From: Burkholderiales bacterium
GTDB taxonomy: Bacteria; Pseudomonadota; Gammaproteobacteria; Burkholderiales; Ga0077523
DNA: 64,000 nt
Reading direction: 5' to 3'
NCBI GenBank assembly: GCA_022843925.1
Contig: JALHMS010000001.1
Location: forward strand, 12,378-76,377
The first letter of the stretch is position 1; each line of letters opens with the position of its first letter. The position numbers and the translations under genes were made by a program. Shown here piece after piece: positions 1 through 64,000 of the stretch. The notes under the pieces were generated by a model. That model did no database searches. It had not been told where the DNA came from and saw only the letters and a program-made list of their open reading frames with translations.

Positions 1-3000
1 CCGGCGCTGCCGGTGATGGTCTCCACGGCAGAGACGGTCACGGTGCTCGCCCCGATCAACGAGAGCGCATCGGTGCCGGAGGTGCCGAGGACCGTCTCGA
101 CGGAGGAGATCGCGGTGTCGCCTGCCGAGAGCAGGGCGGCGACGTCGGTGGACGTGCTGCCGAGGAGCGTCTCGACGTTGGAGATGCTGGTGGTGCCGCC
201 GCCCAGCCGGGTGACCACGTCGGTGCCGTCGGAGCCGTGGACCACCTCGACGCCGGAGACGGCGAGGTTGCCGTTGGTCAGCATCGCGGCCGTGTCGGTG
301 CCGGTGGAGCCGATGACCGTCTCGATGGCGGAGACGGAGGTGGTGCCGGCGCCGACCATGCGCAGCACGTCGGAGGAACCACTGGTGCCCACGACGGACT
401 CGATGTTGCTGATGCCCAGCGTGCCGCCGGAGAGCATGGACACGGTGTCGGCATCGGCGCCGCCGAGGACGGTCTCGATCAGCGAGACGGCGAGTTCGCC
501 ACCGCCGATGGCGCGGACGATGTCGATGCCCGAGCTGCCGGAGACGGTGTCCACGGCGGACACGGCCATGGTGCCGGCGCCGAGCATGGAGACGCGATCC
601 ACGTCGGTGGTGCCCACGACGGTGTCGACCAACGAGACGCCGAGGTTGCCGCCTTCGAGCAGCGTGACCACATCCGTCTCACGGCTACCGAGGACCGACT
701 CGACCGCGGAGACCCGGACGGTGCTCGCACCGACCAGGTTGAGTACATCGGTGCCGCCGGAGCCGGTGACGGTCTCGACGCTGCTCGTGGCAAGGGTGCC
801 TGCGGCGAGCATGGAGACCACATCGGTGGCGGCGTTGCCCAGCACCGTCTCGACGGCGGAGACGGACACGTTGGAGGCGCCGAGGGTGCGGACGATGTCC
901 GTGCCGGATGTGCCGACGATGGTTTCGACGGCCGACGCGGCCACGGTGCCTGCGCCCAGGAGGGACACGGCGTCGACGTCGGTGCTGCCCAGGATGGTTT
1001 CGATGGAGCTGGTGGCCAGATCGCCGCCACCGAGCATCATCGTGGTGTCCGTCGAGACCGTGCCGAGGACCGTCTCGACGGCGCTCACGCGGAACGTGCC
1101 GCCGCCCAGGTTGCGGACGATGTCCGTGGTGGTATCGGTGCCGATGACCGAGTCCACCGCGCTCACGGTCACCGTGCCGGTGGCCAGCATCGTGACTGCA
1201 TCGGTGGCAGCGGTACCCACCACGGTTTCGATGGCGGAGACCGAGAGATCGGAGGCACCGAGGGTGCGCACGACGTCGGTGCCGGCGCTGCCGGTCAAGG
1301 ATTCCACGGCGGAGACGGCCACGGTGCCTGCGCCGAGCATGGCGATGGCGTCGGTGCCGGCGGTGCCGACCACGGTCTCGATCGACGAGACCGCAGTGTC
1401 ACCGCCCGAAAGCAGGAGGGCGGTGTCGACCGCGATCGTGCCGAGGACGGACTCGACGTTGGACACGCGCACGGTGCCGCCGCCCAGTTGGGTGACAACG
1501 TCCACTTCGTCGGAACCGCGCACCGTTTCGACGGCGGACACGGCGAGGTTGCCGCCGGAGATCATCCCGACGTTGTCTGCGCCGGTGGAGCCGATCACCG
1601 TTTCAATGGCCGACACCGAGGTGTTACCGGCGCCCAGCATGCGCAGGGCGTCGCTGGAACCGGAGGTGCCCACGACGGATTCGATGCTGCTGGTGGCAAG
1701 CGGTCCGCCGGACAGCATGCTGACCGAGTCGGTGGCGACGCCACCCAGCACGGTCTCCACCAACGAGACCGCCATTTCACCACCGCCGAGGGTGCGCACC
1801 ACATCCGTGCCGGCGCTGCCGGAGACAGTCTCCACGGCGGACACGCCCATCGTCCCGGCACCGAGCATGGTGACATTGTCGACATCGGTGGAACCCCGAA
1901 CCGTCTCGACGCCAGAGACGGCGAGACTGCCGCCCTCCAGCATCGTGATCGCGTCGGTGCCCGTGCCGGTGCTGCCGAGCACCGTTTCGACGGCAGCGAC
2001 GGATACCGTCCCGGCGCCAAGCATGCGCAACGTGTCGGTGGTCTGGTCCGAGCCTCTGACGGTCTCGATGCTGCTCACCGCCATCGTGCCGGTGCCGAGC
2101 ATCGTGGCGGAGTCGGTGGACGTCGTGCCCTGCAGGGTCTCGATTCTGGAGACGGCCAGTTCGCCGCCGCCCAATGCGCGAACCGTGTCGGTCCCCGAGC
2201 TGCCGACGACGGTCTCGATACGGGAGACGCCGATGTTGCTGGCGCCCAGCAGCGATGCCGTGTCGTCGCCGGCGGTGCCGACGAGGGTTTCGATGGACGA
2301 CATGGCGAGGCCGCCCGAAGACATCATCGACACGGCATCTGCCGCCGTGCTGCCGAGCACGGTCTCGACGTCGCTCACCCGCACGGCACCGCCACCCAGC
2401 AACGAGACCACGTCGGTCTCGGCGCTGCCGAGCACGGTGTCGACGAGACTGGTGGCCACCTCGTCGCCGGCGATCATGGAGACCGCGTCGGGACGCGCGC
2501 TTCCGATGACGGTTTCGATGGCAGAGATGGAAGTCGTTTCGCCGCCCAGAATGGTCAGCGTGTCGGTGGAGGTCGTGCCCACCACCGTCTCGATGCTGGT
2601 CGCTGTCACGCCTCCCGCTGAAAGCATGCTGACGGAGTCGGTGGCGTTGCTGCCGGTGACCGTCTCAACCCGGGAGACCGCGATCTCGCCGCCGCCCAGG
2701 ATCTGCACGTTGTCGTTCCCCGTCGATCCGAGGACGGATTCCACCTGGCTCACGCGCACCGTACCGCCCGAGAGCAGGCTGACGACATCGGTCTCGGCGG
2801 TGCCGACGACCGTCTCGACGACGCTGGTGGCGAGGCTGCCGGCGCTCAGCATGGAGACGGCGTCGTTGCCCGAGGAGCCCAGCACGGTCTCGATGGCGGA
2901 CACCGAGGCGTTGCCGCTGCCGATCACGCGCAGAATGTCCCCGGACGCGTTCGAGCCGATCACCGATTCAACGCTGCTTGTGGCGAGCGTGCCGGTGGCA

Positions 3001-5897
3001 AGCATCGAGACGGTGTCAGCGGCGGAAGTACCACCGATCACGGTCTCGATGGCGGACACCGAGGTGTCGCCTGCACCGCCCACGAAGCGCAACACATCCG
3101 TGCCGGCGCTGCCGGTGACGGACTCCACGGCGGAGATGGCGCTGTTGCCTGCGCCGAGCATCGACACGGTGTCGACTTCGGCACTGCCCACGAGGGTTTC
3201 CACGGAGGACATGGCGAGCGCGCCACCGTCCAGCTTCGTGATGACGTCGGTGTCGGCGCCACCGATGACGGTTTCCACGGCCGTCACGCGCAGGGCGCTG
3301 GCGCCGAGCGTGGTGACTGCATCGGCGCCGGACGAGCCCGTGACCGTCTCGACGCCGCTCACGGCAATGGTGCCGGCGGCGAGCATCTCCACGCCATCCC
3401 GGCCGGAGTTGCCGAGCACGGTCTCGATCGCGGAGACGGCGATGTTGCCTGCGGTCAGCGTGCGCACCACGTCGGCGCCGGCGCTGCCGGTGATCGTATC
3501 CACGGCGGAGACCGCAACGGTGCCCGCGCCCAGCATCGACACCAGGTCGACCTCGGCCGTGCCCACCAGGGTATCGACCGACGAAATGGCGAGGGTGCCG
3601 GAGTTCATCATCAGGGCGGTGTCTGCGGCCGTGCTGCCGAGCACTGTCTCGACGTCGCTCACGCGCACCGCGCCCCCGCCCAGCATCGACAGCACGTCGG
3701 CGCCGGAGCTGCCGACCACGGTCTCGACGGCGCTTGCAGCGAGGGTCCCGTTGTTCATCATGGCCACGGCATCGACGCGGGCGCTGCCGATGACCGTCTC
3801 GATGGCGGAGATCGAGGCCGTCCCGGCGCCGAGCATGCGCAGCACGTCGGTGGAAGCGGAGCCTTGGATCGTTTCCACGCTGCTCGCGGCGAGCGTGCCC
3901 GCCGAGAGCATGGTGACGGCATCCGTTGCGAACGTGCCGGTGACCGTTTCCACCAAGGATACGGCGAGCGTGCCGCCACCGATCATCCCGACGCTATCCG
4001 TACCGGACGATCCCAGGACGGTCTCGATGGCGCTCGCCAGGACGGCACCGCCGGACATGAGGTTGAGCACATCCGTCGTGTCCGTGCCGATGACCGTCTC
4101 GACGATGCTGGTGGCGAGAGTGCCGTTGCCGAGCATGACTGCGGTGTCGCTGCCTGCGGAACCGAGCACGGTCTCGATGGCGGACACCGACGCGCGCCCG
4201 GCGCCGAGCACCCGCAGGATGTCACCGGTCTGGTCCGAGCCGATCACCGATTCCACACTGCTTGTCGCGAGCGTGCCGGTGGCGAGCATCGTGACGCTGT
4301 CGGCGGAAGAGGCACCACCCACGACTGTTTCGATCGCGGACACCGAGGTGTTCCCTGCACCGCCCACGAAGCGCAGCACGTCCGTTCCGGCGCTTCCGGT
4401 GACGGACTCCACCGCGGACATCGCAGTCGTGCCGGCGCCGAGCAACGACGCGTTGTCCGTACCGGCGGAGCCCACGAGGGTCTCCACCGCCGAGATCGCG
4501 ATGCCGCCGGCGGCGAGCATCGTGGCGCTGTCGGTGCCGCTGCTGCCCAGCACGGTTTCGACACCGCTGACGGCCGTGGCGCCACCGCCCAGGGTGGACA
4601 GCACATCGGCACCGGAACTGCCAAGCACGGTTTCGACGGCGCTGGTCGCCAGGCTGCCGCTTTCCATCATGGCGACTGCGTCGGGGCGCGTGCTGCCGAT
4701 CACGGTTTCGATCGCGGAGACGGAGGTCGTGCCGGCGCCGAGCATGCGCAGCACGTCGGTGGATGCGGAGCCCTGGACCGTGTCGATGCTGCTCATGGCG
4801 AGGGTGCCGGCGGAGAGCATCGTGACGGATTCGACGGCGGTGGTCCCGGTCACCGTTTCCACCAGCGACACCGCGACTGCGCCGGCGCCGGCGACGCTGA
4901 CGACATCGGTGCCGGACGAGCCGAGGACCGACTCCACCGCGCTGACGCGGACCGAGCCGGCGCCGAGCATGGAGAGAACGTCGGTACCGCTGGCGCCGGT
5001 GACGGTTTCCACCGAACTCACGGCCAGCTCACCGGATGCCGCCAGGGTGACCTGGTCGGCGTTGGTGCTGCCAATCACCGTCTCGATCGCGGAGACGGTG
5101 GCGTTGCCGGCCCCGAGGAGCTGCAGGGTGTCGCCGGCATTGCCGGTGCCCACCACGGATTCGATGCTGCTCGCGACGAGGTTGCCACCCGAGAGCATGT
5201 TGACGATGTCGGTGCTGCCGCCGCCGATGACGGATTCCACGTCGGAGACGGCGACGCTGCCGCCGCCCAGGATGCTGACGACGTCGGTGGCTGCGGTACC
5301 GAGCACGGTGTCGGTCGCGCTCACGCGGAGGGCGCCCTCGCTCAGCATCGTGATCACTTCCGCCCCGGAGTTGCCCACCACGGTCTCGACCAGCGAGACC
5401 GAGAGCGCGGACCCCCCTGCGAGGGTCACGACATCGATCGCCGAGCTGCCGAGCACGGTCTCGACTTCGGACACGCGCGTCGCACCTGCGCCGATCCGCG
5501 TGAGCACATCGGTGCCGCTGCTGCCCACCACGGATTCCACACTGCTCACGGCCAGTTCACCTGCGGCGAGCATCGCAACGAGGTCTGCCCCGGTGCTCCC
5601 GAGGACGGTCTCCACGCCCGATAGAGAAATTTCACTGGCGCGCAGGAGACGGACGATGTCGCCGCTTTCGCCGGTGGCCACCAGGGACTCGACCGCGCTG
5701 ACCGCGACGTTGGTGGCCACGGTGTCCATCATGATGATGGTGTCCGCTGCTCCCGTGGAGCCGATGACGGTCTCGATCGCGGAGATCGAGGCAGTGCCAC
5801 CTTGCCCGAGCAGGGAGACGCGATCTGTGGTCCCTGTCGTGCCCTCGACACTGTCGTTGAGGGTGGTCACACCGGCGGTCGTGGAAAACGTCGTCAT
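1..5897 (-). CDS. Giant tandem-repeat protein (25-residue repeats), C-terminus beyond left edge
   Basis: The minus-strand frame opens at an ATG at 5897, with AAGGAG about seven bases upstream. It stays open to the left edge, giving at least 1965 residues. The start reads MTTFSTTAGVTTLNDS. After a short N-terminal cap it consists of about 77 tandem 25-residue units of the form VSAVETVLGSSGTDVVSMLG plus about five more residues. Units carry G-S-x-G-T-D turns and alternating hydrophobic residues, which suggests a beta-solenoid. There are almost no Cys, Lys or aromatic residues. The turn resembles the GGxGxD nonapeptide of RTX proteins, but period and spacing differ. No N-terminal signal peptide is seen. 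A type I secretion signal, if present, would be in the missing C-terminus. Function is unknown; a surface or secreted structural protein or adhesin is an inference. The opposite strand is also open because the period is a multiple of three, but it lacks a sensible protein. Confidence 0.8.
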   Translation of the reverse strand, partial: MTTFSTTAGVTTLNDSVEGTTGTTDRVSLLGQGGTASISAIETVIGSTGAADTIIMMDTVATNVAVSAVESLVATGESGDIVRLLRASEISLSGVETVLGSTGADLVAMLAAGELAVSSVESVVGSSGTDVLTRIGAGATRVSEVETVLGSSAIDVVTLAGGSALSVSLVETVVGNSGAEVITMLSEGALRVSATDTVLGTAATDVVSILGGGSVAVSDVESVIGGGSTDIVNMLSGGNLVASSIESVVGTGNAGDTLQLLGAGNATVSAIETVIGSTNADQVTLAASGELAVSSVETVTGASGTDVLSMLGAGSVRVSAVESVLGSSGTDVVSVAGAGAVAVSLVETVTGTTAVESVTMLSAGTLAMSSIDTVQGSASTDVLRMLGAGTTSVSAIETVIGSTRPDAVAMMESGSLATSAVETVLGSSGADVLSTLGGGATAVSGVETVLGSSGTDSATMLAAGGIAISAVETLVGSAGTDNASLLGAGTTAMSAVESVTGSAGTDVLRFVGGAGNTSVSAIETVVGGASSADSVTMLATGTLATSSVESVIGSDQTGDILRVLGAGRASVSAIETVLGSAGSDTAVMLGNGTLATSIVETVIGTDTTDVLNLMSGGAVLASAIETVLGSSGTDSVGMIGGGTLAVSLVETVTGTFATDAVTMLSAGTLAASSVETIQGSASTDVLRMLGAGTASISAIETVIGSARVDAVAMMNNGTLAASAVETVVGSSGADVLSMLGGGAVRVSDVETVLGSTAADTALMMNSGTLAISSVDTLVGTAEVDLVSMLGAGTVAVSAVDTITGSAGADVVRTLTAGNIAVSAIETVLGNSGRDGVEMLAAGTIAVSGVETVTGSSGADAVTTLGASALRVTAVETVIGGADTDVITKLDGGALAMSSVETLVGSAEVDTVSMLGAGNSAISAVESVTGSAGTDVLRFVGGAGDTSVSAIETVIGGTSAADTVSMLATGTLATSSVESVIGSNASGDILRVIGSGNASVSAIETVLGSSGNDAVSMLSAGSLATSVVETVVGTAETDVVSLLSGGTVRVSQVESVLGSTGNDNVQILGGGEIAVSRVETVTGSNATDSVSMLSAGGVTATSIETVVGTTSTDTLTILGGETTSISAIETVIGSARPDAVSMIAGDEVATSLVDTVLGSAETDVVSLLGGGAVRVSDVETVLGSTAADAVSMMSSGGLAMSSIETLVGTAGDDTASLLGASNIGVSRIETVVGSSGTDTVRALGGGELAVSRIETLQGTTSTDSATMLGTGTMAVSSIETVRGSDQTTDTLRMLGAGTVSVAAVETVLGSTGTGTDAITMLEGGSLAVSGVETVRGSTDVDNVTMLGAGTMGVSAVETVSGSAGTDVVRTLGGGEMAVSLVETVLGGVATDSVSMLSGGPLATSSIESVVGTSGSSDALRMLGAGNTSVSAIETVIGSTGADNVGMISGGNLAVSAVETVRGSDEVDVVTQLGGGTVRVSNVESVLGTIAVDTALLLSGGDTAVSSIETVVGTAGTDAIAMLGAGTVAVSAVESLTGSAGTDVVRTLGASDLSVSAIETVVGTAATDAVTMLATGTVTVSAVDSVIGTDTTTDIVRNLGGGTFRVSAVETVLGTVSTDTTMMLGGGDLATSSIETILGSTDVDAVSLLGAGTVAASAVETIVGTSGTDIVRTLGASNVSVSAVETVLGNAATDVVSMLAAGTLATSSVETVTGSGGTDVLNLVGASTVRVSAVESVLGSRETDVVTLLEGGNLGVSLVDTVVGTTDVDRVSMLGAGTMAVSAVDTVSGSSGIDIVRAIGGGELAVSLIETVLGGADADTVSMLSGGTLGISNIESVVGTSGSSDVLRMVGAGTTSVSAIETVIGSTGTDTAAMLTNGNLAVSGVEVVHGSDGTDVVTRLGGGTTSISNVETLLGSTSTDVAALLSAGDTAISSVETVLGTSGTDALSLIGASTVTVSAVETITGSA
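21..5774. repeat. 75-bp tandem repeat array with higher-order blocks
   Basis: The codon for the conserved Glu of each unit (CTC or TTC on the plus strand) recurs every 75 nt. A few units carry one or two extra codons. On top of this, larger blocks are duplicated. Equivalent 'cccacgacggat'-type sites lie at 388, 1669, 2956 and 4240 (spacings 1281, 1287 and 1284 nt, or 17 units). A related site lies at 5149 (909 nt, or 12 units). The sequence starting ctgcaccgcccacgaagcgc is at 3071 and again at 4355, 1284 nt apart. All spacings are multiples of three, so the frame is kept. The repeats are coding and degenerate, without spacers. Confidence 0.85.
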
Positions 5898-6228
5898 CTA
5901 TTGCTCCTTTCGCGTGCGCTTTGACGCACCCAGAAAAATCGTTCGGTGAGCGAGCGTTTCCACGGACCGAACCCGCCGTGGTGATCTCGTACGGCCCACG
6001 GGCAGGTGCTGATGCGGAAACGAATCTCAGCTGTGCCGACGCGCTAACGACGTGAAACCTATGAAACTTGAACTTTCGAACCGCACAAAGAGGCCTAAAG
6101 TTTTTTGAATTTGCGATTCCTGTCGCATACCGACCGCGGGCGGCAGTTCTCGGGTTCTTCTTGCGCTTTCCGGTGGCCCGGAGGGCGACCCGCGCGGGGG
6201 CTATGCAGAGACTGCCTGGACGAGGGGA
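5898..6228. other. Intergenic region upstream of the repeat-protein gene
   Basis: There is no credible gene here. A locally AT-richer patch lies at about 6057-6117, including a run of six T at 6101-6106. It probably holds the promoter of the minus-strand repeat-protein gene, but I cannot fix a convincing -35/-10 pair. The only clear element for that gene is the AAGGAG ribosome site at about 5904-5909. Confidence 0.5.
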
Positions 6229-6258
6229 TTGCCGGCCCGCGGGGAACCGTCGTACACT
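6229..6258 (+). promoter_or_regulatory. Candidate sigma-70 promoter of tRNA-Ala
   Basis: TTGCCG at 6229-6234 and TACACT at 6253-6258 are separated by 18 bp, each matching four of six consensus positions. A GC-rich stretch (ccggccc) follows the -10. Such a discriminator is typical of stable-RNA promoters under stringent control. The tRNA begins about 43 nt beyond the expected start of transcription. Confidence 0.45.
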
Positions 6259-6307
6259 CCGGCCCCTGTTTTCTGCGGGCTGTTTAACGGGCCGGCAGGA
6301 AGCCCGT

Positions 6308-6383
<76 letters not shown>

Positions 6384-6391
6384 CGATTCAG

Positions 6392-6418
6392 CGCCCAACC
6401 ACGCCGGTTGGGCGTTTT
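6392..6418 (+). terminator. Rho-independent terminator of tRNA-Ala
   Basis: A perfect 9-bp stem, CGCCCAACC/GGTTGGGCG, has loop ACGCC and is followed by four T. It starts 8 nt after the tRNA CCA end. Confidence 0.85.
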
Positions 6419-6420
6419 CG

Positions 6421-6974
6421 TTTCCGGGTTCCGCGACGCCACACCTGGAGGTTGGGTGGTTCGGCGTGACCACCAGGTGCCGGAACGTGGTCAGCGAGCG
6501 ACTGGCTCCGGGTGTCCCGCGTCGCCCCCGTTCACCGAGAGCTCGTCTCCGTCGAAGGAGGCGCGCTGCCCGCCTTGGCCAGTTCACGCCCCCGTGCTCA
6601 CGGCCTTCGGCGATGGAGGCAGTGGTATCAGCGCCCCATTGGTAGGCATCCACGCTCGGCGAAACCGCGTCCGGGACAAGGTCTGCTGAGCCGCCTCCAT
6701 GGCGCGGTCCTGCCAGGACTTCACCGATCCGCTGTGAGGTCGCCCCAGGTGCCTTGTCGATGGGGCGGCACCCGGTGGCCGGTCCGGCGGGATACGCTCG
6801 ACGCAGCCGCCCGCAGCGCATCGGGGAGCGCTTTTGATGGAAGCCGTCGGGGATGCCTGACACCATATCCGCTTCGCCGGGCTCCCCGGGTGGGCTTGCC
6901 GCTCAGCCGCCGAAGACCCACCCCATGTACGAACGCGATCGCCCGACGACACCTGACCGCATGTCGAGATCACC
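6421..6974. other. Gene-free stretch between tRNA-Ala and the Wadjet region
   Basis: Several frames are open on both strands, but none gives a recognisable protein or a ribosome site. I treat the roughly 550 bp as non-coding or as decayed sequence. Two inverted repeats stand out. One is CACCTGG (6442-6448) with CCAGGTG (6473-6479), enclosing GTGGT/ACCAC. The other is GGGTGGGCTT (6888-6897) with AAGACCCACCC (6913-6923), with one bulged base. The second lies about 50 bp before the 6975 gene and could be an operator or leader hairpin. Confidence 0.5.
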
Positions 6975-7505
6975 ATGGCGCACAAGAAGACCACCCCAAG
7001 CTGGACCGACGTGAAGAGCCGACTGGCCGACATCGATCGCGCCGGTCTTGTCACATTGATTCACGACCTCTACACCGCGAGCAAGGACAACCAGACCTTC
7101 CTGCATGCCCGATTCGCGCTCGGCGACGATGTGCTGAAACCCTACAAGATCGTCATCGACCGGTGGCTCTGGCCGGATGCGTTCAAGAACCAGAACACGT
7201 CGGTGGCGAGGGCGAAGAAGGCGATCGCCGACTATAGGAAGGCCGTCGGCCAGCCGGAGGGGTTGGCCGAGCTCATGGTGTTCTTCTGCGAGTGCGCCGC
7301 GGGATTCGGAAGCGCCGTGGCCCTCCAGGACGAAGGCTACTTCGATGCCTTGGTGCGGATGTTCGAGCAGGCCTTGAAGGCCATCGAAGCGTTGCCGGAA
7401 GATCGGAAGCAAGGCCTCATGACGCGCATGGATACTGTGCGCCAGCTCGGGCACCGCGCCGGATACGGCGTCGGCGACGCCATGGATCACCTCCTCGCAG
7501 GATAG
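6975..7505 (+). CDS. Uncharacterised 176-residue protein upstream of Wadjet
   Basis: The protein is soluble and mostly helical, with no signal peptide or membrane segment. It begins MAHKKTTPSWTDVKSRLADI. Its middle has a patch of the type VARAKKAIADYRKAVGQPEG-LAELM, followed by an aromatic and acidic stretch. I recall similar conserved proteins without assigned function and make no functional call. The ATG at 6975 is preceded only by a weak CGAG. It ends 11 bp before the TTG start of jetA on the same strand, so it is probably transcribed with the Wadjet operon. Whether it takes part in defence is unknown. It is not one of the four standard Wadjet components. Confidence 0.75.
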   Translation: MAHKKTTPSWTDVKSRLADIDRAGLVTLIHDLYTASKDNQTFLHARFALGDDVLKPYKIVIDRWLWPDAFKNQNTSVARAKKAIADYRKAVGQPEGLAELMVFFCECAAGFGSAVALQDEGYFDALVRMFEQALKAIEALPEDRKQGLMTRMDTVRQLGHRAGYGVGDAMDHLLAG

Positions 7506-7516
7506 GCCACCCCGTC

Positions 7517-8989
7517 TTGGATCACGCCACCCTCGCCTCGCTCCGCGACCGCCATCCCGCCTGGCGGCTGCTCGCGTCGCCGCACGCACCGCTGGTGGCG
7601 GCCTTTCTGCATCGCGTCTTCGTCGCGCCCAACGTGCGCGTGATGAGCGAGGCCGATCTCGCCGAGGCGCTGGACGACGAGTTGTTCGCCCTGCGTGAAC
7701 AGCTCGGCGCCGACGCCTATCCGAAGGCGGCATCGGAATACCTGAACGACTGGGCCGCGCCCGACAAGGGGTGGCTTCGCAAGTTCTACAAACCGGGCAC
7801 CGACGAGGCGCAGTTCGACCTGACGCCGGCCACCGAGAAGGCCATCGCCTGGCTCGGCACGCTCACCGAGCGTCCGTTCGTGGGGACCGAATCGCGATTG
7901 CTCACGCTCTTCGCGCTGCTGGAGCAGATCACCGCGGGCACCGAGGCCGACCCCGTCAAGCGGGTGGAGGACCTGCGCACGAAGCGCGATGCGCTCGACG
8001 CCGAGATCGCGCGGGTCCTGGCCGGTGACGTGCCGCTGCTCGACGACACGGCGGTCAAGGATCGCTTCCAGCAGTTCCAGCAGACGGCGCGCGAGCTGCT
8101 CGCCGACTTCCGCGAGGTCGAGCACAACTTCCGCCATCTCGATCGCAAGGTGCGCGAGAAGATCGCGCTGTGGGAAGGTGCCAAGGGCGCGCTGCTGGAC
8201 GAGATCATGGGCGAACGCGATGCGATCGGCGATTCCGACCAGGGCCGGAGCTTCCGCGCCTTCTGGGACTTCCTCATGTCCACCCGGCGGCAGGAGCTGC
8301 TTTCGGAGCGGCTGGACCAGGTGCTCGCACTGCCCGCGGTGGTCGCATTGAACCCGGAGCCGCGCACGCGCCGCGTGCACCACGACTGGCTGGAAGCCGG
8401 CGAACACACGCAGCGCACGGTGGCCCGGCTGTCGCAGCAGTTGCGCCGCTTCCTGGACGACCGCGCGTTCCTCGAGAACCGCCGCATCCTCGACCTTCTG
8501 CACGGCATCGAGAGCAAGGCGCTGGCGCTGCGGGCGTCCCCGCCCAGGGACGCCGTGATGACCATCGACGCGCAGGGCGCGGACATCGAGTTGCCGCTGG
8601 AGCGCCCGCTGTTCACGCCGAGCGTGAAGCCGCTGCTCGCCGCACTGACGCTCGAGGCCGGCGAGGACGATGTCGACACCGCGCGATTGTTCGATCAGAT
8701 CGTCGTCGACAAGGCCCGCCTGCGCGCCGTGCTCCAGCGTGCGCTCCGGCGCGAAGCGCAGATCACGTTGCACGATCTGGTGGAGGCCGAGCCCCTGCGT
8801 CAGGGCCTGGCGGAGCTGGTGGCCTATCTGGAGATGGCGCACGCGGCGGATGGCGCCGTCGCGTCGGACGGCTGGCGCGCGGTCGTGGACGAAGGCGTCG
8901 AGGAGACGATCCGCTGGCAGGCCGGCGATGCGCTGGGCGAGCCGGTGATGCGCGAGGCGCGCCTTCCCCGCGTGATCTTCACGCGATGA
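7517..8989 (+). CDS. jetA: JetA, Wadjet type I kleisin-like subunit (DUF3375)
   Basis: This 490-residue protein is the MukF-like kleisin of the Wadjet SMC complex. The complex recognises and cuts small circular DNA such as plasmids. The N-terminus reads MDHATLASLRDRHPAWRLL and is followed by a stretch containing FLHRVFV, the hallmark of DUF3375. The long helical centre (about residues 130-290) fits the kleisin middle region. I chose the TTG at 7517 because it gives the family's usual start and length. Upstream in-frame codons run into the 6975 gene and show no homology. No good ribosome site precedes it, so translation may depend on the gene ending 11 bp upstream. jetB follows after 22 bp. 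Confidence 0.93.
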   Translation: MDHATLASLRDRHPAWRLLASPHAPLVAAFLHRVFVAPNVRVMSEADLAEALDDELFALREQLGADAYPKAASEYLNDWAAPDKGWLRKFYKPGTDEAQFDLTPATEKAIAWLGTLTERPFVGTESRLLTLFALLEQITAGTEADPVKRVEDLRTKRDALDAEIARVLAGDVPLLDDTAVKDRFQQFQQTARELLADFREVEHNFRHLDRKVREKIALWEGAKGALLDEIMGERDAIGDSDQGRSFRAFWDFLMSTRRQELLSERLDQVLALPAVVALNPEPRTRRVHHDWLEAGEHTQRTVARLSQQLRRFLDDRAFLENRRILDLLHGIESKALALRASPPRDAVMTIDAQGADIELPLERPLFTPSVKPLLAALTLEAGEDDVDTARLFDQIVVDKARLRAVLQRALRREAQITLHDLVEAEPLRQGLAELVAYLEMAHAADGAVASDGWRAVVDEGVEETIRWQAGDALGEPVMREARLPRVIFTR

Positions 8990-9011
8990 AAACGGAAGCG
9001 AGGCGGACGAT

Positions 9012-9725
9012 TTGAACGACATGCACGACACCGGCAACGAGACCGGACCGATCGACGCTCCAACGGGCGCCCTGCCGGTCGTGCCCGAGCTGTCGCTGCT
9101 CATGGTGCATCTCCTGAAGGGCGTGCTGTATCGCGACGACGACGAGCGCCTCTGGGCGGGTCTGCTGCGACTGCAGGCGCGGGTGCGTGAACAGGCGGCG
9201 GTGTTGCTGCTCGATCTCGTGCTGGACGAAGCCGAAGGCTATGCCTTCCTCAGGAGCCGCCCGGACCCCGACGATGCCGAAGGCGCGCCGCGCATGCCGC
9301 GCCTCGTCGCGCGCCGGCAGCTTTCCTACGCCGTGAGCCTGATGCTCGCGCTGCTTCGCAAGCGCATGGCCGAGTTCGACGCCGGCGGCGGTGACACCCG
9401 GCTCGTGCTCTCGCGCGAGGACATCGCCGATCTGATGCGGGTCTTCCTCCCCGACGGGTCGAACGAGGCCCGACTCGTCGACCAGGTGGACGCGACCCTC
9501 TCCAAGGTGGTCGAACTGGGTTTCCTGCGCCGACTCGAACCGTCTGCGGGCAGCGGTCAGGCATCGGGATCGAACAAGGCGAAGCACAAGGGGCACTACG
9601 AGGTGAGGCGCATCCTCCGGGCGTTCGTCGATGCGCAGTGGCTTGCGGAGTTCGACGCGCGGCTCGAGACCTATCGCACTGCGCTCGCTGCATCGGAATC
9701 GACGAAGGGGGCTGCCGATGCGTGA
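9012..9725 (+). CDS. jetB: JetB, Wadjet type I KITE subunit (DUF4194)
   Basis: This 237-residue protein is the MukE-like winged-helix (KITE) subunit that binds the JetA kleisin in the condensin-like JetABC complex. It contains the DUF4194 pattern. There is a helical N-terminal half ([20 protein letters not shown]) and a central [23 protein letters not shown]-type stretch. A winged-helix end follows, with [17 protein letters not shown] and then [15 protein letters not shown]. The TTG at 9012 has GAGG eight bases upstream. An ATG at 9021 would lie too far from it. The last eight bases overlap jetC, implying coupled translation. Confidence 0.92.
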
Positions 9726-12700
9726 ATCGGCGACGCTCGGCCTGGACTTCGTGGCGGACGACAGCCGGGTCGGCTTTCGATTGCAGCGCCTGGAAGTGCT
9801 CAACTGGGGGACGTTCGACAAGCGCGTCTGGCGCTACGAACTCGACGGTCGCAACGGCCTGCTCACGGGCGACATCGGATCGGGCAAGTCCACGCTGGTC
9901 GATGCCATCACGACGCTGCTGGTGCCGGCCCACCGGGTGGCCTACAACCGCGCGGCCGGCGCCGACGCGCGTGAGCGCAGCCTGCGGTCGTACGTGCTCG
10001 GCCACTACAAGAGCGAGCGGAACGAGGTGACGGGCAGCGCCCGGCCCGTGGCGCTCCGCGATCCGTCCAGCTACTCGGTGATCCTCGGGGTGTTCCGCAA
10101 CGAGGGCTACGACCAGTCGGTGACGCTGGCCCAGGTGTTCTGGGCCAAGGACCCGCAGGGCCAGCCCGCGCGTCTGTTCGTGGCGTCCGACCGCTTGATG
10201 TCCATCGCCGGGGACTTCACCGGGTTCGGGTCCGACATCACTGCGCTCCGCAAGAAGCTGCGCGCCGCGGGCTGCGAGTTGTTCGACAGCTTCCCGGCCT
10301 ACGGCGCCTGGTTCCGCCGGCGCTTCGGCATCGAGCACGAGCAGGCCCTCGAACTGTTCCACCAGACGGTCTCGATGAAGTCGGTCGGCAATCTCACCGA
10401 CTTCGTGCGCAGCCACATGCTGGAGCCGTTCGACGTGGGCAGCCGCATCGAGGCGCTGATCCGCCACTTCGACGATCTCGATCGCGCCCACCAGGCCGTG
10501 CTGAAGGCGAAGCGGCAGGTCGAGCTGCTCACGCCGCTGGTGGAGGATGGTCATCGCCACGCGGGGCTGGTCGCCGAGATCCAGGGCTGGCGCGACGGGC
10601 GGGAAGCGCTGCGGTCGTACTTCGCGGGTCTCAAGGGCGATCTGCTCGATCGGCGTCTCACCTTGCTGGCCGAAGAGGCGACCCGGCTCGACGCGCAGAT
10701 CGCGCGTGCAACCGTGCAGCGCGATGCCGACCGTGCGGTCGTGGCCGATCTGGAGCGCGCGCTGCGCGACAACGGTGGTGATCGCCTCGAACAGCTGGCC
10801 GCCGAGATTCATCGCAAGGAGATCGAGAAGGCGGATCGCCAGCAGAAGGCCGAGCGCCACGCGGCCCTGCTCGCGCGCATCGACGAAGCGGCGCCGGCCG
10901 ACGAAGTCGCCTTTCTCGCGCAGCAACGGACCATCGCCGACCGCGCCGAGTCGCTGCGCAGCCGCGTTGCCGACCTGTCGAACCGCGAACGCGAGGAGGA
11001 CTTCGCGTTCCGCAAGGGGCGGGAGGAGCACGCCGCGCTGTCCGAGGAGATCGCGAGTCTCGAACGCCGCAAGTCCAACATCGACGCCGCCCAGGTCCGC
11101 ATCCGCGACGCGCTCTGTGCCGCGCTCGGCATCGGCGAGGACGAACTGCCCTTCGCGGGCGAGCTGATCCAGGTGCGCGAGGACGAGCGCGACTGGGAGG
11201 GCGCCGCCGAGCGCCTGCTGCGCGGATTCGGTCTCGCGCTGCTGGTGCCGGACGCGCACTACAAGGCCGTCGCGGAATGGGTCGATGGCCGGCACCTCGG
11301 TGCCCGCCTCGTGTACTTCCACGTGCGGCCGAGGAAGGGTGCCCACGACGCCAGCCTGCATCCGCAGTCGCTCGTGAGGAAGCTCGTCGTCAAGCCGGAC
11401 TCGGCGCACGCCGAGTGGGTGGAGCAGGAGCTGCGGCATCGTTTCGATGTGGCGTGCTGCGAGACGGCCGAGCAGTTCCGCCGCGAGACCCGCGCGATCA
11501 CGCGGGCCGGACAGATCAAGGACCCCTCGGGGCGCCACGAGAAGGACGACCGCAGCCGCATCGACGATCGCGGGCGCTACGTGCTCGGCTGGAGCAACGT
11601 CGACAAGCTGCGCGCGTTGCGCGACCAGCGGAAGAACCTCGAGGCGCGGTTGGCGGTGCAGGGACAGCGCATCGAGGAGGCCAGACAGGCGCGCAAGGAA
11701 CTCGAAGGCCGGCTGGAGACGCTCGCCCGACTGGAGGAATTCACGCGCTTCGCGGACATCGACTGGCGGCGTCAGGCACTGGAGATCGCCGCGCTCACCG
11801 AGGAGCGTGCGCGCCTGGAAGCCGCCTCCGACACGCTGCAGGAACTGGGGCGGCAGTTGGTCGCGGCAAGCGAACGCCTGACCGCGACCGAGGCCGGGCT
11901 GACCGAATCGCTCGGCAGGCGCGGCGAGGTGAAGAGCAAGCGGGAAACAGCCGAGGAACTGCGGGCCCAGGCGCGGGCGACGGGTGACGCCATGCCGCTG
12001 GACGCGTCCTGGACGAAGCGCCTGGACGGCTGGCGCACCGAGGCGCTCGGCGAGCATCAGTTGTCGGTCGAGTCGTGCGACAACCGCGAGCAGGACGTGC
12101 GCAAGTGGCTGCAGGACCGCATCGACGCGGCGGATCACCGCCTGTCTCGCCTGACCGAGCGCATCGTCAAGGCGATGAGCAACTTCAAGGAGGCGTTCAA
12201 GGCCGAGACCGTCGAGATGGATGCGAGCCTCGCGGCGATGGGCGAGTACGAGCGGATGCTCACCGGGTTGAAGGGCGATGATCTCCCGCGATTCGAGGCG
12301 CGCTTCAAGGAGCTGCTCAACGTCAACACCATCAACGAGATCGCCAACTTCAATGCCCAGCTCGCGCGCGAGCGGGACACGATCAAGGAGCGCGTCGAGT
12401 TCATCAACCGCTCGCTCCGGAGCATCGACTACAACCCGGGGCGCTTCATCAAGCTGGTCGCGCAGCCGAGCCCCGATGCCGAGATCCGCGACTTCCAGCA
12501 GGACCTCCGGGCGTGCACCGAGGGCGCCGTCTCGGGGACGCCGGACGAGCTTTACTCGGAGACCAAGTTCCTCCAGGTGAAGGCGATCATCGACCGATTC
12601 CGGGGCCGCGAGGGCCAGTCGGAGTTCGATCGGCGCTGGACGGCCAAGGTGAGCGACGTGCGCAACTGGTTCCTGTTCTCGGCGAGCGAGCGCTGGCGCG

Positions 12701-13095
12701 AGGACGGCGCCGAGCACGAGCACTATTCCGACTCGGGCGGCAAGTCGGGCGGGCAGAAGGAGAAGCTCGCCTACACCGTGCTGGCTGCGAGCCTGGCCTA
12801 CCAGTTCGGGTTGGAATGGGGTGCCGTGCGATCCCGCTCGTTCCGCTTCGTGGTGATCGACGAAGCGTTCGGACGCGGTTCGGACGAGTCGGCGCAGTAC
12901 GGGCTGCGGCTCTTCCGGCAGCTGGGCCTGCAACTGCTCATCGTGACCCCGCTGCAGAAGATCCACATCATCGAGCCGTTCGTTTCGAGCGTGGGCTTCG
13001 TGCACAACGAGGGCGGCCAGGACTCGCGGCTGCGCTGCCTCACGATCGAGGAGTATCGGGCGCAGAAGGCTGCCGGAGACGGCGCAGCGCCATGA
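9718..13095 (+). CDS. jetC: JetC, Wadjet SMC-like ATPase
   Basis: This 1125-residue SMC/MukB-like ATPase is the DNA-extruding motor of Wadjet. The Walker A motif GDIGSGKST is at residues 51-59. Two long coiled-coil segments (about 270-480 and 640-870) flank a hinge-like middle domain. The signature [11 protein letters not shown] lies near residue 1006 and Walker [12 protein letters not shown] near 1043. All ATP-binding motifs are intact. The ATG at 9718 has AAGGGGG six bases upstream and overlaps the end of jetB by eight bases. An in-frame start upstream would add a basic tail with no family counterpart. The stop overlaps the jetD start (ATGA). Confidence 0.95.
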
Positions 13096-14321
13096 GCTGG
13101 ACCACGCCGGCGGCGCTGCGGGCCCAGGTCCAGCGCGCGTGGGATCGCGGCGAACTGCTGCGCGCGGCGGTCTCGGAGGCCGCGATCTGGCCGATGCGCC
13201 TCGGATTGAAGGCCCCGGGCGCCGCCGACGTGTCGGACCGCTTCGAGGCGGTACGTGAATGGGTGCGTACCGTGGCCGAAACGCCGCACGTACGGATCGA
13301 GTGGCGCGACTGGAATCATCGGGTCCAGGGCGCGCAGCGGCTGCCGGCGGTCGTGTGGGTCGACTCGCTGCAGGACGCGCTGGCCCTGATCGGGCAGACG
13401 CGGCAGGCGCAGCGCTTCCAGGCGCTATGGAAACTGACCGCCGGGGCCCAGCCGACGCTGCTCGCGTGGCTGTCGCGCCGCCCGAACCAGGCCCTGGAGC
13501 TGGCAGACCGGTGGGAGCGACTGCTGGCCGTCGTGGCTTGGTTGCAGACCCATCCCAGGCCGAACGTGTATATGAGGCAGGTCGACGCACCGGGCGTCCA
13601 CAGCAAGTTCATCGAGGCCCACCGAGGCGTCCTGATCGAACTGCTGGACCTAGCGCTGCCGCCCGAGGCGGTCGACCCGCTCGCGACTGGCGCGGCGCAG
13701 TTCGCGCGCCGCTACGGGTTCCTGGACAAGCCGAACCGGATCCGATTCCGGATGCTGGACGCGGCACTCCCCGGCCTGCCCGGTTGCCAAGGGCTGGCCG
13801 ACGTCACCCTCGACGCGACCAGCTTCGCATCGCTCGCACTGCCCGTCGAGCGCGTGTTCATCACCGAGAACGAGACCAACTTCCTCGCGTTCCCGGCGGC
13901 CGCGCGCGCCATCGTCGTCTTCGGCGCCGGCTACGGCTGGGAAGCGCTGGCGCAGGCGCGCTGGCTGCAGCGGTGCCATCTGCACTACTGGGGCGACATC
14001 GACACCCATGGCTTCGCCATCCTGGCCCAGTTGCGGGGTCACTTCCCGCATGCGACGTCGTTCCTCATGGACCGCGGGACGCTGCTCGCCCACCGCGCGT
14101 TCTGGGGCGAGGAACCGGAACCCGCGACGCACGATCTGCAGGGACTGACGGCGGAGGAGGCCAGCCTCTACGACGATCTTCGAAGCGATCGCATCCAGCC
14201 CGGACTCCGCCTGGAGCAGGAGCGCATCGGCTACGGCTGGTTGATGGACCAACTGCGCCATCGCGATGCGTCGATGGAAGTCGATCCGCGGCGAGGGGTC
14301 GCGACGCGGACCGTGTGGTAA
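13092..14321 (+). CDS. jetD: JetD, Wadjet nuclease (DUF3322 + Toprim-like DUF2220)
   Basis: This 409-residue protein is the nuclease of Wadjet, related to topoisomerase VI A subunits. It cleaves circular DNA after loop extrusion by JetABC. Residues 1-190 form the DUF3322 part ([24 protein letters not shown]-like winged helix). The C-terminal DUF2220 half carries Toprim-type acidic motifs: the conserved Glu of [13 protein letters not shown] and the Asp pair of [10 protein letters not shown]. Both are intact, so the enzyme should be active. The start codon overlaps the jetC stop by four bases. It is the last core gene; 120 bp separate it from the next open frame. Confidence 0.95.
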
Positions 14322-14441
14322 CCTGCCCCATCCTTCAGCGCGCGGCCGTCCGGGGTGATGCCGGGGGCCGATCCAGTCCCCGAGTTCCGCGCCACTGACG
14401 CTGTCCGCCGACGCATTTCCCGCAGTCCACACACAAGCACA

Positions 14442-15539
14442 ATGGCAGACGACGAGTACCTCGAATCCGACGACGACTACGGTTGCCGGCAGACACTCCG
14501 CGTGACGGGGTCCGCCGAAGATGTGGCCCACTTCCGCAAGGAGCTCGAGGAGAGCGAACGCTGGGGCAACGAGCTCGACTGGTTCCTCAAATTCGGTGAC
14601 TTCGATCCGGTGCCCGATCCCCTCTTCGCCGACTCGGCCCGCACGATGGGCAGGCTCTGCGCCTACCTCCGCGAACGCTGGGGCGACTACGCCGATTCCA
14701 GCCATCCCGTGCTGGTCGTCGCCGAAGGCGAAGGCACCGTCGCCTACGAGTTCTATACCAGCCGCACGCCGCTGCTCGGCCTCGCCCGGATGATGTCCGG
14801 CGAGTACCGGACGCTGCGCTTCACCCTCGAGTACGCGTATCCGGACGGCAGCGGCTACGACGGTCACTGCGCCTACGAGAAGGGCGAGATGGCCGATGGT
14901 CTCGAAGAGACCTACGAGTACATGGCCCACTCGGACTTCGAGGAGTTCGCCGGATTCGATTTCTCCGAGGGCCGGCTCACGGTCGTATCGCCGGGGCGGA
15001 CCTCGGACACCGTGATCCCCGACCTGAAGCCCGGCCGCTGGGATCTCTCGTTCGCCGTCGAGACCGCGTTGAAGTGGGGTCAGGCGGCGGTGAGTTTCCT
15101 CGTCCTGCACCACGAGGCCTACACCTGCGACGTGGAGTCCTACAAGGGCATGGACTCCTTCGTGATCCCCGTGACCTTCGAGCGCACGGAACTCGGCGAA
15201 CCGGCCCGTCCCGTCGTCGTCGGGTTCGTGGACGAATCCCAGGCCGGGTCGGTGCCCGACTTCCAGAAGGCGATCCAGGGCACCGAGCACCAGTCGCGGC
15301 GCATCCTGCTCGCGGCCGGCGGGTTCGTGATGGAACTCGCGCGCTGCGATCGCCTGGCCGATCCGCACTGGCACATCGACCAGCTGAAGCTGCGCTGCTA
15401 TCGGGACGCCTCCAGGAAGGTCATCGCGATCGTCTTCGACACGGCCGCGGATGCCTCCCACAAGCCGTCGCACCCGCCGCAGCCGCGCGTGAAGGGCGGC
15501 AAGGTGTACCTCTTCCCCGACTCCAAGACGCGGCACTGA
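14442..15539 (+). CDS. Uncharacterised protein with YubB/Api92-like N-terminal domain
   Basis: This is an acidic 365-residue protein of unknown function. The N-terminal part has a pattern reminiscent of the ferredoxin-like YubB/Api92 (DUF1281) fold. TLRVTGSAEDVAHFRKEL is followed by a long strand-rich stretch ending in RFTLEYAYPDGSGYDGHCAY. Such domains are common on plasmids and phages. This match is by pattern only. The C-terminal half (about 190-365) is not recognised and holds two Cys. The ATG at 14442 begins MADDEYLESDDDYG. An upstream ATG at 14355 would add 29 residues with no ribosome site. It lies 120 bp after jetD on the same strand and converges with the TPR gene. It may be a passenger or accessory of the Wadjet island. 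Confidence 0.7.
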   Translation: MADDEYLESDDDYGCRQTLRVTGSAEDVAHFRKELEESERWGNELDWFLKFGDFDPVPDPLFADSARTMGRLCAYLRERWGDYADSSHPVLVVAEGEGTVAYEFYTSRTPLLGLARMMSGEYRTLRFTLEYAYPDGSGYDGHCAYEKGEMADGLEETYEYMAHSDFEEFAGFDFSEGRLTVVSPGRTSDTVIPDLKPGRWDLSFAVETALKWGQAAVSFLVLHHEAYTCDVESYKGMDSFVIPVTFERTELGEPARPVVVGFVDESQAGSVPDFQKAIQGTEHQSRRILLAAGGFVMELARCDRLADPHWHIDQLKLRCYRDASRKVIAIVFDTAADASHKPSHPPQPRVKGGKVYLFPDSKTRH

Positions 15540-15558
15540 CCGATCGGTCGTATGCCGG

Positions 15559-15885
15559 TCAGTCCGGCGGGCCTGTCCTCGACAGGCGCTTCAGGAACAC
15601 TCCCATCTCGCGGGCGGCCTGCTGGTCGCCCCGCGCGGTGGCGACGGTGACGCCCTGCTCCCAAGCGGCCATCGCCCCGGTCCGGTCGCCCGCAGCTTCG
15701 CGGGCCTTGCCCAGCGCTTTCCAGGCGGCCGAGTAGTCGGGGTCCTGGGCGACTGCGTGCTCGAGGTGGGCTGAGGCCGCTGCGGCATCGCCAGCCCGCA
15801 GGTGCTCGCTGCCCAGGCTGAAACGCAGCATCGGACTGTCCTTGCCGGCGGCGAGCATCCGCTCCAGGGCTTCCAGTGCGGCCAT
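15559..15885 (-). CDS. Small TPR-repeat protein
   Basis: This 108-residue protein is built of two to three tetratricopeptide repeats. One reads LRAGDAAAASAHLEHAVAQD plus a YSAAWKALGKAREAAGD-type partner helix pair. Such proteins are protein-interaction scaffolds, and no specific partner can be named. The ATG at 15885 has GGGAGA upstream. It lies 16 bp behind kup on the same strand, so it is probably cotranscribed, as often seen in related genomes. Its end faces the 14442 gene. Confidence 0.85.
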   Translation of the reverse strand: MAALEALERMLAAGKDSPMLRFSLGSEHLRAGDAAAASAHLEHAVAQDPDYSAAWKALGKAREAAGDRTGAMAAWEQGVTVATARGDQQAAREMGVFLKRLSRTGPPD

Positions 15886-15901
15886 CAGAGTCTCCCTCTC
15901 C

Positions 15902-17845
15902 CTAGATCTCGATCTGCGTGCCCAGCTCCACCACGCGATTCGTCGGGATCTGGAAGAAGTCGGTGGCGCTCGCCGCATTGCGGGACAGGGCGGCGAAGAG
16001 CTTCTCGCGCCAGAGCGCCATGCCCGGCTCACCCGTGGGCACGATGGTCTGCCGCGACAGGAAGAACGACGTCTCCATCATGCTGAAGGTCATGCCCAGC
16101 TTGTTCGGGAGCTGGAGTGCGACGGGGAGGTTGGGTTCGTCCTTGAAGCCGTAGCGCACCGTCATCCGGTAGAACGCGCTGCCCAGTTCGTCGATCTCGA
16201 TGCGCTGCGCCTCGGCGACGTAGGGAACGTCCTCGGTCGTCACCGTGAGCAGCACGACGCGCTCGTGCAGCACCTTGTTGTGGTTCAGGTTGTGGAGCAG
16301 CGCATGGGGCACGCCCTCGCGTCCCGCCGTGAGAAAGATCGCCGTGCCTTCGACCCGGGCGGGAGGATGCGCGGCGATGGATTGCAGGAAGGGTTCGATC
16401 GGGATCGCGCCGGGCTTCAGCCGCGAGAAGAGGATCGCCCGGCCCTGCCGCCAGGTCGCGATGAGCGTGAAGATCGCGATCGCGATCACCACGGGGAACC
16501 AGCCACCCTGCAGCAGCTTCACCGAGTTCGCCCCGAAGAACGCGAGGTCCACCGCCAGGAAACCGCCCGCCACGAGCCCCGCCAGCGCGGTGTTCCACTT
16601 CCAGAGGCGCGTGAAGACGAAGTACAGCAGCACGGAGTCGATGGCCATCGTCCCCGTCACCGCGATACCGTAGGCCGAGGCGAGGGCGGACGACGACTTG
16701 AACCCGAGCACGAGCGCGACCACCGCGGCGAACAGGGCCCAGTTGATCCACGGCATGTAGACCTGCCCCATCTCGCGCTCGGACGTGTGGTGCACGGCGA
16801 GGCGGGGACAGTAGCCGAGCTGGATCGCCTGGCGGGTGAGGGAATAGGCCCCCGAGATGACGGCCTGGGACGCGATCACCGTGGCCATCGTCGCCAGGCC
16901 CACCATCGGGAGGGTCGCCCACGAAGGGACCATACGGAAGAACGGATGGGCGATGGCCGTGGGGTCCCGCAGCAGGAGCGCGCCCTGCCCGAAGTAGTTG
17001 AGCACGAGGGCGGGCAGCACGAACACCAGCCAGGCGAGCCGGATCGGCTTCTTGCCGAAGTGGCCCATGTCGGCGTAGAGCGCTTCCGCGCCGGTCACGG
17101 CGAGGATGACCGTGCCGAGCGTCAGGAACCCCGGCATCCGGTTGTCCACGAAGAACCCGACCGCGTAGGCGGGGTTGAAGGCGAGCAGCACGTGCGGGTT
17201 CGCCGCGATCTGGATCACGCCGAGCGTCGCGAGGACCAGGAACCAGATGGCCGTGATCGGCCCGAACAGCGCGCCGACGGTGCCTGTGCCCTTCGACTGG
17301 ACGATGAAGAGGCCGGCGATCACGACCAGCGTGATGGGGATGATGTAGGGCTCGAACACCGGCGTGACCACGTTGAGCCCCTCCACCGCGGAGAGCACCG
17401 AAATCGCAGGCGTGATCATGCTGTCGCCGTAGAAGAGTGCGGCGCCGAACATGCCCATCGCGGTGATCCACCAGCGGCTGCGCGACCCGCGTTGCGTGGT
17501 GCCGACCACCAGCGCCATCAAGGCCATGATCCCGCCCTCGCCCCGGTTGTCGGCACGCATCACGAAGGTGACGTACTTCAGCGTGACGATGATCACCAGC
17601 GACCAGAACACCAGCGAGAGGACGCCGAGCACGTTGTCGTGCGTGAGCCCCACGGCATGATGGCCGCTGAAGGCCTCCTTCATCGCATAGAGGGGGCTCG
17701 TGCCGATGTCACCGAACACGACCCCGACGGCCCCCAGGGCGAGGGTGTAGAGGCCGGTGTGCTCGTGGCCGCGCGGGGGCTCGGCGTTGTCGGCCGGTGG
17801 CGGCGACGCGGGCTCGGGAGGGGAGGCTTCGGGTGTATCTGTCAT
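15902..17845 (-). CDS. kup: Kup, low-affinity potassium uptake protein
   Basis: This 647-residue inner-membrane K+:H+ symporter belongs to the KUP/HAK family. The family signature GDIGTSPLY is at residues 45-53, preceded by a proline-rich cytoplasmic tail. About twelve membrane segments fill residues 33-470. The C-terminal soluble domain includes the phrase VPHALLHNLNHNKVLHERVV. Length is normal for proteobacterial Kup. The ATG at 17845 lies in a GC-rich leader without a clear Shine-Dalgarno. It is divergent from recG, with about 360 bp between them. Confidence 0.95.
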   Translation of the reverse strand: MTDTPEASPPEPASPPPADNAEPPRGHEHTGLYTLALGAVGVVFGDIGTSPLYAMKEAFSGHHAVGLTHDNVLGVLSLVFWSLVIIVTLKYVTFVMRADNRGEGGIMALMALVVGTTQRGSRSRWWITAMGMFGAALFYGDSMITPAISVLSAVEGLNVVTPVFEPYIIPITLVVIAGLFIVQSKGTGTVGALFGPITAIWFLVLATLGVIQIAANPHVLLAFNPAYAVGFFVDNRMPGFLTLGTVILAVTGAEALYADMGHFGKKPIRLAWLVFVLPALVLNYFGQGALLLRDPTAIAHPFFRMVPSWATLPMVGLATMATVIASQAVISGAYSLTRQAIQLGYCPRLAVHHTSEREMGQVYMPWINWALFAAVVALVLGFKSSSALASAYGIAVTGTMAIDSVLLYFVFTRLWKWNTALAGLVAGGFLAVDLAFFGANSVKLLQGGWFPVVIAIAIFTLIATWRQGRAILFSRLKPGAIPIEPFLQSIAAHPPARVEGTAIFLTAGREGVPHALLHNLNHNKVLHERVVLLTVTTEDVPYVAEAQRIEIDELGSAFYRMTVRYGFKDEPNLPVALQLPNKLGMTFSMMETSFFLSRQTIVPTGEPGMALWREKLFAALSRNAASATDFFQIPTNRVVELGTQIEI

Positions 17846-18142
17846 CGCGCTGACGGCAGGTCAGGAAGGGTGGTGGCAGTCGCGCAGGGCGGGGGGGCCG
17901 CAGAAGGACCCGTGCCCGGGATCGCGGTGTCCAGGCCCCCCGGGACCGGGGCGGCGCGGCATGCTGAGGGGGTTTCCGTCGGGATCATCGCAGAGGCTGG
18001 CTCACGCTCCCTCTCCAGGAACGTCGGCCCGGTCGGCACTGTCCGGCCACGTCGCCCCTGAAAAGCAGGCGCGGATCGTAGCACGGGGTCGCGCGGCATG
18101 ATGCGCTGCGGCAATGCCTCGGGCGAGGCCCTTTTCCGCGCG

Positions 18143-18171
18143 TTGAGAGGGGCCCTCTTTGCGCATACCAT
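18143..18171 (+). promoter_or_regulatory. Candidate sigma-70 promoter of recG
   Basis: TTGAGA (18143-18148) and TACCAT (18166-18171) are separated by exactly 17 bp, with 5/6 and 4/6 matches. Transcription would start near 18178. This is downstream of the ATG at 18098 and so argues for a recG start at GTG 18209 or 18233. The remaining kup-recG spacer (17846-18142) shows nothing recognisable. Confidence 0.5.
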
Positions 18172-18208
18172 CCGTCGCTCTCCACCCCCGGCCCGCCCCA
18201 CGTCTCCC

Positions 18209-20362
18209 GTGCCGTCCACCGAGTCGTCCTCCGTGCCGCCCGACGCCCCCTCCCCGCGCTCCCGCGCGACGCCGCCCGCTATTCCCGGTGTCGCGCCCGC
18301 GGTTGCCGCGAAGCTCGCAACGCTCGGCATCGCCCGACCCTTCGATCTCGTGCTGCATCTGCCGATGCGCTACGAGGACGAGACGCGGGTCCTGCCGATG
18401 GCCGACGCGCCGATCGGCTTGCCCACGCAGGTGGAAGGCGTCGTCGTCGATGCCGAGGTCCGCGTCCGGGGGCGTCGACAGCTCGTGGCGCGGGTGCGCG
18501 ATCGCACCGGGCAACTCCTCGTACGCCTGCTGCATTTCTATCCGAACCAGCAGAAGCAGCTCGCCGAGGGCCAGCAGGTGCGGCTGCTCGGCGAGATCCG
18601 GCCGGGCTTCGACGGGCCCGAGATGGTGCATCCGCGCATCCGGCCGGTGACCGATTCGACACCGCTTCCCGACCGCCTCACGCCCGTCTACCCCACCACG
18701 GCCGGACTTTCCCAGCACGCACTCCGACTCGCGGTGCATGCTGCGATGGGGCGCTGCGCGCTGGACGAGACCTTGCCGGCCGGGCTGCTCGCGAAGCTCC
18801 GCCTGCCGGGATTCGAGGACGCAGTGCGTCTGCTGCACGATCCACCTGCCCACGTGGACCCGGCGGATCTCGAAGCGCGCCGCCATCCCGCGTGGCAGCG
18901 CATGAAGTTCGACGAGCTTCTCGCGCAGCAGCTCTCGATGCGCCTGCACCGCCGGCGGCGCGACACCGCGCGGGCGCCCCGCATCACGGGTGGCGACGAG
19001 CGTGCCGATCGCCTGTTCGCCGGGCTGCCGTTCGCGCTCACCGGTGCCCAGCGCCGGGTGCTCGCGGAAATCCGCGCCGATCTCGCGCGGCCGCATCCGA
19101 TGCAGCGTCTGCTGCAGGGCGATGTCGGGAGCGGAAAGACCATCGTCGCGGCCGCCGCGGCGCTCGCGGCCATCGATGCCGGATACCAGGTGGCCGTGAT
19201 GGCGCCGACGGAGATCCTCGCCGAGCAGCACCAGGCGAAGTTCCGCCAGTGGCTCGAACCACTGGGCATCACCGTCGCGTGGCTCGCCGGCGGGCTGGCC
19301 GCCAAGGAGCGCCGCGCGGCGCTGGAAGCCGTCGAGTCGGGGCGCGCCGCCGTCGCGGTGGGCACGCACGCACTCTTCCAGAAGGAGGTCACCTTCGCCC
19401 GCCTCGCACTCGCGATCGTGGACGAGCAGCATCGCTTCGGCGTGCGGCAGCGGCTGGCACTCCGTCACAAGGGCGCGGATGGCGACGAGATCCCGCACCA
19501 GTTGATGATGAGTGCCACGCCGATCCCGCGGACGCTCGCCATGAGCTACTACGCCGATCTCGACGTGTCGGTGATCGACGAGATGCCACCGGGCCGTACG
19601 CCGGTGGTCACCAAGCTGGTGTCCGAGTCGCGCCGCGACGACGTGCTGCACCTCGTGCGCGATACCTGCGCCGGCCGCAACCAGGTCTACTGGGTGTGCC
19701 CTCTCATCGAGGATCCCGGCACCACCACGCCCGCACCCGGCGCCCGTGGCCGCGCCCGCGCACCCGCCGTCCCGCTGGAGCTGCAGAACGCCATCGACAC
19801 GCAGGCGCACCTCGCCGAGGCCCTGCCGGACCTCAGGGTGGGCCTCGTCCACGGGCGTCTCAAGGCCGACGAGAAGGCCGCGGTGATGGGGGCCTTCAAG
19901 CGCGGCGAGGTCCACGTGCTCGTGGCGACCACGGTGATCGAAGTGGGTGTCGATGTCCCCGCCGCGACCCTGATGGTGATCGAGCACGCCGAGCGCATGG
20001 GCCTCGCGCAGCTCCACCAGTTGCGGGGCCGCGTGGGTCGCGGGGGTGGTGAGTCCGCGTGCATCCTGCTCTATCAGCAGCCGCTGTCGGAGACCGCCCG
20101 CGCCCGCCTGCGGGTCATCTACGAGCACACCGACGGGTTCGCCATCGCCCGGGAGGACCTCCGACTGCGAGGCCCCGGCGAACTGCTCGGCAGCCGGCAG
20201 AGCGGTGTGCCGATGCTGCGGTTCGCGGATCCGGAGCTGGACGTCGAACTCCTCGAAGCGGCCCGGACTGCTGCCGACACGTTGTTGCGCGACGCGCCCG
20301 AGGCCGCGAACCGGCACGTCGAGCGCTGGCTGGGCGGACGCGAGGAACTGCTCCGCGTGTGA
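18209..20362 (+). CDS. recG: RecG, ATP-dependent DNA helicase
   Basis: This double-strand DNA translocase reverses stalled replication forks and processes Holliday junctions. The N-terminal wedge domain (OB fold) runs from GVAPAVAAKLATLGI to about residue 250. Helicase motifs follow: Walker A GDVGSGKT near residue 303, DEQH near 404, MSATPIPRTLA, and the motif VI region HQLRGRVGRGG. The C-terminal RecG block contains ARLRVIYEHTDGF and LRGPGELLGSRQSG. The start is uncertain. GTG 18209 is chosen because a promoter lies at 18143-18171. GTG 18233 is equally possible, and ATG 18098 is less likely. There is no good ribosome site at any of them. A Pro/Ala/Arg-rich insert lies between helicase domains at about residue 510. 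Confidence 0.95.
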   Translation: MPSTESSSVPPDAPSPRSRATPPAIPGVAPAVAAKLATLGIARPFDLVLHLPMRYEDETRVLPMADAPIGLPTQVEGVVVDAEVRVRGRRQLVARVRDRTGQLLVRLLHFYPNQQKQLAEGQQVRLLGEIRPGFDGPEMVHPRIRPVTDSTPLPDRLTPVYPTTAGLSQHALRLAVHAAMGRCALDETLPAGLLAKLRLPGFEDAVRLLHDPPAHVDPADLEARRHPAWQRMKFDELLAQQLSMRLHRRRRDTARAPRITGGDERADRLFAGLPFALTGAQRRVLAEIRADLARPHPMQRLLQGDVGSGKTIVAAAAALAAIDAGYQVAVMAPTEILAEQHQAKFRQWLEPLGITVAWLAGGLAAKERRAALEAVESGRAAVAVGTHALFQKEVTFARLALAIVDEQHRFGVRQRLALRHKGADGDEIPHQLMMSATPIPRTLAMSYYADLDVSVIDEMPPGRTPVVTKLVSESRRDDVLHLVRDTCAGRNQVYWVCPLIEDPGTTTPAPGARGRARAPAVPLELQNAIDTQAHLAEALPDLRVGLVHGRLKADEKAAVMGAFKRGEVHVLVATTVIEVGVDVPAATLMVIEHAERMGLAQLHQLRGRVGRGGGESACILLYQQPLSETARARLRVIYEHTDGFAIAREDLRLRGPGELLGSRQSGVPMLRFADPELDVELLEAARTAADTLLRDAPEAANRHVERWLGGREELLRV

Positions 20363-20444
20363 CCGCAGGCGGACTGCCGGACGCCTTCGTTCGGCGCCCG
20401 ATGTCGCGGAGGGCCGCATCGGGAGTCGGTTTCGAAAGGTGCGG

Positions 20445-20453
20445 TGCTATGAT
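20445..20453 (+). promoter_or_regulatory. Extended -10 promoter of the hyf-like operon
   Basis: The sequence TGCTATGAT contains the extended -10 TG plus TATGAT (5/6 to consensus) at 20448-20453. No -35 is evident. Transcription would start near 20460, giving a leader of only about 17 nt before the hyfB ATG at 20477. Confidence 0.5.
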
Positions 20454-20476
20454 TTCCGCATCCTTCCTGGCCGCCC

Positions 20477-22489
20477 ATGAGCTTCGTCTCCTTCTCGCCT
20501 CTTCCCTGCGTACTCGGGATCGCGGTCTACTGGATAGCGCTCGGCATCCTGGGTCTCACCCAGCGCGCGGACCGTGACGCCGGACGCATTCTCTACGCGG
20601 CGGGTGCGGCGGGCGGGCTGCTGCTGGCCGTGACAGCGGCATGGGCCCTCGGCGATGCGCCCACGACAGTCCAGTTGCCGCTGGGCCTGCCCGGACTCCC
20701 GTTCCATCTGCGCCTCGACAGCCTCGCCGCCTTCTTTCTCGTGCTGCTCGGCCTCGCCGTCACCGGGATCTCGCTCTTCTCGACCGGCTACTTCACCTCC
20801 GGCAGCACGACCAACGACCGCGTCACCTGCCTGCACTACCACTTCTTCCTGGCCGCGATGGTGTTCGTCCTCCTGGCCGACGACGCCTACATGTTCATGG
20901 TCGCGTGGGAATCGATGGCGCTCGTCTCCTACTTCCTCGTCACGTCGGACCATCGATTCGCCGAGATCCGCAGTGCCGGCTTCCTGTATCTCGTGGTCGC
21001 GCACGTGGGGGCCATGGCCATCCTGCTGTGTTTCGGCGTGCTGCACGGCCCGGATGGCGGGTATACCTTCGAGGCGATGCGCAGCGCGGACCGTACCCCT
21101 TTCTGGGCGACGACCGCCTTCCTCCTCGCGCTCGTCGGATTCGGGGCGAAGGCGGGTTTCCTCCCGCTGCATGCATGGTTGCCGGAGGCACACCCGGCGG
21201 CGCCCTCCCCGGTCTCCGCACTGATGAGCGGCGTGATGCTGAAGACGGCGATCTACGGGCTGCTGCGCATCGGCTTCGATCTCCTGCCGATCCAGTACGC
21301 GTCATGGGGCGTGATCGCGCTGGCGCTGGGCCTCGTCACGATGCTCTATGGCGTGCTCTTCGCTGCGGTGCAGACCGACATGAAGCGGCTGCTCGCCTAC
21401 TCGTCCATCGAGAACATCGGCCTCGTGCTGGCGGCCATCGGCCTCGCCATCGTCTTCCGCGCCCATGCCATGCCGGCGCTCGCCGCGCTCGCGCTGTGTG
21501 CAGCGCTCTTCCACTGCCTCAATCACGCCCTCTTCAAGAGCCTGCTGTTCCTCGCCACCGGCGCCGTGATGCACGCGACCTCCCAGCGCAGTCTCGGCCG
21601 CCTCGGTGGGCTCATCCATCCGATGCCCTGGGTGGCCGGGGCGGCGCTCGTGGGCACGCTCGCGATCGCCGGGCTGCCGCCGCTGAACGGATTCGTCTCG
21701 GAGTGGCTGCTGCTGCAGGCCTTCCTCCTCTCGCCGGAACTGCCCGATCCCTACCTCCGCATGATCGTGCCCGTGGCCACGGCCGCGCTGGTGCTCGCGG
21801 CGGCCGTGGCCGCCTACGTGATGGTGAAGTTCTACGGCGTCGTGTTCCTGGGGCAGCCGCGCGAGCCCTCGCTCCGCTATGCCCACGATGCGGACGCCTG
21901 GCAGCGCGCCGGGCTACTGTTCCTCGTCGCGGGCTGCGTGCTCGCCGGACTCTTTCCGGTGAAGGTCCTGCACGGGATCGATCACGTCGCCACGGGCCTG
22001 CTCGGCCGCGGGATGGGCGACGCCGTGGGCGGCCATTGGCTCCACGTCACCCCGGTGTCCGCCGAGCGCGCGAGCTACAGCCCGTTGCTCGTCCTGGCCG
22101 GCATCCTCGGCGTGGTCTCCGCCGTGTTCCTGTACGTGCGGGTCCGCTATCACATGCGCACCCGCCGTGCGCCCGCCTGGGACTGCGGATTCCCGGCGCA
22201 GACCTCGCGCATGCAGGACACGGCCGAGGGCTTCGGCCAGCCCATCAAGCAGATCTTCGAGCCCTTCTTCCGGATCGAACGCGAGATGCCTTCGCCGTTC
22301 GACGGTGCGCCGCGCTATCGCGCCAGGACGGAGGACAAGCTCTGGTACGCGCTGTATCTGCCGCTCGTGCGGCTCGTGGAGCGGATCGCGGGCTGGGTGT
22401 CGCGACTGCAGCACGGCCGCATCCAGTGGTATCTCGTCTACAGCTTCGCGACGCTGCTCGCGCTGCTCGTGCTGATCCGGTGCCAGTGA
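20477..22489 (+). CDS. hyfB: HyfB-like antiporter-type membrane subunit of an Ehr complex
   Basis: This 670-residue polytopic protein belongs to the NuoL/NuoM/HyfB family. About 14 to 16 membrane segments make up the proton- or cation-translocating part of complex I-like enzymes. The antiporter core shows AWESMALVSYFLV, GFGAKAGFLPLHAWLPEAHP and a loop with QTDMKRLLAYSSIENIG. These include the conserved membrane Glu and Lys residues. A cytoplasmic stretch WDCGFPAQTSRMQDT, typical of HyfB, precedes the last segment. It is first in a tight operon: its TGA overlaps the hyfC ATG by one base. The large subunit of this complex lacks nickel ligands, so 'hydrogenase-4' would mislead as a functional name. 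Confidence 0.9.
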   Translation: MSFVSFSPLPCVLGIAVYWIALGILGLTQRADRDAGRILYAAGAAGGLLLAVTAAWALGDAPTTVQLPLGLPGLPFHLRLDSLAAFFLVLLGLAVTGISLFSTGYFTSGSTTNDRVTCLHYHFFLAAMVFVLLADDAYMFMVAWESMALVSYFLVTSDHRFAEIRSAGFLYLVVAHVGAMAILLCFGVLHGPDGGYTFEAMRSADRTPFWATTAFLLALVGFGAKAGFLPLHAWLPEAHPAAPSPVSALMSGVMLKTAIYGLLRIGFDLLPIQYASWGVIALALGLVTMLYGVLFAAVQTDMKRLLAYSSIENIGLVLAAIGLAIVFRAHAMPALAALALCAALFHCLNHALFKSLLFLATGAVMHATSQRSLGRLGGLIHPMPWVAGAALVGTLAIAGLPPLNGFVSEWLLLQAFLLSPELPDPYLRMIVPVATAALVLAAAVAAYVMVKFYGVVFLGQPREPSLRYAHDADAWQRAGLLFLVAGCVLAGLFPVKVLHGIDHVATGLLGRGMGDAVGGHWLHVTPVSAERASYSPLLVLAGILGVVSAVFLYVRVRYHMRTRRAPAWDCGFPAQTSRMQDTAEGFGQPIKQIFEPFFRIEREMPSPFDGAPRYRARTEDKLWYALYLPLVRLVERIAGWVSRLQHGRIQWYLVYSFATLLALLVLIRCQ

Positions 22490-23442
22490 TGCTGCCCCAG
22501 TACGCCCTCTCGCAGCTGCTCGAAGCCCTGTTCGCGGTGGTCGTCGCGCCGCTCGCCCTAGGCTGGGTCAACCAGTGCCGCGCGTGGCTGCAGAACCGCC
22601 GCGGCCCCGGCGTCACGCAGCCCTACCGCGTGATCGCCAAGCTCTTCCGCAAGGAAGTGGTGCTGGCCCACCAGGCATCGTTCCTGTTCCGCGCAGTCCC
22701 GTACTTGGTCTTCGGCTGCATGGTGCTGGCCACGGGCATCGTCCCGATGCTTGCCACGGCGCTGCCGTTCGCGCCGGCCGCGGACGTCATCGCGCTCGTG
22801 GGGTTGCTCGCCCTCGCCCGGATCTTCATGGCGCTCGCCGCGATGGACACCGGGACGGCCTTCGGATCGCTCGGCGCGCGGCGCGAGATGCTCGTCGCGG
22901 CGCTCGCGGAGCCGGCACTGCTCATGGTGTTCTTCATGCCGTCGCTCATCGCGCGCTCGACGTCGCTCACCACGATCGTCGAGACGCTGGCGCACCAGCG
23001 CGTCGCGGTGCATCCGAGCCTCGCCTTCGCGGCAGTGGCGTTCGTGATGGTGATGCTCGCGGAGAACGCCCGCATCCCGGTCGACAACCCCGGCACCCAT
23101 CTCGAACTGACGATGATCCACGAGGCGACGATCCTCGAGTATTCGGGACGCCATCTCGCGCTGATCGAGTGGGCGCACGCGCTGAAGCTGCTCGTCTACG
23201 CCACCATCGGCATCGCGCTCTTCGTGCCGTGGGGCATCGCCGAGGCGGGCCATTGGGGCGCATTGCCGACGGCCGTGCTGGCGCTCGCCGCGAAGCTCCT
23301 GGTGGGCGGCGCGGCGCTCGCCGTGACCGAGACGGTTTCGGCCAAGCTGCGCATCTTCCGCGCGCCGGAGTTCCTCGCCACGGCGTTCCTGATGGCCGTG
23401 CTGGGCATGCTGACGCACCTGCTGCTGGAGGCCACCGCGTGA
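22489..23442 (+). CDS. hyfC: HyfC/NuoH-like membrane subunit of the Ehr complex
   Basis: This 317-residue membrane protein of the NuoH/HyfC/EchB family anchors the soluble arm to the membrane arm. Typical landmarks are the N-terminal RRGPGVTQPYRVIAKLFRKE loop and the acidic ENARIPVDNPGTHLELTMIH region that lines the quinone or proton channel in complex I. Both are complete. The start overlaps the hyfB stop (TGATG) and the end overlaps the hyfE GTG. Length is close to E. coli HyfC. Confidence 0.92.
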   Translation: MLPQYALSQLLEALFAVVVAPLALGWVNQCRAWLQNRRGPGVTQPYRVIAKLFRKEVVLAHQASFLFRAVPYLVFGCMVLATGIVPMLATALPFAPAADVIALVGLLALARIFMALAAMDTGTAFGSLGARREMLVAALAEPALLMVFFMPSLIARSTSLTTIVETLAHQRVAVHPSLAFAAVAFVMVMLAENARIPVDNPGTHLELTMIHEATILEYSGRHLALIEWAHALKLLVYATIGIALFVPWGIAEAGHWGALPTAVLALAAKLLVGGAALAVTETVSAKLRIFRAPEFLATAFLMAVLGMLTHLLLEATA

Positions 23443-24110
23443 GCCTCGCCAATCAGCTCGTCGATCTCATCGCGGCGCTGATGCTGCTCACGTCGTTCGC
23501 GATGCTCGCGCAGCGGCGGCTGACGGCGCTCGTGGATCTGCTCGCGCTGCAAGGTGTGCTGCTGACCGCTGCGACGCTGGTCGCCGCGTGGGTCACCGGT
23601 CACGCCCACCTGTACCTCTCCGCGCTGCTCAGCCTCGTCCTGAAGGTCGTCGTGCTGCCGACGCTGCTGCGGCGACTCGTGCGCCGCCTCGACCTGCAGT
23701 GGGATCGCGAGGCGCTCGTGAACACGCCGACCACGATGCTGGTCGGCATCGTTCTCGTCATCGTCGCGTTCAACCTCGCGCTGCCGATCTCGGCGCTGTC
23801 GGGCTCCATCCTCCGCGGCGCCCTCGGCATCGCGCTCGCGAGCGTCCTGCTCGCCTTCCTCATGATGATCACGCGCCGCAAGGCGGTGTCGCAGGTGATC
23901 GGCTTCCTCGCGATGGAGAACGGGCTCTTCTTCGCCGCGACGAGCGTCACGTACGGGATGCCGATGATCGTGGAACTGGGCATCGCGCTCGACGTGCTGG
24001 TGGCGGCCTTCGTCTTCGGCATCTTCTTCTTCCGCATCCGCGAGACCTTCGACAGCCTCGACACGCGGCATCTCGAGACGCATCCGGCGGGCGAGGGGGA
24101 GGACGTCTGA
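23439..24110 (+). CDS. hyfE: HyfE-like membrane subunit of the Ehr complex
   Basis: This 223-residue protein has about six or seven membrane helices. Its NuoK-like part contains IGFLAMENGLFFAATSVTYG, where a conserved membrane Glu sits as in NuoK. It starts with GTG at 23439 inside the end of hyfC (4-nt overlap), and its last base is shared with the hyfF start. Its role is ion translocation together with HyfB and HyfF. Confidence 0.88.
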   Translation: MSLANQLVDLIAALMLLTSFAMLAQRRLTALVDLLALQGVLLTAATLVAAWVTGHAHLYLSALLSLVLKVVVLPTLLRRLVRRLDLQWDREALVNTPTTMLVGIVLVIVAFNLALPISALSGSILRGALGIALASVLLAFLMMITRRKAVSQVIGFLAMENGLFFAATSVTYGMPMIVELGIALDVLVAAFVFGIFFFRIRETFDSLDTRHLETHPAGEGEDV

Positions 24111-25561
24111 TGCCGGAACTCGCGGTCCTGCTCCTCCTGCCGCTCGCGGGTGCTGTGACCTTCGCGTTCCTCGGCGCGTCGGCGCGCGCACCCGAGGCCA
24201 ATGCGGCGTTCTCCGGCTTCACGGCACTCGCGGCGGTCGTGCTCGCGATCCGCGTGCTCGCCGACGGACCGCAGCTCGCGATGCGCGATCTCTTCCACGT
24301 CGACGCGTTCAGCGTGTTCCTCGTGGCGCTCACCGCCCTCGTCGGCTTCACGACGTCGCTCTTCAGCCGGCCGTACATGCGCAACGAGGTGGTGGCCGGC
24401 CGCGTGGGGCCGACGGCGCTGCGGCTCTACCACGCGATGTACCAGCTGTTCGTCGGGACGATGCTGCTGGCGCTCACGACGAACAACATCGGGATCCTCT
24501 GGGTGGCGATGGAGACCGCGACCCTCACGACGGTGCTGCTCGTGAGCCTCTACCGGACGCCGGCCAGCGTCCGGGCGGCGTGGAAGTACTTCATCCTCTG
24601 CGGGGTCGGCATCGCGCAGGCGCTGTTCGGCACCATCCTGCTTTACCTGGCGGCGGAGCGCGTCCTCGGCGGTGGCGGCACCGCGCTCCTTTGGACGCAG
24701 CTGGAAGGCGTGAAGGACCAGCTGGAACCCTCGGTGGTCACGATCGCGTTCGTGTTCCTGCTGGTGGGGTACGGCACGAAGGCGGGCCTCGTCCCTCTGC
24801 ACAACTGGCTTCCGGATGCGCATGCCGAGGGCCCGACGCCGATCACCGCGGTGCTGTCCGGCCTGCTGCTCAACGTGGCGCTCTACGCGATCGCGCGGAG
24901 CAAGGTGCTCGCGGACGGTGCCCTCGGCACGCCCCTGGCGGGCAATCTCATGATGGGGTTCGGGCTGCTGACCGTGGTCGTCGCGGCCTTCATGACGCTT
25001 CGCCAGACCGACGTGAAGCGCCTGTTCGGGTATTCGTCCGTGAAGCACATGGGCCTCATCACCTTCGCCTTCGGCATGGGTGGCGCGGCGGCGACCTTCG
25101 CGGGACTCCTCCACATGACCGTGCATTCGCTCACCAAGTCCGCCATCTTCTTCGCCGTGGGACACGCCACGCAGAAGGCCGGCACGCAGGTCATCGACGA
25201 GATCCGCGGCCTCGTGCACACCAGCCCCGCCGTGGGCTGGGGACTGATGCTGGGCGGGATCGCCATCCTCGGCATGCCTCCCTTCGGCGTGTTCGCGGCG
25301 GAGTTCCTGCTGCTCACCACGGCGATGAGCGCGCAGCCCTGGGCGGCGCTGGTGCTGCTCGTGGCGCTCGCCGTGTCGTTCGGCGGCATCCTGTGGCGGG
25401 TGCAGGCGATGGTGTTCGGGGCGCCCAACCTGAAGCCCCTGCTGCATCGACCGGCGATCCTGCCGGTGTTCGTGCACCTCGGGCTCACACTGCTGCTGGG
25501 TTTCTATCTCCCGCCTTTCCTCGCGGCGTGGTACCGCGAGGCGGCCCGGCTCATCGGCTGA
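24110..25561 (+). CDS. hyfF: HyfF-like antiporter-type subunit of the Ehr complex
   Basis: This 483-residue member of the NuoM/NuoN/HyfF family is a second antiporter-like membrane subunit. Conserved features include WVAMETATLTTVLLVSLYR (membrane Glu) and GYGTKAGLVPLHNWLPDAHA (membrane Lys). It also has QTDVKRLFGYSSVKHMG and a HMTVHSLTKSAIFF helix. It overlaps hyfE by one base, and hyfG follows 3 bp later. It is complete and has all the charged residues usually required for ion transport. Confidence 0.9.
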   Translation: MPELAVLLLLPLAGAVTFAFLGASARAPEANAAFSGFTALAAVVLAIRVLADGPQLAMRDLFHVDAFSVFLVALTALVGFTTSLFSRPYMRNEVVAGRVGPTALRLYHAMYQLFVGTMLLALTTNNIGILWVAMETATLTTVLLVSLYRTPASVRAAWKYFILCGVGIAQALFGTILLYLAAERVLGGGGTALLWTQLEGVKDQLEPSVVTIAFVFLLVGYGTKAGLVPLHNWLPDAHAEGPTPITAVLSGLLLNVALYAIARSKVLADGALGTPLAGNLMMGFGLLTVVVAAFMTLRQTDVKRLFGYSSVKHMGLITFAFGMGGAAATFAGLLHMTVHSLTKSAIFFAVGHATQKAGTQVIDEIRGLVHTSPAVGWGLMLGGIAILGMPPFGVFAAEFLLLTTAMSAQPWAALVLLVALAVSFGGILWRVQAMVFGAPNLKPLLHRPAILPVFVHLGLTLLLGFYLPPFLAAWYREAARLIG

Positions 25562-25564
25562 CCC

Positions 25565-27112
25565 ATGCGCCTCGCCGATCTTCCCTTCCCGTTCGAATCC
25601 GCCCCGGGGCCGGCGGCCGTCGGTTTCGCCGAGGTGACGGCCGACCAGTGGCAGGCCACCGCGGGCCGCCTCCGGTCGGCGGGCGCCACGCTAGTGGCGC
25701 TGTGGGCGGCCGACCGGCGCGACCTGCACGACGGCTTCGAGATCCGCGCAGCGTACGCCCTCGAGGACGGCCTCGCGTGCCTGCGGCTCCCGCTGCCTGC
25801 GGAGGCCCCGGACTATCCCGATCTGGGCAGGCACTTCCCGGCGGCGGGACGCATGCAGCGCGCGGCGTTCGACCTGACCGGCGTGGCGCCGCTCGATCCG
25901 GCGGACGGTCGCCCCTGGCTGCGGCATGGCGCCTGGCCCGCGGGCGCGCATCCCCTTCGGCGGGACGTGGTCGCGCGGAGCGTCTGGCCCGCGGTGGCCG
26001 ACGACTACACCTTCGTGAGCGTCTCGGGCGACGGCGTCCACGAGATCCCCGTCGGTCCGGTGCACGCGGGGACCATCGAGCCCGGCCACTTCCGGTTCTC
26101 GGTGGTGGGAGAGCGCGTGCTGCGCCTCGAGGCGCGGCTGGGCTACAAGCACAAGGGCATCGAGAAGCGCTTCGAGTCGATGTCGCTCGACGAGGGCGTG
26201 GCGCTGGCCGGGCGCGTGAGCGGGGACTCGACGGTGGCGTTCGCCTGGGCCTACGCGATGGCCGTCGAACAGCTCTCCGGGGCGACGATTCCTCCCCGCG
26301 CGGCGGCGCTTCGCGCGATGCTCCTCGAGCGGGAACGGGTGGCCAACCACCTCGGGGATCTCGGCGCGCTCGGCAACGACGCCGGCTTCGCCTTCGGCCT
26401 CGCGCAGTTCTCCCGCCTCAAGGAGGACTGGCTGCGCCTGAATGCGCGGTTCTGGGGGCATCGCTATCTGATGGACCGGATCGTTCCCGGGGGGCTGACG
26501 GACGATCTCGACGACGCCCATCTGCCGGTGCTGGCCCGGCAGGTCCACGATCTGGCGGACGAAGTCGTTCGGCTGCGTCGCATCTACGACGACCACGCCG
26601 GACTGCAGGACCGCCTGCGAGGTTGCGGTGTCGTGTCGAACGACCTGGCGCAGCGGCTCGGCCTGACGGGGCTCGCGGCGCGGGCGAGCGGGATGGCCGT
26701 GGACCTGCGCGTGGGTCGTGCCGTGCCGCCCTACGACGGGCTCGACGTGCGCTGCGCCACGCGCTCGGAAGGGGATGTCGCGGCCCGCGCGGCGGTCCGG
26801 TTCGAGGAGGTGGCGGAATCGCTGCGCCTGATCGGTCTGCTCGCGGAGACGCTGCCCGACGGCCCCACGCGCGTCGCGGTGCCGTCGGCGCGGCAGGGGG
26901 CCTGCGGCATCGGGCGCGTCGAGGGCTGGCGCGGCGAGGTGCTGGTGTTCGTGGAGGCCGGTGCGGATGAGCGGATCCGCCGCTGCCATCCGCACGATCC
27001 GTCCTGGCAGAACTGGCCCTTGCTGGAACATGCGATCCTCGGGAACATCGTCCCCGACTTCCCGCTCATCAACAAGTCGTTCAACCTGAGCTACAGCGGG
27101 GTGGACCTGTGA
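25565..27112 (+). CDS. hyfG: HyfG-like large subunit lacking all NiFe ligands (Ehr type)
   Basis: This 515-residue protein fuses a NuoC-like N-terminal part (1-130) to a NuoD/NiFe-large-subunit-like part (150-515). True group 4 hydrogenases have CxxC near the middle and DPCxxC near the end. Here the first site reads VSGDS (218-222) and the second DPSW (478-481), so no Ni ligand remains. The [18 protein letters not shown] segment (161-178), matching the quinone-site loop of NuoD, is kept. The C-terminus [19 protein letters not shown] is of the type described for 'energy-converting hydrogenase related' complexes. It therefore cannot make or oxidise H2 in the usual way, and its substrate is unknown. 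The ATG at 25565 follows hyfF by 3 bp. Confidence 0.9.
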
Positions 27113-27156
27113 TGCCGCCCCGCGTCGCGGACCTCCCCCGAGCGAGACCCTGACCC

Positions 27157-27669
27157 TTGCAGCACATCCTCCGACAGATCGCCCGGACGGGCATCGTGAC
27201 CGAGGCCTATCCCGAGGCCGACGAATCCCTGCGCGCGACCACGGAACGCCTGCAGCGCGAAGTGCTGGCGGCCTTCGACGGCGCGCTCGTCATCCGCCAC
27301 GTCGATGCGGGTTCGTGCAACGGCTGCGAGTTGGAGATCCACGCGGCGAACAATCCGTATCACAACCTCGAGGGGCTCGGGATCCGGTTCGCGGCGAGCC
27401 CGCGCCACGCGGATCTCCTGCTCGTCACGGGGCCGGTGTCGCGGCACATGGAGGAAGCGCTGAAGCGCACGTACGACGCCATGCCGGCGCCGAAGCTCGT
27501 CGTCGCGATCGGGGACTGCGGCTGCACGGGCGGCGTCTTCGGAGAGAGCTATGCGAGCCGCGGACGCGTCTCGAACGTGATCCCCGTGGACGTCGCCGTG
27601 CCGGGCTGTCCACCGACACCGGTGGCGATCATGCAGGGCATCCTCACCGCGATCGCGAGGGCACGATGA
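27157..27669 (+). CDS. hyfI: HyfI/NuoB-like small FeS subunit of the Ehr complex
   Basis: This 170-residue NuoB-like protein binds one [4Fe-4S] cluster next to the large subunit. Cluster ligands are visible: C54 and C57 in GSCNGCE, C121 in GDCGCTGG and C151 in PGCPPTP. The proximal cluster is thus intact although the large subunit has lost its metal site. A TGA directly upstream (27151-27153) forces the start to TTG 27157, with a purine-rich GAGCGAGA before it. No ferredoxin-like HyfH/NuoI gene lies between it and its neighbours. Its stop overlaps the ubiA start (ATGA). Confidence 0.9.
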
Positions 27670-28592
27670 GCACGCACGTGTCGCCCTCGCCGGGGGGGGG
27701 TGGCGTGTCGTTCCGGCAGCGGCTCGGGCTGTACTTCCGCCTGACGCGGCTCGACAAACCCATCGGCACGTTGCTGCTGGCATGGCCGACACTGTGGGCC
27801 CTCTGGATCGCCGGCGCCGGACGGCCGGACTGGAAGGTCGTGCTCATCTTCATGGCGGGGACGCTGCTGATGCGTTCGGCCGGCTGCGCAATGAACGACT
27901 ACGCCGACCGGGATTTCGATCCGCACGTGGCGCGTACGAAGCACAGGCCGCTGGCGACACGGGCGATCTCGACGAAGGAGGCGCTCGCCATCGCCGGCGG
28001 CCTGTCGCTCGTCGCGTTCCTGCTCATCATGCCGCTCAACGGGCTGACGATCGCCCTGTCGTTCCCGGCGCTGGCCCTGGCGGCCTCGTACCCCTTCTTC
28101 AAGCGCTTCTTCGCGATCCCGCAGGCGTACCTGGGCATCGCGTTCGGCTTCGGGATCCCCATGGCGTTCGCGGCGCTCACGGAGACGGTGCCGCCGATCG
28201 CGTGGGTCCTGCTGCTCGCGAACGTCTTCTGGACCATCGGCTACGACACCGAGTACGCGATGGTCGACCGCGCGGACGATGTCCGCATCGGCATCCGGAC
28301 ATCGGCGCTCCTCTTCGGGCGCTTCGACGTGGCAGCCGTGGCGATCTGTCACGGGGCGTTCCTGCTGATCCTCGCGGGCTGCGGTCTGTACATCGGGCTC
28401 GGGCCGGCGTGGTATGCCGGGCTCGCCGTGGCGGGCGTCATGCTGGCCCGGCAGGTCCGGGGCATCCGCAGCCGGGATCCCGCAGCCTGCTTCCGCGCCT
28501 TCCTGCACAACAACCGCGTGGGCGGCACCGTGTTCGCGGGGCTCGCTGCCGACGCCCTCATCTTCGGGAGCGACGCTTGGAACTCGGTCTGA
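27666..28592 (+). CDS. ubiA: UbiA, 4-hydroxybenzoate octaprenyltransferase
   Basis: This 308-residue membrane prenyltransferase joins the polyprenyl tail to 4-hydroxybenzoate in ubiquinone synthesis. Both aspartate-rich motifs are present: NDYADRDFD at 77-85 and YAMVDRADD in the second half. Several membrane helices lie between and after them. The start overlaps hyfI by four bases, so it is translationally coupled to the Ehr genes. Codons 9-12 contain a run of nine G (27692-27700), a slippage-prone tract inside the N-terminus. The frame is intact as given. Confidence 0.95.
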
Positions 28593-29365
28593 CGGGCAAG
28601 GTGGTGGTGGTGACGGGCGCGAGCCGCGGCATCGGATTCGCGTGCGCGGCCGCGTTCCTGCAGGAGGGTGCGCGGGTGGCCATCGTGTCCCGCGACGCGG
28701 GGCGCCTCGAACACGCCGCCGCCCGTCTGCACTCCGCGGGCGACTATCCCCCGGCCGCGATCGTGGCCGATCTGACCCGCCCCGACGAGGCGAAGCGCAT
28801 GGCCGAGGAGGTCCACGAGATGCTGGGCGCGACCGAGATCCTCGTGAACTCGGCCGGCGCCGCGAAGCGCTATCTGCCCGACGAACTCGACGCGTCGGCG
28901 TGGCACGCGGCGATGGAGGCCAAGTACTTCACGTACATCCACGCCATGGATGCCCTGCTGCCGGCGATCGTGAAGCGCGGCGGCGGAGCCGTGGTGAACG
29001 TGATCGGCATGGGTGGCAAGGTGGCTGGACCGATGCACCTTCCGGGCGGCGCGGCGAACTCCGCCCTCATGCTGGCGACCGTGGGCCTTGCGAGCGTCTA
29101 CGGGCCGAAGCGGGTGCGGATCAACGCGCTGAACCCGGGGGCCGTGCGCGGGGAGCGACTGTCGGAAGCGTTGCGCCTCGAGTCCGGGGTCCGGGGCGTG
29201 CCGGAGGACGAACTGCTGCGGATGGGTGAGGCGCGGGTTCCGCTGGGTCGCTATGCCACGGACGACGATATCGCCCAGGTCGCCCTTTTCCTGGCCTCGG
29301 AGCGCGCTGCGTACGTCACCGGCGCCGTGATTCCGATGGATGGCGGACTGAACCCTGTGCTTTGA
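28577..29365 (+). CDS. Short-chain dehydrogenase/reductase with atypical active site
   Basis: This 262-residue SDR-fold protein has the NAD(P)-binding TGASRGIG at 14-21, the NSAG motif and a C-terminal [10 protein letters not shown]. At the usual Ser...YxxxK catalytic site it instead reads [10 protein letters not shown]. Tyr is replaced by Gly and Lys by Asn. I recall a beta-proteobacterial group with this pattern, but its reaction is not known to me. The TTG at 28577 has GGGAG six bases upstream and overlaps ubiA by 16 bases. Its place between ubiA and ubiD suggests, but does not show, a role around quinone metabolism. Confidence 0.85.
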
Positions 29366-29497
29366 GCGGCGTCTCTGGCGCGGCCGGAGCCGACGCGCGC
29401 GGCGCCGCTGATCGACACTTTCGCCGACTGTTTTTCCCCGACCCACTCATCCTGACCGGCACCGGCACGACCCGCCGGCTCCCCCGAGGATTCATCG

Positions 29498-30961
29498 ATG
29501 CGCTACCACGATCTCCGCGACTTCATCGCCCAACTCGAGCGCCTGGGCGAACTGAAGCGCATCCGCACGGAGGTCTCTCCCCATCTGGAGATGACGGAGA
29601 TCTGCGACCGGGTCCTCCGCGCCGGCGGTCCCGCGATCCTCTTCGAGCATCCGAAAGGGCATGCGATGCCAGTGCTCGCTAACTTGTTCGGCACGCCCCG
29701 CCGGGTAGCTCTGGGCATGGGCGAGGATTCCGTCGAGGCGCTGCGCGAGGTCGGGAAGCTGCTCGCGTACCTGAAGGAGCCCGAACCGCCGAAGGGCCTG
29801 AAGGACGCATGGGACAAGCTGCCGGTCCTGAAGCAGGTGCTGAACATGGCCCCGAAGGTGGTCTCGTCGGCGCCCTGCCAGGAGATCGTGCGGGAGGGTG
29901 CGAACGTGGACCTCGCGCGGATCCCGGTGCAGACCTGCTGGCCAGGGGATGCCGGCCCGCTGATCACGTGGGGCCTCACGGTCACCCGCGGACCGCGCAA
30001 GCCGCGACAGAACCTCGGCATCTACCGGCAGCAGGTGATCGGCCGCAACAAGGTGATCATGCGCTGGCTGGCCCATCGGGGCGGGGCGCTCGACTACCGG
30101 GATCACGTCCAGTCGAATCCCGGTGAACCCTTCCCGGTGGCGGTCGCGCTCGGAGCGGATCCGGCGACGATCCTGGGTGCCGTGACCCCGGTCCCGGACA
30201 CGCTATCGGAGTACCAGTTCGCCGGGCTGTTGCGCGGTGCCAAGACCGAACTCGTGAAGTGCCTGGGAAGTGATCTGCAAGTGCCCGCTTCCGCGGAGAT
30301 CGTTCTGGAGGGCCACGTTGCGCCCGGCGAGACCGCGCTGGAGGGGCCGTTCGGCGACCACACGGGGTACTACAACGAGCAGGATCGGTTCCCCGTGTTG
30401 ACCATCGACCGCATCACAGAGCGACGCAACGCGATCTATCACTCCACCTACACGGGGAAGCCCCCGGACGAGCCTGCCATCCTGGGCGTGGCACTGAACG
30501 AGGTGTTCGTCCCGCTGCTGGTGAAGCAGTTTCCGGAGATCACGGACTTCTACCTGCCGCCGGAGGGTTGCTCGTATCGGATGGCGGTGGTGTCGATGCG
30601 CAAGCAGTACCCGGGGCACGCGAAACGGGTGATGTTCGGGGTCTGGTCGTTCCTGCGGCAGTTCATGTACACGAAGTTCATCGTGGTGACCGACGACGAC
30701 GTGAACGTGCGCGACTGGAAGGAGGTGATCTGGGCGCTGACCACCCGAGTGGATCCGTCGCGCGACACGCTGCTGGTGGACAACACGCCCATCGACTATC
30801 TCGACTTCGCGAGTCCGGTGTCAGGTCTGGGCTCGAAGATGGGGATCGATGCGACCAACAAGTGGCCGGGCGAGACGAACCGCGAATGGGGCACGCCGAT
30901 CGAGATGGATGCGGCGGTGAAGCGGCGGATCGACGGGCTATGGGGCGAACTCGGGCTCTGA
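29498..30961 (+). CDS. ubiD: UbiD, 3-octaprenyl-4-hydroxybenzoate carboxy-lyase
   Basis: This 487-residue prenylated-FMN-dependent decarboxylase removes the carboxyl group after the UbiA step. Conserved UbiD features are [18 protein letters not shown], the metal- and prFMN-binding E...R...E region around [11 protein letters not shown], and the C-terminal [14 protein letters not shown]. The ATG at 29498 has GAGG eight bases upstream. It lies 132 bp after the SDR gene with no clear terminator between them, so cotranscription is possible. Confidence 0.96.
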
Positions 30962-30982
30962 AGGCGCTCACCGCTCCGCCCG

Positions 30983-31528
30983 TCACTCCTTCAGTTCGAA
31001 CGAGGTCTTCAGGGCGAGCGTGGTGTCGCGCACAGCGTCCTTCAGAGACACATCGACTGTCCAGGCGCCGACCAGGTCGTTGGGCTCGCCGACGAAATTG
31101 ATGATCGGGCCCGCGATCCGGATCCCGCCGGGCGGGCCCTTCAATTCGCCCTGAAGACAGGTGACATCGGCGGCATCCACGGGATGGCTGCCATCCGGGC
31201 GGGTCACCCGGAGGTCGCAGCGCACATTGGCCTGGTTCTGGGCATCGGGTGCCGGGTTCAGCACGAAGATGAGGATCGTCAGCTTCTCGCCGCGACGTAC
31301 CGATTTGCTCTCGGTCAGGGTCGGTGCGCCGGTCGCCGGGCGTTGCCAGCGCTCCAGCCAGTCGGCGTCGGAGGTGGCTGCAACCCAGCCACCGAAGCCG
31401 TTGGCGCTCTTCCTGGACTCCGTGTCGCCTGCCGGTTCGCCGTTCGCCCCGAGCCACGTGATCTCGTCGGCCTGCGCGCCTCCGGCGAGCAGCACCGAGA
31501 GGAACAATGAATTGATGAGTTGCTTCAT
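30983..31528 (-). CDS. Secreted protein of unknown function
   Basis: This is a 181-residue protein. The N-terminus [20 protein letters not shown] is a typical Sec signal peptide cleaved after AQA, so the protein should be periplasmic. The mature part has two Cys (VRCDLRV and VTCLQGE) that could form a disulfide. A beta-rich pattern ends in [20 protein letters not shown]. No family is recognised. It is convergent with ubiD (21 bp) and divergent from the 31720 gene. Confidence 0.7.
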
Positions 31529-31719
31529 GGATTCGTCCGATGGAGATGGATGCCTGGGGGTTGGCCTTAGGTCGAGCTCCCGCACGGGCCCGGAGCCGCG
31601 GATGTTACGCTCGGATAGCCGGGACGACGGCATCGGTGTGGATCTGGGTGCCACGCCGACGTCAATGCTCCAAGGTTCGTCCCCTTGGCGCGTCGCAAGT
31701 TTCGAAGCAGGTCGCTCCC

Positions 31720-33795
31720 ATGCCGAATCTCCTGACGCACGAAACCAGTCCCTACCTTCTGCAGCACGCCGATAACCCCGTCGATTGGTACCCGTGGGGT
31801 GAGGAGGCACTCGCTCGCGCCCGCCGGGAGAATCGTCCGATCCTGCTGTCCGTGGGCTACTCGGCATGCCACTGGTGCCATGTCATGGCCCACGAGTCGT
31901 TCGAGGATCCCGACGTCGCAGCCCTCATGAACCGGTGGTTCGTGAACGTGAAGGTGGACCGCGAGGAGCGCCCGGACATCGACCACATCTACCAGACGGC
32001 GCACCAGCTGCTCACGCGACGTTCCGGGGGATGGCCGCTCACCATGTTCCTGGATCCCCGCGGGCGGCCGTTCTACGGCGGCACCTATTTCCCGAAGGAG
32101 GCCCGCTATCACCTCCCGGGGTTCGCGACCCTGCTGGAGCGGGTTGCCCGCGCGTGGTCCGAGCAGCGGGAGGATATCGATCGGCAGAACGACGAACTCA
32201 CGCGGCTGCTGGCGCAGACCGTCCCGCGCCCGGATCCCGATGGGGCCGTGCCCGGTCCGGCGATGATCCAGGCGGTGCGGGATGCTCTCGTCGCCCTGGT
32301 CGATGAGGTGCACGGCGGACTGGGCGGGGCGCCGAAGTTTCCGCATCCGAGCGAATTCGAGTTCCTGCTGCACCGGGCCGCGGCGGGGGACGCAGTCGTC
32401 GGCGAGGCGGTCCGACGCACATTCACCGGCATGGCCGAAGGCGGCATCTTCGATCATCTGGCCGGCGGATTCTGTCGCTACAGCACCGACGGCGAATGGT
32501 CGATCCCGCACTTCGAGAAGATGCTCTACGACAACGCGCCCCTCCTGCGGCTCTACGCGGACGTGTGGCTCATGGGTCGGGATCCGCTGTGCGCACGCGT
32601 GGTCGAGGAGACCGCCGGCTGGGTGATGCGCGAGATGCAGACGCCGGAAGGCGGCTATGCGTCGAGCCTCGATGCGGATTCCGAGGGTCACGAGGGTCGG
32701 TTCTACGTCTGGGACGTCGACGAGATCCGGAACGCGCTCGATGCCGAAGCATTCCGGATCGTGGCGCTGCGCTTCGGGCTCGACCGGCCGCCCAACTTCG
32801 AAGGGAGCCATTGGCATCTCCGCGTCGCGCGCTCCTGGACCGAGGTGGCCGCCGGGACGGGGTGCCCCGAGGCGCACTGCGCGGCGGTCGTCGATGCGGC
32901 GCGGTCGCGGCTCCTCGCAGTCCGGTCCGCTCGGGTCCGGCCGGCGCGCGACGACAAGATCCTCACCAGTTGGAATGCCCTCATGATCGAAGGGATGGCC
33001 CACGCCGGGCGGGTGTTCGGCCGACCCGACTGGATCGCGTCGGCCCGGCGAGCGCTTGCGTTCCTGCGGCGGTCGCTCTGGGTGGACGGGCGCTTGCTGG
33101 CCACCCACAAGGACGGAAAGTCCCACCTGAATGCCTACCTGGATGATCACGCCTTCCTGGTGTCGGCGCTGATCGAACTGATGCAGTCGGGCTTCGAGCA
33201 CGCCGATCTCCAGTTCGCGAAGGACATCGCGGACACCCTTCTCGCGCGCTTCGAGGATCCGGATGCCGGCGGCTTCTGGTTCACGTCGCACGATCACGAA
33301 ACGCTCATCCTGCGGACGAAGACCGGCCACGACGAGGCCACACCCGCCGGCAACGGCGTGGCCGCCCGCGCTCTGATCCGCCTCGGCCATCTGATCGGCG
33401 ATGCGCGCTACCTGTCCGCCGCCGAGCGGACGCTCCGAGCCTTCGCCCCGGCGATCACGCGCCAGCCGGCCGGGCATGCCGGCCTGGCGATGGCGCTCGA
33501 GGAGTGGATCGCGCCGCCGGCGATGGTCGTCCTCCGCGGACCCGCGGCGGATCTGCCCGCCTGGACCGCCGCGCTGGGCACGCACTACCGACCGGGGGTC
33601 GTGGTGATCCCGCTGGGCGAGGCAGTCGTGACCGGCGAGGGCATCCTCGACAAGCCTCTCGACGACCGGGTCAACGCGTGGCTCTGTCGTGCCGTTACCT
33701 GCCTGCCACCGATGGTCACGAGCCGACAGTTGCTCGAGGCGCTCGGGGAAGAGAATGCGAGTCCGGACGTTTCCACGGCCCCGCAAACCTCCTAG
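31720..33795 (+). CDS. Thioredoxin-domain protein of the DUF255/YyaL family
   Basis: This 691-residue cytosolic protein has an N-terminal thioredoxin-like DUF255 domain (about 1-165) and a C-terminal alpha/alpha-toroid like that of N-acylglucosamine 2-epimerases. The family hallmark [18 protein letters not shown] is at 10-27, and a CHWCH redox-like motif is at C50-C53. The substrate is not established for bacterial members. The ATG at 31720 gives the canonical [10 protein letters not shown] start. An open frame upstream adds unrelated residues. The cytochrome c gene follows after 42 bp, but it has its own promoter. Confidence 0.93.
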
Positions 33796-33798
33796 AAT
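33770..33798 (+). promoter_or_regulatory. Candidate sigma-70 promoter of the cytochrome c gene
   Basis: TTTCCA (33770-33775) and TAGAAT (33793-33798, 5/6) are spaced 17 bp, overlapping the end of the preceding gene. Transcription would start about 33 nt before the cytochrome c ATG. Confidence 0.45.
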
Positions 33799-33837
33799 TC
33801 GCCAGTTCTCATCGATCGACTCCGAAGGAGAAGCACA

Positions 33838-34161
33838 ATGAACACCGTTCGATTCGCTGCCGTCGCCGCCGCTCTGGCCTTCGCCGGTTCCGCCCACGCC
33901 ACCGATGCCGCCAAGGCTTCGGCCGTGATGAAGGGCAGCGACTGCATGGCCTGTCATGCCGAGGCCACCAAGCTGGTCGGGCCGTCCTACAAGGACGTCG
34001 CGAAGAAGTACACCGGTGATGCGGGTGCCGTCGACAAGCTGGTGAAGAAGATCAAGACCGGTGGTTCCGGCGTCTGGGGTGCGATCCCGATGACGCCCCA
34101 CCCGAACATGAAGGACGAAGATCTGAAGGTGGTTGTGGAGTGGATCCTCGCTCTGAAGTAG
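33838..34161 (+). CDS. Periplasmic class I cytochrome c (c551/c8 type)
   Basis: This 107-residue single-haem cytochrome c acts as a periplasmic electron carrier. A Sec signal peptide ends at SAHA (residues 18-21). Haem is bound covalently by C36 and C39 with axial H40 (CMACH). The distal ligand is M85 in GAIPMTPHP. The size and the WGAIPMTPHPNM motif match cytochrome c8/c551 donors to terminal reductases or oxidases. The partner is unknown. AAGGAGA precedes the ATG, and a strong terminator follows, so it is a single-gene unit. Confidence 0.95.
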   Translation: MNTVRFAAVAAALAFAGSAHATDAAKASAVMKGSDCMACHAEATKLVGPSYKDVAKKYTGDAGAVDKLVKKIKTGGSGVWGAIPMTPHPNMKDEDLKVVVEWILALK

Positions 34162-34191
34162 GCATCACCTGGGGGTGGGTCCCCGATGAAA

Positions 34192-34216
34192 AAGCCGGCC
34201 GGAAAGCCGGCTTTTT
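34192..34216 (+). terminator. Rho-independent terminator after cytochrome c
   Basis: The 8-bp stem AAGCCGGC/GCCGGCTT has loop CGGAAA and is followed by a T-run at 34212-34216. Confidence 0.88.
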
Positions 34217-34253
34217 CGTTTCCGCGAATCGAAGCACCGCGAAGGTGCTTGAA

Positions 34254-34282
34254 TTGACGGGCCCGCAGGCGGAGTCAATAAT
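34254..34282 (+). promoter_or_regulatory. Strong sigma-70 promoter of livK
   Basis: TTGACG (34254-34259) and AATAAT (34277-34282) have exactly 17 bp between them, each 5/6 to consensus. It is the best-matching promoter seen in the window. Transcription would start near 34289, giving a 50-nt leader before the livK ATG. Confidence 0.7.
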
Positions 34283-34298
34283 CCGCGCGCTTTGCAGA

Positions 34299-34314
34299 GG
34301 CTCCCCGGGGAGCC
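34299..34314. promoter_or_regulatory. Perfect 16-bp palindrome in the livK leader
   Basis: GGCTCCCCGGGGAGCC is a perfect palindrome just downstream of the predicted transcription start and about 24 bp before the livK ATG. It could be an operator for a dimeric regulator or a 5' stabilising hairpin. No regulator gene is nearby. Confidence 0.4.
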
Positions 34315-34338
34315 AGTCCCGATCATCGAGGAGACGTC

Positions 34339-35604
34339 ATGTCCCTGCACACCGTGCCCCATGCCAAGCGTCTCATAGCCACTGCCGCCGCCGTCTTCCT
34401 GCTCGCCGGGTGCGGCAAGGAAGAGGCATCCAAGACTGCGGAGCCCTCCGCGTCTGCCGAGGCGGTCGGCATCACCGTGAAGATCGGTCACGCGGCACCT
34501 CTCACCGGCGGCATCGCGCACCTCGGCAAGGACAACGAGAACGGCGTGCGTCTCGCCGTCGACGAAGCGAACGCGAAGGGCCTGACCATCGGCGGTCAGA
34601 AGATCACCTTCGAGATGCTCAGCGAGGACGACGAAGGGAAGGAGAACAAGGGCCCGATCGTCGCCCAGAAGTTCGTCGACGCGAAGGTGGCCGGTGTGGT
34701 GGGGCATCTGAACTCCGGCGTCACGATCCCGGCATCGGCCGTCTACAACACCGCCGGCATCCCCATGATCAGCGGCTCCGCCACCAACCCCAAGCTGACC
34801 GAGCAGGGTTTCGCGGTCACTTTCCGCACCGTCGGACGCGACGACCAGCAGGGTCCGGCTATCGCGAGCTACCTCTTCTCCGAGTACAAGCCGAAGACGG
34901 CAGCCGTGATCGACGATGCGACCTCGTATGGCGAAGGTCTGGCCAACGAAGTGGAAAAGGCGCTGAAGGCGGCGGGTGTGACCGTGCTTCCGCGCGAGAA
35001 GGGCAACAGCACACAGACGGACTGGAAGGCGATCCTCACCAAGCTCCGCGGCAAGAAGCCCGATGCGATCTTCTACGGCGGCATGGATTCCGGCGCCGGC
35101 CCGCTGATGAAGCAGGGCCGTGAACTCGGGCTGCAGGCGATCTTCGCATTCGGCGACGGTGCCTGCACCGAGAAGATGAAGGAACTCGCCGGGGATGCCT
35201 CCGAAGGCCTGATCTGCTCGCAGGCCGGGATCCCGGTGGCTGCAGCCAGCAAGGATTTCCTCGAGGCTTACAAGGCGAAGTTCAATTCCGATCCGCTGAT
35301 CTACGCGCCTTTCACGTACGACGCGACGAATCTGCTGATCACCGCGATGCAGAAGGCGGATTCGGTCGACCCGGCCAAATACCTCCCCGAGCTCGCCAGG
35401 ATCAGCATGGTGGGGTCGAGCGGCAGGATCGAGTTCGACGCCAAGGGCGACCGTAAGGATGCCGAGATGACGATCTTCACGATGAAGGCCGGAACGATCG
35501 TGCCGCTCGCCATCATCAAGTCCGGCCAGTCGATTCCCTTCGCGGACTTCACGAAGGGCGCGGCCGAACCTGCACCCGCGGAGCCGAAGGAAGAGAGCAA
35601 GTAA
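34339..35604 (+). CDS. livK: LivK-like substrate-binding lipoprotein of a branched-chain amino-acid-type ABC transporter
   Basis: This 421-residue type I periplasmic-binding protein has the leucine/isoleucine/valine-binding fold. It begins with a lipoprotein signal whose lipobox is LLAGC, followed by a KEEASKTAEPSASAEA linker. It should therefore be lipid-anchored rather than free in the periplasm, which is less usual for LivK of Gram-negative bacteria. The binding domain opens with VKIGHAAPLTGGIAHLGKDN. An acidic and proline-rich tail (EPAPAEPKEESK) ends it. The ligand could be a branched-chain amino acid, an amide or an aromatic acid. GAGGAGA precedes the ATG. A terminator separates it from livH, which would raise its level over the permease genes. 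Confidence 0.92.
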   Translation: MSLHTVPHAKRLIATAAAVFLLAGCGKEEASKTAEPSASAEAVGITVKIGHAAPLTGGIAHLGKDNENGVRLAVDEANAKGLTIGGQKITFEMLSEDDEGKENKGPIVAQKFVDAKVAGVVGHLNSGVTIPASAVYNTAGIPMISGSATNPKLTEQGFAVTFRTVGRDDQQGPAIASYLFSEYKPKTAAVIDDATSYGEGLANEVEKALKAAGVTVLPREKGNSTQTDWKAILTKLRGKKPDAIFYGGMDSGAGPLMKQGRELGLQAIFAFGDGACTEKMKELAGDASEGLICSQAGIPVAAASKDFLEAYKAKFNSDPLIYAPFTYDATNLLITAMQKADSVDPAKYLPELARISMVGSSGRIEFDAKGDRKDAEMTIFTMKAGTIVPLAIIKSGQSIPFADFTKGAAEPAPAEPKEESK

Positions 35605-35655
35605 GGGCGAGCGGGCGACAGGGCCGAAACCACCAGGCTGCCTTACCGGGAAACG

Positions 35656-35675
35656 GCACCTGCGGGTGCTTTTTT
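35656..35675 (+). terminator. Terminator or attenuator between livK and livH
   Basis: The stem GCACC/GGTGC has loop TGCG, then six T. The stem is short, so read-through into livHMGF is likely. This gives an excess of binding protein over permease, as known for other periplasmic transporters. Confidence 0.75.
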
Positions 35676-35718
35676 CGTTTGGTGCGGTCCATCGTTGCCC
35701 CCCACGGCGCAGACATCC

Positions 35719-36711
35719 TTGGACATCTTCCTCCAGCAGCTCATCAACGGCCTCACGCTCGGTAGCGTGTATGCCATCGTGGCCCTCGGCTACACGATGG
35801 TGTACGGCATCATCCAGCTCATCAACTTCGCGCACGGCGAGGTCGTGATGGTCGGTGCGATGGTGGCGCTTTCGGTGATCAGCGCACTCACCGGAGCCCA
35901 GATCGGGCTGCCTCCCGTCGTGATCGTTCTCGCCGGCATCGCCTGTGCGATACCCGCTTGCATGGCGATCGGCTACGGCATGGAGCGCATCGCCTACCGT
36001 CCGCTGCGCAAGGCGCCGCGCCTTGCGCCGCTGATCACCGCCATCGGGATCTCGATCATCCTCCAGCACGTTGCGCTGCTCGTGTTCAGCCGCAACCCGC
36101 TGTCGTTTCCGCAGATCATGCCCAATCCGGTGTTCGAGATCGCCGGCGCCCACATCAGCGCCGTGCAGATCGCGATCATCGGCGGGTCCGTCGTCGTGAT
36201 GGCCGGGCTCACCTTCCTCGTGTATCGCACCCGCCTCGGCATCGCGATGCGGGCGACCTCCGAGAATGTCCAGGTGGCGGGTCTGATGGGCGTGAACATC
36301 GACCGCGTGATCTCGTCGACCTTCGTGATCGGCGCAGCACTCGCCGCCATCGCGGGCGTGATGATCGGCACGTACTACGGCATCGCGCACTACACCATGG
36401 GCGCGATGCTCGGGTTGAAGGCGTTCTCGGCCGCGGTACTGGGTGGCATCGGCAATCTCGCCGGCGCGATGCTGGGTGGTGTGCTGCTCGGTGTCGTCGA
36501 AGCCATGGGTGCGGGCTATATCGGCGAGTTCACCGATCTCTGCCAGGCCCCGTGGATCGCCGGTCTGATGACCGAGCGCTGTGCAGACGGTGGCAACTTC
36601 GTGCTGTTCGGCAGCAACTACCAGGACGTCTTCGCGTTCCTCGTCCTGATCGCGGTGCTCATCTTCCGACCGTCGGGCCTGCTCGGCGAACGTGTGAGCG
36701 ACCGCGCATGA
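35719..36711 (+). CDS. livH: LivH-like permease of the branched-chain amino-acid-type ABC transporter
   Basis: This inner-membrane permease of about 330 residues has eight or so helices. The N-terminus DIFLQQLINGLTLGSVYAI is the LivH hallmark. The EAA-type coupling loop and GLKAFSAAVLGGIGNLAGAM follow. I prefer TTG 35719 because homologues start at this residue. TTG 35695, eight codons upstream, is the alternative. Neither has a good ribosome site. The stop overlaps livM (ATGA). Confidence 0.93.
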   Translation: MDIFLQQLINGLTLGSVYAIVALGYTMVYGIIQLINFAHGEVVMVGAMVALSVISALTGAQIGLPPVVIVLAGIACAIPACMAIGYGMERIAYRPLRKAPRLAPLITAIGISIILQHVALLVFSRNPLSFPQIMPNPVFEIAGAHISAVQIAIIGGSVVVMAGLTFLVYRTRLGIAMRATSENVQVAGLMGVNIDRVISSTFVIGAALAAIAGVMIGTYYGIAHYTMGAMLGLKAFSAAVLGGIGNLAGAMLGGVLLGVVEAMGAGYIGEFTDLCQAPWIAGLMTERCADGGNFVLFGSNYQDVFAFLVLIAVLIFRPSGLLGERVSDRA

Positions 36712-37787
36712 TGCGTCTCTTCCGAGGCGGCAAGGATTCCCCGGTTGCCGCGCGTGCAGCGATTCTGCTCGTGGGGCTCGCACTCCTGGTGTTGCCCTTC
36801 GCCCTCGCGCAGGCCGGCACCGCCTGGGTCCGGATCACCAATCTCGCGATCCTCTTCGCACTGCTCGCCCTCGGACTCAACATCGTCGTGGGTTTCGCGG
36901 GGCTGCTCGATCTCGGCTACATCGCGTTCTACGGCGTCGGCGCCTACTGCTACGCGCTGCTCGCCTCGCCCCACTTCGGACTGCATCTGCCCTTCTGGGT
37001 GATCCTGCCCATCGGGGCGGCGCTGGCGTGTCTCTTCGGCGTCCTGCTCGGGGCGCCGACACTCAAGTTGCGCGGGGACTATCTCGCCATCGTCACGCTC
37101 GGCTTCGGGGAGATCATCCGCATCCTCCTCAACAACCTGGCGCAGCCGATCAACATCACCAACGGACCTCAGGGCATCACCCTCATCGATCCGTTCCGCA
37201 TCGCCGGCTTCGATTTCAGCAAGCCCGAGCGCTGGTTCGGACTCATGGTGAGCGGCCCGATCAAGTACTACTACCTCCTGCTGGTGGTGCTCATCGTCGT
37301 GATGGTGGTCAATGTGCGACTGCAGGATTCGCGCATCGGCCGCGCGTGGGTCGCGATCCGCGAGGACGAGACGGCGGCGCAGGCGATGGGCATCAACACG
37401 CGGAACGTGAAGCTGCTGGCCTTCGCGATGGGCGCCAGTTTCGGTGGCATCGCCGGTGGCATGTTCGCGGCGATGCAGAGCTTCATCAGCCCGGAGAGCT
37501 TCGTGCTCGTCGAGTCGATCATGGTGCTCGCGATGGTCGTGCTGGGCGGCATGGGCAACATCTGGGGCGTGGTGCTGGGTGCCGTGCTGCTCTCGTTCGT
37601 GCCCGAGTTGCTGCGCTACACGGTGGAACCGATGCAGAAGGCCATCTTCGGCCGTACGCTCGTGGACCCCGAAGTCATCCGGATGCTGCTGTTCGGCTTG
37701 GCACTGGTCCTCATGATGCTCTACCGCCCCGCCGGCCTCTGGCCGTCGCGGACGCGGCGTCGTGAACTCGCGCCTGCGAAGCGCTGA
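36708..37787 (+). CDS. livM: LivM-like permease of the branched-chain amino-acid-type ABC transporter
   Basis: This 359-residue second permease subunit pairs with LivH in the membrane. Typical stretches are ALGLNIVVGFAGLLDLGYIA and FYGVGAYCYALLA, with the coupling loop around RLQDSRIGRAWVAIREDE and MGINTRNVKLLAF. Two adjacent ATGs (36708 and 36711) are possible starts. The first overlaps the livH stop. livG follows after 1 bp. Confidence 0.94.
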   Translation: MMRLFRGGKDSPVAARAAILLVGLALLVLPFALAQAGTAWVRITNLAILFALLALGLNIVVGFAGLLDLGYIAFYGVGAYCYALLASPHFGLHLPFWVILPIGAALACLFGVLLGAPTLKLRGDYLAIVTLGFGEIIRILLNNLAQPINITNGPQGITLIDPFRIAGFDFSKPERWFGLMVSGPIKYYYLLLVVLIVVMVVNVRLQDSRIGRAWVAIREDETAAQAMGINTRNVKLLAFAMGASFGGIAGGMFAAMQSFISPESFVLVESIMVLAMVVLGGMGNIWGVVLGAVLLSFVPELLRYTVEPMQKAIFGRTLVDPEVIRMLLFGLALVLMMLYRPAGLWPSRTRRRELAPAKR

Positions 37788-37788
37788 C

Positions 37789-38592
37789 ATGAGCGAACGA
37801 CCGCTCCTCGTGGAGGCCCGCAACGTCGAGAAGCGCTTCGGCGGGCTCATCGCGCTCTCCGATGTGTCCCTCACGATCCGCCGCGGCGAGATCTACGGAC
37901 TCATCGGCCCCAACGGTGCCGGCAAGACGACGCTCTTCAACGTGCTCACGGGTCTCTACGTACCGAGCCGCGGCGGCTTCAGGCTGGATGGGGAGGATCT
38001 CTCCGGACTGAAACCGTCGGGCGTGGCGGCCCGCGGCATCTCGCGCACGTTCCAGAACATCCGGCTGTTCGCGAACATGACGGCGCTGGAGAACGTGATG
38101 GTGGGGCGCCACGTGCGCACGAAGGCGGGCGTCTTCGGCGCGATCCTCCGCACGCGCGCCGAGCGCCGCGAGGAGCACGAGATCGCCGAGCGCGCCCACG
38201 AACTGCTTCGCTACGTCGGCATCGAGCGGCACTCCAACACGGTGGCGCGCAACCTGTCGTACGGAGATCAGCGGCGTCTCGAGATCGCGCGTGCCCTCGC
38301 CACCGAACCGAAGCTGCTCGCGCTCGACGAACCGGCCGCCGGGATGAATCCGACGGAAAGGCAATCGCTCGGCCAGCTGGTGGAGCGCGTCCGAGGCGAC
38401 GGCACCACCGTCCTCATCATCGAGCACGACGTGAAGCTCGTGATGGGTCTCTGCGATCGCGTGGCAGTGCTCGACTACGGCAAGAAGATCGCCGAGGGCG
38501 TGCCCCGCGACGTCCAGCGGGACCCGGCCGTCATCGCCGCCTATCTCGGCACGCCTGCGGAGGCGAAGACGCCTCCCGTGGCCGCCCACTGA
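37789..38592 (+). CDS. livG: LivG-like ATPase of the branched-chain amino-acid-type ABC transporter
   Basis: This 267-residue ABC ATPase has Walker A GPNGAGKTT, the Q-loop in RTFQNIRLF, the signature LSYGDQRRLEIARAL, Walker B LLALDEPAAGMNP and the H-loop IIEHD. The C-terminal GVPRDVQRDPAVIAAYLG tail is LivG-specific. It starts at the ATG at 37789, one base after livM. An upstream in-frame start at 37762 would overlap livM further. Confidence 0.95.
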   Translation: MSERPLLVEARNVEKRFGGLIALSDVSLTIRRGEIYGLIGPNGAGKTTLFNVLTGLYVPSRGGFRLDGEDLSGLKPSGVAARGISRTFQNIRLFANMTALENVMVGRHVRTKAGVFGAILRTRAERREEHEIAERAHELLRYVGIERHSNTVARNLSYGDQRRLEIARALATEPKLLALDEPAAGMNPTERQSLGQLVERVRGDGTTVLIIEHDVKLVMGLCDRVAVLDYGKKIAEGVPRDVQRDPAVIAAYLGTPAEAKTPPVAAH

Positions 38593-38603
38593 GGTCCGGC
38601 GGA

Positions 38604-39314
38604 ATGGCGCTCCTCGAAGTCCGGGATCTCGAGGTCGGCTACGGCGGCATCGCCGCCGTGCGCGGCATCGGCTTCGAGGTCGCGCAGGGCGAACTCGTGG
38701 CGCTCATCGGTGCGAACGGCGCCGGCAAGACCACCACGCTGAAGGCGCTCGCCGGGATGCTCGTCGCGTCGGGTGGGAGCGTGCACTTCGATGGGAAGTC
38801 CATCACGCGGACCCCCTCCCACCAGCTGATCCGGCAGGGGGTCGCACTCGTACCGGAAGGACGCGGGGTGTTCACCCGGCTCACGGTCGAGGAGAACCTC
38901 GCGATGGGCGCGTACATCCGGGATGACCGGGCGGGCGTCCGCACCGACCTCGAGCGCATGTTCGGACTCTTTCCGCGTCTGAAGGAACGCCGCGCCCAGG
39001 TGGCAGGGACCCTGTCGGGCGGGGAGCAGCAGATGCTGGCGATCGGGCGGGCGCTGATGAGTCGGCCACGATTGCTGCTGCTCGACGAACCCAGCATGGG
39101 GTTGGCACCGCTGATGGTGCAGAAGATCTTCGAGGTGATCCAGGGAGTGTCGAAGGAGGGGGTGACCATCCTTCTCGTCGAACAGAATGCCCGGCTTGCG
39201 CTGGAGGTGGCGTCGCGGGGCTACGTGATGGAGTCGGGCGAGATCTCTCTCGCGGACAGTTCGGCAGCCCTGCTCGCGAGCCCGCAGGTGCGTCAGGCCT
39301 ATCTCGGCGAGTAG
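38604..39314 (+). CDS. livF: LivF-like ATPase of the branched-chain amino-acid-type ABC transporter
   Basis: This 236-residue second ABC ATPase forms the LivG-LivF heterodimer. It has Walker A GANGAGKTT, the signature LSGGEQQMLAIGRAL, Walker B LLLLDEPSMGLAP and the switch region VEQNARLAL. The C-terminus RQAYLGE is typical. It ends the livKHMGF cluster and converges with the 39340 gene across an inverted repeat. Confidence 0.95.
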   Translation: MALLEVRDLEVGYGGIAAVRGIGFEVAQGELVALIGANGAGKTTTLKALAGMLVASGGSVHFDGKSITRTPSHQLIRQGVALVPEGRGVFTRLTVEENLAMGAYIRDDRAGVRTDLERMFGLFPRLKERRAQVAGTLSGGEQQMLAIGRALMSRPRLLLLDEPSMGLAPLMVQKIFEVIQGVSKEGVTILLVEQNARLALEVASRGYVMESGEISLADSSAALLASPQVRQAYLGE

Positions 39315-39315
39315 C

Positions 39316-39334
39316 GCCCGCCTGGCAGGCGGGC
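39316..39334. terminator. Possible bidirectional terminator hairpin after livF
   Basis: GCCCGCCTG and CAGGCGGGC form a 19-nt interrupted palindrome in the 25-bp gap between convergent livF and the 39340 gene. It lacks a T-run, so intrinsic termination is uncertain. Confidence 0.4.
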
Positions 39335-39339
39335 CGGGG

Positions 39340-39813
39340 TCACCGACCCGGCGCTCGGGCGGCGCGGCGTTCGGCTTCTGGAAGGTCCTTCCAGGCATCC
39401 CGTGCCGGTCTGTCGAAGCCCATCCCGTAGAGCGCCTTCCTGGCACGGGCGAGGCGTGCGAGCAGCAGCAGTTCCTCCATCGCATCCATCGTGAATCCCT
39501 TCCGGGTGCCGCGCTCGTCCACGATCAGCTTCGCGAGGTACTCATCGAAGCCATCCTTGCCCCACATCTCGGTGATCGTTCTGGCGATGTGCTCGAATTC
39601 TTCGAGGGCGGATCGCGCGGAGACGGTGATGACTTCCTTCTGAAGGCGCTCCGAGAAATCGAGCTCCGGAAAGCCCAACGTGCCACTCCCCCCCGACAAG
39701 GTGTGGTCATCCGGGACAGCGATGCCGTGGGCGATGAGCAGGCGTTCGAGGGCCGTGATCCGCTTTTGCATGCGAGTCACGGCATCGGCATCCGCGGGCG
39801 ATAGCTGCGACAT
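39340..39813 (-). CDS. Conserved-looking protein of unknown function
   Basis: This 157-residue soluble protein is mostly helical. The N-terminus (MSQLSPADADAVTRMQKRIT) forms a short coiled-coil-like helix. The rest is charged and helical, with DGFDEYLAKLIVDERGTRKG. No motif or family is recognised. The ATG at 39813 has GAGGG ten bases upstream. An ATG at 39870 would extend it by 19 residues. It lies 114 bp behind hemF on the same strand and could be its last cotranscribed gene. Confidence 0.7.
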   Translation of the reverse strand: MSQLSPADADAVTRMQKRITALERLLIAHGIAVPDDHTLSGGSGTLGFPELDFSERLQKEVITVSARSALEEFEHIARTITEMWGKDGFDEYLAKLIVDERGTRKGFTMDAMEELLLLARLARARKALYGMGFDRPARDAWKDLPEAERRAARAPGR

Positions 39814-39927
39814 TCTGCGGGGCCCTCGGAGAGAGGGCAGACCAGTTGCGATGGGCGTTGTAACGACCACCCCGGTTCGAACTGAAGATTGGGATCGCGT
39901 CCCGCGAGCGGCGGAGCGGCGCCTCGC

Positions 39928-40857
39928 TCAGCCGGGCAGCGGCACCCAGTCCCGACCGGTGAGGAAATCGGTGTACAGCGCTGCTTCCGGGGTGCCGGCC
40001 TCCGGCTTCCAGTCGTAGCGCCAGCGCACGATCGGCGGCATCGAGAGCAGGATCGATTCGGTCCGCCCCCCGGACTGCAGGCCGAACAGCGTGCCGCGAT
40101 CGAAGACGAGGTTGAACTCCACGTAGCGTCCGCGCCGGTAGGCCTGGAAGTCGCGCTCCCGTTCGCCGTAGGCGAGATCGCGACGGCGCCGGACGATCGG
40201 GATGTACGCCGTCAGGAAGGCGTCGCCGACGCTGCGCGTCAGCGCGAAACTGGTGGAGAAGTCCGGTGCCGAGAGATCGTCGAAGAAGATACCACCGATG
40301 CCTCGCGGCTCGCCACGATGCTTCAGGTAGAAGTAGCGGTCGCACCAGCGCTTGTACTCCGCGTAGCGGTCCGCGCCGAAGGGTGCGAGGGCATCGCGGC
40401 AGGTTTCGTGGAAATGCCGGGCGTCGTCCTCGAACCCGTAGTACGGCGTGAGATCCATGCCGCCACCGAACCACCAGATGGCGGGCTTCCCCGCGTCCAG
40501 CGCTGCGAACATGCGCACGTTGAGGTGCACGGTCGGCACGTACGGGTTGCGCGGGTGCAGCACCATCGAAACGCCCATGGCCTCGAAGCGCCGCCCGGCG
40601 AGTTCGGGGCGGTTCGCGGAGGCCGACGGCGGCAGGTGATCGCCGGTCACGTGCGAGAAGAGGACGCCGGCCCGTTCGAAGAAGTTGCCGTTCTCGATCA
40701 GGCACGAGAGTCCGCCGCCGCCGGCCTCGCGCGTCCATGCATCGCGCTTGAACGGCTGTCCTTCCTCCGCCTCGAGACCGCCGACGATGCGTCCCTGGAG
40801 GTCGAGAAGAAAGGTGCGGACGGCTTCGATGTCCGGGATCGGGCGGGACTCGCTCAT
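39928..40857 (-). CDS. hemF: HemF, oxygen-dependent coproporphyrinogen III oxidase
   Basis: This 309-residue soluble enzyme converts coproporphyrinogen III to protoporphyrinogen IX with O2. Conserved stretches are [34 protein letters not shown] and [16 protein letters not shown]. Length is normal. The start overlaps the purD stop by four bases. Its presence implies aerobic haem synthesis. Confidence 0.96.
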
Positions 40858-42143
40858 AGCAGGCTCCTGCGGGCACCGATGGCACGGAAGCCGATGTCCC
40901 GCCGCATCTGGCAACCGTCGAATCGAATACGGTCCGCGACCTCGTAGGCGCGGCGCTGCGCGACCCGGACCGTGTCGCCAAGCGCCGTGACGCAGAGCAC
41001 ACGGCCACCGGAAGTCACCACCTTGCCGTCCACGAGTGCCGTGCCGGCATGGAAGACGTGGTGGTCGTCCTCCCCTTCCCCCAGGGGCAGGCCGGTGATC
41101 ACGTCGCCCTTCCGGGGATCGTCCGGATAACCGCTGGACGCCATCACGACGCCGAGGGCCACGCGACGGTCCCACTCGGCTTCGGCACGATCGAGGGTCC
41201 CGTTCACCGCGTGCTCGAGCAGCGTCAGGAAATCCGTCTTGAGCCGCAGGAGGATCGGTTGGGTTTCCGGATCGCCCATGCGGCAGTTGAACTCGAGCAC
41301 CTTGATCGCGCCGCCGGGCGAGATCATCAGGCCCGCGTACAGGAACCCGGTGAACGGTGCGCCCTCGGCCTCCATGCCTTCCACCACGGGCATGATGACC
41401 TCGCGCATGGCGCGCGCGTGCACCTCGGGCGTCACGACGGGGGCCGGCGAGTACGCGCCCATGCCGCCCGTGTTCGGACCCGTGTCGCCGTCCTGCAGCC
41501 GCTTGTGATCCTGGCTCGATGCGAGCGGCAGCACGTGGCGGCCATCGACCATCACGATGAAGCTCGCTTCCTCGCCGGGAAGGAACTCTTCGATCACCAC
41601 CCGCGCGCCGGCGGATCCCATGCGGTTGTCGAGAAGCATCATGTCGATGGCGGCATGCGCCTCGGCGACATCCATCGCGACCACGACGCCCTTGCCGGCG
41701 GCGAGTCCGTCGGCCTTGATCACGATGGGGGCGCCGTTCGCATCGACGTAGGCGTGGGCCTGGGCGGCATCGGTGAACGTGCCGTGGGCTGCCGTGGGGA
41801 TGCGGTGCCTCACCATGAACGACTTCGCGAAGTCCTTCGATGCTTCGAGCTGGGCTGCGCGCTGCGTCGGACCGAAGATCTTCAGCCCCGCCGCCCGGAA
41901 GGCATCCACCACGCCGGCCGCGAGCGGTGCCTCGGGGCCCACGACCGTCAGACCGATGTGCTCGCGCTTCGCGAACGCCAGCAGCGCGTCGATGGCCGTG
42001 AGCGGCACGTTGTAGAGACCGTCCTCGCGGGCAGTGCCGGCGTTGCCGGGGGCGACGTAGACGCGCGACACCTTGGGAGATCGTGCGAGACGCCACGCCA
42101 TGGCGTGTTCGCGGCCGCCGGATCCGATGACGAGGAGGTTCAT
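40854..42143 (-). CDS. purD: PurD, phosphoribosylamine-glycine ligase
   Basis: This 429-residue ATP-grasp enzyme carries out the second step of purine synthesis. The N-terminus [19 protein letters not shown] and the segments [11 protein letters not shown] and [13 protein letters not shown] are diagnostic. It follows purH by 31 bp and is coupled to hemF by a 4-nt overlap. The ATG at 42143 has an AGGAGG-like sequence in the following coding region but a weak upstream site. Confidence 0.96.
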
Positions 42144-42174
42144 GCGCTGTGCCGGTGGATGTCTGGTTTCTGGA

Positions 42175-43743
42175 TCAGTGGCGGAAGTGCCGCACACCGG
42201 TGAGTACCATCGCGATGCCGCGCTCGTCCGCAGCGGCGATGACCTCGTCGTCGCGCATGCTGCCGCCGGGCTGGATGACGGCCGCCGCACCCGCATCGAC
42301 GACGACGTCGAGTCCGTCGCGGAACGGGAAGAACGCATCGGAGGCGACGACCGAGCCGGCCATGGTCAGCCCCGCATTCTGGGCCTTGATCGACGCGATC
42401 CGGGCCGAGTCCACCCGGCTCATCTGCCCGGCGCCGACGCCGAGCGTCCGGCCGTCGGCACAGAACACGATCGCGTTCGACTTCACGTACTTGGCCACCC
42501 GCCAGGCGAAGAGCAGGTCGGTGAGCTGCGCGGCGGTCGGTGCCTGCTTCGTCACCACCCGGAGTTCGGCCGGCGCGACGTTGCGCGAGTCGGGCGTCTG
42601 GACCAGCACGCCGCCGCCCACGCGCTTCATGTCGAAGTCGTTCCGGCCCGTGCCCCCGGGCACGGCCAGCAGTCGCACGTTCGTCTTCGGCGCGAAGGCG
42701 GCGAGCGCCTCGGCGGTGTAGCCGGTGGCGATCACGACTTCCACGAAGCGGCGATCCTTCACGACCTCGGCGGCGGTGGCGCCGTCCAGTTCACGGTTGA
42801 AGGCGAGGATGCCGCCGAACGCCGACGTCGGATCGGTGGCGTAGGCGCGCGCGTAGGCGTCGGCCAGCGTCGCGGCCTGCGCGACACCGCAGGGGTTCGC
42901 GTGCTTCACGATCACGCAGGCGGGCGCTTCGAACGTGCGTACGCATTCCCATGCGGCGTCGGCATCCGCGATGTTGTTGTACGAAAGCTCCTTGCCCTGG
43001 ACCTGCGCGTAGCTCGCGAGGGTCCCGGGGGCCGGCGCGAGATCGCGGTAGAAGGCGGCTGCCTGGTGCGGGTTCTCGCCGTAGCGGAGGTCCTGGGCCT
43101 TCTCCACAGCGACGTTGAGCCGCGCCGGGAACGGTTGCGGGACGCGGTCCTCGTCGAGCGACGTGAGGTAGTTGCTGATCGCACCGTCGTACCGGGCCGT
43201 GTGCGAGAAGGCCTTCTTCGCGAGGGCGAGCCGGGTGGCCGCGCTCAAGCCGCCGTTCGAGGCCGTCAGCTCTTCGACGATGCGGCCGTAGTCGGCCGGG
43301 TCGGTGACGATGGCGACGTGTGCGTGGTTCTTGGCGGCCGCGCGGACCATCGTCGGACCGCCGATGTCGATGTTCTCGACGGCTTCGTCGAACGAGCAGT
43401 CGGCGCGCGCGATGGTCTGCTGGAAGGGGTAGAGGTTCACCACCACGAGATCGATGAAGTCGATGCCTTCGCGCTGCATCGCGGCGACGTGGGCAGGCAG
43501 ATCGCGCCGGGCGAGGATGCCCGCGTGGACCCTGGGGTGCAGGGTCTTCACGCGACCGTCGAGCATCTCGGGGAAGCCGGTGTAGTCGGCCACCTCGGTC
43601 ACGGCGACGCCGGCATCGCCGAGCAGCCTGGCGGTTCCGCCAGTGGACAGGATCCGGAAATCGAGGCGGGCGAGGACGCGGGCGAGGTCGACGACGCCGG
43701 TCTTGTCGGAAACGCTGATGAGGGCTTGTCGTGGGGAGGGCAT
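42175..43743 (-). CDS. purH: PurH, bifunctional AICAR transformylase / IMP cyclohydrolase
   Basis: This 522-residue enzyme carries out the last two steps of IMP synthesis. The N-terminal MGS-like cyclohydrolase domain begins [20 protein letters not shown]. The C-terminal transformylase has the catalytic Lys-His of VKHANPCG and ends in TGVRHFRH. It is complete. It follows fis by 18 bp, the common beta- and gamma-proteobacterial arrangement. Confidence 0.97.
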
Positions 43744-43761
43744 GGGACGCGGTGTGCGGTC

Positions 43762-44025
43762 TCAGAGGAGACCGTAGAGTTTCATCTTCTTCCGCAGGGT
43801 GTTGCGGTTCATGCCGAGAAGCTCGGCGGCGTGGGTCTGGTTGCCGTCGACGCGGTCGAGTATCGACTGGATCAGGGGCATCTCGACGCAGGCGATCACC
43901 ATGTCATGGAGCGGCGCCGGCCGCTCGCCGTCCAGATCGCGAAAATAGCTGTCGAGTGCTTTGCGCACGGCACGCGCAAGGTCGCTCTCGTTGAGGTTCA
44001 CGCGGCTCGTTTGTCGGCTTGCCAT
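43762..44025 (-). CDS. fis: Fis-family DNA-binding regulator
   Basis: This 87-residue small nucleoid-associated protein has a C-terminal helix-turn-helix, GNQTHAAELLGMNRNTLRKK, at about residues 62-81. The N-terminal part carries the dimerisation helices. As in E. coli it sits directly behind dusB, overlapping it by 28 bases. It regulates rRNA/tRNA genes and many promoters in known members. The ATG at 44025 gives MASRQTSRVNLNES. Confidence 0.93.
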   Translation of the reverse strand: MASRQTSRVNLNESDLARAVRKALDSYFRDLDGERPAPLHDMVIACVEMPLIQSILDRVDGNQTHAAELLGMNRNTLRKKMKLYGLL

Positions 44026-45005
44026 GGTGTTCCCGGGAGTCTGTTCCGAAGTTCGAAGAACGCCCGCACGGCGGACAACTGGGCCGCAGGGTCGTCGAGC
44101 TGGTTGATCTGCCGGCGCAGCGTGTCGCCATCCGGGAGCGAACGGGCATACCAGCCCACGTGCTTTCTCGCCACCCGCGCGCCCGCTTCGTTGCCATACA
44201 GGGAATAGAGTGCTTCGAGGTGGTGCGCCAACCATCCGAGGATCTCGTCGTGATCCGGCTCACGCATGCGCCGGCCTTCACCGAGGAAATGATCGATCTC
44301 GCGGAAGATCCATGGGCGGCCCTGGGCGGCGCGACCGATCATCAGTCCGTCGACGCCGGTGTGACGCAGGACGGCCAAGGCCTTCTCGGGAGAGTCGATG
44401 TCGCCGTTGGCGATCACCGGAATGGACACCGAAGCCTTGACGGCTGCGATCGTGTCGTACTCGGCGGCACCTTCGTAGAGATCCATGCGGGTACGCCCGT
44501 GCACGGACAGTGCCTGAATGCCGGAAGCCTCCGCGATTCGTGCGATGACGAGCGCATTTCGGTGCTCGCGATCCCAGCCGGTGCGGATCTTCAGCGTGAC
44601 CGGAACCGGGACGGCGGCGACCACGGCCTCGAGGATCCGCGCCACGAGGGGCTCGTCGCGCAGCAGGGCTGAACCTGCAAGGACGTTGCACACCTTCTTC
44701 GCGGGGCAGCCCATGTTGATGTCGATGATCTGGGCGCCTTCGTCCACATTGTGGCGCGCCGCTGCAGCGAGAAGCGCCGGATCGGTGCCGGCGATCTGGA
44801 CGGCGATCGGTGCGGCTTCGCCATCGTGATCGCGTCGACACCGGCTCTTCTTCGTGTGCCAGAGCCGGCTGTCCGCGGAGGTCATCTCCGACACGGCGTA
44901 GCCGGCGCCGAGACGTTTGCACAACTGGCGGAACGGGCGATCGGTCACACCCGCCATGGGGGCCACGGCGAGCCGGTTCTGCAGGCGATACGGGCCGATC
45001 TGCAT
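43998..45005 (-). CDS. dusB: DusB, tRNA-dihydrouridine synthase
   Basis: This 335-residue FMN-dependent enzyme reduces uridine in the tRNA D-loop. The N-terminus MQIGPYRLQNRLAVAPMAGV is characteristic. NMGCPAKKVCN contains the catalytic Cys. SVHGRTRMDLYEG and the phosphate-binding GDIDSPEKA...GLMIGRAAQG complete the TIM barrel. It is first gene of dusB-fis-purH-purD-hemF. Confidence 0.96.
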   Translation of the reverse strand: MQIGPYRLQNRLAVAPMAGVTDRPFRQLCKRLGAGYAVSEMTSADSRLWHTKKSRCRRDHDGEAAPIAVQIAGTDPALLAAAARHNVDEGAQIIDINMGCPAKKVCNVLAGSALLRDEPLVARILEAVVAAVPVPVTLKIRTGWDREHRNALVIARIAEASGIQALSVHGRTRMDLYEGAAEYDTIAAVKASVSIPVIANGDIDSPEKALAVLRHTGVDGLMIGRAAQGRPWIFREIDHFLGEGRRMREPDHDEILGWLAHHLEALYSLYGNEAGARVARKHVGWYARSLPDGDTLRRQINQLDDPAAQLSAVRAFFELRNRLPGTPWQADKRAA

Positions 45006-45051
45006 GGCTTGGCTCGCGGCTCGGAGGAGGGGTCAGCGGAGAAGGGCGCGT

Positions 45052-45057
45052 ATTGTA
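45052..45057 (-). promoter_or_regulatory. -10 element upstream of dusB
   Basis: TACAAT (read on the minus strand) is 5/6 to consensus, about 47 nt before the dusB ATG. No matching -35 is seen 16-18 bp upstream. The 89-bp gap to ubiH is the only spacer of this size in the block, which supports a promoter here. Confidence 0.4.
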
Positions 45058-45094
45058 ATCAGAAACGCCGCGCCCGCCGCACCGCGCGGCGAGA

Positions 45095-46243
45095 TCATCG
45101 CGTTGCGTCGATGGCGAGCGCGCGGGCGAAATGCCGGCGGGCACCGGGCAGGAGATCGAGTGCTTCGAGGCCGAGCGCACGCAGGCCGGGGAGACCGGGC
45201 ATGTTGACGCTGAACACCTCGGCGAGGAGATCCGTGAACCCCACCACGGCGGTGCGATCGCGCTCGCGGCGGGCGCCGTAGCGCGCGAAAGGATCACCGG
45301 AGCCGGCCGCCTGCAGTGCGGCGAGGACCGACCGCGCATCGCGGATTCCGAGATTGAGCCCCTGACCCGCGACCGGATGCAGGGTCTGGGCAGCGTTGCC
45401 GATCACGACGATGCGTCCCCGCGCAAGCGGCATGGTGCGACGGAGCACGAGCGGATAGGTCCCCCGATCACGGACCGCGACGAAGCGCCCGGCACGCCAG
45501 CCGAAGGCATCCTGGAGTTGCGAGAGGAACCGGCCGTCCGCCGCCTCGGTGAGTTCGACGGCGCGGTCCGCCGGCAGCGTCCACACCACGGCGTGATCCT
45601 GCCCGCGGGGCAGGACGGCGAGCGGACCGTGCTGGCAGAAGCGCTCGTAGGCGACGGTGCCGGGGCCGCGATCCGTCCGCACGCGGGCGACGAGTGCGTG
45701 AACGCCGTAGTCCTTCGTCGTGGTCGTGAACCCGGCGTCGGCGAGCAGCGCGCCGCTGCCGTCGGCCACCACCGCTGTGCGCGCGCGATGGGTTCCAGCC
45801 GAGGTGTGCAGCTCGACGCCACCATCGTGTTGCGCAATGGAGAGCACCTTGTGCTCGTAGTGCACGGGGAAGCGCCCTTCACCCGCATCCGCGAGGGATC
45901 GCACGAGGTCGCCGTACCCGACGACCCGGCCCAGCAGAGGAATGCCCGCCTCATCGCACGAGAACTGCGTGCGGCCCGGGTGCCCGGCCTGCGAGACGTG
46001 GATCGTGCGGATCTCGCCGGCCTCGCTGCCGGCGGGGGCCGCAGCACCTGCGCGACCGAGACGGAGGCAACTCGACCACGACAGGGCAAGACTCCGGTCG
46101 TCCCGGAGACCGTCGGCGGCACTGCGCGCTTCCAGCACCACGGGGCGCAGCCCCGCCTGTTCCGCGGCGAGTGCGAGGAAGAGTCCCACCGGCCCGCCGC
46201 CGACGATCGCGAGATCGAACGCGGGTGTTTCGCCGGCGGTCAC
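45095..46243 (-). CDS. ubiH: UbiH-type FAD-dependent ubiquinone hydroxylase
   Basis: This 382-residue flavin monooxygenase of the UbiF/UbiH/COQ6 family introduces a ring hydroxyl in ubiquinone synthesis. The FAD-binding motifs GGGPVGLFLAL (N-terminus) and GNAAQTLHPVAGQGLNLG (C-terminal GD-type) are present. The latter wording fits UbiH best, but the exact ring position cannot be told from sequence. The GTG at 46243 overlaps the pepP stop (GTGA), as in E. coli pepP-ubiH. Confidence 0.9.
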   Translation of the reverse strand: MTAGETPAFDLAIVGGGPVGLFLALAAEQAGLRPVVLEARSAADGLRDDRSLALSWSSCLRLGRAGAAAPAGSEAGEIRTIHVSQAGHPGRTQFSCDEAGIPLLGRVVGYGDLVRSLADAGEGRFPVHYEHKVLSIAQHDGGVELHTSAGTHRARTAVVADGSGALLADAGFTTTTKDYGVHALVARVRTDRGPGTVAYERFCQHGPLAVLPRGQDHAVVWTLPADRAVELTEAADGRFLSQLQDAFGWRAGRFVAVRDRGTYPLVLRRTMPLARGRIVVIGNAAQTLHPVAGQGLNLGIRDARSVLAALQAAGSGDPFARYGARRERDRTAVVGFTDLLAEVFSVNMPGLPGLRALGLEALDLLPGARRHFARALAIDATR

Positions 46244-47556
46244 GGCCCGGTACCGACCAGCGCCTCCACATCGGCCACCGACTTCGGCGTGGCGATCGTG
46301 AGGACTTCGCATCCGTCGGCCGTGACCACCACGTCGTCCTCGATGCGCACGCCGATGTTCCAGAACGCTTCAGGTACGTCGTCACCCGGGCGGATGTAGC
46401 AGCCGGGTTCCACGGTGAGCGTCATCCCCGGTTGCAGCACGCGCCAAGCGCCGTCCTGTTTGTAGTCGCCGGCGTCGTGCACGTCGAGACCGAGCCAGTG
46501 CCCGGTGCGGTGCATGTAGAAGCGCCGGTAGTCTCCCGATTCGAGCACGGCGTCGCGCGTGCCGGTGCAGAGCCCGAAGTCGATGAAGCCCTGCACGAGC
46601 ACGCCGAGCGCCGCCTCGTGCGGTTGTTCCCAGTGATTGCCGGCGCGTACGGCCGCGATGGCCGCGGCCTGAGCGGCGAGCACGAGTTCGTAGATGTCCC
46701 GTTGCGCGCCGGAGAACTTGCCACTCACCGGAAACGTCCGCGTGATGTCCGAGGCGTAGCCTTCGAGCTCGCAGCCGGCGTCGATCAGCAGGAGATCGCC
46801 TGCCTGCATGAGGCGGTCGTTCTCGACGTAATGGAGCACGCAGGCGTTGGGGCCCGAGGCGACGATGGACGGATACGCCGGGCTGCGGGACCCATGGCGG
46901 TAGAACTCGTGCAGCAGTTCGGCTTCGATCTCGTACTCGTGGCGCCCGGGCTTCGTCGCGCGCATGGCGCGCTTGTGGGCTTCCGACGAGATCGCCGCGG
47001 CGCGGCGCATGGTGTCGAGTTCGTGCGCGTCCTTCACGACGCGCATGTCGTCGAGGATGCGGCGGATGTCGCGGATCTCGCCGGGGGCCACGATGCCGGT
47101 GCGCACCTGTGCGCGCACGGCGTTCAGCCAGCCGATGACCCGGCTGTCCCACGCGGCGTCGCCGCCGATGTCCGCGTACAGCGCCGGTTGGTCGGCGAGC
47201 AGCTTCGGCATCATCTCGTCGAGCGCGGCGAGCGGGTAGGCCTCGTCGAACACGAACCGTTCGCGCGCGCCCTCTGGGCCGTGGCGGAAGCCGTCCCAGA
47301 TCTCGCGCTCCATGTCCTTCTCGCGGCAGAAGAGCAGGCTCTTCGGCGCCTCGCCCGCCACGATCACCACCACGGACCCGGGCTCGCCGAAGCCGGTGAG
47401 GTAGTGGAAGTAGCTGTCGAACCGGAAGGGATGATGGGTGTCGCGATTGCGGGTGCGTTCCGGCGCGGTCGCCACGACGGCGACGCCGCGGCCCATGCTT
47501 GCGGCGAGGCGGAGACGTCGCTCGGGATGCGGGGTGATCGAGGCGCGTGCATTCAT
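46240..47556 (-). CDS. pepP: PepP, Xaa-Pro aminopeptidase
   Basis: This 438-residue pita-bread-fold metallopeptidase cleaves N-terminal residues before proline. Metal-ligand regions are complete: LLIDAGCELEGYASDITRTF (two Asp), HRTGHWLGLDVHD (His), TVEPGCYIRPG (Glu) and NIGVRIEDDVVVT (Glu). The N-terminal creatinase-like domain is at 1-170. The ATG at 47556 follows murU by 4 bp, and the end overlaps ubiH. Confidence 0.95.
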   Translation of the reverse strand: MNARASITPHPERRLRLAASMGRGVAVVATAPERTRNRDTHHPFRFDSYFHYLTGFGEPGSVVVIVAGEAPKSLLFCREKDMEREIWDGFRHGPEGARERFVFDEAYPLAALDEMMPKLLADQPALYADIGGDAAWDSRVIGWLNAVRAQVRTGIVAPGEIRDIRRILDDMRVVKDAHELDTMRRAAAISSEAHKRAMRATKPGRHEYEIEAELLHEFYRHGSRSPAYPSIVASGPNACVLHYVENDRLMQAGDLLLIDAGCELEGYASDITRTFPVSGKFSGAQRDIYELVLAAQAAAIAAVRAGNHWEQPHEAALGVLVQGFIDFGLCTGTRDAVLESGDYRRFYMHRTGHWLGLDVHDAGDYKQDGAWRVLQPGMTLTVEPGCYIRPGDDVPEAFWNIGVRIEDDVVVTADGCEVLTIATPKSVADVEALVGTGP

Positions 47557-47560
47557 GGGG

Positions 47561-48271
47561 TCAGGGTTCCGTGTGACGAGGTTGCGTTCGGCCTGCAAGG
47601 TAGGCATCCAGTTCCGCGAGTCGCGCCGGCGTACCGACGTCCAGCCAGTAGCCATGATGATGCTCGGCGCGCACCGCATCGCGCGCCATGGCACCGACCA
47701 GCAACGGGGCGAGCCGGGCCTTCGTACCGGGTGCGACGCCGTCGAAGAGCGCGGGCCGATAGGCGCCCAGGCCGCTGAACGTGAACCGGGCGGCACCGTC
47801 GGGCCGGGCAAGACCGCCCGCGAGCGCGAAGTCTCCGCCGGGATGATGCGTGGGGTTGTCGACGAGGACCAGGTGCGCGTCGCACGCGTCGGCCGCAGCA
47901 AGGTGCCGGGCTGCTGCCACCAGGCGGCCGTAGGGGAAGTCCGTGAAGACGTCCCCGTTCACGACGATGAAGGGTGCCTCGCCGAGGAGCGGCATCGCCG
48001 TCGCAATGCCGCCGGCGGTTTCGAGTGCCTCGGGCTCCGGCGAATAGTGGATCGCGAGGCCGAATTCGCGGCCGTCGGACAGCGCTGCCTCGATCATCCC
48101 GCCGAGATGCGCATGGTTGATCACGACGTCCGTGACCCCGGCTTGCGCCAGCTTGTCGAGATGCCATGCGATCAAGGGTCGGCCACCGGCCTTCAGCAAC
48201 GGCTTTGGCGTCGTGTCGGTCAGCGGCCGCATGCGCTCGCCGCGTCCGGCCGCCAGGATCATCGCTCGCAA
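47561..48271 (-). CDS. murU: MurU, N-acetylmuramate alpha-1-phosphate uridylyltransferase
   Basis: This 236-residue nucleotidyltransferase begins [19 protein letters not shown], with the signature GxGxRxxPLT and the Lys of [14 protein letters not shown]. With AmgK just upstream it forms the recycling route from MurNAc to UDP-MurNAc. That route bypasses de novo synthesis and confers intrinsic fosfomycin tolerance in known bacteria. The TTG at 48271 gives the family N-terminus. ATG 48262 is a shorter option. On sequence alone it could be called a mannose-1-phosphate guanylyltransferase, but context decides. Confidence 0.88.
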
Positions 48272-48299
48272 GTTGGAGGCTCCGGGGGGAGGATCGCGT

Positions 48300-49322
48300 C
48301 TAGAACGTATACCCGACCCGAGGCGTCGCGCCTTCGGCACGGTCGAGCAGCGGAATGAGCGGTTTCAGAGCCACATAGCGCCCGGCGACTGCCCGGACGT
48401 AGGCGATGAAGCGTGGGGTGTCCTCGAGGTAGCCGGCCTTTCCGTCGCGGTAGTGCAGCCGCGCGAAGATGCCCAGCACCTTGAGGTGACGCTGCAGGCC
48501 CATCCATTCGACGTCGCGGTAGAAGTTGCCGAAGTCGGCCTCCACGGGGAGGCCCGCCTGGCGGGCCCGTTCCCAGTACCGGACGATCCAGTCGAGGGCG
48601 TCGGCCTCGGGCCAGCTGACGAAGGCGTCGCGCACGAGGGAAGCGACGTCATAGGTGATGGGGCCGTACACCGCATCCTGGAAATCGAGAATGCCCGGGT
48701 TCGGCGTGCTCAGCATGAGGTTGCGCGGCATGTAGTCGCGGTGCACGAAGACGCGCGGCTGGGCCAGCACATTCGCGAGCAGGTGACGGAACACCGTCTC
48801 GAGGGTCGCGGCTTCGGATTCCGTGAGGGCGATGCCCAGGTGCCGGCCGAGGTACCACTCGGGGAAGAGTCCGAGTTCCTTCCGGAGCAGCGCTTCGTCG
48901 TACGGAGGCAGCACGCCCTCACGACCCGCCCGTTGCCACGTGATGAGCGCATCGAACGCGTCGGCGAAGAGCTCGGGCGCTCGAGACGTGTCGCGCTGCA
49001 GCTCGGCGAGGAACGTCGTGCGCCCGAGGTCCGTCAGGAGCAGGAAGCCGCGATCGAGATCCTGCGCGATCACCCGGGGCGCGTTGAGCCCGGCGTCGTG
49101 GAGCAGGGCCGCCACCTTCACGAAGGGACGGCAGTCCTCGTGCTCCGGTGGCGCGTCCATGATGATCCAGGTCTGCGTGCCTTCGACGGCGCGGAAGTAC
49201 CGCCGGAAGCTCGCGTCCGCGGAGGCAGGTTCCACGAGCAGGTCGCGCGCGGGCAGCACGCTGGCGAGCCAGCGATGCATTTCGGTCAGTCGATCCAAGG
49301 GGAGGTCACCACGTATGGCCAT
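48300..49322 (-). CDS. amgK: AmgK, N-acetylmuramate/N-acetylglucosamine anomeric kinase
   Basis: This 340-residue aminoglycoside-phosphotransferase-like sugar kinase has the catalytic loop [13 protein letters not shown] and the metal-binding [12 protein letters not shown]. It phosphorylates the anomeric hydroxyl of recycled MurNAc for MurU, 28 bp downstream. The ATG at 49322 begins MAIRGDLPL. An in-frame ATG at 49343 would leave only 17 bp to the divergent lptD start. The 38-bp amgK-lptD gap must hold, or be overlapped by, both promoters. Confidence 0.9.
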
Positions 49323-49360
49323 ATACTCGCGGCATTCTAGCAACGACCTGTCTGACTCCC

Positions 49361-51595
49361 TTGTCGATCACCGGCTTTCCCCGCTGGCTGCTCGTGGCGG
49401 CCTTCGTTGCGCCCGCGGGTGCAGCCGCCCAGACCCAGGGACTCGGGTTGCGCCTCGACACCTCGCTCTCTCCGCCGGAAGGCGACGACAAGGCGCAAGC
49501 GGGCGCGCTGTACCTCGAAGCGGACAGCGTGTCGGGGACTCAGGGCCAGTCCCTGGAGGCGCACGGCGACGTCCGATTGCGGACCCGCGGGCGGACGCTG
49601 TTCGCCGACGACCTCTTCTATTCGTCCGCCGAGGACAAGGTCACCGCCACCGGCCACATGCGTCTCGACCGGCGCGGTGATGTGCTCGAGGGGTCCAAGA
49701 TCGAGATGCGACTCGAGGACGAGACCGGATACGTCGAGAACCCCGAGTACTACTTCCGGCTGCTGAACGCGCGCGGCAAGGCCTCCAGACTTTTTCTCGA
49801 CAGCAAGACGAAGGTGCGCGCGAAGGACGGCACCTACAGCACGTGCGCGGTGCCCGAGGACGGTTGGTTCCTGCGGGTGCGCGATCTGCAGCTCGACCGC
49901 GACAAGGACGAGGGCGTGGCGCGCCACGCCACGGTCTACTTCAAGAACCTGCCGGTGCTGTACACGCCGTACATCGATTTCCCGCTTTCGAATGCCAGGA
50001 AGTCGGGGCTGCTGGCGCCGACCTACGGCACGACGGGGCGCAGCGGCTTCGAGGTCATACTTCCCTTCTATCTGAACCTCGCGCCGAACTACGATGCGAC
50101 GGTCTCGCCCCGGTTCCTCGCCAAGCGGGGCGCGATGGTCAACAGCGAGGTCCGCTACCTCGACAAGCGCTTCAACGGCCTGGTGACGGCGGAGTACCTG
50201 CCGTCGGACGAGGCGCGGCAAGGGGAGGCGCGGTATTCCTTCGCGATGCGTCACACCCATCGGATCACCGACAAGCTCACCGGCTACCTCAACATCCAGA
50301 AGGCCTCGGACGACTTCTACTTCGTCGACCTGTCGAGCCGGCTCGCGACCACGACGATCACGAACCTGCCGCGAGAGGGTTCGCTGACCTACAACGGGGG
50401 ATGGTGGACCGCGGTCGGCAGGACTCAGCGCTACCAGACCTTGCAGGATCCGAACCTGCCGATCGCGGTGCCGTATTCACGCGTGCCGCAGCTGAGCTTC
50501 ACGGGGAACCGGCCCGTGGGGGGTGGGTTCGATGGCAATCTCGAATCGGAATTCGTGGCGTTCTCGAACCCGACGAGCCCGAACGGCCGACGGCTGGTGT
50601 TCTATCCGAGCGTGACCTATCCGCTGCAGAAGTCGTACGTCAGCATCGTGCCGAAGCTTGGACTGCACCACACCTACTACGACATGGATCCGTACCCGGG
50701 CTACCGGTCGACCTCCCGCACGTTGCCGGTGTTCTCGGTCGACAGCACGCTCACGTTCGAACGAAACACGAGCATCCTGGGCACGCCGATCCTGCAGACC
50801 TTCGAGCCGCGGCTCTACTACGTGTACATCCCGTATCGCGACCAGAGCGCCCTGCCACTGTTCGATACCGGGCTGGCCGACTTCAACATGGCGCAGATCT
50901 TCAGCGAGAACCGGTTCACGGGCTCCGACCGGATCAACGACTCCAACCAGGTGACCGGGGCGGTCTCGAGTCGCTTCATCGACCCCTTCAACGGACGCGA
51001 ACGGCTGCGGCTCACGCTTGCCCAGCGGTTCTTCTTCCAGGAGCAGCGCGTCACGTTGCCGAGCGCGAACATCCAGACGCAGCCGCGATCGGACATCCTC
51101 GCGGCAGTGACCGGCCGGATGAGCGAATCGTGGTATGCCGACTTCGCGATGCGTTACGACATCGACGCCAACCGGGCCACGCGGACCACCGTGGCGGCGC
51201 GCTACACGCCCGAGCCCGGGCGCGTGCTGAACGTGGGATATCGCGAGAACCAGGGCAGCTTCGAGCAGACGGACATGTCTGCGCAGTGGGTGTTCAACGA
51301 CCGATGGAGCATGGTCGGACGATGGGCCTACTCGTTGCGGGATCGTCGATCGACGACGACGCTCGCGGGCGTTGAGTACAATGCGGGATGCTGGGCCGGC
51401 CGGTTCATGGTCCAGCAGTTCGCGGCGTTCACCCAGACGAGTGCCCGGGCACTTTTCTTCCAGCTCGAGTTCAACGGACTGTCCAAGTTCGGGTCCAATC
51501 CGCTGGACATCCTCAGGCAGAACATCGCGGGCTACCAGAAGATCAACGCATTGCCCCAGACCCAGTTCAACGAAGACTACTACCCGACGCAGTGA
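49361..51595 (+). CDS. lptD: LptD, LPS-assembly outer-membrane protein
   Basis: This 744-residue outer-membrane beta-barrel inserts lipopolysaccharide into the outer leaflet. The signal peptide ends around AGAAAQ (about residue 24). The LptA-like jellyroll (OstA) domain spans about 45-190, and a large barrel follows to the C-terminus. Only two Cys occur in the mature protein, one in YSTCAVPE after the jellyroll and one in NAGCWAGRF near the end. A single interdomain disulfide is therefore expected, instead of the two of E. coli. The start is TTG 49361. surA follows directly. Confidence 0.95.
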   Translation: MSITGFPRWLLVAAFVAPAGAAAQTQGLGLRLDTSLSPPEGDDKAQAGALYLEADSVSGTQGQSLEAHGDVRLRTRGRTLFADDLFYSSAEDKVTATGHMRLDRRGDVLEGSKIEMRLEDETGYVENPEYYFRLLNARGKASRLFLDSKTKVRAKDGTYSTCAVPEDGWFLRVRDLQLDRDKDEGVARHATVYFKNLPVLYTPYIDFPLSNARKSGLLAPTYGTTGRSGFEVILPFYLNLAPNYDATVSPRFLAKRGAMVNSEVRYLDKRFNGLVTAEYLPSDEARQGEARYSFAMRHTHRITDKLTGYLNIQKASDDFYFVDLSSRLATTTITNLPREGSLTYNGGWWTAVGRTQRYQTLQDPNLPIAVPYSRVPQLSFTGNRPVGGGFDGNLESEFVAFSNPTSPNGRRLVFYPSVTYPLQKSYVSIVPKLGLHHTYYDMDPYPGYRSTSRTLPVFSVDSTLTFERNTSILGTPILQTFEPRLYYVYIPYRDQSALPLFDTGLADFNMAQIFSENRFTGSDRINDSNQVTGAVSSRFIDPFNGRERLRLTLAQRFFFQEQRVTLPSANIQTQPRSDILAAVTGRMSESWYADFAMRYDIDANRATRTTVAARYTPEPGRVLNVGYRENQGSFEQTDMSAQWVFNDRWSMVGRWAYSLRDRRSTTTLAGVEYNAGCWAGRFMVQQFAAFTQTSARALFFQLEFNGLSKFGSNPLDILRQNIAGYQKINALPQTQFNEDYYPTQ

Positions 51596-51617
51596 TGCGT
51601 CAGGCGCGGTGAACCCC

Positions 51618-52931
51618 ATGATGCGACTCCCCGAATTCCTGTTTCGTGCTCTGCCGTTCCTCCTGGCGGCATCCGTGGCGCTTGCAGCAGCCGGCGACCG
51701 TCCGCGGGAGCTCGTGCCGCTGGACCGCATCGTCGCGGTCGTGAACAACGATGCCATCACCCAGCTGGAACTCGATGACCAACTGCGTCTCGCCACACGC
51801 GAGCTGACGCGACAGGGGACACCCCTGCCCGATCGCGAGCTTCTCGCCAAGCAGTTGCTCGAACGCCTGATCACGACCCGTGTCCTCGTCCAGTACGGCA
51901 AGGAGACCGGCGTGCGCATCGACGAGGCCCAGGTCGATCGTGCCGTGTCCCGCGTCGCGGAGGAGAACCGCGTGTCGTTGAGCGAGTTCCGCGGGGCGCT
52001 CGCGGAGGAGGGCATCGACTTCAACCGGTTCCGCGAGGATGTCCGCAACGAGATCATCATTGCGCGCGTCCGGGAGCGTGAGGTGGAGGGCCGGGCCATC
52101 GTCACCGATCCCGAGATCGAGGCCTATCTGCGCGCGCAGCAGGCATCGGGCCGCAACGACGAGTTCAACCTCCTGCACATCCTCGTGACCGTACCCGAAG
52201 CTGCGGCGCCCGAGCAGATCCAGTCCCGTCGCGCCCGTGCCGAGGAGGTGCTCGGCAAGCTCGCCCAGGGCGCCGACTTCAATCAGGTGTCCTCCACCTA
52301 CTCCGATGCGCCCAACGCCCTGCAAGGCGGCGAGCTCGGCTGGCGTCCCGTCGGTCGTCTGCCCGCGATCTTTGCCCAGGCCGTCGCCACCATGAAGGTC
52401 GGCGATCTGTCACCCGTGCTGCGCAGCCCCAACGGGTTCCACATCATCAAGCTGGTCCAGAAGCGCAGCAACGCCAAGCAGATCGTGGTCGAACAGACGC
52501 ATGCCCGTCACATCCTGGTGCGCATGAACGAGATCGTCTCCGAGGCGGAGGCGCGCCGTCGCCTGGTGGAGATCAAGGTGCGGCTCGACGCGGGCGCGGA
52601 CTTCGGCGAACTGGCCCGTGCCCAGTCGGAGGATGCGAGTTCCGCCAAGGGCGGCGACCTCGGGTGGGTCTCTCCGGGAGATACCGTCCCGGAATTCGAA
52701 AAGGCGATGGACGCGCTGAAGCCGGGACAGGTGAGCGACCCGGTTCAGTCGCCCTTCGGCTGGCACCTGATCCAGGTGGTGGAGCGACGCACCGAGGACC
52801 TCACCAAGGAACGCGAACGCCAGATGGCGCGTCAGGCGCTGCGCGCCCGCAAAGCCGATGAGGTGTTCACCGACTGGGTCCGCCAGCAGCGGGATCGCGC
52901 ATTCGTCGAGTTCCGGTCGGACGACCGTTGA
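51618..52931 (+). CDS. surA: SurA, periplasmic chaperone / peptidyl-prolyl isomerase
   Basis: This 437-residue outer-membrane-protein chaperone has a signal peptide (LPFLLAASVALAAA), then the SurA N-terminal domain (LDRIVAVVNNDAITQLELDD). Two parvulin domains follow, starting at LLHILVTVPEA and HARHILVRMNE. The ATG at 51618 is preferred, with CGGTGA upstream. GTG 51609 adds three residues. It lies 22 bp behind its classic client gene lptD. Confidence 0.95.
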   Translation: MMRLPEFLFRALPFLLAASVALAAAGDRPRELVPLDRIVAVVNNDAITQLELDDQLRLATRELTRQGTPLPDRELLAKQLLERLITTRVLVQYGKETGVRIDEAQVDRAVSRVAEENRVSLSEFRGALAEEGIDFNRFREDVRNEIIIARVREREVEGRAIVTDPEIEAYLRAQQASGRNDEFNLLHILVTVPEAAAPEQIQSRRARAEEVLGKLAQGADFNQVSSTYSDAPNALQGGELGWRPVGRLPAIFAQAVATMKVGDLSPVLRSPNGFHIIKLVQKRSNAKQIVVEQTHARHILVRMNEIVSEAEARRRLVEIKVRLDAGADFGELARAQSEDASSAKGGDLGWVSPGDTVPEFEKAMDALKPGQVSDPVQSPFGWHLIQVVERRTEDLTKERERQMARQALRARKADEVFTDWVRQQRDRAFVEFRSDDR

Positions 52932-53923
52932 GCACGCCGGCGCCGGTCGTCATCACGTCGGGGGAACCGGCCGGCATCGGCCCTGAACTCTGCGCTCGAC
53001 TCGCAGCGGACCACGCCCACGGCAACCTCGTGATCCTCTGCGACCGGCCTCTCTTCGAGGCGCGTGCCCGGGCGGCAGGACTGTCCATCTCGGTACGCGA
53101 CTACCGCCACGGCATCACTGGCGTCTCCCTGCTGCACTGCCCGGCACCGCTGCAACCCGTGGCGGGAGTGGTCGATGTGGGCAACGCGCCGTACGTGATC
53201 GGGATGCTCGATCGCGCCTGCGACGGTTGTGCGCGCGGAGAATTCTCGGCCATGGTCACGGCACCGGTGCACAAGGCGGTGATCATGGCGGCGGGCATCG
53301 CGTTCAGCGGCCACACCGAGTACCTCGCCGCAAGGCTCGGCGTCGCGCGGGTGGTGATGATGCTGGTGGGTGGCGGCATGCGCGTGGCGCTCGCGACCAC
53401 CCATCTGCCCCTCGTCGACGTTCCGCGCGCGATCACCCGCGATGGCCTCGATCGGACGCTCCGCATCCTTCACGCCGATCTCCGTGACCATTTCGGCATC
53501 GCGTCGCCGCGCATCGTGGTGGCCGGCCTGAATCCCCACGCGGGTGAATCCGGCCGCATGGGTCGGGAGGAGATCGAGGTGATCGAGCCGGTGCTGGAGG
53601 CCCTGCGGGCCGAGGGCATGACGCTCGTCGGGCCGCTGCCTGCGGACACGTTGTTCCAGCCCAAGGTACTCGATGGTGCGGACGCGGTGCTCGCGATGTA
53701 CCACGACCAGGGTCTGCCCGTGCTCAAGTACGCCAGTTTCGGGGGCGGCGTGAACATCACGCTCGGCCTGCCCATCCTGCGTACTTCGGTGGACCACGGC
53801 ACCGCGCTGGACATCGCCGGTGCCGGATGCGCCGACGCGGGGAGCCTGAAGGCGGCGGTGGATCTTGCGAACACCCTGGCGGTTCGTCGCGCGGCGGGTG
53901 GGCCCGCGGAACACCCGCGATGA
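52928..53923 (+). CDS. pdxA: PdxA, 4-hydroxythreonine-4-phosphate dehydrogenase
   Basis: This 331-residue NAD-dependent enzyme belongs to pyridoxal-5'-phosphate synthesis. Metal-binding histidines appear in FSGHTEYLA, LNPHAGESG and MYHDQGLPVLKY. The N-terminus is VVITSGEPAGIGPEL. The TTG at 52928 overlaps the surA stop (TTGA), and its end overlaps rsmA (ATGA). This gives the well-known surA-pdxA-rsmA order. Confidence 0.96.
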   Translation: MSTPAPVVITSGEPAGIGPELCARLAADHAHGNLVILCDRPLFEARARAAGLSISVRDYRHGITGVSLLHCPAPLQPVAGVVDVGNAPYVIGMLDRACDGCARGEFSAMVTAPVHKAVIMAAGIAFSGHTEYLAARLGVARVVMMLVGGGMRVALATTHLPLVDVPRAITRDGLDRTLRILHADLRDHFGIASPRIVVAGLNPHAGESGRMGREEIEVIEPVLEALRAEGMTLVGPLPADTLFQPKVLDGADAVLAMYHDQGLPVLKYASFGGGVNITLGLPILRTSVDHGTALDIAGAGCADAGSLKAAVDLANTLAVRRAAGGPAEHPR

Positions 53924-54720
53924 CGGCGCTTCCCGAGGGGCGGCATCTCGCGCGGAAGCGGTTCGGCCAGCACTTCCTGGTGGACGCAGGCGTGATCCGG
54001 CGGATCGTCGAGGCCGTCGCACCGCGCGAGGACGATCTGATGGCCGAGATCGGTCCGGGGCTCGGCGCCATCACCCGGCCTCTGCTGGACCGCCTGCGAC
54101 ATCTCCATGTGATCGAGATCGATCGCGATATCGCGGCGCGACTGCGGGCCGAGCACGATCCCGCGAAGGTGACCATCCACGAAGGCGATGCGCTTCGGTT
54201 CGATTTCGGGACGCTCGGCGACCGGCTGCGTCTCGTCGGGAATCTGCCCTACAACATTTCGACGCCGCTGCTGTTTCATGTGGGTGCCGACACGACACGG
54301 CTGCGCGATTGTCACTTCATGCTGCAGCGGGAAGTGGTCGAGCGGATGGTCGCGGAACCCGGTGGCGGCGAATACGGCCGGCTTTCCGTGATGCTGCAGT
54401 ACCGGTTCTCGATGGACCGCATCATCGATGTGCCGCCGGACGCTTTCCGGCCTCCGCCGAAAGTGCAATCCGCCGTGGTGAGGATGATTCCCGTGATACC
54501 GGACGTGGTCGCGGACGACCACGCGATGTTCTCCGAGCTCGTGCGCCGGGCCTTCACGCAGCGCCGCAAGACGCTGCGCAACGCGGTGTCCGGTCTGCTC
54601 GACGAGGCCGGGATCGAGGAAGCCGGGCTGGACCCGGGTGATCGTCCGGAGACCATCGGCGTTGCGGGCTTCGTACGGGCGGCCAACGTTGTCGTCCGAC
54701 GCGCCAAGGTTGCGGGTTGA
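53920..54720 (+). CDS. rsmA: RsmA (KsgA), 16S rRNA dimethyladenosine transferase
   Basis: This 266-residue SAM-dependent enzyme dimethylates two adenines near the 3' end of 16S rRNA. The N-terminus has RKRFGQHFLVD. The SAM motif is EIGPGLGAIT and the catalytic motif is NLPYN. The C-terminal domain contains RRAFTQRRKTLRNAV. The start overlaps the pdxA stop by four bases. It is last gene of the lptD operon and convergent with gloA. Confidence 0.96.
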   Translation: MTALPEGRHLARKRFGQHFLVDAGVIRRIVEAVAPREDDLMAEIGPGLGAITRPLLDRLRHLHVIEIDRDIAARLRAEHDPAKVTIHEGDALRFDFGTLGDRLRLVGNLPYNISTPLLFHVGADTTRLRDCHFMLQREVVERMVAEPGGGEYGRLSVMLQYRFSMDRIIDVPPDAFRPPPKVQSAVVRMIPVIPDVVADDHAMFSELVRRAFTQRRKTLRNAVSGLLDEAGIEEAGLDPGDRPETIGVAGFVRAANVVVRRAKVAG

Positions 54721-54786
54721 TCCCGCAGGTGGCTGATCCGATGCGCGGCTGGGCCGGGCGCGCTGCCGCACCCGGTCCGCTTTGGG

Positions 54787-55179
54787 TCAGGCGGCGCGCT
54801 TGCGCTGGATGAACTCGATCTTGTAGCCGTCCGGATCTTCGACGAATGCGATGACCGTGGTGCCGTGCTTCATCGGGCCTGCTTCACGGGTCACCTTCCC
54901 GCCGCGCTTGCGCACCTCGTCGCAGGTCGCGTAGGCATCCTCGACTTCGAGGGCGATGTGACCATAGCCGGTACCGAGTTCGTAGGCGGGGGTGTCCCAG
55001 TTGTGCGTGAGTTCGAGGACGGATTCCGTGTCCTCGTCGCCATAGCCCACGAAGCAGAGGGTGAAGCGCCCCTCCGGATAGTCGCTCTTGCGAAGCACCT
55101 TCATGCCGAGCACGTTCGTGTAGAAGTCGATCGACCGTTGCAGGTCGCCGACGCGAAGCATGGTGTGGAGGATGCGCAT
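54787..55179 (-). CDS. gloA: GloA, glyoxalase I (lactoylglutathione lyase)
   Basis: This 130-residue metalloenzyme isomerises the methylglyoxal-glutathione adduct. Expected metal ligands are H5 ([10 protein letters not shown]), a Glu in VLELTHNW, a His in YGHIALEV and a Glu in YKIEFIQ. Length matches the short, Ni/Co-type bacterial enzymes. It lies 18 bp behind the rubredoxin gene on the same strand. Confidence 0.96.
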
Positions 55180-55197
55180 GCCTGAATTCTCCGCGTG

Positions 55198-55380
55198 TCA
55201 GATCTGAACCATCTCGAAGTCTTCCTTCCGTGCCCCGCATTCCGGACACACCCAGTTCATGGGGACGTCCTCCCAGCGCGTGCCGGCGGGGATGCCCTCT
55301 TCGGGAACTCCCGTCGCCTCGTCGTAGATGAAGCCGCAGATGAGGCACATGAAGGTCTGAAACTCGGGGCTCTCGGGCAT
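55198..55380 (-). CDS. Rubredoxin
   Basis: This 60-residue electron carrier has one Fe(Cys)4 centre. The two knuckles CLICG and CPECG are spaced as usual around GTRWEDVPMNW. The ATG at 55380 gives a ten-residue N-terminal extension. A start at FMCLICG is possible. It is divergent from thiE and upstream of gloA. In many beta-proteobacteria it sits next to thiamin genes, as here. Confidence 0.95.
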   Translation of the reverse strand: MPESPEFQTFMCLICGFIYDEATGVPEEGIPAGTRWEDVPMNWVCPECGARKEDFEMVQI

Positions 55381-55530
55381 GATGCGAAGGTGTTCGGATA
55401 AAATTCGATTGTAAGGTCAAACCGCTGCGGCGCCACCTCCGCGGTGATGTCAGCGATACTCTTGCGTTCCATCAATTCGTCTCTCGGTCATCACGATGCG
55501 TGCGTTCTGCCACCCCGCGACGGGCTCCCG
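55381..55530. promoter_or_regulatory. Divergent promoter region between rubredoxin and thiE
   Basis: The AT-rich patch 55391-55420 contains TACAAT on the minus strand (55408-55413) for rubredoxin. It contains TAAAAT on the plus strand (55399-55404), a candidate -10 for thiE. No good -35 is present for either. I see no TPP riboswitch in the thiE leader. Confidence 0.4.
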
Positions 55531-56211
55531 ATGAACTGGGGACGACGCGTTCACGGTCTCTACGCGATCACGCCGGACGAACTGTCGTCCGACGTGCTGA
55601 CAGCGCGGGTCGCGGAAAGCATCGAGGGCGGCGCGCGATTGGTCCAGTATCGCAGGAAGCACGTCGACGCCTCCGCGAAGAGGGTCGAAGCGAAGGCGAT
55701 CGCGGCGCTCTGTCGCACCCGGGGAGCACTCTTCATCGTGAATGACGATCCGCGGTTGGCTGCGGAGGTCGGCGCGGACGGTGTGCATCTCGGACGGGAC
55801 GACGGCACCGTTGCAGCGGCCAGGGCCATCGTGGGAGAGCAGTCGTTGGTGGGGGTCTCCTGCTACGACCGGATGGATCTTGCCGTGGCGGCAGCCCGTT
55901 CCGGCGCCGACTACGTCGCATTCGGCAGTTTCTTTCCATCGTCGGTGAAACCCGGGGCTGTGCGGCCCCCGCTGCAGTTGCTTACCGACGCGCGCAACGT
56001 GTTGCAGTGTCCGATCGTCGCGATCGGTGGGATCACTCTCGACAGCGCCGCCGCACTGGTGGCTGCAGGTGCCGACGCACTGGCGGTGATCTCGGATATC
56101 TTCCAGGCCAGTGATGTCTTCGCTCGCGCAGGTGCCTACGCACGCGTGTTCGAATCGGCAGCCGGCCAGAACCGCAGGACCCAGACAGGTGACCATGAAC
56201 TCACGCAATGA
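55531..56211 (+). CDS. thiE: ThiE, thiamine-phosphate synthase
   Basis: This 226-residue TIM-barrel enzyme joins the pyrimidine and thiazole halves of thiamin. Diagnostic stretches are [48 protein letters not shown] and [14 protein letters not shown] 55531 gives the canonical start. The last 17 bases overlap hemL. Confidence 0.93.
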
Positions 56212-57481
56212 AGAACTGTTCGCACGCTCCCAGAAGGTGATTCCCGGGGGCGTGAATTCTCCGGTGCGAGCCTTCCGTTCGGTAGGGGGCACCCCGCGCT
56301 TCTTCACCCGCGGTCAGGGCGCCTGGCTCTGGGACGCCGACGGGAAGGCCTACGTCGACTATGTGGGTTCTTGGGGGCCGATGATCCTCGGACATGCACA
56401 TCCCGAGGTGATACGCGCCGTCCAGGAAACGGCCGTCCACGGACTTTCGTTCGGTGCGCCGACGGAGCGCGAGCTCGAGATGGCGGAGTTGCTGACCCGC
56501 ATGCTGCCTTCCCTCGAAATGGTCCGCCTCGTGAGTTCCGGAACCGAGGCGACCATGAGTGCGATCAGGCTGGCCCGCGGGTTCACCGGCCGCAACGTCA
56601 TCGTCAAGTTCGAAGGCTGCTATCACGGCCACGCAGACGCGTTGCTGGTGAAGGCAGGGTCGGGCGCGTTGACCTTCGGACAACCGAGTTCTTCCGGTGT
56701 GCCGGCAGACACGACGCGGCACACCCTCGTCCTCGACTACAACGACACCGCCGGACTCGAGCAGGCCTTTGCCGTGCAGGGCGACGACATTGCCGCCGTG
56801 ATTCTGGAGCCGGTCGTCGGCAACATGAATCTCGTCCGGCCGACTCCTGAGTTCATCCGCGCGCTTCGGGACCTCACGTCGCGGCACGGCGCCGTGCTGA
56901 TCTTCGACGAGGTGATGACCGGCTTCCGCGTGGGTCCTGCCTGTGCGCAGGGGTTGTTCGGTGTGAAGCCGGATCTGACCACGCTGGGAAAGGTGGTCGG
57001 TGGTGGTATGCCGCTGGGCGTATTCGGTGGTCGGCGGGACATCATGGAGAAGCTCGCGCCGCTCGGTGGCGTGTATCAGGCGGGAACGCTCTCCGGCAAC
57101 CCGGTCGCGGTGGCGGCCGGACTGGCGACACTGCGGCTGATACAGGTGCCAGGCTTCTTCGACCGTCTTTCGGCGACCACGCAGCGGCTGGTGTCCGGAT
57201 TGGAAGCGTCCGCCAGGACCAGGGGGATCGAATTCTGTGGGGAATCGGTGGGCGGGATGTTCGGAATCTTCTTCCGTTCTGCCCCACCGACGTCATTCGC
57301 GGAGGTGATGACCTCCGACAAGGAGCGGTTCAACCGATTCTTTCACGCGATGCTGGATCGCGGCGTCTACCTCGCGCCTTCGGCATTCGAGGCGGGCTTC
57401 GTCTCAGCCGCCCATGGCGATGACGAACTCCGGCTCACGTTCGAGGCGGCGGACGCCGCATTCGACTCGCTCGCCGGTTGA
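56195..57481 (+). CDS. hemL: HemL, glutamate-1-semialdehyde 2,1-aminomutase
   Basis: This 428-residue PLP enzyme makes 5-aminolevulinate by the C5 pathway. The PLP lysine lies in [14 protein letters not shown]. Other landmarks are [27 protein letters not shown] and [13 protein letters not shown]. The start is inside the end of thiE (17-nt overlap). It converges with cytochrome c4 across 19 bp. Confidence 0.97.
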
Positions 57482-57500
57482 CCAGACTCTGCGAGGTGAA

Positions 57501-58115
57501 TCAGCGAAGCCCTGCAAGATACTCGGCCAGGGCACTCATCTCGGTATCGGTCAACTTCGCCGCGACGGTACGCATCATCGCGGCGCCGTCGTTGGCGCGC
57601 TCGCCGGCACGGAAGGCCTTGAGCTGCGCAACGGTGTAGTCGGCATGCTGACCACCGATGCGCGGATACTGGGAGGCAATGCCGGCACCGGTCGGGGAAT
57701 GGCAGGCTGAGCAGGCGGGAAGGCCCCGGGCGGTGTCGCCACCGCGATACAGCTTGCGTCCTTGTTCCACCAGATCGCGGTTCCTGGCTCCCGGAGCCCG
57801 AACCTTCTGACTTCTGAAGTAGGCGCCGAGGTCGGCCATGGCCTCGGGCGTGAGGCCGGCAGCCATGCCGGCCATGATGGCGTTGGCGCGGGTGCCTGCC
57901 TTGAATTCGGCGAGCTGCTTGGCGATGTAGTCGGCGTGCTGGCCCGCGAGATTCGGATTGACGGATACGGCGCTGTTGCCATCCATCCCGTGACAAGCCG
58001 CACAAGCACCGGCGAGCGTTTGTCCTTTCGCGGGATCGCCCTTGGCGGCTGCCGCGACCGGCAGACTGAAGGCGGCAACGGCAATCAGGCTAAGGGCCGA
58101 CGTGATACGAATCAT
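57501..58115 (-). CDS. Cytochrome c4 (dihaem)
   Basis: This 204-residue periplasmic dihaem cytochrome has a signal peptide ending AAAAK (about residue 25). Two haem sites, CAACH and CSACH, sit in two homologous halves separated by about 100 residues. Each half has a GQHADY segment typical of c4. It carries electrons to cytochrome oxidases. ATG 58115 has GAGGAC upstream. Longer in-frame starts would spoil the signal peptide. It is divergent from engB, as is common in beta- and gamma-proteobacteria. Confidence 0.95.
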   Translation of the reverse strand: MIRITSALSLIAVAAFSLPVAAAAKGDPAKGQTLAGACAACHGMDGNSAVSVNPNLAGQHADYIAKQLAEFKAGTRANAIMAGMAAGLTPEAMADLGAYFRSQKVRAPGARNRDLVEQGRKLYRGGDTARGLPACSACHSPTGAGIASQYPRIGGQHADYTVAQLKAFRAGERANDGAAMMRTVAAKLTDTEMSALAEYLAGLR

Positions 58116-58186
58116 GGAGTGTCCTCGACTCATCCGCGCGCCGCCAGTGCAGGAATTCGATGCAATTCCGCAGCGATGTGGCGCAC

Positions 58187-58235
58187 AAAGTGGTTGATAA
58201 TCAGTGATAATTCTTGATTCTAACGGATTTGTCCC
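58187..58235. promoter_or_regulatory. Divergent promoter region cytochrome c4 / engB
   Basis: This is the most AT-rich stretch of the 120-bp spacer. It contains TTGATAATCA (58194-58203), GTGATAAT and TTGATTCTAA in tandem. TTGATA could be a -35 for engB. The exact hexamers for the minus-strand cytochrome c4 gene are not clear. An FNR-type TTGAT-N4-ATCAA site is not complete here. Confidence 0.4.
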
Positions 58236-58874
58236 ATGGTCGGCTTGCAAAGTTCAGTGGTAAATCCGTTCGAGCGCGCGACCTACGTGGCCAGCGCTCA
58301 CGACCTCGGTCAGATGCCGCCCGAGGCGGGGTTGGAAGTCGCGTTCGCGGGGCGGTCGAACGCAGGTAAGTCGAGCGCGCTGAATACTCTCGCCGGCCGT
58401 AACCGCCTTGCGTTCGTCAGCAAGACGCCCGGGCGCACGCAACTCGTCAATTTCTTCGCGGTGGCTCCGGAACGTTTTCTCGTCGACCTTCCCGGGTACG
58501 GCTACGCGAAGGTGCCCGAGAAGGAGAGGCTGCACTGGCGCTATCTCGTCGGGGGCTATCTCCAGAATCGCGCATCCCTGTGCGGCTTGGTCTCGATCAT
58601 GGACATCCGGCATCCGCTCACCCCGCTCGACGAGAATCTGCTCGCCTATTTCCTGCCGACGGGACGACCCATTCATATACTCCTGACCAAGTCGGACAAG
58701 CTCGGACGGCAACAAGCGCTCGCACAATTGGCAAGCGTGCGCAAGGCATTGTCGGGGGACGGCAAGGTAACTGTTCAGCTTTTCTCGAGTCTGAAGCGTA
58801 CGGGCGTGGACGAGGCACGAGAGGTGTTGGGAGGGTGGCTGGGCCTCGCCACCACGAGGGAACCCGCGCTGTGA
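58236..58874 (+). CDS. engB: EngB (YihA/YsxC), ribosome-biogenesis GTPase
   Basis: This 212-residue essential GTPase acts in 50S subunit assembly. The G motifs are complete: G1 [10 protein letters not shown]2 region TPGRTQ, G3 [10 protein letters not shown] and G4 TKSDK. Length is normal. The next 170 bp hold a structured RNA and the hemB leader. Confidence 0.95.
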
Positions 58875-58882
58875 AAAAGAGA

Positions 58883-60061
<1,179 letters not shown>

Positions 60062-60068
60062 GGAGGCG

Positions 60069-60818
60069 TCAGACGGTGCGAGCGCGCCGTTCGCGTTCGA
60101 GACGGATGATGTAGCGCTGGATCATGTTGTCCGTGCCGGAAGGCAGGTTGCGAAACATGCATCCGGCGCGCCGATTCAGCTTGCCGTCGCGCAGCGGGAC
60201 ATCGAGCGTGTTCCGGATCTGAAGGGTGACGGCCAGGACGCCGACATCGGGCAAGGTGATGGTGCACCCCGGCAGCTCGCGCCCGATCTCGCGGGGAAAG
60301 TCTTCCGGAAATCCGGTCAGTCCAACGCCCCCCAGGCTGATATCGAAAAGGTTCACGTTGACCATGCCGCCTTCGGGAAGCGGAATCGTGCATCGGACCG
60401 GGCGGGTGATCGGGGTTTCTGCGCGGTAGTACTCGCGTCGCTGGAACTTGAGCAGAGTGTCGGGGATTGCGGCGCGCAAGGCCGGCTTGCCCTCGAACTG
60501 CGCAGACTGCACACCCGTGGCTTCCCAGCGGATCTTGATCTTGTCCTGGCGACTTACGAACGCAATTCGGTTCGATGCCAGCAGGGTCCTCACGAGCGTC
60601 GGATCGGACGGCGCGTCGAAGAGGAAGAACCCTTTCTGCGCATCCACGAAGAGCAGGGCCGTGAGCGCCGAATCCCGCCCATGATTGAAGTGCGTGGACA
60701 CCATCTCGCCAGCCTGCAAAACGGCGCGAAGAATGAAGGTGATCTCGACGCGCGAATGGAGCTGGAAGCGGGAGTCGTCTTCGGCGGGTTCGTGGTTCGG
60801 GCGGGCTTGCAGTTCCAT
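60069..60818 (-). CDS. ycgR: YcgR-type flagellar brake protein (PilZ, c-di-GMP binding)
   Basis: This 249-residue two-domain protein has an N-terminal YcgR domain (about 1-115) and a C-terminal PilZ domain. The c-di-GMP motif is present: RREYYR near residue 128 (RxxxR) and DISLGGVGL (DxSxxG). When loaded with c-di-GMP, YcgR proteins slow the flagellar motor. A sigma-28-like promoter lies 38 bp upstream, in keeping with late flagellar control. It is convergent with hemB. Confidence 0.9.
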   Translation of the reverse strand: MELQARPNHEPAEDDSRFQLHSRVEITFILRAVLQAGEMVSTHFNHGRDSALTALLFVDAQKGFFLFDAPSDPTLVRTLLASNRIAFVSRQDKIKIRWEATGVQSAQFEGKPALRAAIPDTLLKFQRREYYRAETPITRPVRCTIPLPEGGMVNVNLFDISLGGVGLTGFPEDFPREIGRELPGCTITLPDVGVLAVTLQIRNTLDVPLRDGKLNRRAGCMFRNLPSGTDNMIQRYIIRLERERRARTV

Positions 60819-60855
60819 GTTCGGAGGATTCTGCCGGCGTACTCCGGCAGCGTTG

Positions 60856-60882
60856 GTTTCGGTGAAAGCGCGAGGAAGTTTA
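60856..60882 (-). promoter_or_regulatory. Sigma-28 (FliA)-like promoter of ycgR
   Basis: On the minus strand, TAAA (60882-60879), exactly 15 bp, then ACCGAAAC (60863-60856). The FliA consensus is TAAA-N15-GCCGATAA. The invariant CCGA core matches, five of eight overall in the -10. Transcription would start just before the ycgR ATG at 60818. Confidence 0.45.
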
Positions 60883-61503
60883 GGGGTTGCCCGCCGAATC
60901 GGAGGATCTGATGCTGTCCCTCACGCGATCCGGACCGGCCCGATCGATCGGGCGGCCGTCCTGACTGCTACGGATGGGACGTCTGAGGTCGTCGGGTTCG
61001 AACACCGCGATGCGCGCGCCCGAACGCGGCCCATCGATTTCGTAGACGGGCACCACCCTCACCTCTCCGGCCACCCAGAAGCGCGTTTCGCGAGACGTGA
61101 AATCCTTGCCGCGGTTGATCAGGAACAGTTCGATGTCCTTCGCGCTGTCCGCGAAGACATGAAGATCGACCTCTGCGTATCGGCCTGCCCGGCCGGACAG
61201 TGCCGCGCCCACGAGATGCGGTTGAAACCGCCCGAGCCATTCCATCATCTCGAGGGCATCCCGGCGGAGATTTCCAACGCGTTCCTCCTGCTCGGCGGTC
61301 TGGTAGAGCTCCAGGTATTGGCTCAGCGCCGCCTCGACTTCGCTGTTGTCGGGCAGATTGCGGGTTTCCGGCGCCCCGGCCTGGCGGGCCGCCTTGCGCT
61401 TGGCCGTCCCGAAATCCTCGATACCGTCCTCGGCCATCATGCGGGCCGCCAACTGCGCGATCCGCTGACGCATCTGGCGACTGCTCGATCCCTCGCGCGT
61501 CAC
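60880..61503 (-). CDS. Uncharacterised protein downstream of mrcA
   Basis: This 207-residue cytosolic protein begins MTREGSSSRQMRQRIAQLAA. A helical N-terminal half holds MAEDGIEDFGTAKRKAARQ. A central stretch LVGAALSGRAGRYAEVDLHVF loosely recalls the GS...D-x-D core of small nucleotidyltransferases, but the second Asp is not placed as expected. I make no functional call. GTG 61503 has GAGG eight bases upstream and follows mrcA by 13 bp. ATGs at 61533 and 61539 would overlap mrcA. It is probably cotranscribed with mrcA. Confidence 0.7.
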   Translation of the reverse strand: MTREGSSSRQMRQRIAQLAARMMAEDGIEDFGTAKRKAARQAGAPETRNLPDNSEVEAALSQYLELYQTAEQEERVGNLRRDALEMMEWLGRFQPHLVGAALSGRAGRYAEVDLHVFADSAKDIELFLINRGKDFTSRETRFWVAGEVRVVPVYEIDGPRSGARIAVFEPDDLRRPIRSSQDGRPIDRAGPDRVRDSIRSSDSAGNP

Positions 61504-61516
61504 GATGGTTGCCTCG

Positions 61517-63838
61517 TCAGTACAACTGATCATCGACATCGTCCGTCTGCGGCTTCCGCGATCCGTCCGCAGAACCGCCTTCCTCCTCGCCCGGAATGTT
61601 CTCCTGCAGGAAGAACTCCTGGACACGATTCGCAGCGCGTTCGTTGCGCAGACCGGTCTCCGGATTGATGCTCGCGCCGATCACGCCTTCGGGCGGTACC
61701 AGAGGCTCGTCGGGCAGACCCTGCAGTGCCCTGGCCATGTAGGCCATCCAGATCGGGAGCGCTGCCGCCCCCCCGGTCTCGCCCCCACCCAGACTGCGAG
61801 GCGTGTCGAACCCGATCCAGGCCACGGCGACCAGCTTGGGATTGAATCCGGCAAACCATGCGTCGAGCTGGTCGTTCGTGGTCCCGGTCTTTCCCGCGAG
61901 ATCGTTGCGCCCGAGCCGCCGGGCCCGGGCGGCGGTCCCGCCCCGAACCACGTCCTGCATCATGCTCGTCATCAGGAAAGCATTCCTGGCATCGATGATC
62001 CTCGGTGCCGTGTCCGGGGCGCGCTGAACCTTTGGCGTCTCGATAACGGTGCCCTTGGCGTCCGTGATGCGATCGATGAAGTAAGGCGCCACCCGGAATC
62101 CTCCGTTCGCAAAGGTCGCGTAGCCGCCGGCCATCTGCAAGACCGTGACGCCGCCCGCGCCGAGCGCCATGGTCAGGTACGCGGGAATGAGCTTGCGCTC
62201 GAAACCGAATCGGACCACGTAGTCCTGGGCGTACTGCGGGCCGATCGCCTGGAGGATACGGATCGAGACCATGTTCTTCGACTTGGTCAGCGCTGTTCGC
62301 ATTGTGATGGGGCCCTCGAACGTCCCATCGTAGTTCTTCGGTTCCCAGGTGGTCGATCCGGTCTCGGACGCATCGAACGAGAGGGGAGAGTCGCTGATGA
62401 CCGTCGCCGGCGTGAATCCTTTCTCCAGAGCCGCGGAGTACACGAACGGCTTGAAGCTGGAGCCCGGTTGGCGGTATGCCTGGGTCACGCGGTTGTACTT
62501 GTTCCTGTTGAAATCGAACCCACCCACAAGCGATCGGATGGCGCCGGTCTCGCTGTCCAAGGAAACCAGGGCGGCCTCCACCTGCGGCAGTTGGACGATC
62601 TGCCATTGACCATCGGCGTCCCGGCGCACCCGGGTACGCGCGCCGCGCCGCAGCCGCCGATCCGGAGGGGCCTTGTCGCCGACCATCTTCTGGGCGAAGC
62701 GCAGACCCTCCACCCCCACCGAAAGCGCACCGACACCTCTCGCGAAGAGGGTCGCGCCACGGCTGTCGATGTCGAGCACGATCGCGGGGTAGATGCCGTC
62801 CGTCTCGACGTCATCGTTGAAGAGTTCCTCCAGCGACTCGTCGGTGGCGTCGGCCGGGATCTCGACGTACCCCTCGGCACCTCGGAAGCCGTGGCGCCGG
62901 TCGTAGTCCAGGACTCCGGTTCGCAAGGCTGCGTAGGCCGCGTCCTGGTGGGCGATCGCCAGCGTCGTGTAGGCCCGAAATCCCGACGTGTATGCCGCCT
63001 CTTGATACTTCTCGAAGAGCTGCTGACGGACCATCTCGTTCAGGTGGTCGGCCCGGGTGGCGAACGCCTGTCGGTCCTTGCGGACGTCCATCTTTGCAGC
63101 GGCAGCAGCGTCGAACTGCGTGTCGGAGATGAAGCCGAGTTCCCGCATGCGCCGGAGCACGTACTCCTGCCGGACCTTGGCGCGTCGTGGGTTGCTGATC
63201 GGGTTGAAGGTGGACGGCGCCTTGGGCAAGCCGGCGAGCATGGCGATCTCGGCGATGCTCAGCTGTTCGAGAGGGCGCCCGAAATAGGTCCGGGCGGCCG
63301 CCGCGAATCCGTATGCCCGCTGCCCAAGAAAGATCTGATTGACGTACAGCTGGAGGATCTCGTCCTTCGACAGGTTGTGCTCGATCTTGAATGCGAGCAG
63401 CGTTTCATTGAATTTGCGGGTGAAGGTCTTCTCGGAGCTGAGAAAAAAGTTTCTTGCCACCTGCATGGTGATGGTGCTTGCCCCCTGCCGGGCACCGCCG
63501 TGCAAAAAGTTCGAAAGTGCAGCCCGTGCGACGCCGATATAGTCGACGCCACCGTGTTCGTAGAAGCGCTCGTCCTCGGCGGCGATGATTGCCTGCACCA
63601 TCGGCTTGGGAACATCCTTGATCGCCACCAGTGCACGGCGCTCCTCACCGAATTCGCCGATGAGAGCGCCCTCACTGCTGAAGACCTGCAAGGGGATCTT
63701 CGGCCGGTAGTCCGTGAGAGCTTCGAGCGACGGCAGTCCCGGGTAGGCCACGACAACCGCATACCCGAGGAGCAAGCCGCATGCAGCCAGAAGGGATGAC
63801 AAGAGGAACAGTGGCAGGAGCCACCAGCGAAGGCGCAT
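61517..63838 (-). CDS. mrcA: MrcA, penicillin-binding protein 1A
   Basis: This 773-residue bifunctional peptidoglycan synthase has one N-terminal membrane anchor (about 6-32). The glycosyltransferase domain (about 50-230) has the catalytic Glu in AAEDERFYEHGGVD and the stretch QGASTITMQVARN. The transpeptidase domain has the active serine in PGSSFKPF, SKN in TKSKNMVS and KTG in AGKTGTTND. The OB-like PBP1A-specific insertion lies between them. ATG 63838 gives MRLRWWLLPL; a TTG two codons upstream is possible. It is divergent from whatever follows the right edge, pilM in many relatives. Confidence 0.96.
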   Translation of the reverse strand: MRLRWWLLPLFLLSSLLAACGLLLGYAVVVAYPGLPSLEALTDYRPKIPLQVFSSEGALIGEFGEERRALVAIKDVPKPMVQAIIAAEDERFYEHGGVDYIGVARAALSNFLHGGARQGASTITMQVARNFFLSSEKTFTRKFNETLLAFKIEHNLSKDEILQLYVNQIFLGQRAYGFAAAARTYFGRPLEQLSIAEIAMLAGLPKAPSTFNPISNPRRAKVRQEYVLRRMRELGFISDTQFDAAAAAKMDVRKDRQAFATRADHLNEMVRQQLFEKYQEAAYTSGFRAYTTLAIAHQDAAYAALRTGVLDYDRRHGFRGAEGYVEIPADATDESLEELFNDDVETDGIYPAIVLDIDSRGATLFARGVGALSVGVEGLRFAQKMVGDKAPPDRRLRRGARTRVRRDADGQWQIVQLPQVEAALVSLDSETGAIRSLVGGFDFNRNKYNRVTQAYRQPGSSFKPFVYSAALEKGFTPATVISDSPLSFDASETGSTTWEPKNYDGTFEGPITMRTALTKSKNMVSIRILQAIGPQYAQDYVVRFGFERKLIPAYLTMALGAGGVTVLQMAGGYATFANGGFRVAPYFIDRITDAKGTVIETPKVQRAPDTAPRIIDARNAFLMTSMMQDVVRGGTAARARRLGRNDLAGKTGTTNDQLDAWFAGFNPKLVAVAWIGFDTPRSLGGGETGGAAALPIWMAYMARALQGLPDEPLVPPEGVIGASINPETGLRNERAANRVQEFFLQENIPGEEEGGSADGSRKPQTDDVDDQLY

Positions 63839-63897
63839 TGGCAAAGTTCGTGCTTAGTGAGGCGCGCGCAGGAACCTTCCGACGCGACGGCAAGCGG

Positions 63898-63903
63898 ATT
63901 ATA
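63898..63903 (-). promoter_or_regulatory. -10 element of the mrcA promoter
   Basis: A perfect TATAAT is read on the minus strand (attata on the plus strand), about 60 nt before the mrcA ATG. Only a weak -35 (TGATTC, 18-bp spacing) is visible. Confidence 0.55.
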
Positions 63904-63949
63904 GGCGGTCCCTCTCATCCGGAATCATGGCGAGAGTACTTTCTCAAGC

Positions 63950-63978
63950 TTGATTTGTAGTTGCCAGTCGTATCTAAT
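63950..63978 (+). promoter_or_regulatory. Rightward promoter at the window edge
   Basis: TTGATT (63950-63955) and TCTAAT (63973-63978) have a 17-bp spacer, 4/6 and 5/6 to consensus. Transcription would start near 63985 and run out of the window. The ATG at 63977 lies inside the -10, so it is unlikely to be a start codon. Confidence 0.5.
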
Positions 63979-64000
63979 GTGTTTTGGACGTAAATTGGCG

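Follow-up and report, generated by a model that had tools for sequence, protein, structure and literature searches.

A nickel-less, ferredoxin-less hyfBCEFGI complex of the Ehr group and its possible part in ion and anion homeostasis

What a hydrogenase-4-like complex might do once its large subunit has lost the nickel ligands is the question raised by hyfBCEFGI, a six-gene operon in a 64,000-nucleotide stretch of DNA from a Burkholderiales bacterium (GCA_022843925.1; hereafter the window). Complexes of the energy-converting hydrogenase related (Ehr) group stand between hydrogenases and respiratory complex I; a main paper on them is that of Marreiros et al. from 2013. Passages in several publications describe them as nickel-less complexes without an assigned function (PMC6349859, PMC10284858, PMC10432482, PMC4378227, PMC6728331), and one such passage voices the suspicion that they couple redox chemistry to ion translocation (PMC6349859). 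A first-pass annotation had placed the window's operon in this group. Here we ask whether the complex can be a hydrogenase, which redox and ion-translocating parts it keeps, and what the genomes of its relatives suggest about its role.

Operon layout and host genome

The six adjoining genes occupy window positions 20477–27669 on the plus strand, with 4-base overlaps at the hyfB/hyfC, hyfC/hyfE and hyfE/hyfF junctions, 3 bases between hyfF and hyfG, and 44 bases between hyfG and hyfI. The features are as follows.

20477..22489, plus strand: hyfB, NuoL/HycC-like antiporter subunit, 670 amino acids (NCBIfam hydrogenase 4 subunit B, 870.7 bits)
22486..23442, plus strand: hyfC, NuoH/HycD-like subunit, 318 amino acids (PF00146)
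23439..24110, plus strand: hyfE, NuoK-like subunit, 223 amino acids (NCBIfam hydrogenase 4 membrane subunit, 96 bits, below the cut-off of 136)
24107..25561, plus strand: hyfF, NuoM/NuoN-like antiporter subunit, 484 amino acids (NCBIfam hydrogenase 4 subunit F, 794 bits)
25565..27112, plus strand: hyfG, large subunit without nickel ligands, with NuoC-like and NuoD-like parts, 515 amino acids (open reading frame, alignments, tree and fold match)
26219..26230, plus strand: HyfG site 1, S219-G-D-S222 against C-G-I-C (alignment)
26996..27007, plus strand: DPSW, HyfG residues 478–481, a conserved family motif and no ligand site (alignment)
27089..27100, plus strand: HyfG true site 2, S509-Y-S-G512 against C-Y-S-C (alignment)
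27157..27669, plus strand: hyfI, NuoB/HycG-like subunit with one [4Fe-4S] site, 170 amino acids, TTG start (PF01058)
27666..28592, plus strand: ubiA, UbiA prenyltransferase, its start overlapping the hyfI stop (ATGA)

Upstream of the operon lies recG (named by eye), and ubiA, an SDR gene and a ubiD-like gene follow downstream, the operon sitting between recG and ubiA (20362–27666). In Betaproteobacteria the recG–ubiA interval often holds ubiC, which was not seen there in the window. Since ubiA is no recurrent neighbour of the operon in relatives, it is probably not part of the complex. The host genome measures 5.57 Mb and is 99.15% complete, and the nearest named relative of HyfG among the matches listed is that of Betaproteobacteria bacterium Ga0077532, at 97% identity.

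Loss of the nickel ligands

The closest solved relative of HyfG is HycE of the Escherichia coli formate hydrogenlyase (7z0s, E 1.2e-55), in which we take C241, C244, C531 and C534 to be the NiFe ligands, in agreement with the CGIC and CYSC motifs. At the first site, HyfG has RVSGDS opposite RVCGIC of HycE, with S219 in place of C241 and S222 in place of C244; at the second, S509 and G512 of NLSYSG (507–512) stand opposite C531 and C534. The first-pass annotation had held both CxxC sites to be replaced and was right about the first, but it had located the second at DPSW (478–481), about 30 residues from its true place. DPSW is no ligand site, because it aligns with AATY in HycE and TPSF in NuoCD; its P479 and S480 are kept in 121/121 sequences and are common to NuoCD.

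The central statement of that annotation, that HyfG has no nickel ligand, stands. We aligned 121 HyfG sequences, comprising the window's and 120 of the 121 extracted relatives of its type (L152, with a stop or X, was dropped). At the four true positions, 118 have no cysteine and three have one, and we therefore regard the loss as a fixed trait of the family rather than an effect of chance or sequencing error. The single cysteine of L094, L095 and L146 lies at the first ligand position (RICGDS, RICADS and RSCGDS). A search of the same alignment for displaced but conserved cysteine ligands found none, the best other column holding cysteine in 57/121 sequences.

HyfG also ends directly past the former second site and thus has no C-terminal tail for a maturation protease. 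The window's genome gave no match to HypD, which was matched in 4 of 14 control genomes including E. coli, and none to the hydrogenase large-subunit family PF00374, which was matched in E. coli and other controls. HypD is absent from 26 of the 45 genomes that carry the window's Ehr type; its presence in the other 19, compared with 142/369 genomes overall (p 0.63), amounts to no association either way, which shows only that the Ehr complex needs no nickel maturation. As HyfG cannot hold nickel, the complex is almost surely not a hydrogenase, and the record labels 'hydrogenase 4', 'formate hydrogenlyase' and 'nickel-dependent hydrogenase' are misleading for these genes.

A type of Ehr complex without a ferredoxin subunit

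Assignment to the Ehr group fits the gene set as a whole: a large subunit homologous to group 4 and devoid of CxxC nickel sites, a small subunit that keeps the proximal [4Fe-4S] ligands (115/115), and antiporter-like and NuoH-like membrane subunits in one cluster. The traits of a group 4 [NiFe] hydrogenase, namely the four cysteine ligands, HypD in the genome and a HyfH/HycF relay subunit, were not found. In an unrooted tree of 48 chosen HyfG rows, the 38 rows of the window's type cluster together (100/97). Other complexes without the four cysteines make up the neighbouring group of six rows (99/98), E. coli HycE and HyfG and an Azospirillum formate hydrogenlyase stand apart (100/99), and NuoCD occupies a very long branch.

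A feature overlooked by the first-pass annotation is that the window's Ehr type is, as far as gene content can be read, without the ferredoxin subunit HyfH/NuoI and without HyfA. We base this on annotated operons, on the lack of space between the genes and on the finding of no HyfH, HycF, NuoI or HyfA match within operons of this type; the sole other match, in L070, is weak and lies on the opposite strand about 1.7 kb beyond hyfG. Annotated plasmid copies in Rhodococcus, Methylocalor, Burkholderia stagnalis and two rhizobia, Rhizobium ruizarguesonis and R. rhizogenes, have the six genes and no ferredoxin, with a small gene of no assigned kind between hyfF and hyfG in Methylocalor and the order I-B-C-E-F-G in Rhodococcus. 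A two-cluster ferredoxin motif scan of 126 loci is weak evidence, as it missed all five sister-type loci; it returned 3 loci in the looser area and 2 loci in another run. None of its matches is plausible as an operon gene, that of L017 being a frame that overlaps hyfC and hyfE in another frame.

The proximal-cluster cysteines of HyfI, said earlier to remain, are indeed invariant (C54, C57, C121 and C151 in 115/115), and because HyfH/NuoI and HyfA are both lacking, this single cluster is the only recognisable redox centre. In the absence of a ferredoxin-like electron-entry subunit, coupling to electron flow appears less certain than had been stated.

A sister nickel-less type is found in L158–L162 and Mycobacterium branderi (L165), with the order C-E-F-G followed by a HyfI-type gene and, in several loci, hyfB after the latter. 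In L161 of this type, HyfI carries a fused two-cluster ferredoxin (with Fer4_7 among its matches), a HycF tblastn search also matches L158–L160, and M. branderi has a 264-residue gene annotated 'ferredoxin' after hyfG. Both Ehr types occur in genomes G040, G234 and G358.

We confirmed at least 573 HyfG relatives of any degree, of which 80 were kept. A sample of 369 genomes from the class yielded HyfG matches at E 1e-20 in 66, and 42 to 45 of these clearly carry the window's type. The figure of 45 used throughout was counted by hand at a best match of at least 42% identity and includes a fragment (G302) and a partial copy (G066); the remaining genomes have weaker matches of 25–35%, such as sister-type, hydrogenase or NuoD proteins. 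Aromatoleum and Azoarcus are hosts among the matches listed, and plasmids of Cupriavidus, Burkholderia, Paraburkholderia, Rhizobium and Azospirillum also carry the type. The full set of six genes was present in 90 of the 93 loci with room for them, the exceptions being L126 and L152, without a hyfI match, and L151, with hyfG alone. Two copies look broken: that on a plasmid of Rhizobium johnstonii TP60 (L121) has frame changes in hyfC and hyfF, and that of G315 (L152) has them in hyfB and hyfC, its hyfG also being interrupted by an in-frame stop. L064 has a frame shift in hyfF; beyond these three, no frame break was flagged in hyfB, hyfC, hyfF or hyfG among the 127 loci.

The operon is scattered in one family of the sample, where G032 (L151) has only hyfG and G284 (L126) has no hyfI nearby; in G177 (L181) a SulP gene is followed by hyfF and hyfG, with no hyfB, hyfC or hyfE in 15 kb. 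Two Ehr operons share a locus in L048 and L023, the second copy in L048 belonging to a different clade (48% identity).

A rebuilt pocket and a conserved membrane arm

In the 121 sequences, 97 HyfG positions are kept at 97% or more, of which 42 are common to HycE and NuoCD, 20 to HycE only, 4 to NuoCD only (A233, D272, P479 and S480) and 31 to neither. Positions conserved to this degree and unlike both HycE and NuoCD include A168, G169, I171, D221, D265, N503, K504 and N507, with D221, in site 1, kept in 121/121. Since positions in the former active-site region are conserved, many of them unlike HycE and NuoCD, that region is, judged by conservation, rebuilt and held constant rather than decaying.

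The invariant D272 corresponds to D325 of NuoCD and D139 of Thermus thermophilus Nqo4. In an ungapped alignment with Nqo4, H38 and Y87, which we take to be the quinone ligands of the complex I 49-kDa subunit (T. thermophilus numbers; the role of D139 is likewise our assumption), are replaced by I171 and G220. For this reason a quinone site of the complex I style is not supported in HyfG, and a quinone might bind in another way. An AlphaFold model of HyfG, made from an alignment of 43 sequences (the window's and 42 of the 80 kept relative loci), is predicted to resemble HycE first among the families listed in the fold comparison (7z0s_E, Z 41.9, rmsd 2.8, 480 residues), with complex I next. The core of the model is good; segments 147–195 and 489–515, which form the pocket, have pLDDT below 50, and we therefore take no pocket geometry from it.

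The charged membrane residues, which the first-pass annotation had reported as remaining in all four membrane subunits, prove near-invariant among relatives. HyfB keeps K225, H350, K354 and E409 in 102/102 sequences and E145 in 101/102; HyfC keeps E142, D200, E207 and E218 in 106/106, and likewise H205, where HycD and NuoH have glutamate; HyfE keeps E160 and E179 in 108/108; and HyfF keeps E136, K225, K304, H340 and K344 in 114/114 and E399 in 111/114. The conservation counts exclude sequences with a stop or X or shorter than 75% of the window's length (2 for HyfI, 6 for HyfC, 5 for HyfF, 15 for HyfB and 6 for HyfE). By sequence, the ion-translocating membrane arm is intact.

Neighbouring genes in relatives

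No redox gene—ferredoxin, 2-oxoacid oxidoreductase or other—recurs beside the operon in the loci of relatives. Genes for metG, mrp/apbC, dnaE and histidine kinases (named by eye) do recur and were judged to mark insertion places or chance. Three other kinds of gene were found near the operon in the 127 loci, which are not independent of one another: RHH_9 (Pfam, a small ribbon-helix-helix regulator) in 26, a SulP anion transporter in 13, mostly from Sulfuricella, Gallionella and their kin, and a carbonic-anhydrase-like hexapeptide protein in 4, which NCBIfam matches best to CcmM and carbonic anhydrase, in every case below cut-off. In L015 a SulP gene precedes hyfB by 34 bp, in G177 one lies upstream of hyfF and hyfG, and in Pseudomonas benzenivorans (L047) SulP, RHH_9 and hyfB follow one another.

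RHH_9 was matched in 17 of the 369 genomes, 14 times strongly (E 1e-12 or better). Six of the 14 strong matches adjoin the window's Ehr type, seven lie near SulP in genomes without that type (L169–L173, L175 and L176) and one is near neither (L174). A second search, of 398 genomes of the phylum and limited to strong matches, with two already-seen regions set aside, gave 11 new regions, 3 by Ehr, 5 by SulP and 3 by neither (L214, L218 and L219). Pooled, the 25 strong regions, 11 of them from the later search, divide into 9 by Ehr, 12 by SulP and 4 by neither. The window's Ehr type is present in 6 of the 14 strong-RHH_9 genomes versus 45/369 overall (Fisher p 0.003). The 45 Ehr genomes have 78 SulP matches, including some split genes, which puts the density of SulP at no more than about 0.56 per Mb and the chance of meeting it within any given 20 kb at about 0.011. 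Among plasmids, RHH_9 lies by SulP in Sulfuricella denitrificans and by neither gene in Pantoea sp. At-9b and Cupriavidus sp. P-10. In L220 (G673:C3:243001-263000) the Ehr operon is flanked on both sides by RHH_9, together with matches to polyamine aminopropyltransferase-like, YjdM and DUF1275 (YoaK) proteins in mirror order; YjdM, a PhnA-type zinc ribbon, is near RHH_9 or Ehr in L118, L164, L175, L177, L178, L218, L219 and L220.

The RHH_9-linked SulP of L169 is typed by its score as DauA (904.7 bits, cut-off 614), presumably the same protein as YchM. NCBIfam names DauA a C4-dicarboxylate transporter, and bicarbonate is therefore not established as the substrate. E. coli YchM is counted among bicarbonate transporters in a passage of PMC6458275.

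None of SulP, RHH_9 or a carbonic anhydrase gene stands beside the operon in the window, and RHH_9 was not found in the window's genome. Strong RHH_9 matches occur in just 6 of the 45 Ehr genomes, and SulP lies within 10 kb of the operon in one (G177) against about 0.5 expected, some contigs being short. RuBisCO is present in 22/45 Ehr genomes versus 168/369 overall (Fisher p 0.64), a hand count that took in matches only at E below about 1e-80 and omitted the 19 weaker ones of 187, that of the window's genome included; for want of an association, the idea of a tie to carbon fixation via RuBisCO was dropped. Elsewhere in the window's genome, a SulP gene lies beside a beta-carbonic anhydrase gene (C4:14371-16456), and DabA (C16:18622-20988) is on a separate contig from the operon (C1). 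In Acidithiobacillus caldus, a hyfBCEFG cluster adjoins a beta-carbonic anhydrase gene, for which the relevant passage suggests pH and CO2 homeostasis through an H2-evolving enzyme (PMC3826726).

Proposed function and alternatives

We tentatively favour a reading in which hyfBCEFGI encodes a ferredoxin-less, H2-independent Ehr complex that moves ions in the service of anion, bicarbonate or pH homeostasis. A soluble electron carrier would dock where the HyfH/NuoI subunit would otherwise sit, and the cluster of HyfI would pass electrons to or from a small substrate in the former NiFe pocket, a quinone being the simplest guess. This electron step would drive, or be driven by, the movement of H+ or Na+ through HyfB, HyfC, HyfE and HyfF. 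Going by the neighbours of relatives, such ion movement might serve anion, bicarbonate or pH homeostasis, and the complex might replace a SulP-family transporter or work alongside one. We infer this physiological link from relatives; the window itself lacks such neighbours, and RuBisCO shows no association. A bolder form, which we hold to be doubtful, casts Ehr as an energy-coupled anion/bicarbonate-homeostasis complex that is functionally interchangeable with DauA/BicA-type SulP transporters under RHH_9 and whose former hydrogen site would power ion movement.

The full [4Fe-4S] site of HyfI and the intact pump arm would suit a ferredoxin (or flavodoxin):quinone oxidoreductase that serves redox balance or generates low-potential electrons and is not specially linked to anions or CO2. 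A soluble carrier could dock where the integral ferredoxin subunit has been lost, and the hosts include Aromatoleum and Azoarcus, which use low-potential electrons for aromatic compounds. We nevertheless consider this unlikely: genes for ferredoxins, 2-oxoacid oxidoreductases or other redox proteins do not recur next to the operon, the complex I quinone ligands are not kept, and the RHH_9/SulP pattern would be left unexplained. A non-redox machine driven by the proton-motive force, either an antiporter or a DAB-like device for vectorial CO2 hydration with a purely structural cluster, would account for the lack of an electron-entry subunit and sit well with the SulP and carbonic-anhydrase-like neighbours of some relatives; in DAB2, CO2 hydration is coupled to a subunit of the NuoL kind (PMC13144422). 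We rate it as rather improbable, in that the invariance of all four cluster cysteines (115/115) is difficult to account for unless electrons are transferred, the operon has no DabA-type gene beside it and no zinc site was recognised in HyfG by eye.

Two further readings look backwards to hydrogenase 4, and both seem to us extremely improbable. The view that the complex is a genuine [NiFe] hydrogenase whose ligands are displaced or unusual could appeal to HycE as the best match in sequence and fold, and to the 20 of 97 conserved positions common to HycE only against 4 common to NuoCD only. It founders on the lack of any other conserved cysteine column in HyfG (best 57/121), on the absence of HypD and PF00374 from the window's genome and of HypD from 26/45 Ehr genomes, and on the missing C-terminal tail for a maturation protease. 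A decaying relic would explain why nickel ligands, HyfA, HyfD, HyfH and HyfJ are missing relative to E. coli hyf, and the broken copies L121 and L152 and the hyfF frame shift of L064 are what decay would produce; against it stand the conservation of HyfG, in which 97 positions are kept at 97% or more across the 121 sequences, the rarity of frame breaks, with none beyond those three loci flagged in hyfB, hyfC, hyfF or hyfG, and the company of all six genes in 90/93 loci and in Rhodococcus.

Comparison with known systems

With one recognisable cluster and six subunits, the window's Ehr type may be among the simplest relatives of complex I. It is also common, being present in 45 of the 369 genomes of the class, with culturable hosts such as Cupriavidus metallidurans, Aromatoleum and Rhizobium, and the link of RHH_9 to SulP transporters offers a concrete physiological lead. 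Nickel-less Ehr complexes and hyfBCEFGI clusters as such are already published, as the portions of the sources cited here attest. The distinction of a type without the ferredoxin subunit, the conserved pocket residues and the RHH_9/SulP pattern were not found in the published literature searched. That literature, with subscription journals largely outside its coverage, yielded no tie of Ehr to SulP or RHH_9 and no function test of a hyfBCEFGI complex; a word search of the Cupriavidus necator proteome paper PMC8591527 found no mention of hyf, and PMC12361115 does not mention Ehr.

Other Ehr complexes have in common with the window's type the subunits of group-4/complex-I kind, the lack of nickel ligands and the antiporter subunits, and differ in that the ferredoxin-type subunit is absent here. 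A group 4 complex of Nitrospira without the motif is described in part of PMC12542776. The same six gene names recur in hyfBCEFGI of Cupriavidus metallidurans (Rmet_4666-4671), in H16_A2196-A2201, in Acidithiobacillus ferrooxidans and in Nitrospira, the last two likened by gene names alone; the C. metallidurans HyfG, presumably from the published Rmet locus, is 59% identical to the window's. Published hyfBCEFG(I) clusters appear in sections of PMC2864759, PMC5596200, PMC7735108 and PMC3826726, where formate hydrogenlyase is supposed or no tested function is given and no RHH_9/SulP link is drawn; one section likens the C. metallidurans cluster to an incomplete operon (PMC2864759) and another speaks of a 'non-hydrogenase catalytic subunit' (PMC7735108).

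E. coli hydrogenase 4 and formate hydrogenlyase (HyfG and HycE), the best match in sequence and fold, have HyfB, HyfC, HyfE, HyfF, HyfG and HyfI in common with the complex, whereas the four cysteine ligands, HyfA, HyfD, HyfH and the C-terminal tail, and with respect to hyf also HyfJ, are missing here. Respiratory complex I (NuoB/CD/H/K/L/M/N) has the same core fold and pump residues; the window's operon, in contrast, has no NADH module and no NuoI, and its HyfG has I171 and G220 in place of the quinone ligands H38 and Y87. Mrp antiporters have no NuoB/NuoD-like subunits, unlike the present complex with its HyfI and HyfG. The DAB/MpsAB inorganic-carbon complexes use a NuoL-like subunit for carbon supply, and DAB2 is described in part of the same source as a carbonic anhydrase driven by the proton-motive force (PMC13144422); here, by contrast, no DabA (PF10070) accompanies the operon's NuoL-like subunit, the genome's one DabA being on C16. 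If the bolder form of the proposal holds, the Ehr complex of the window would be a further offshoot of complex I in the field of NDH-1MS and DAB, in which a former hydrogen site now hosts a redox or CO2-linked step that powers ion movement.
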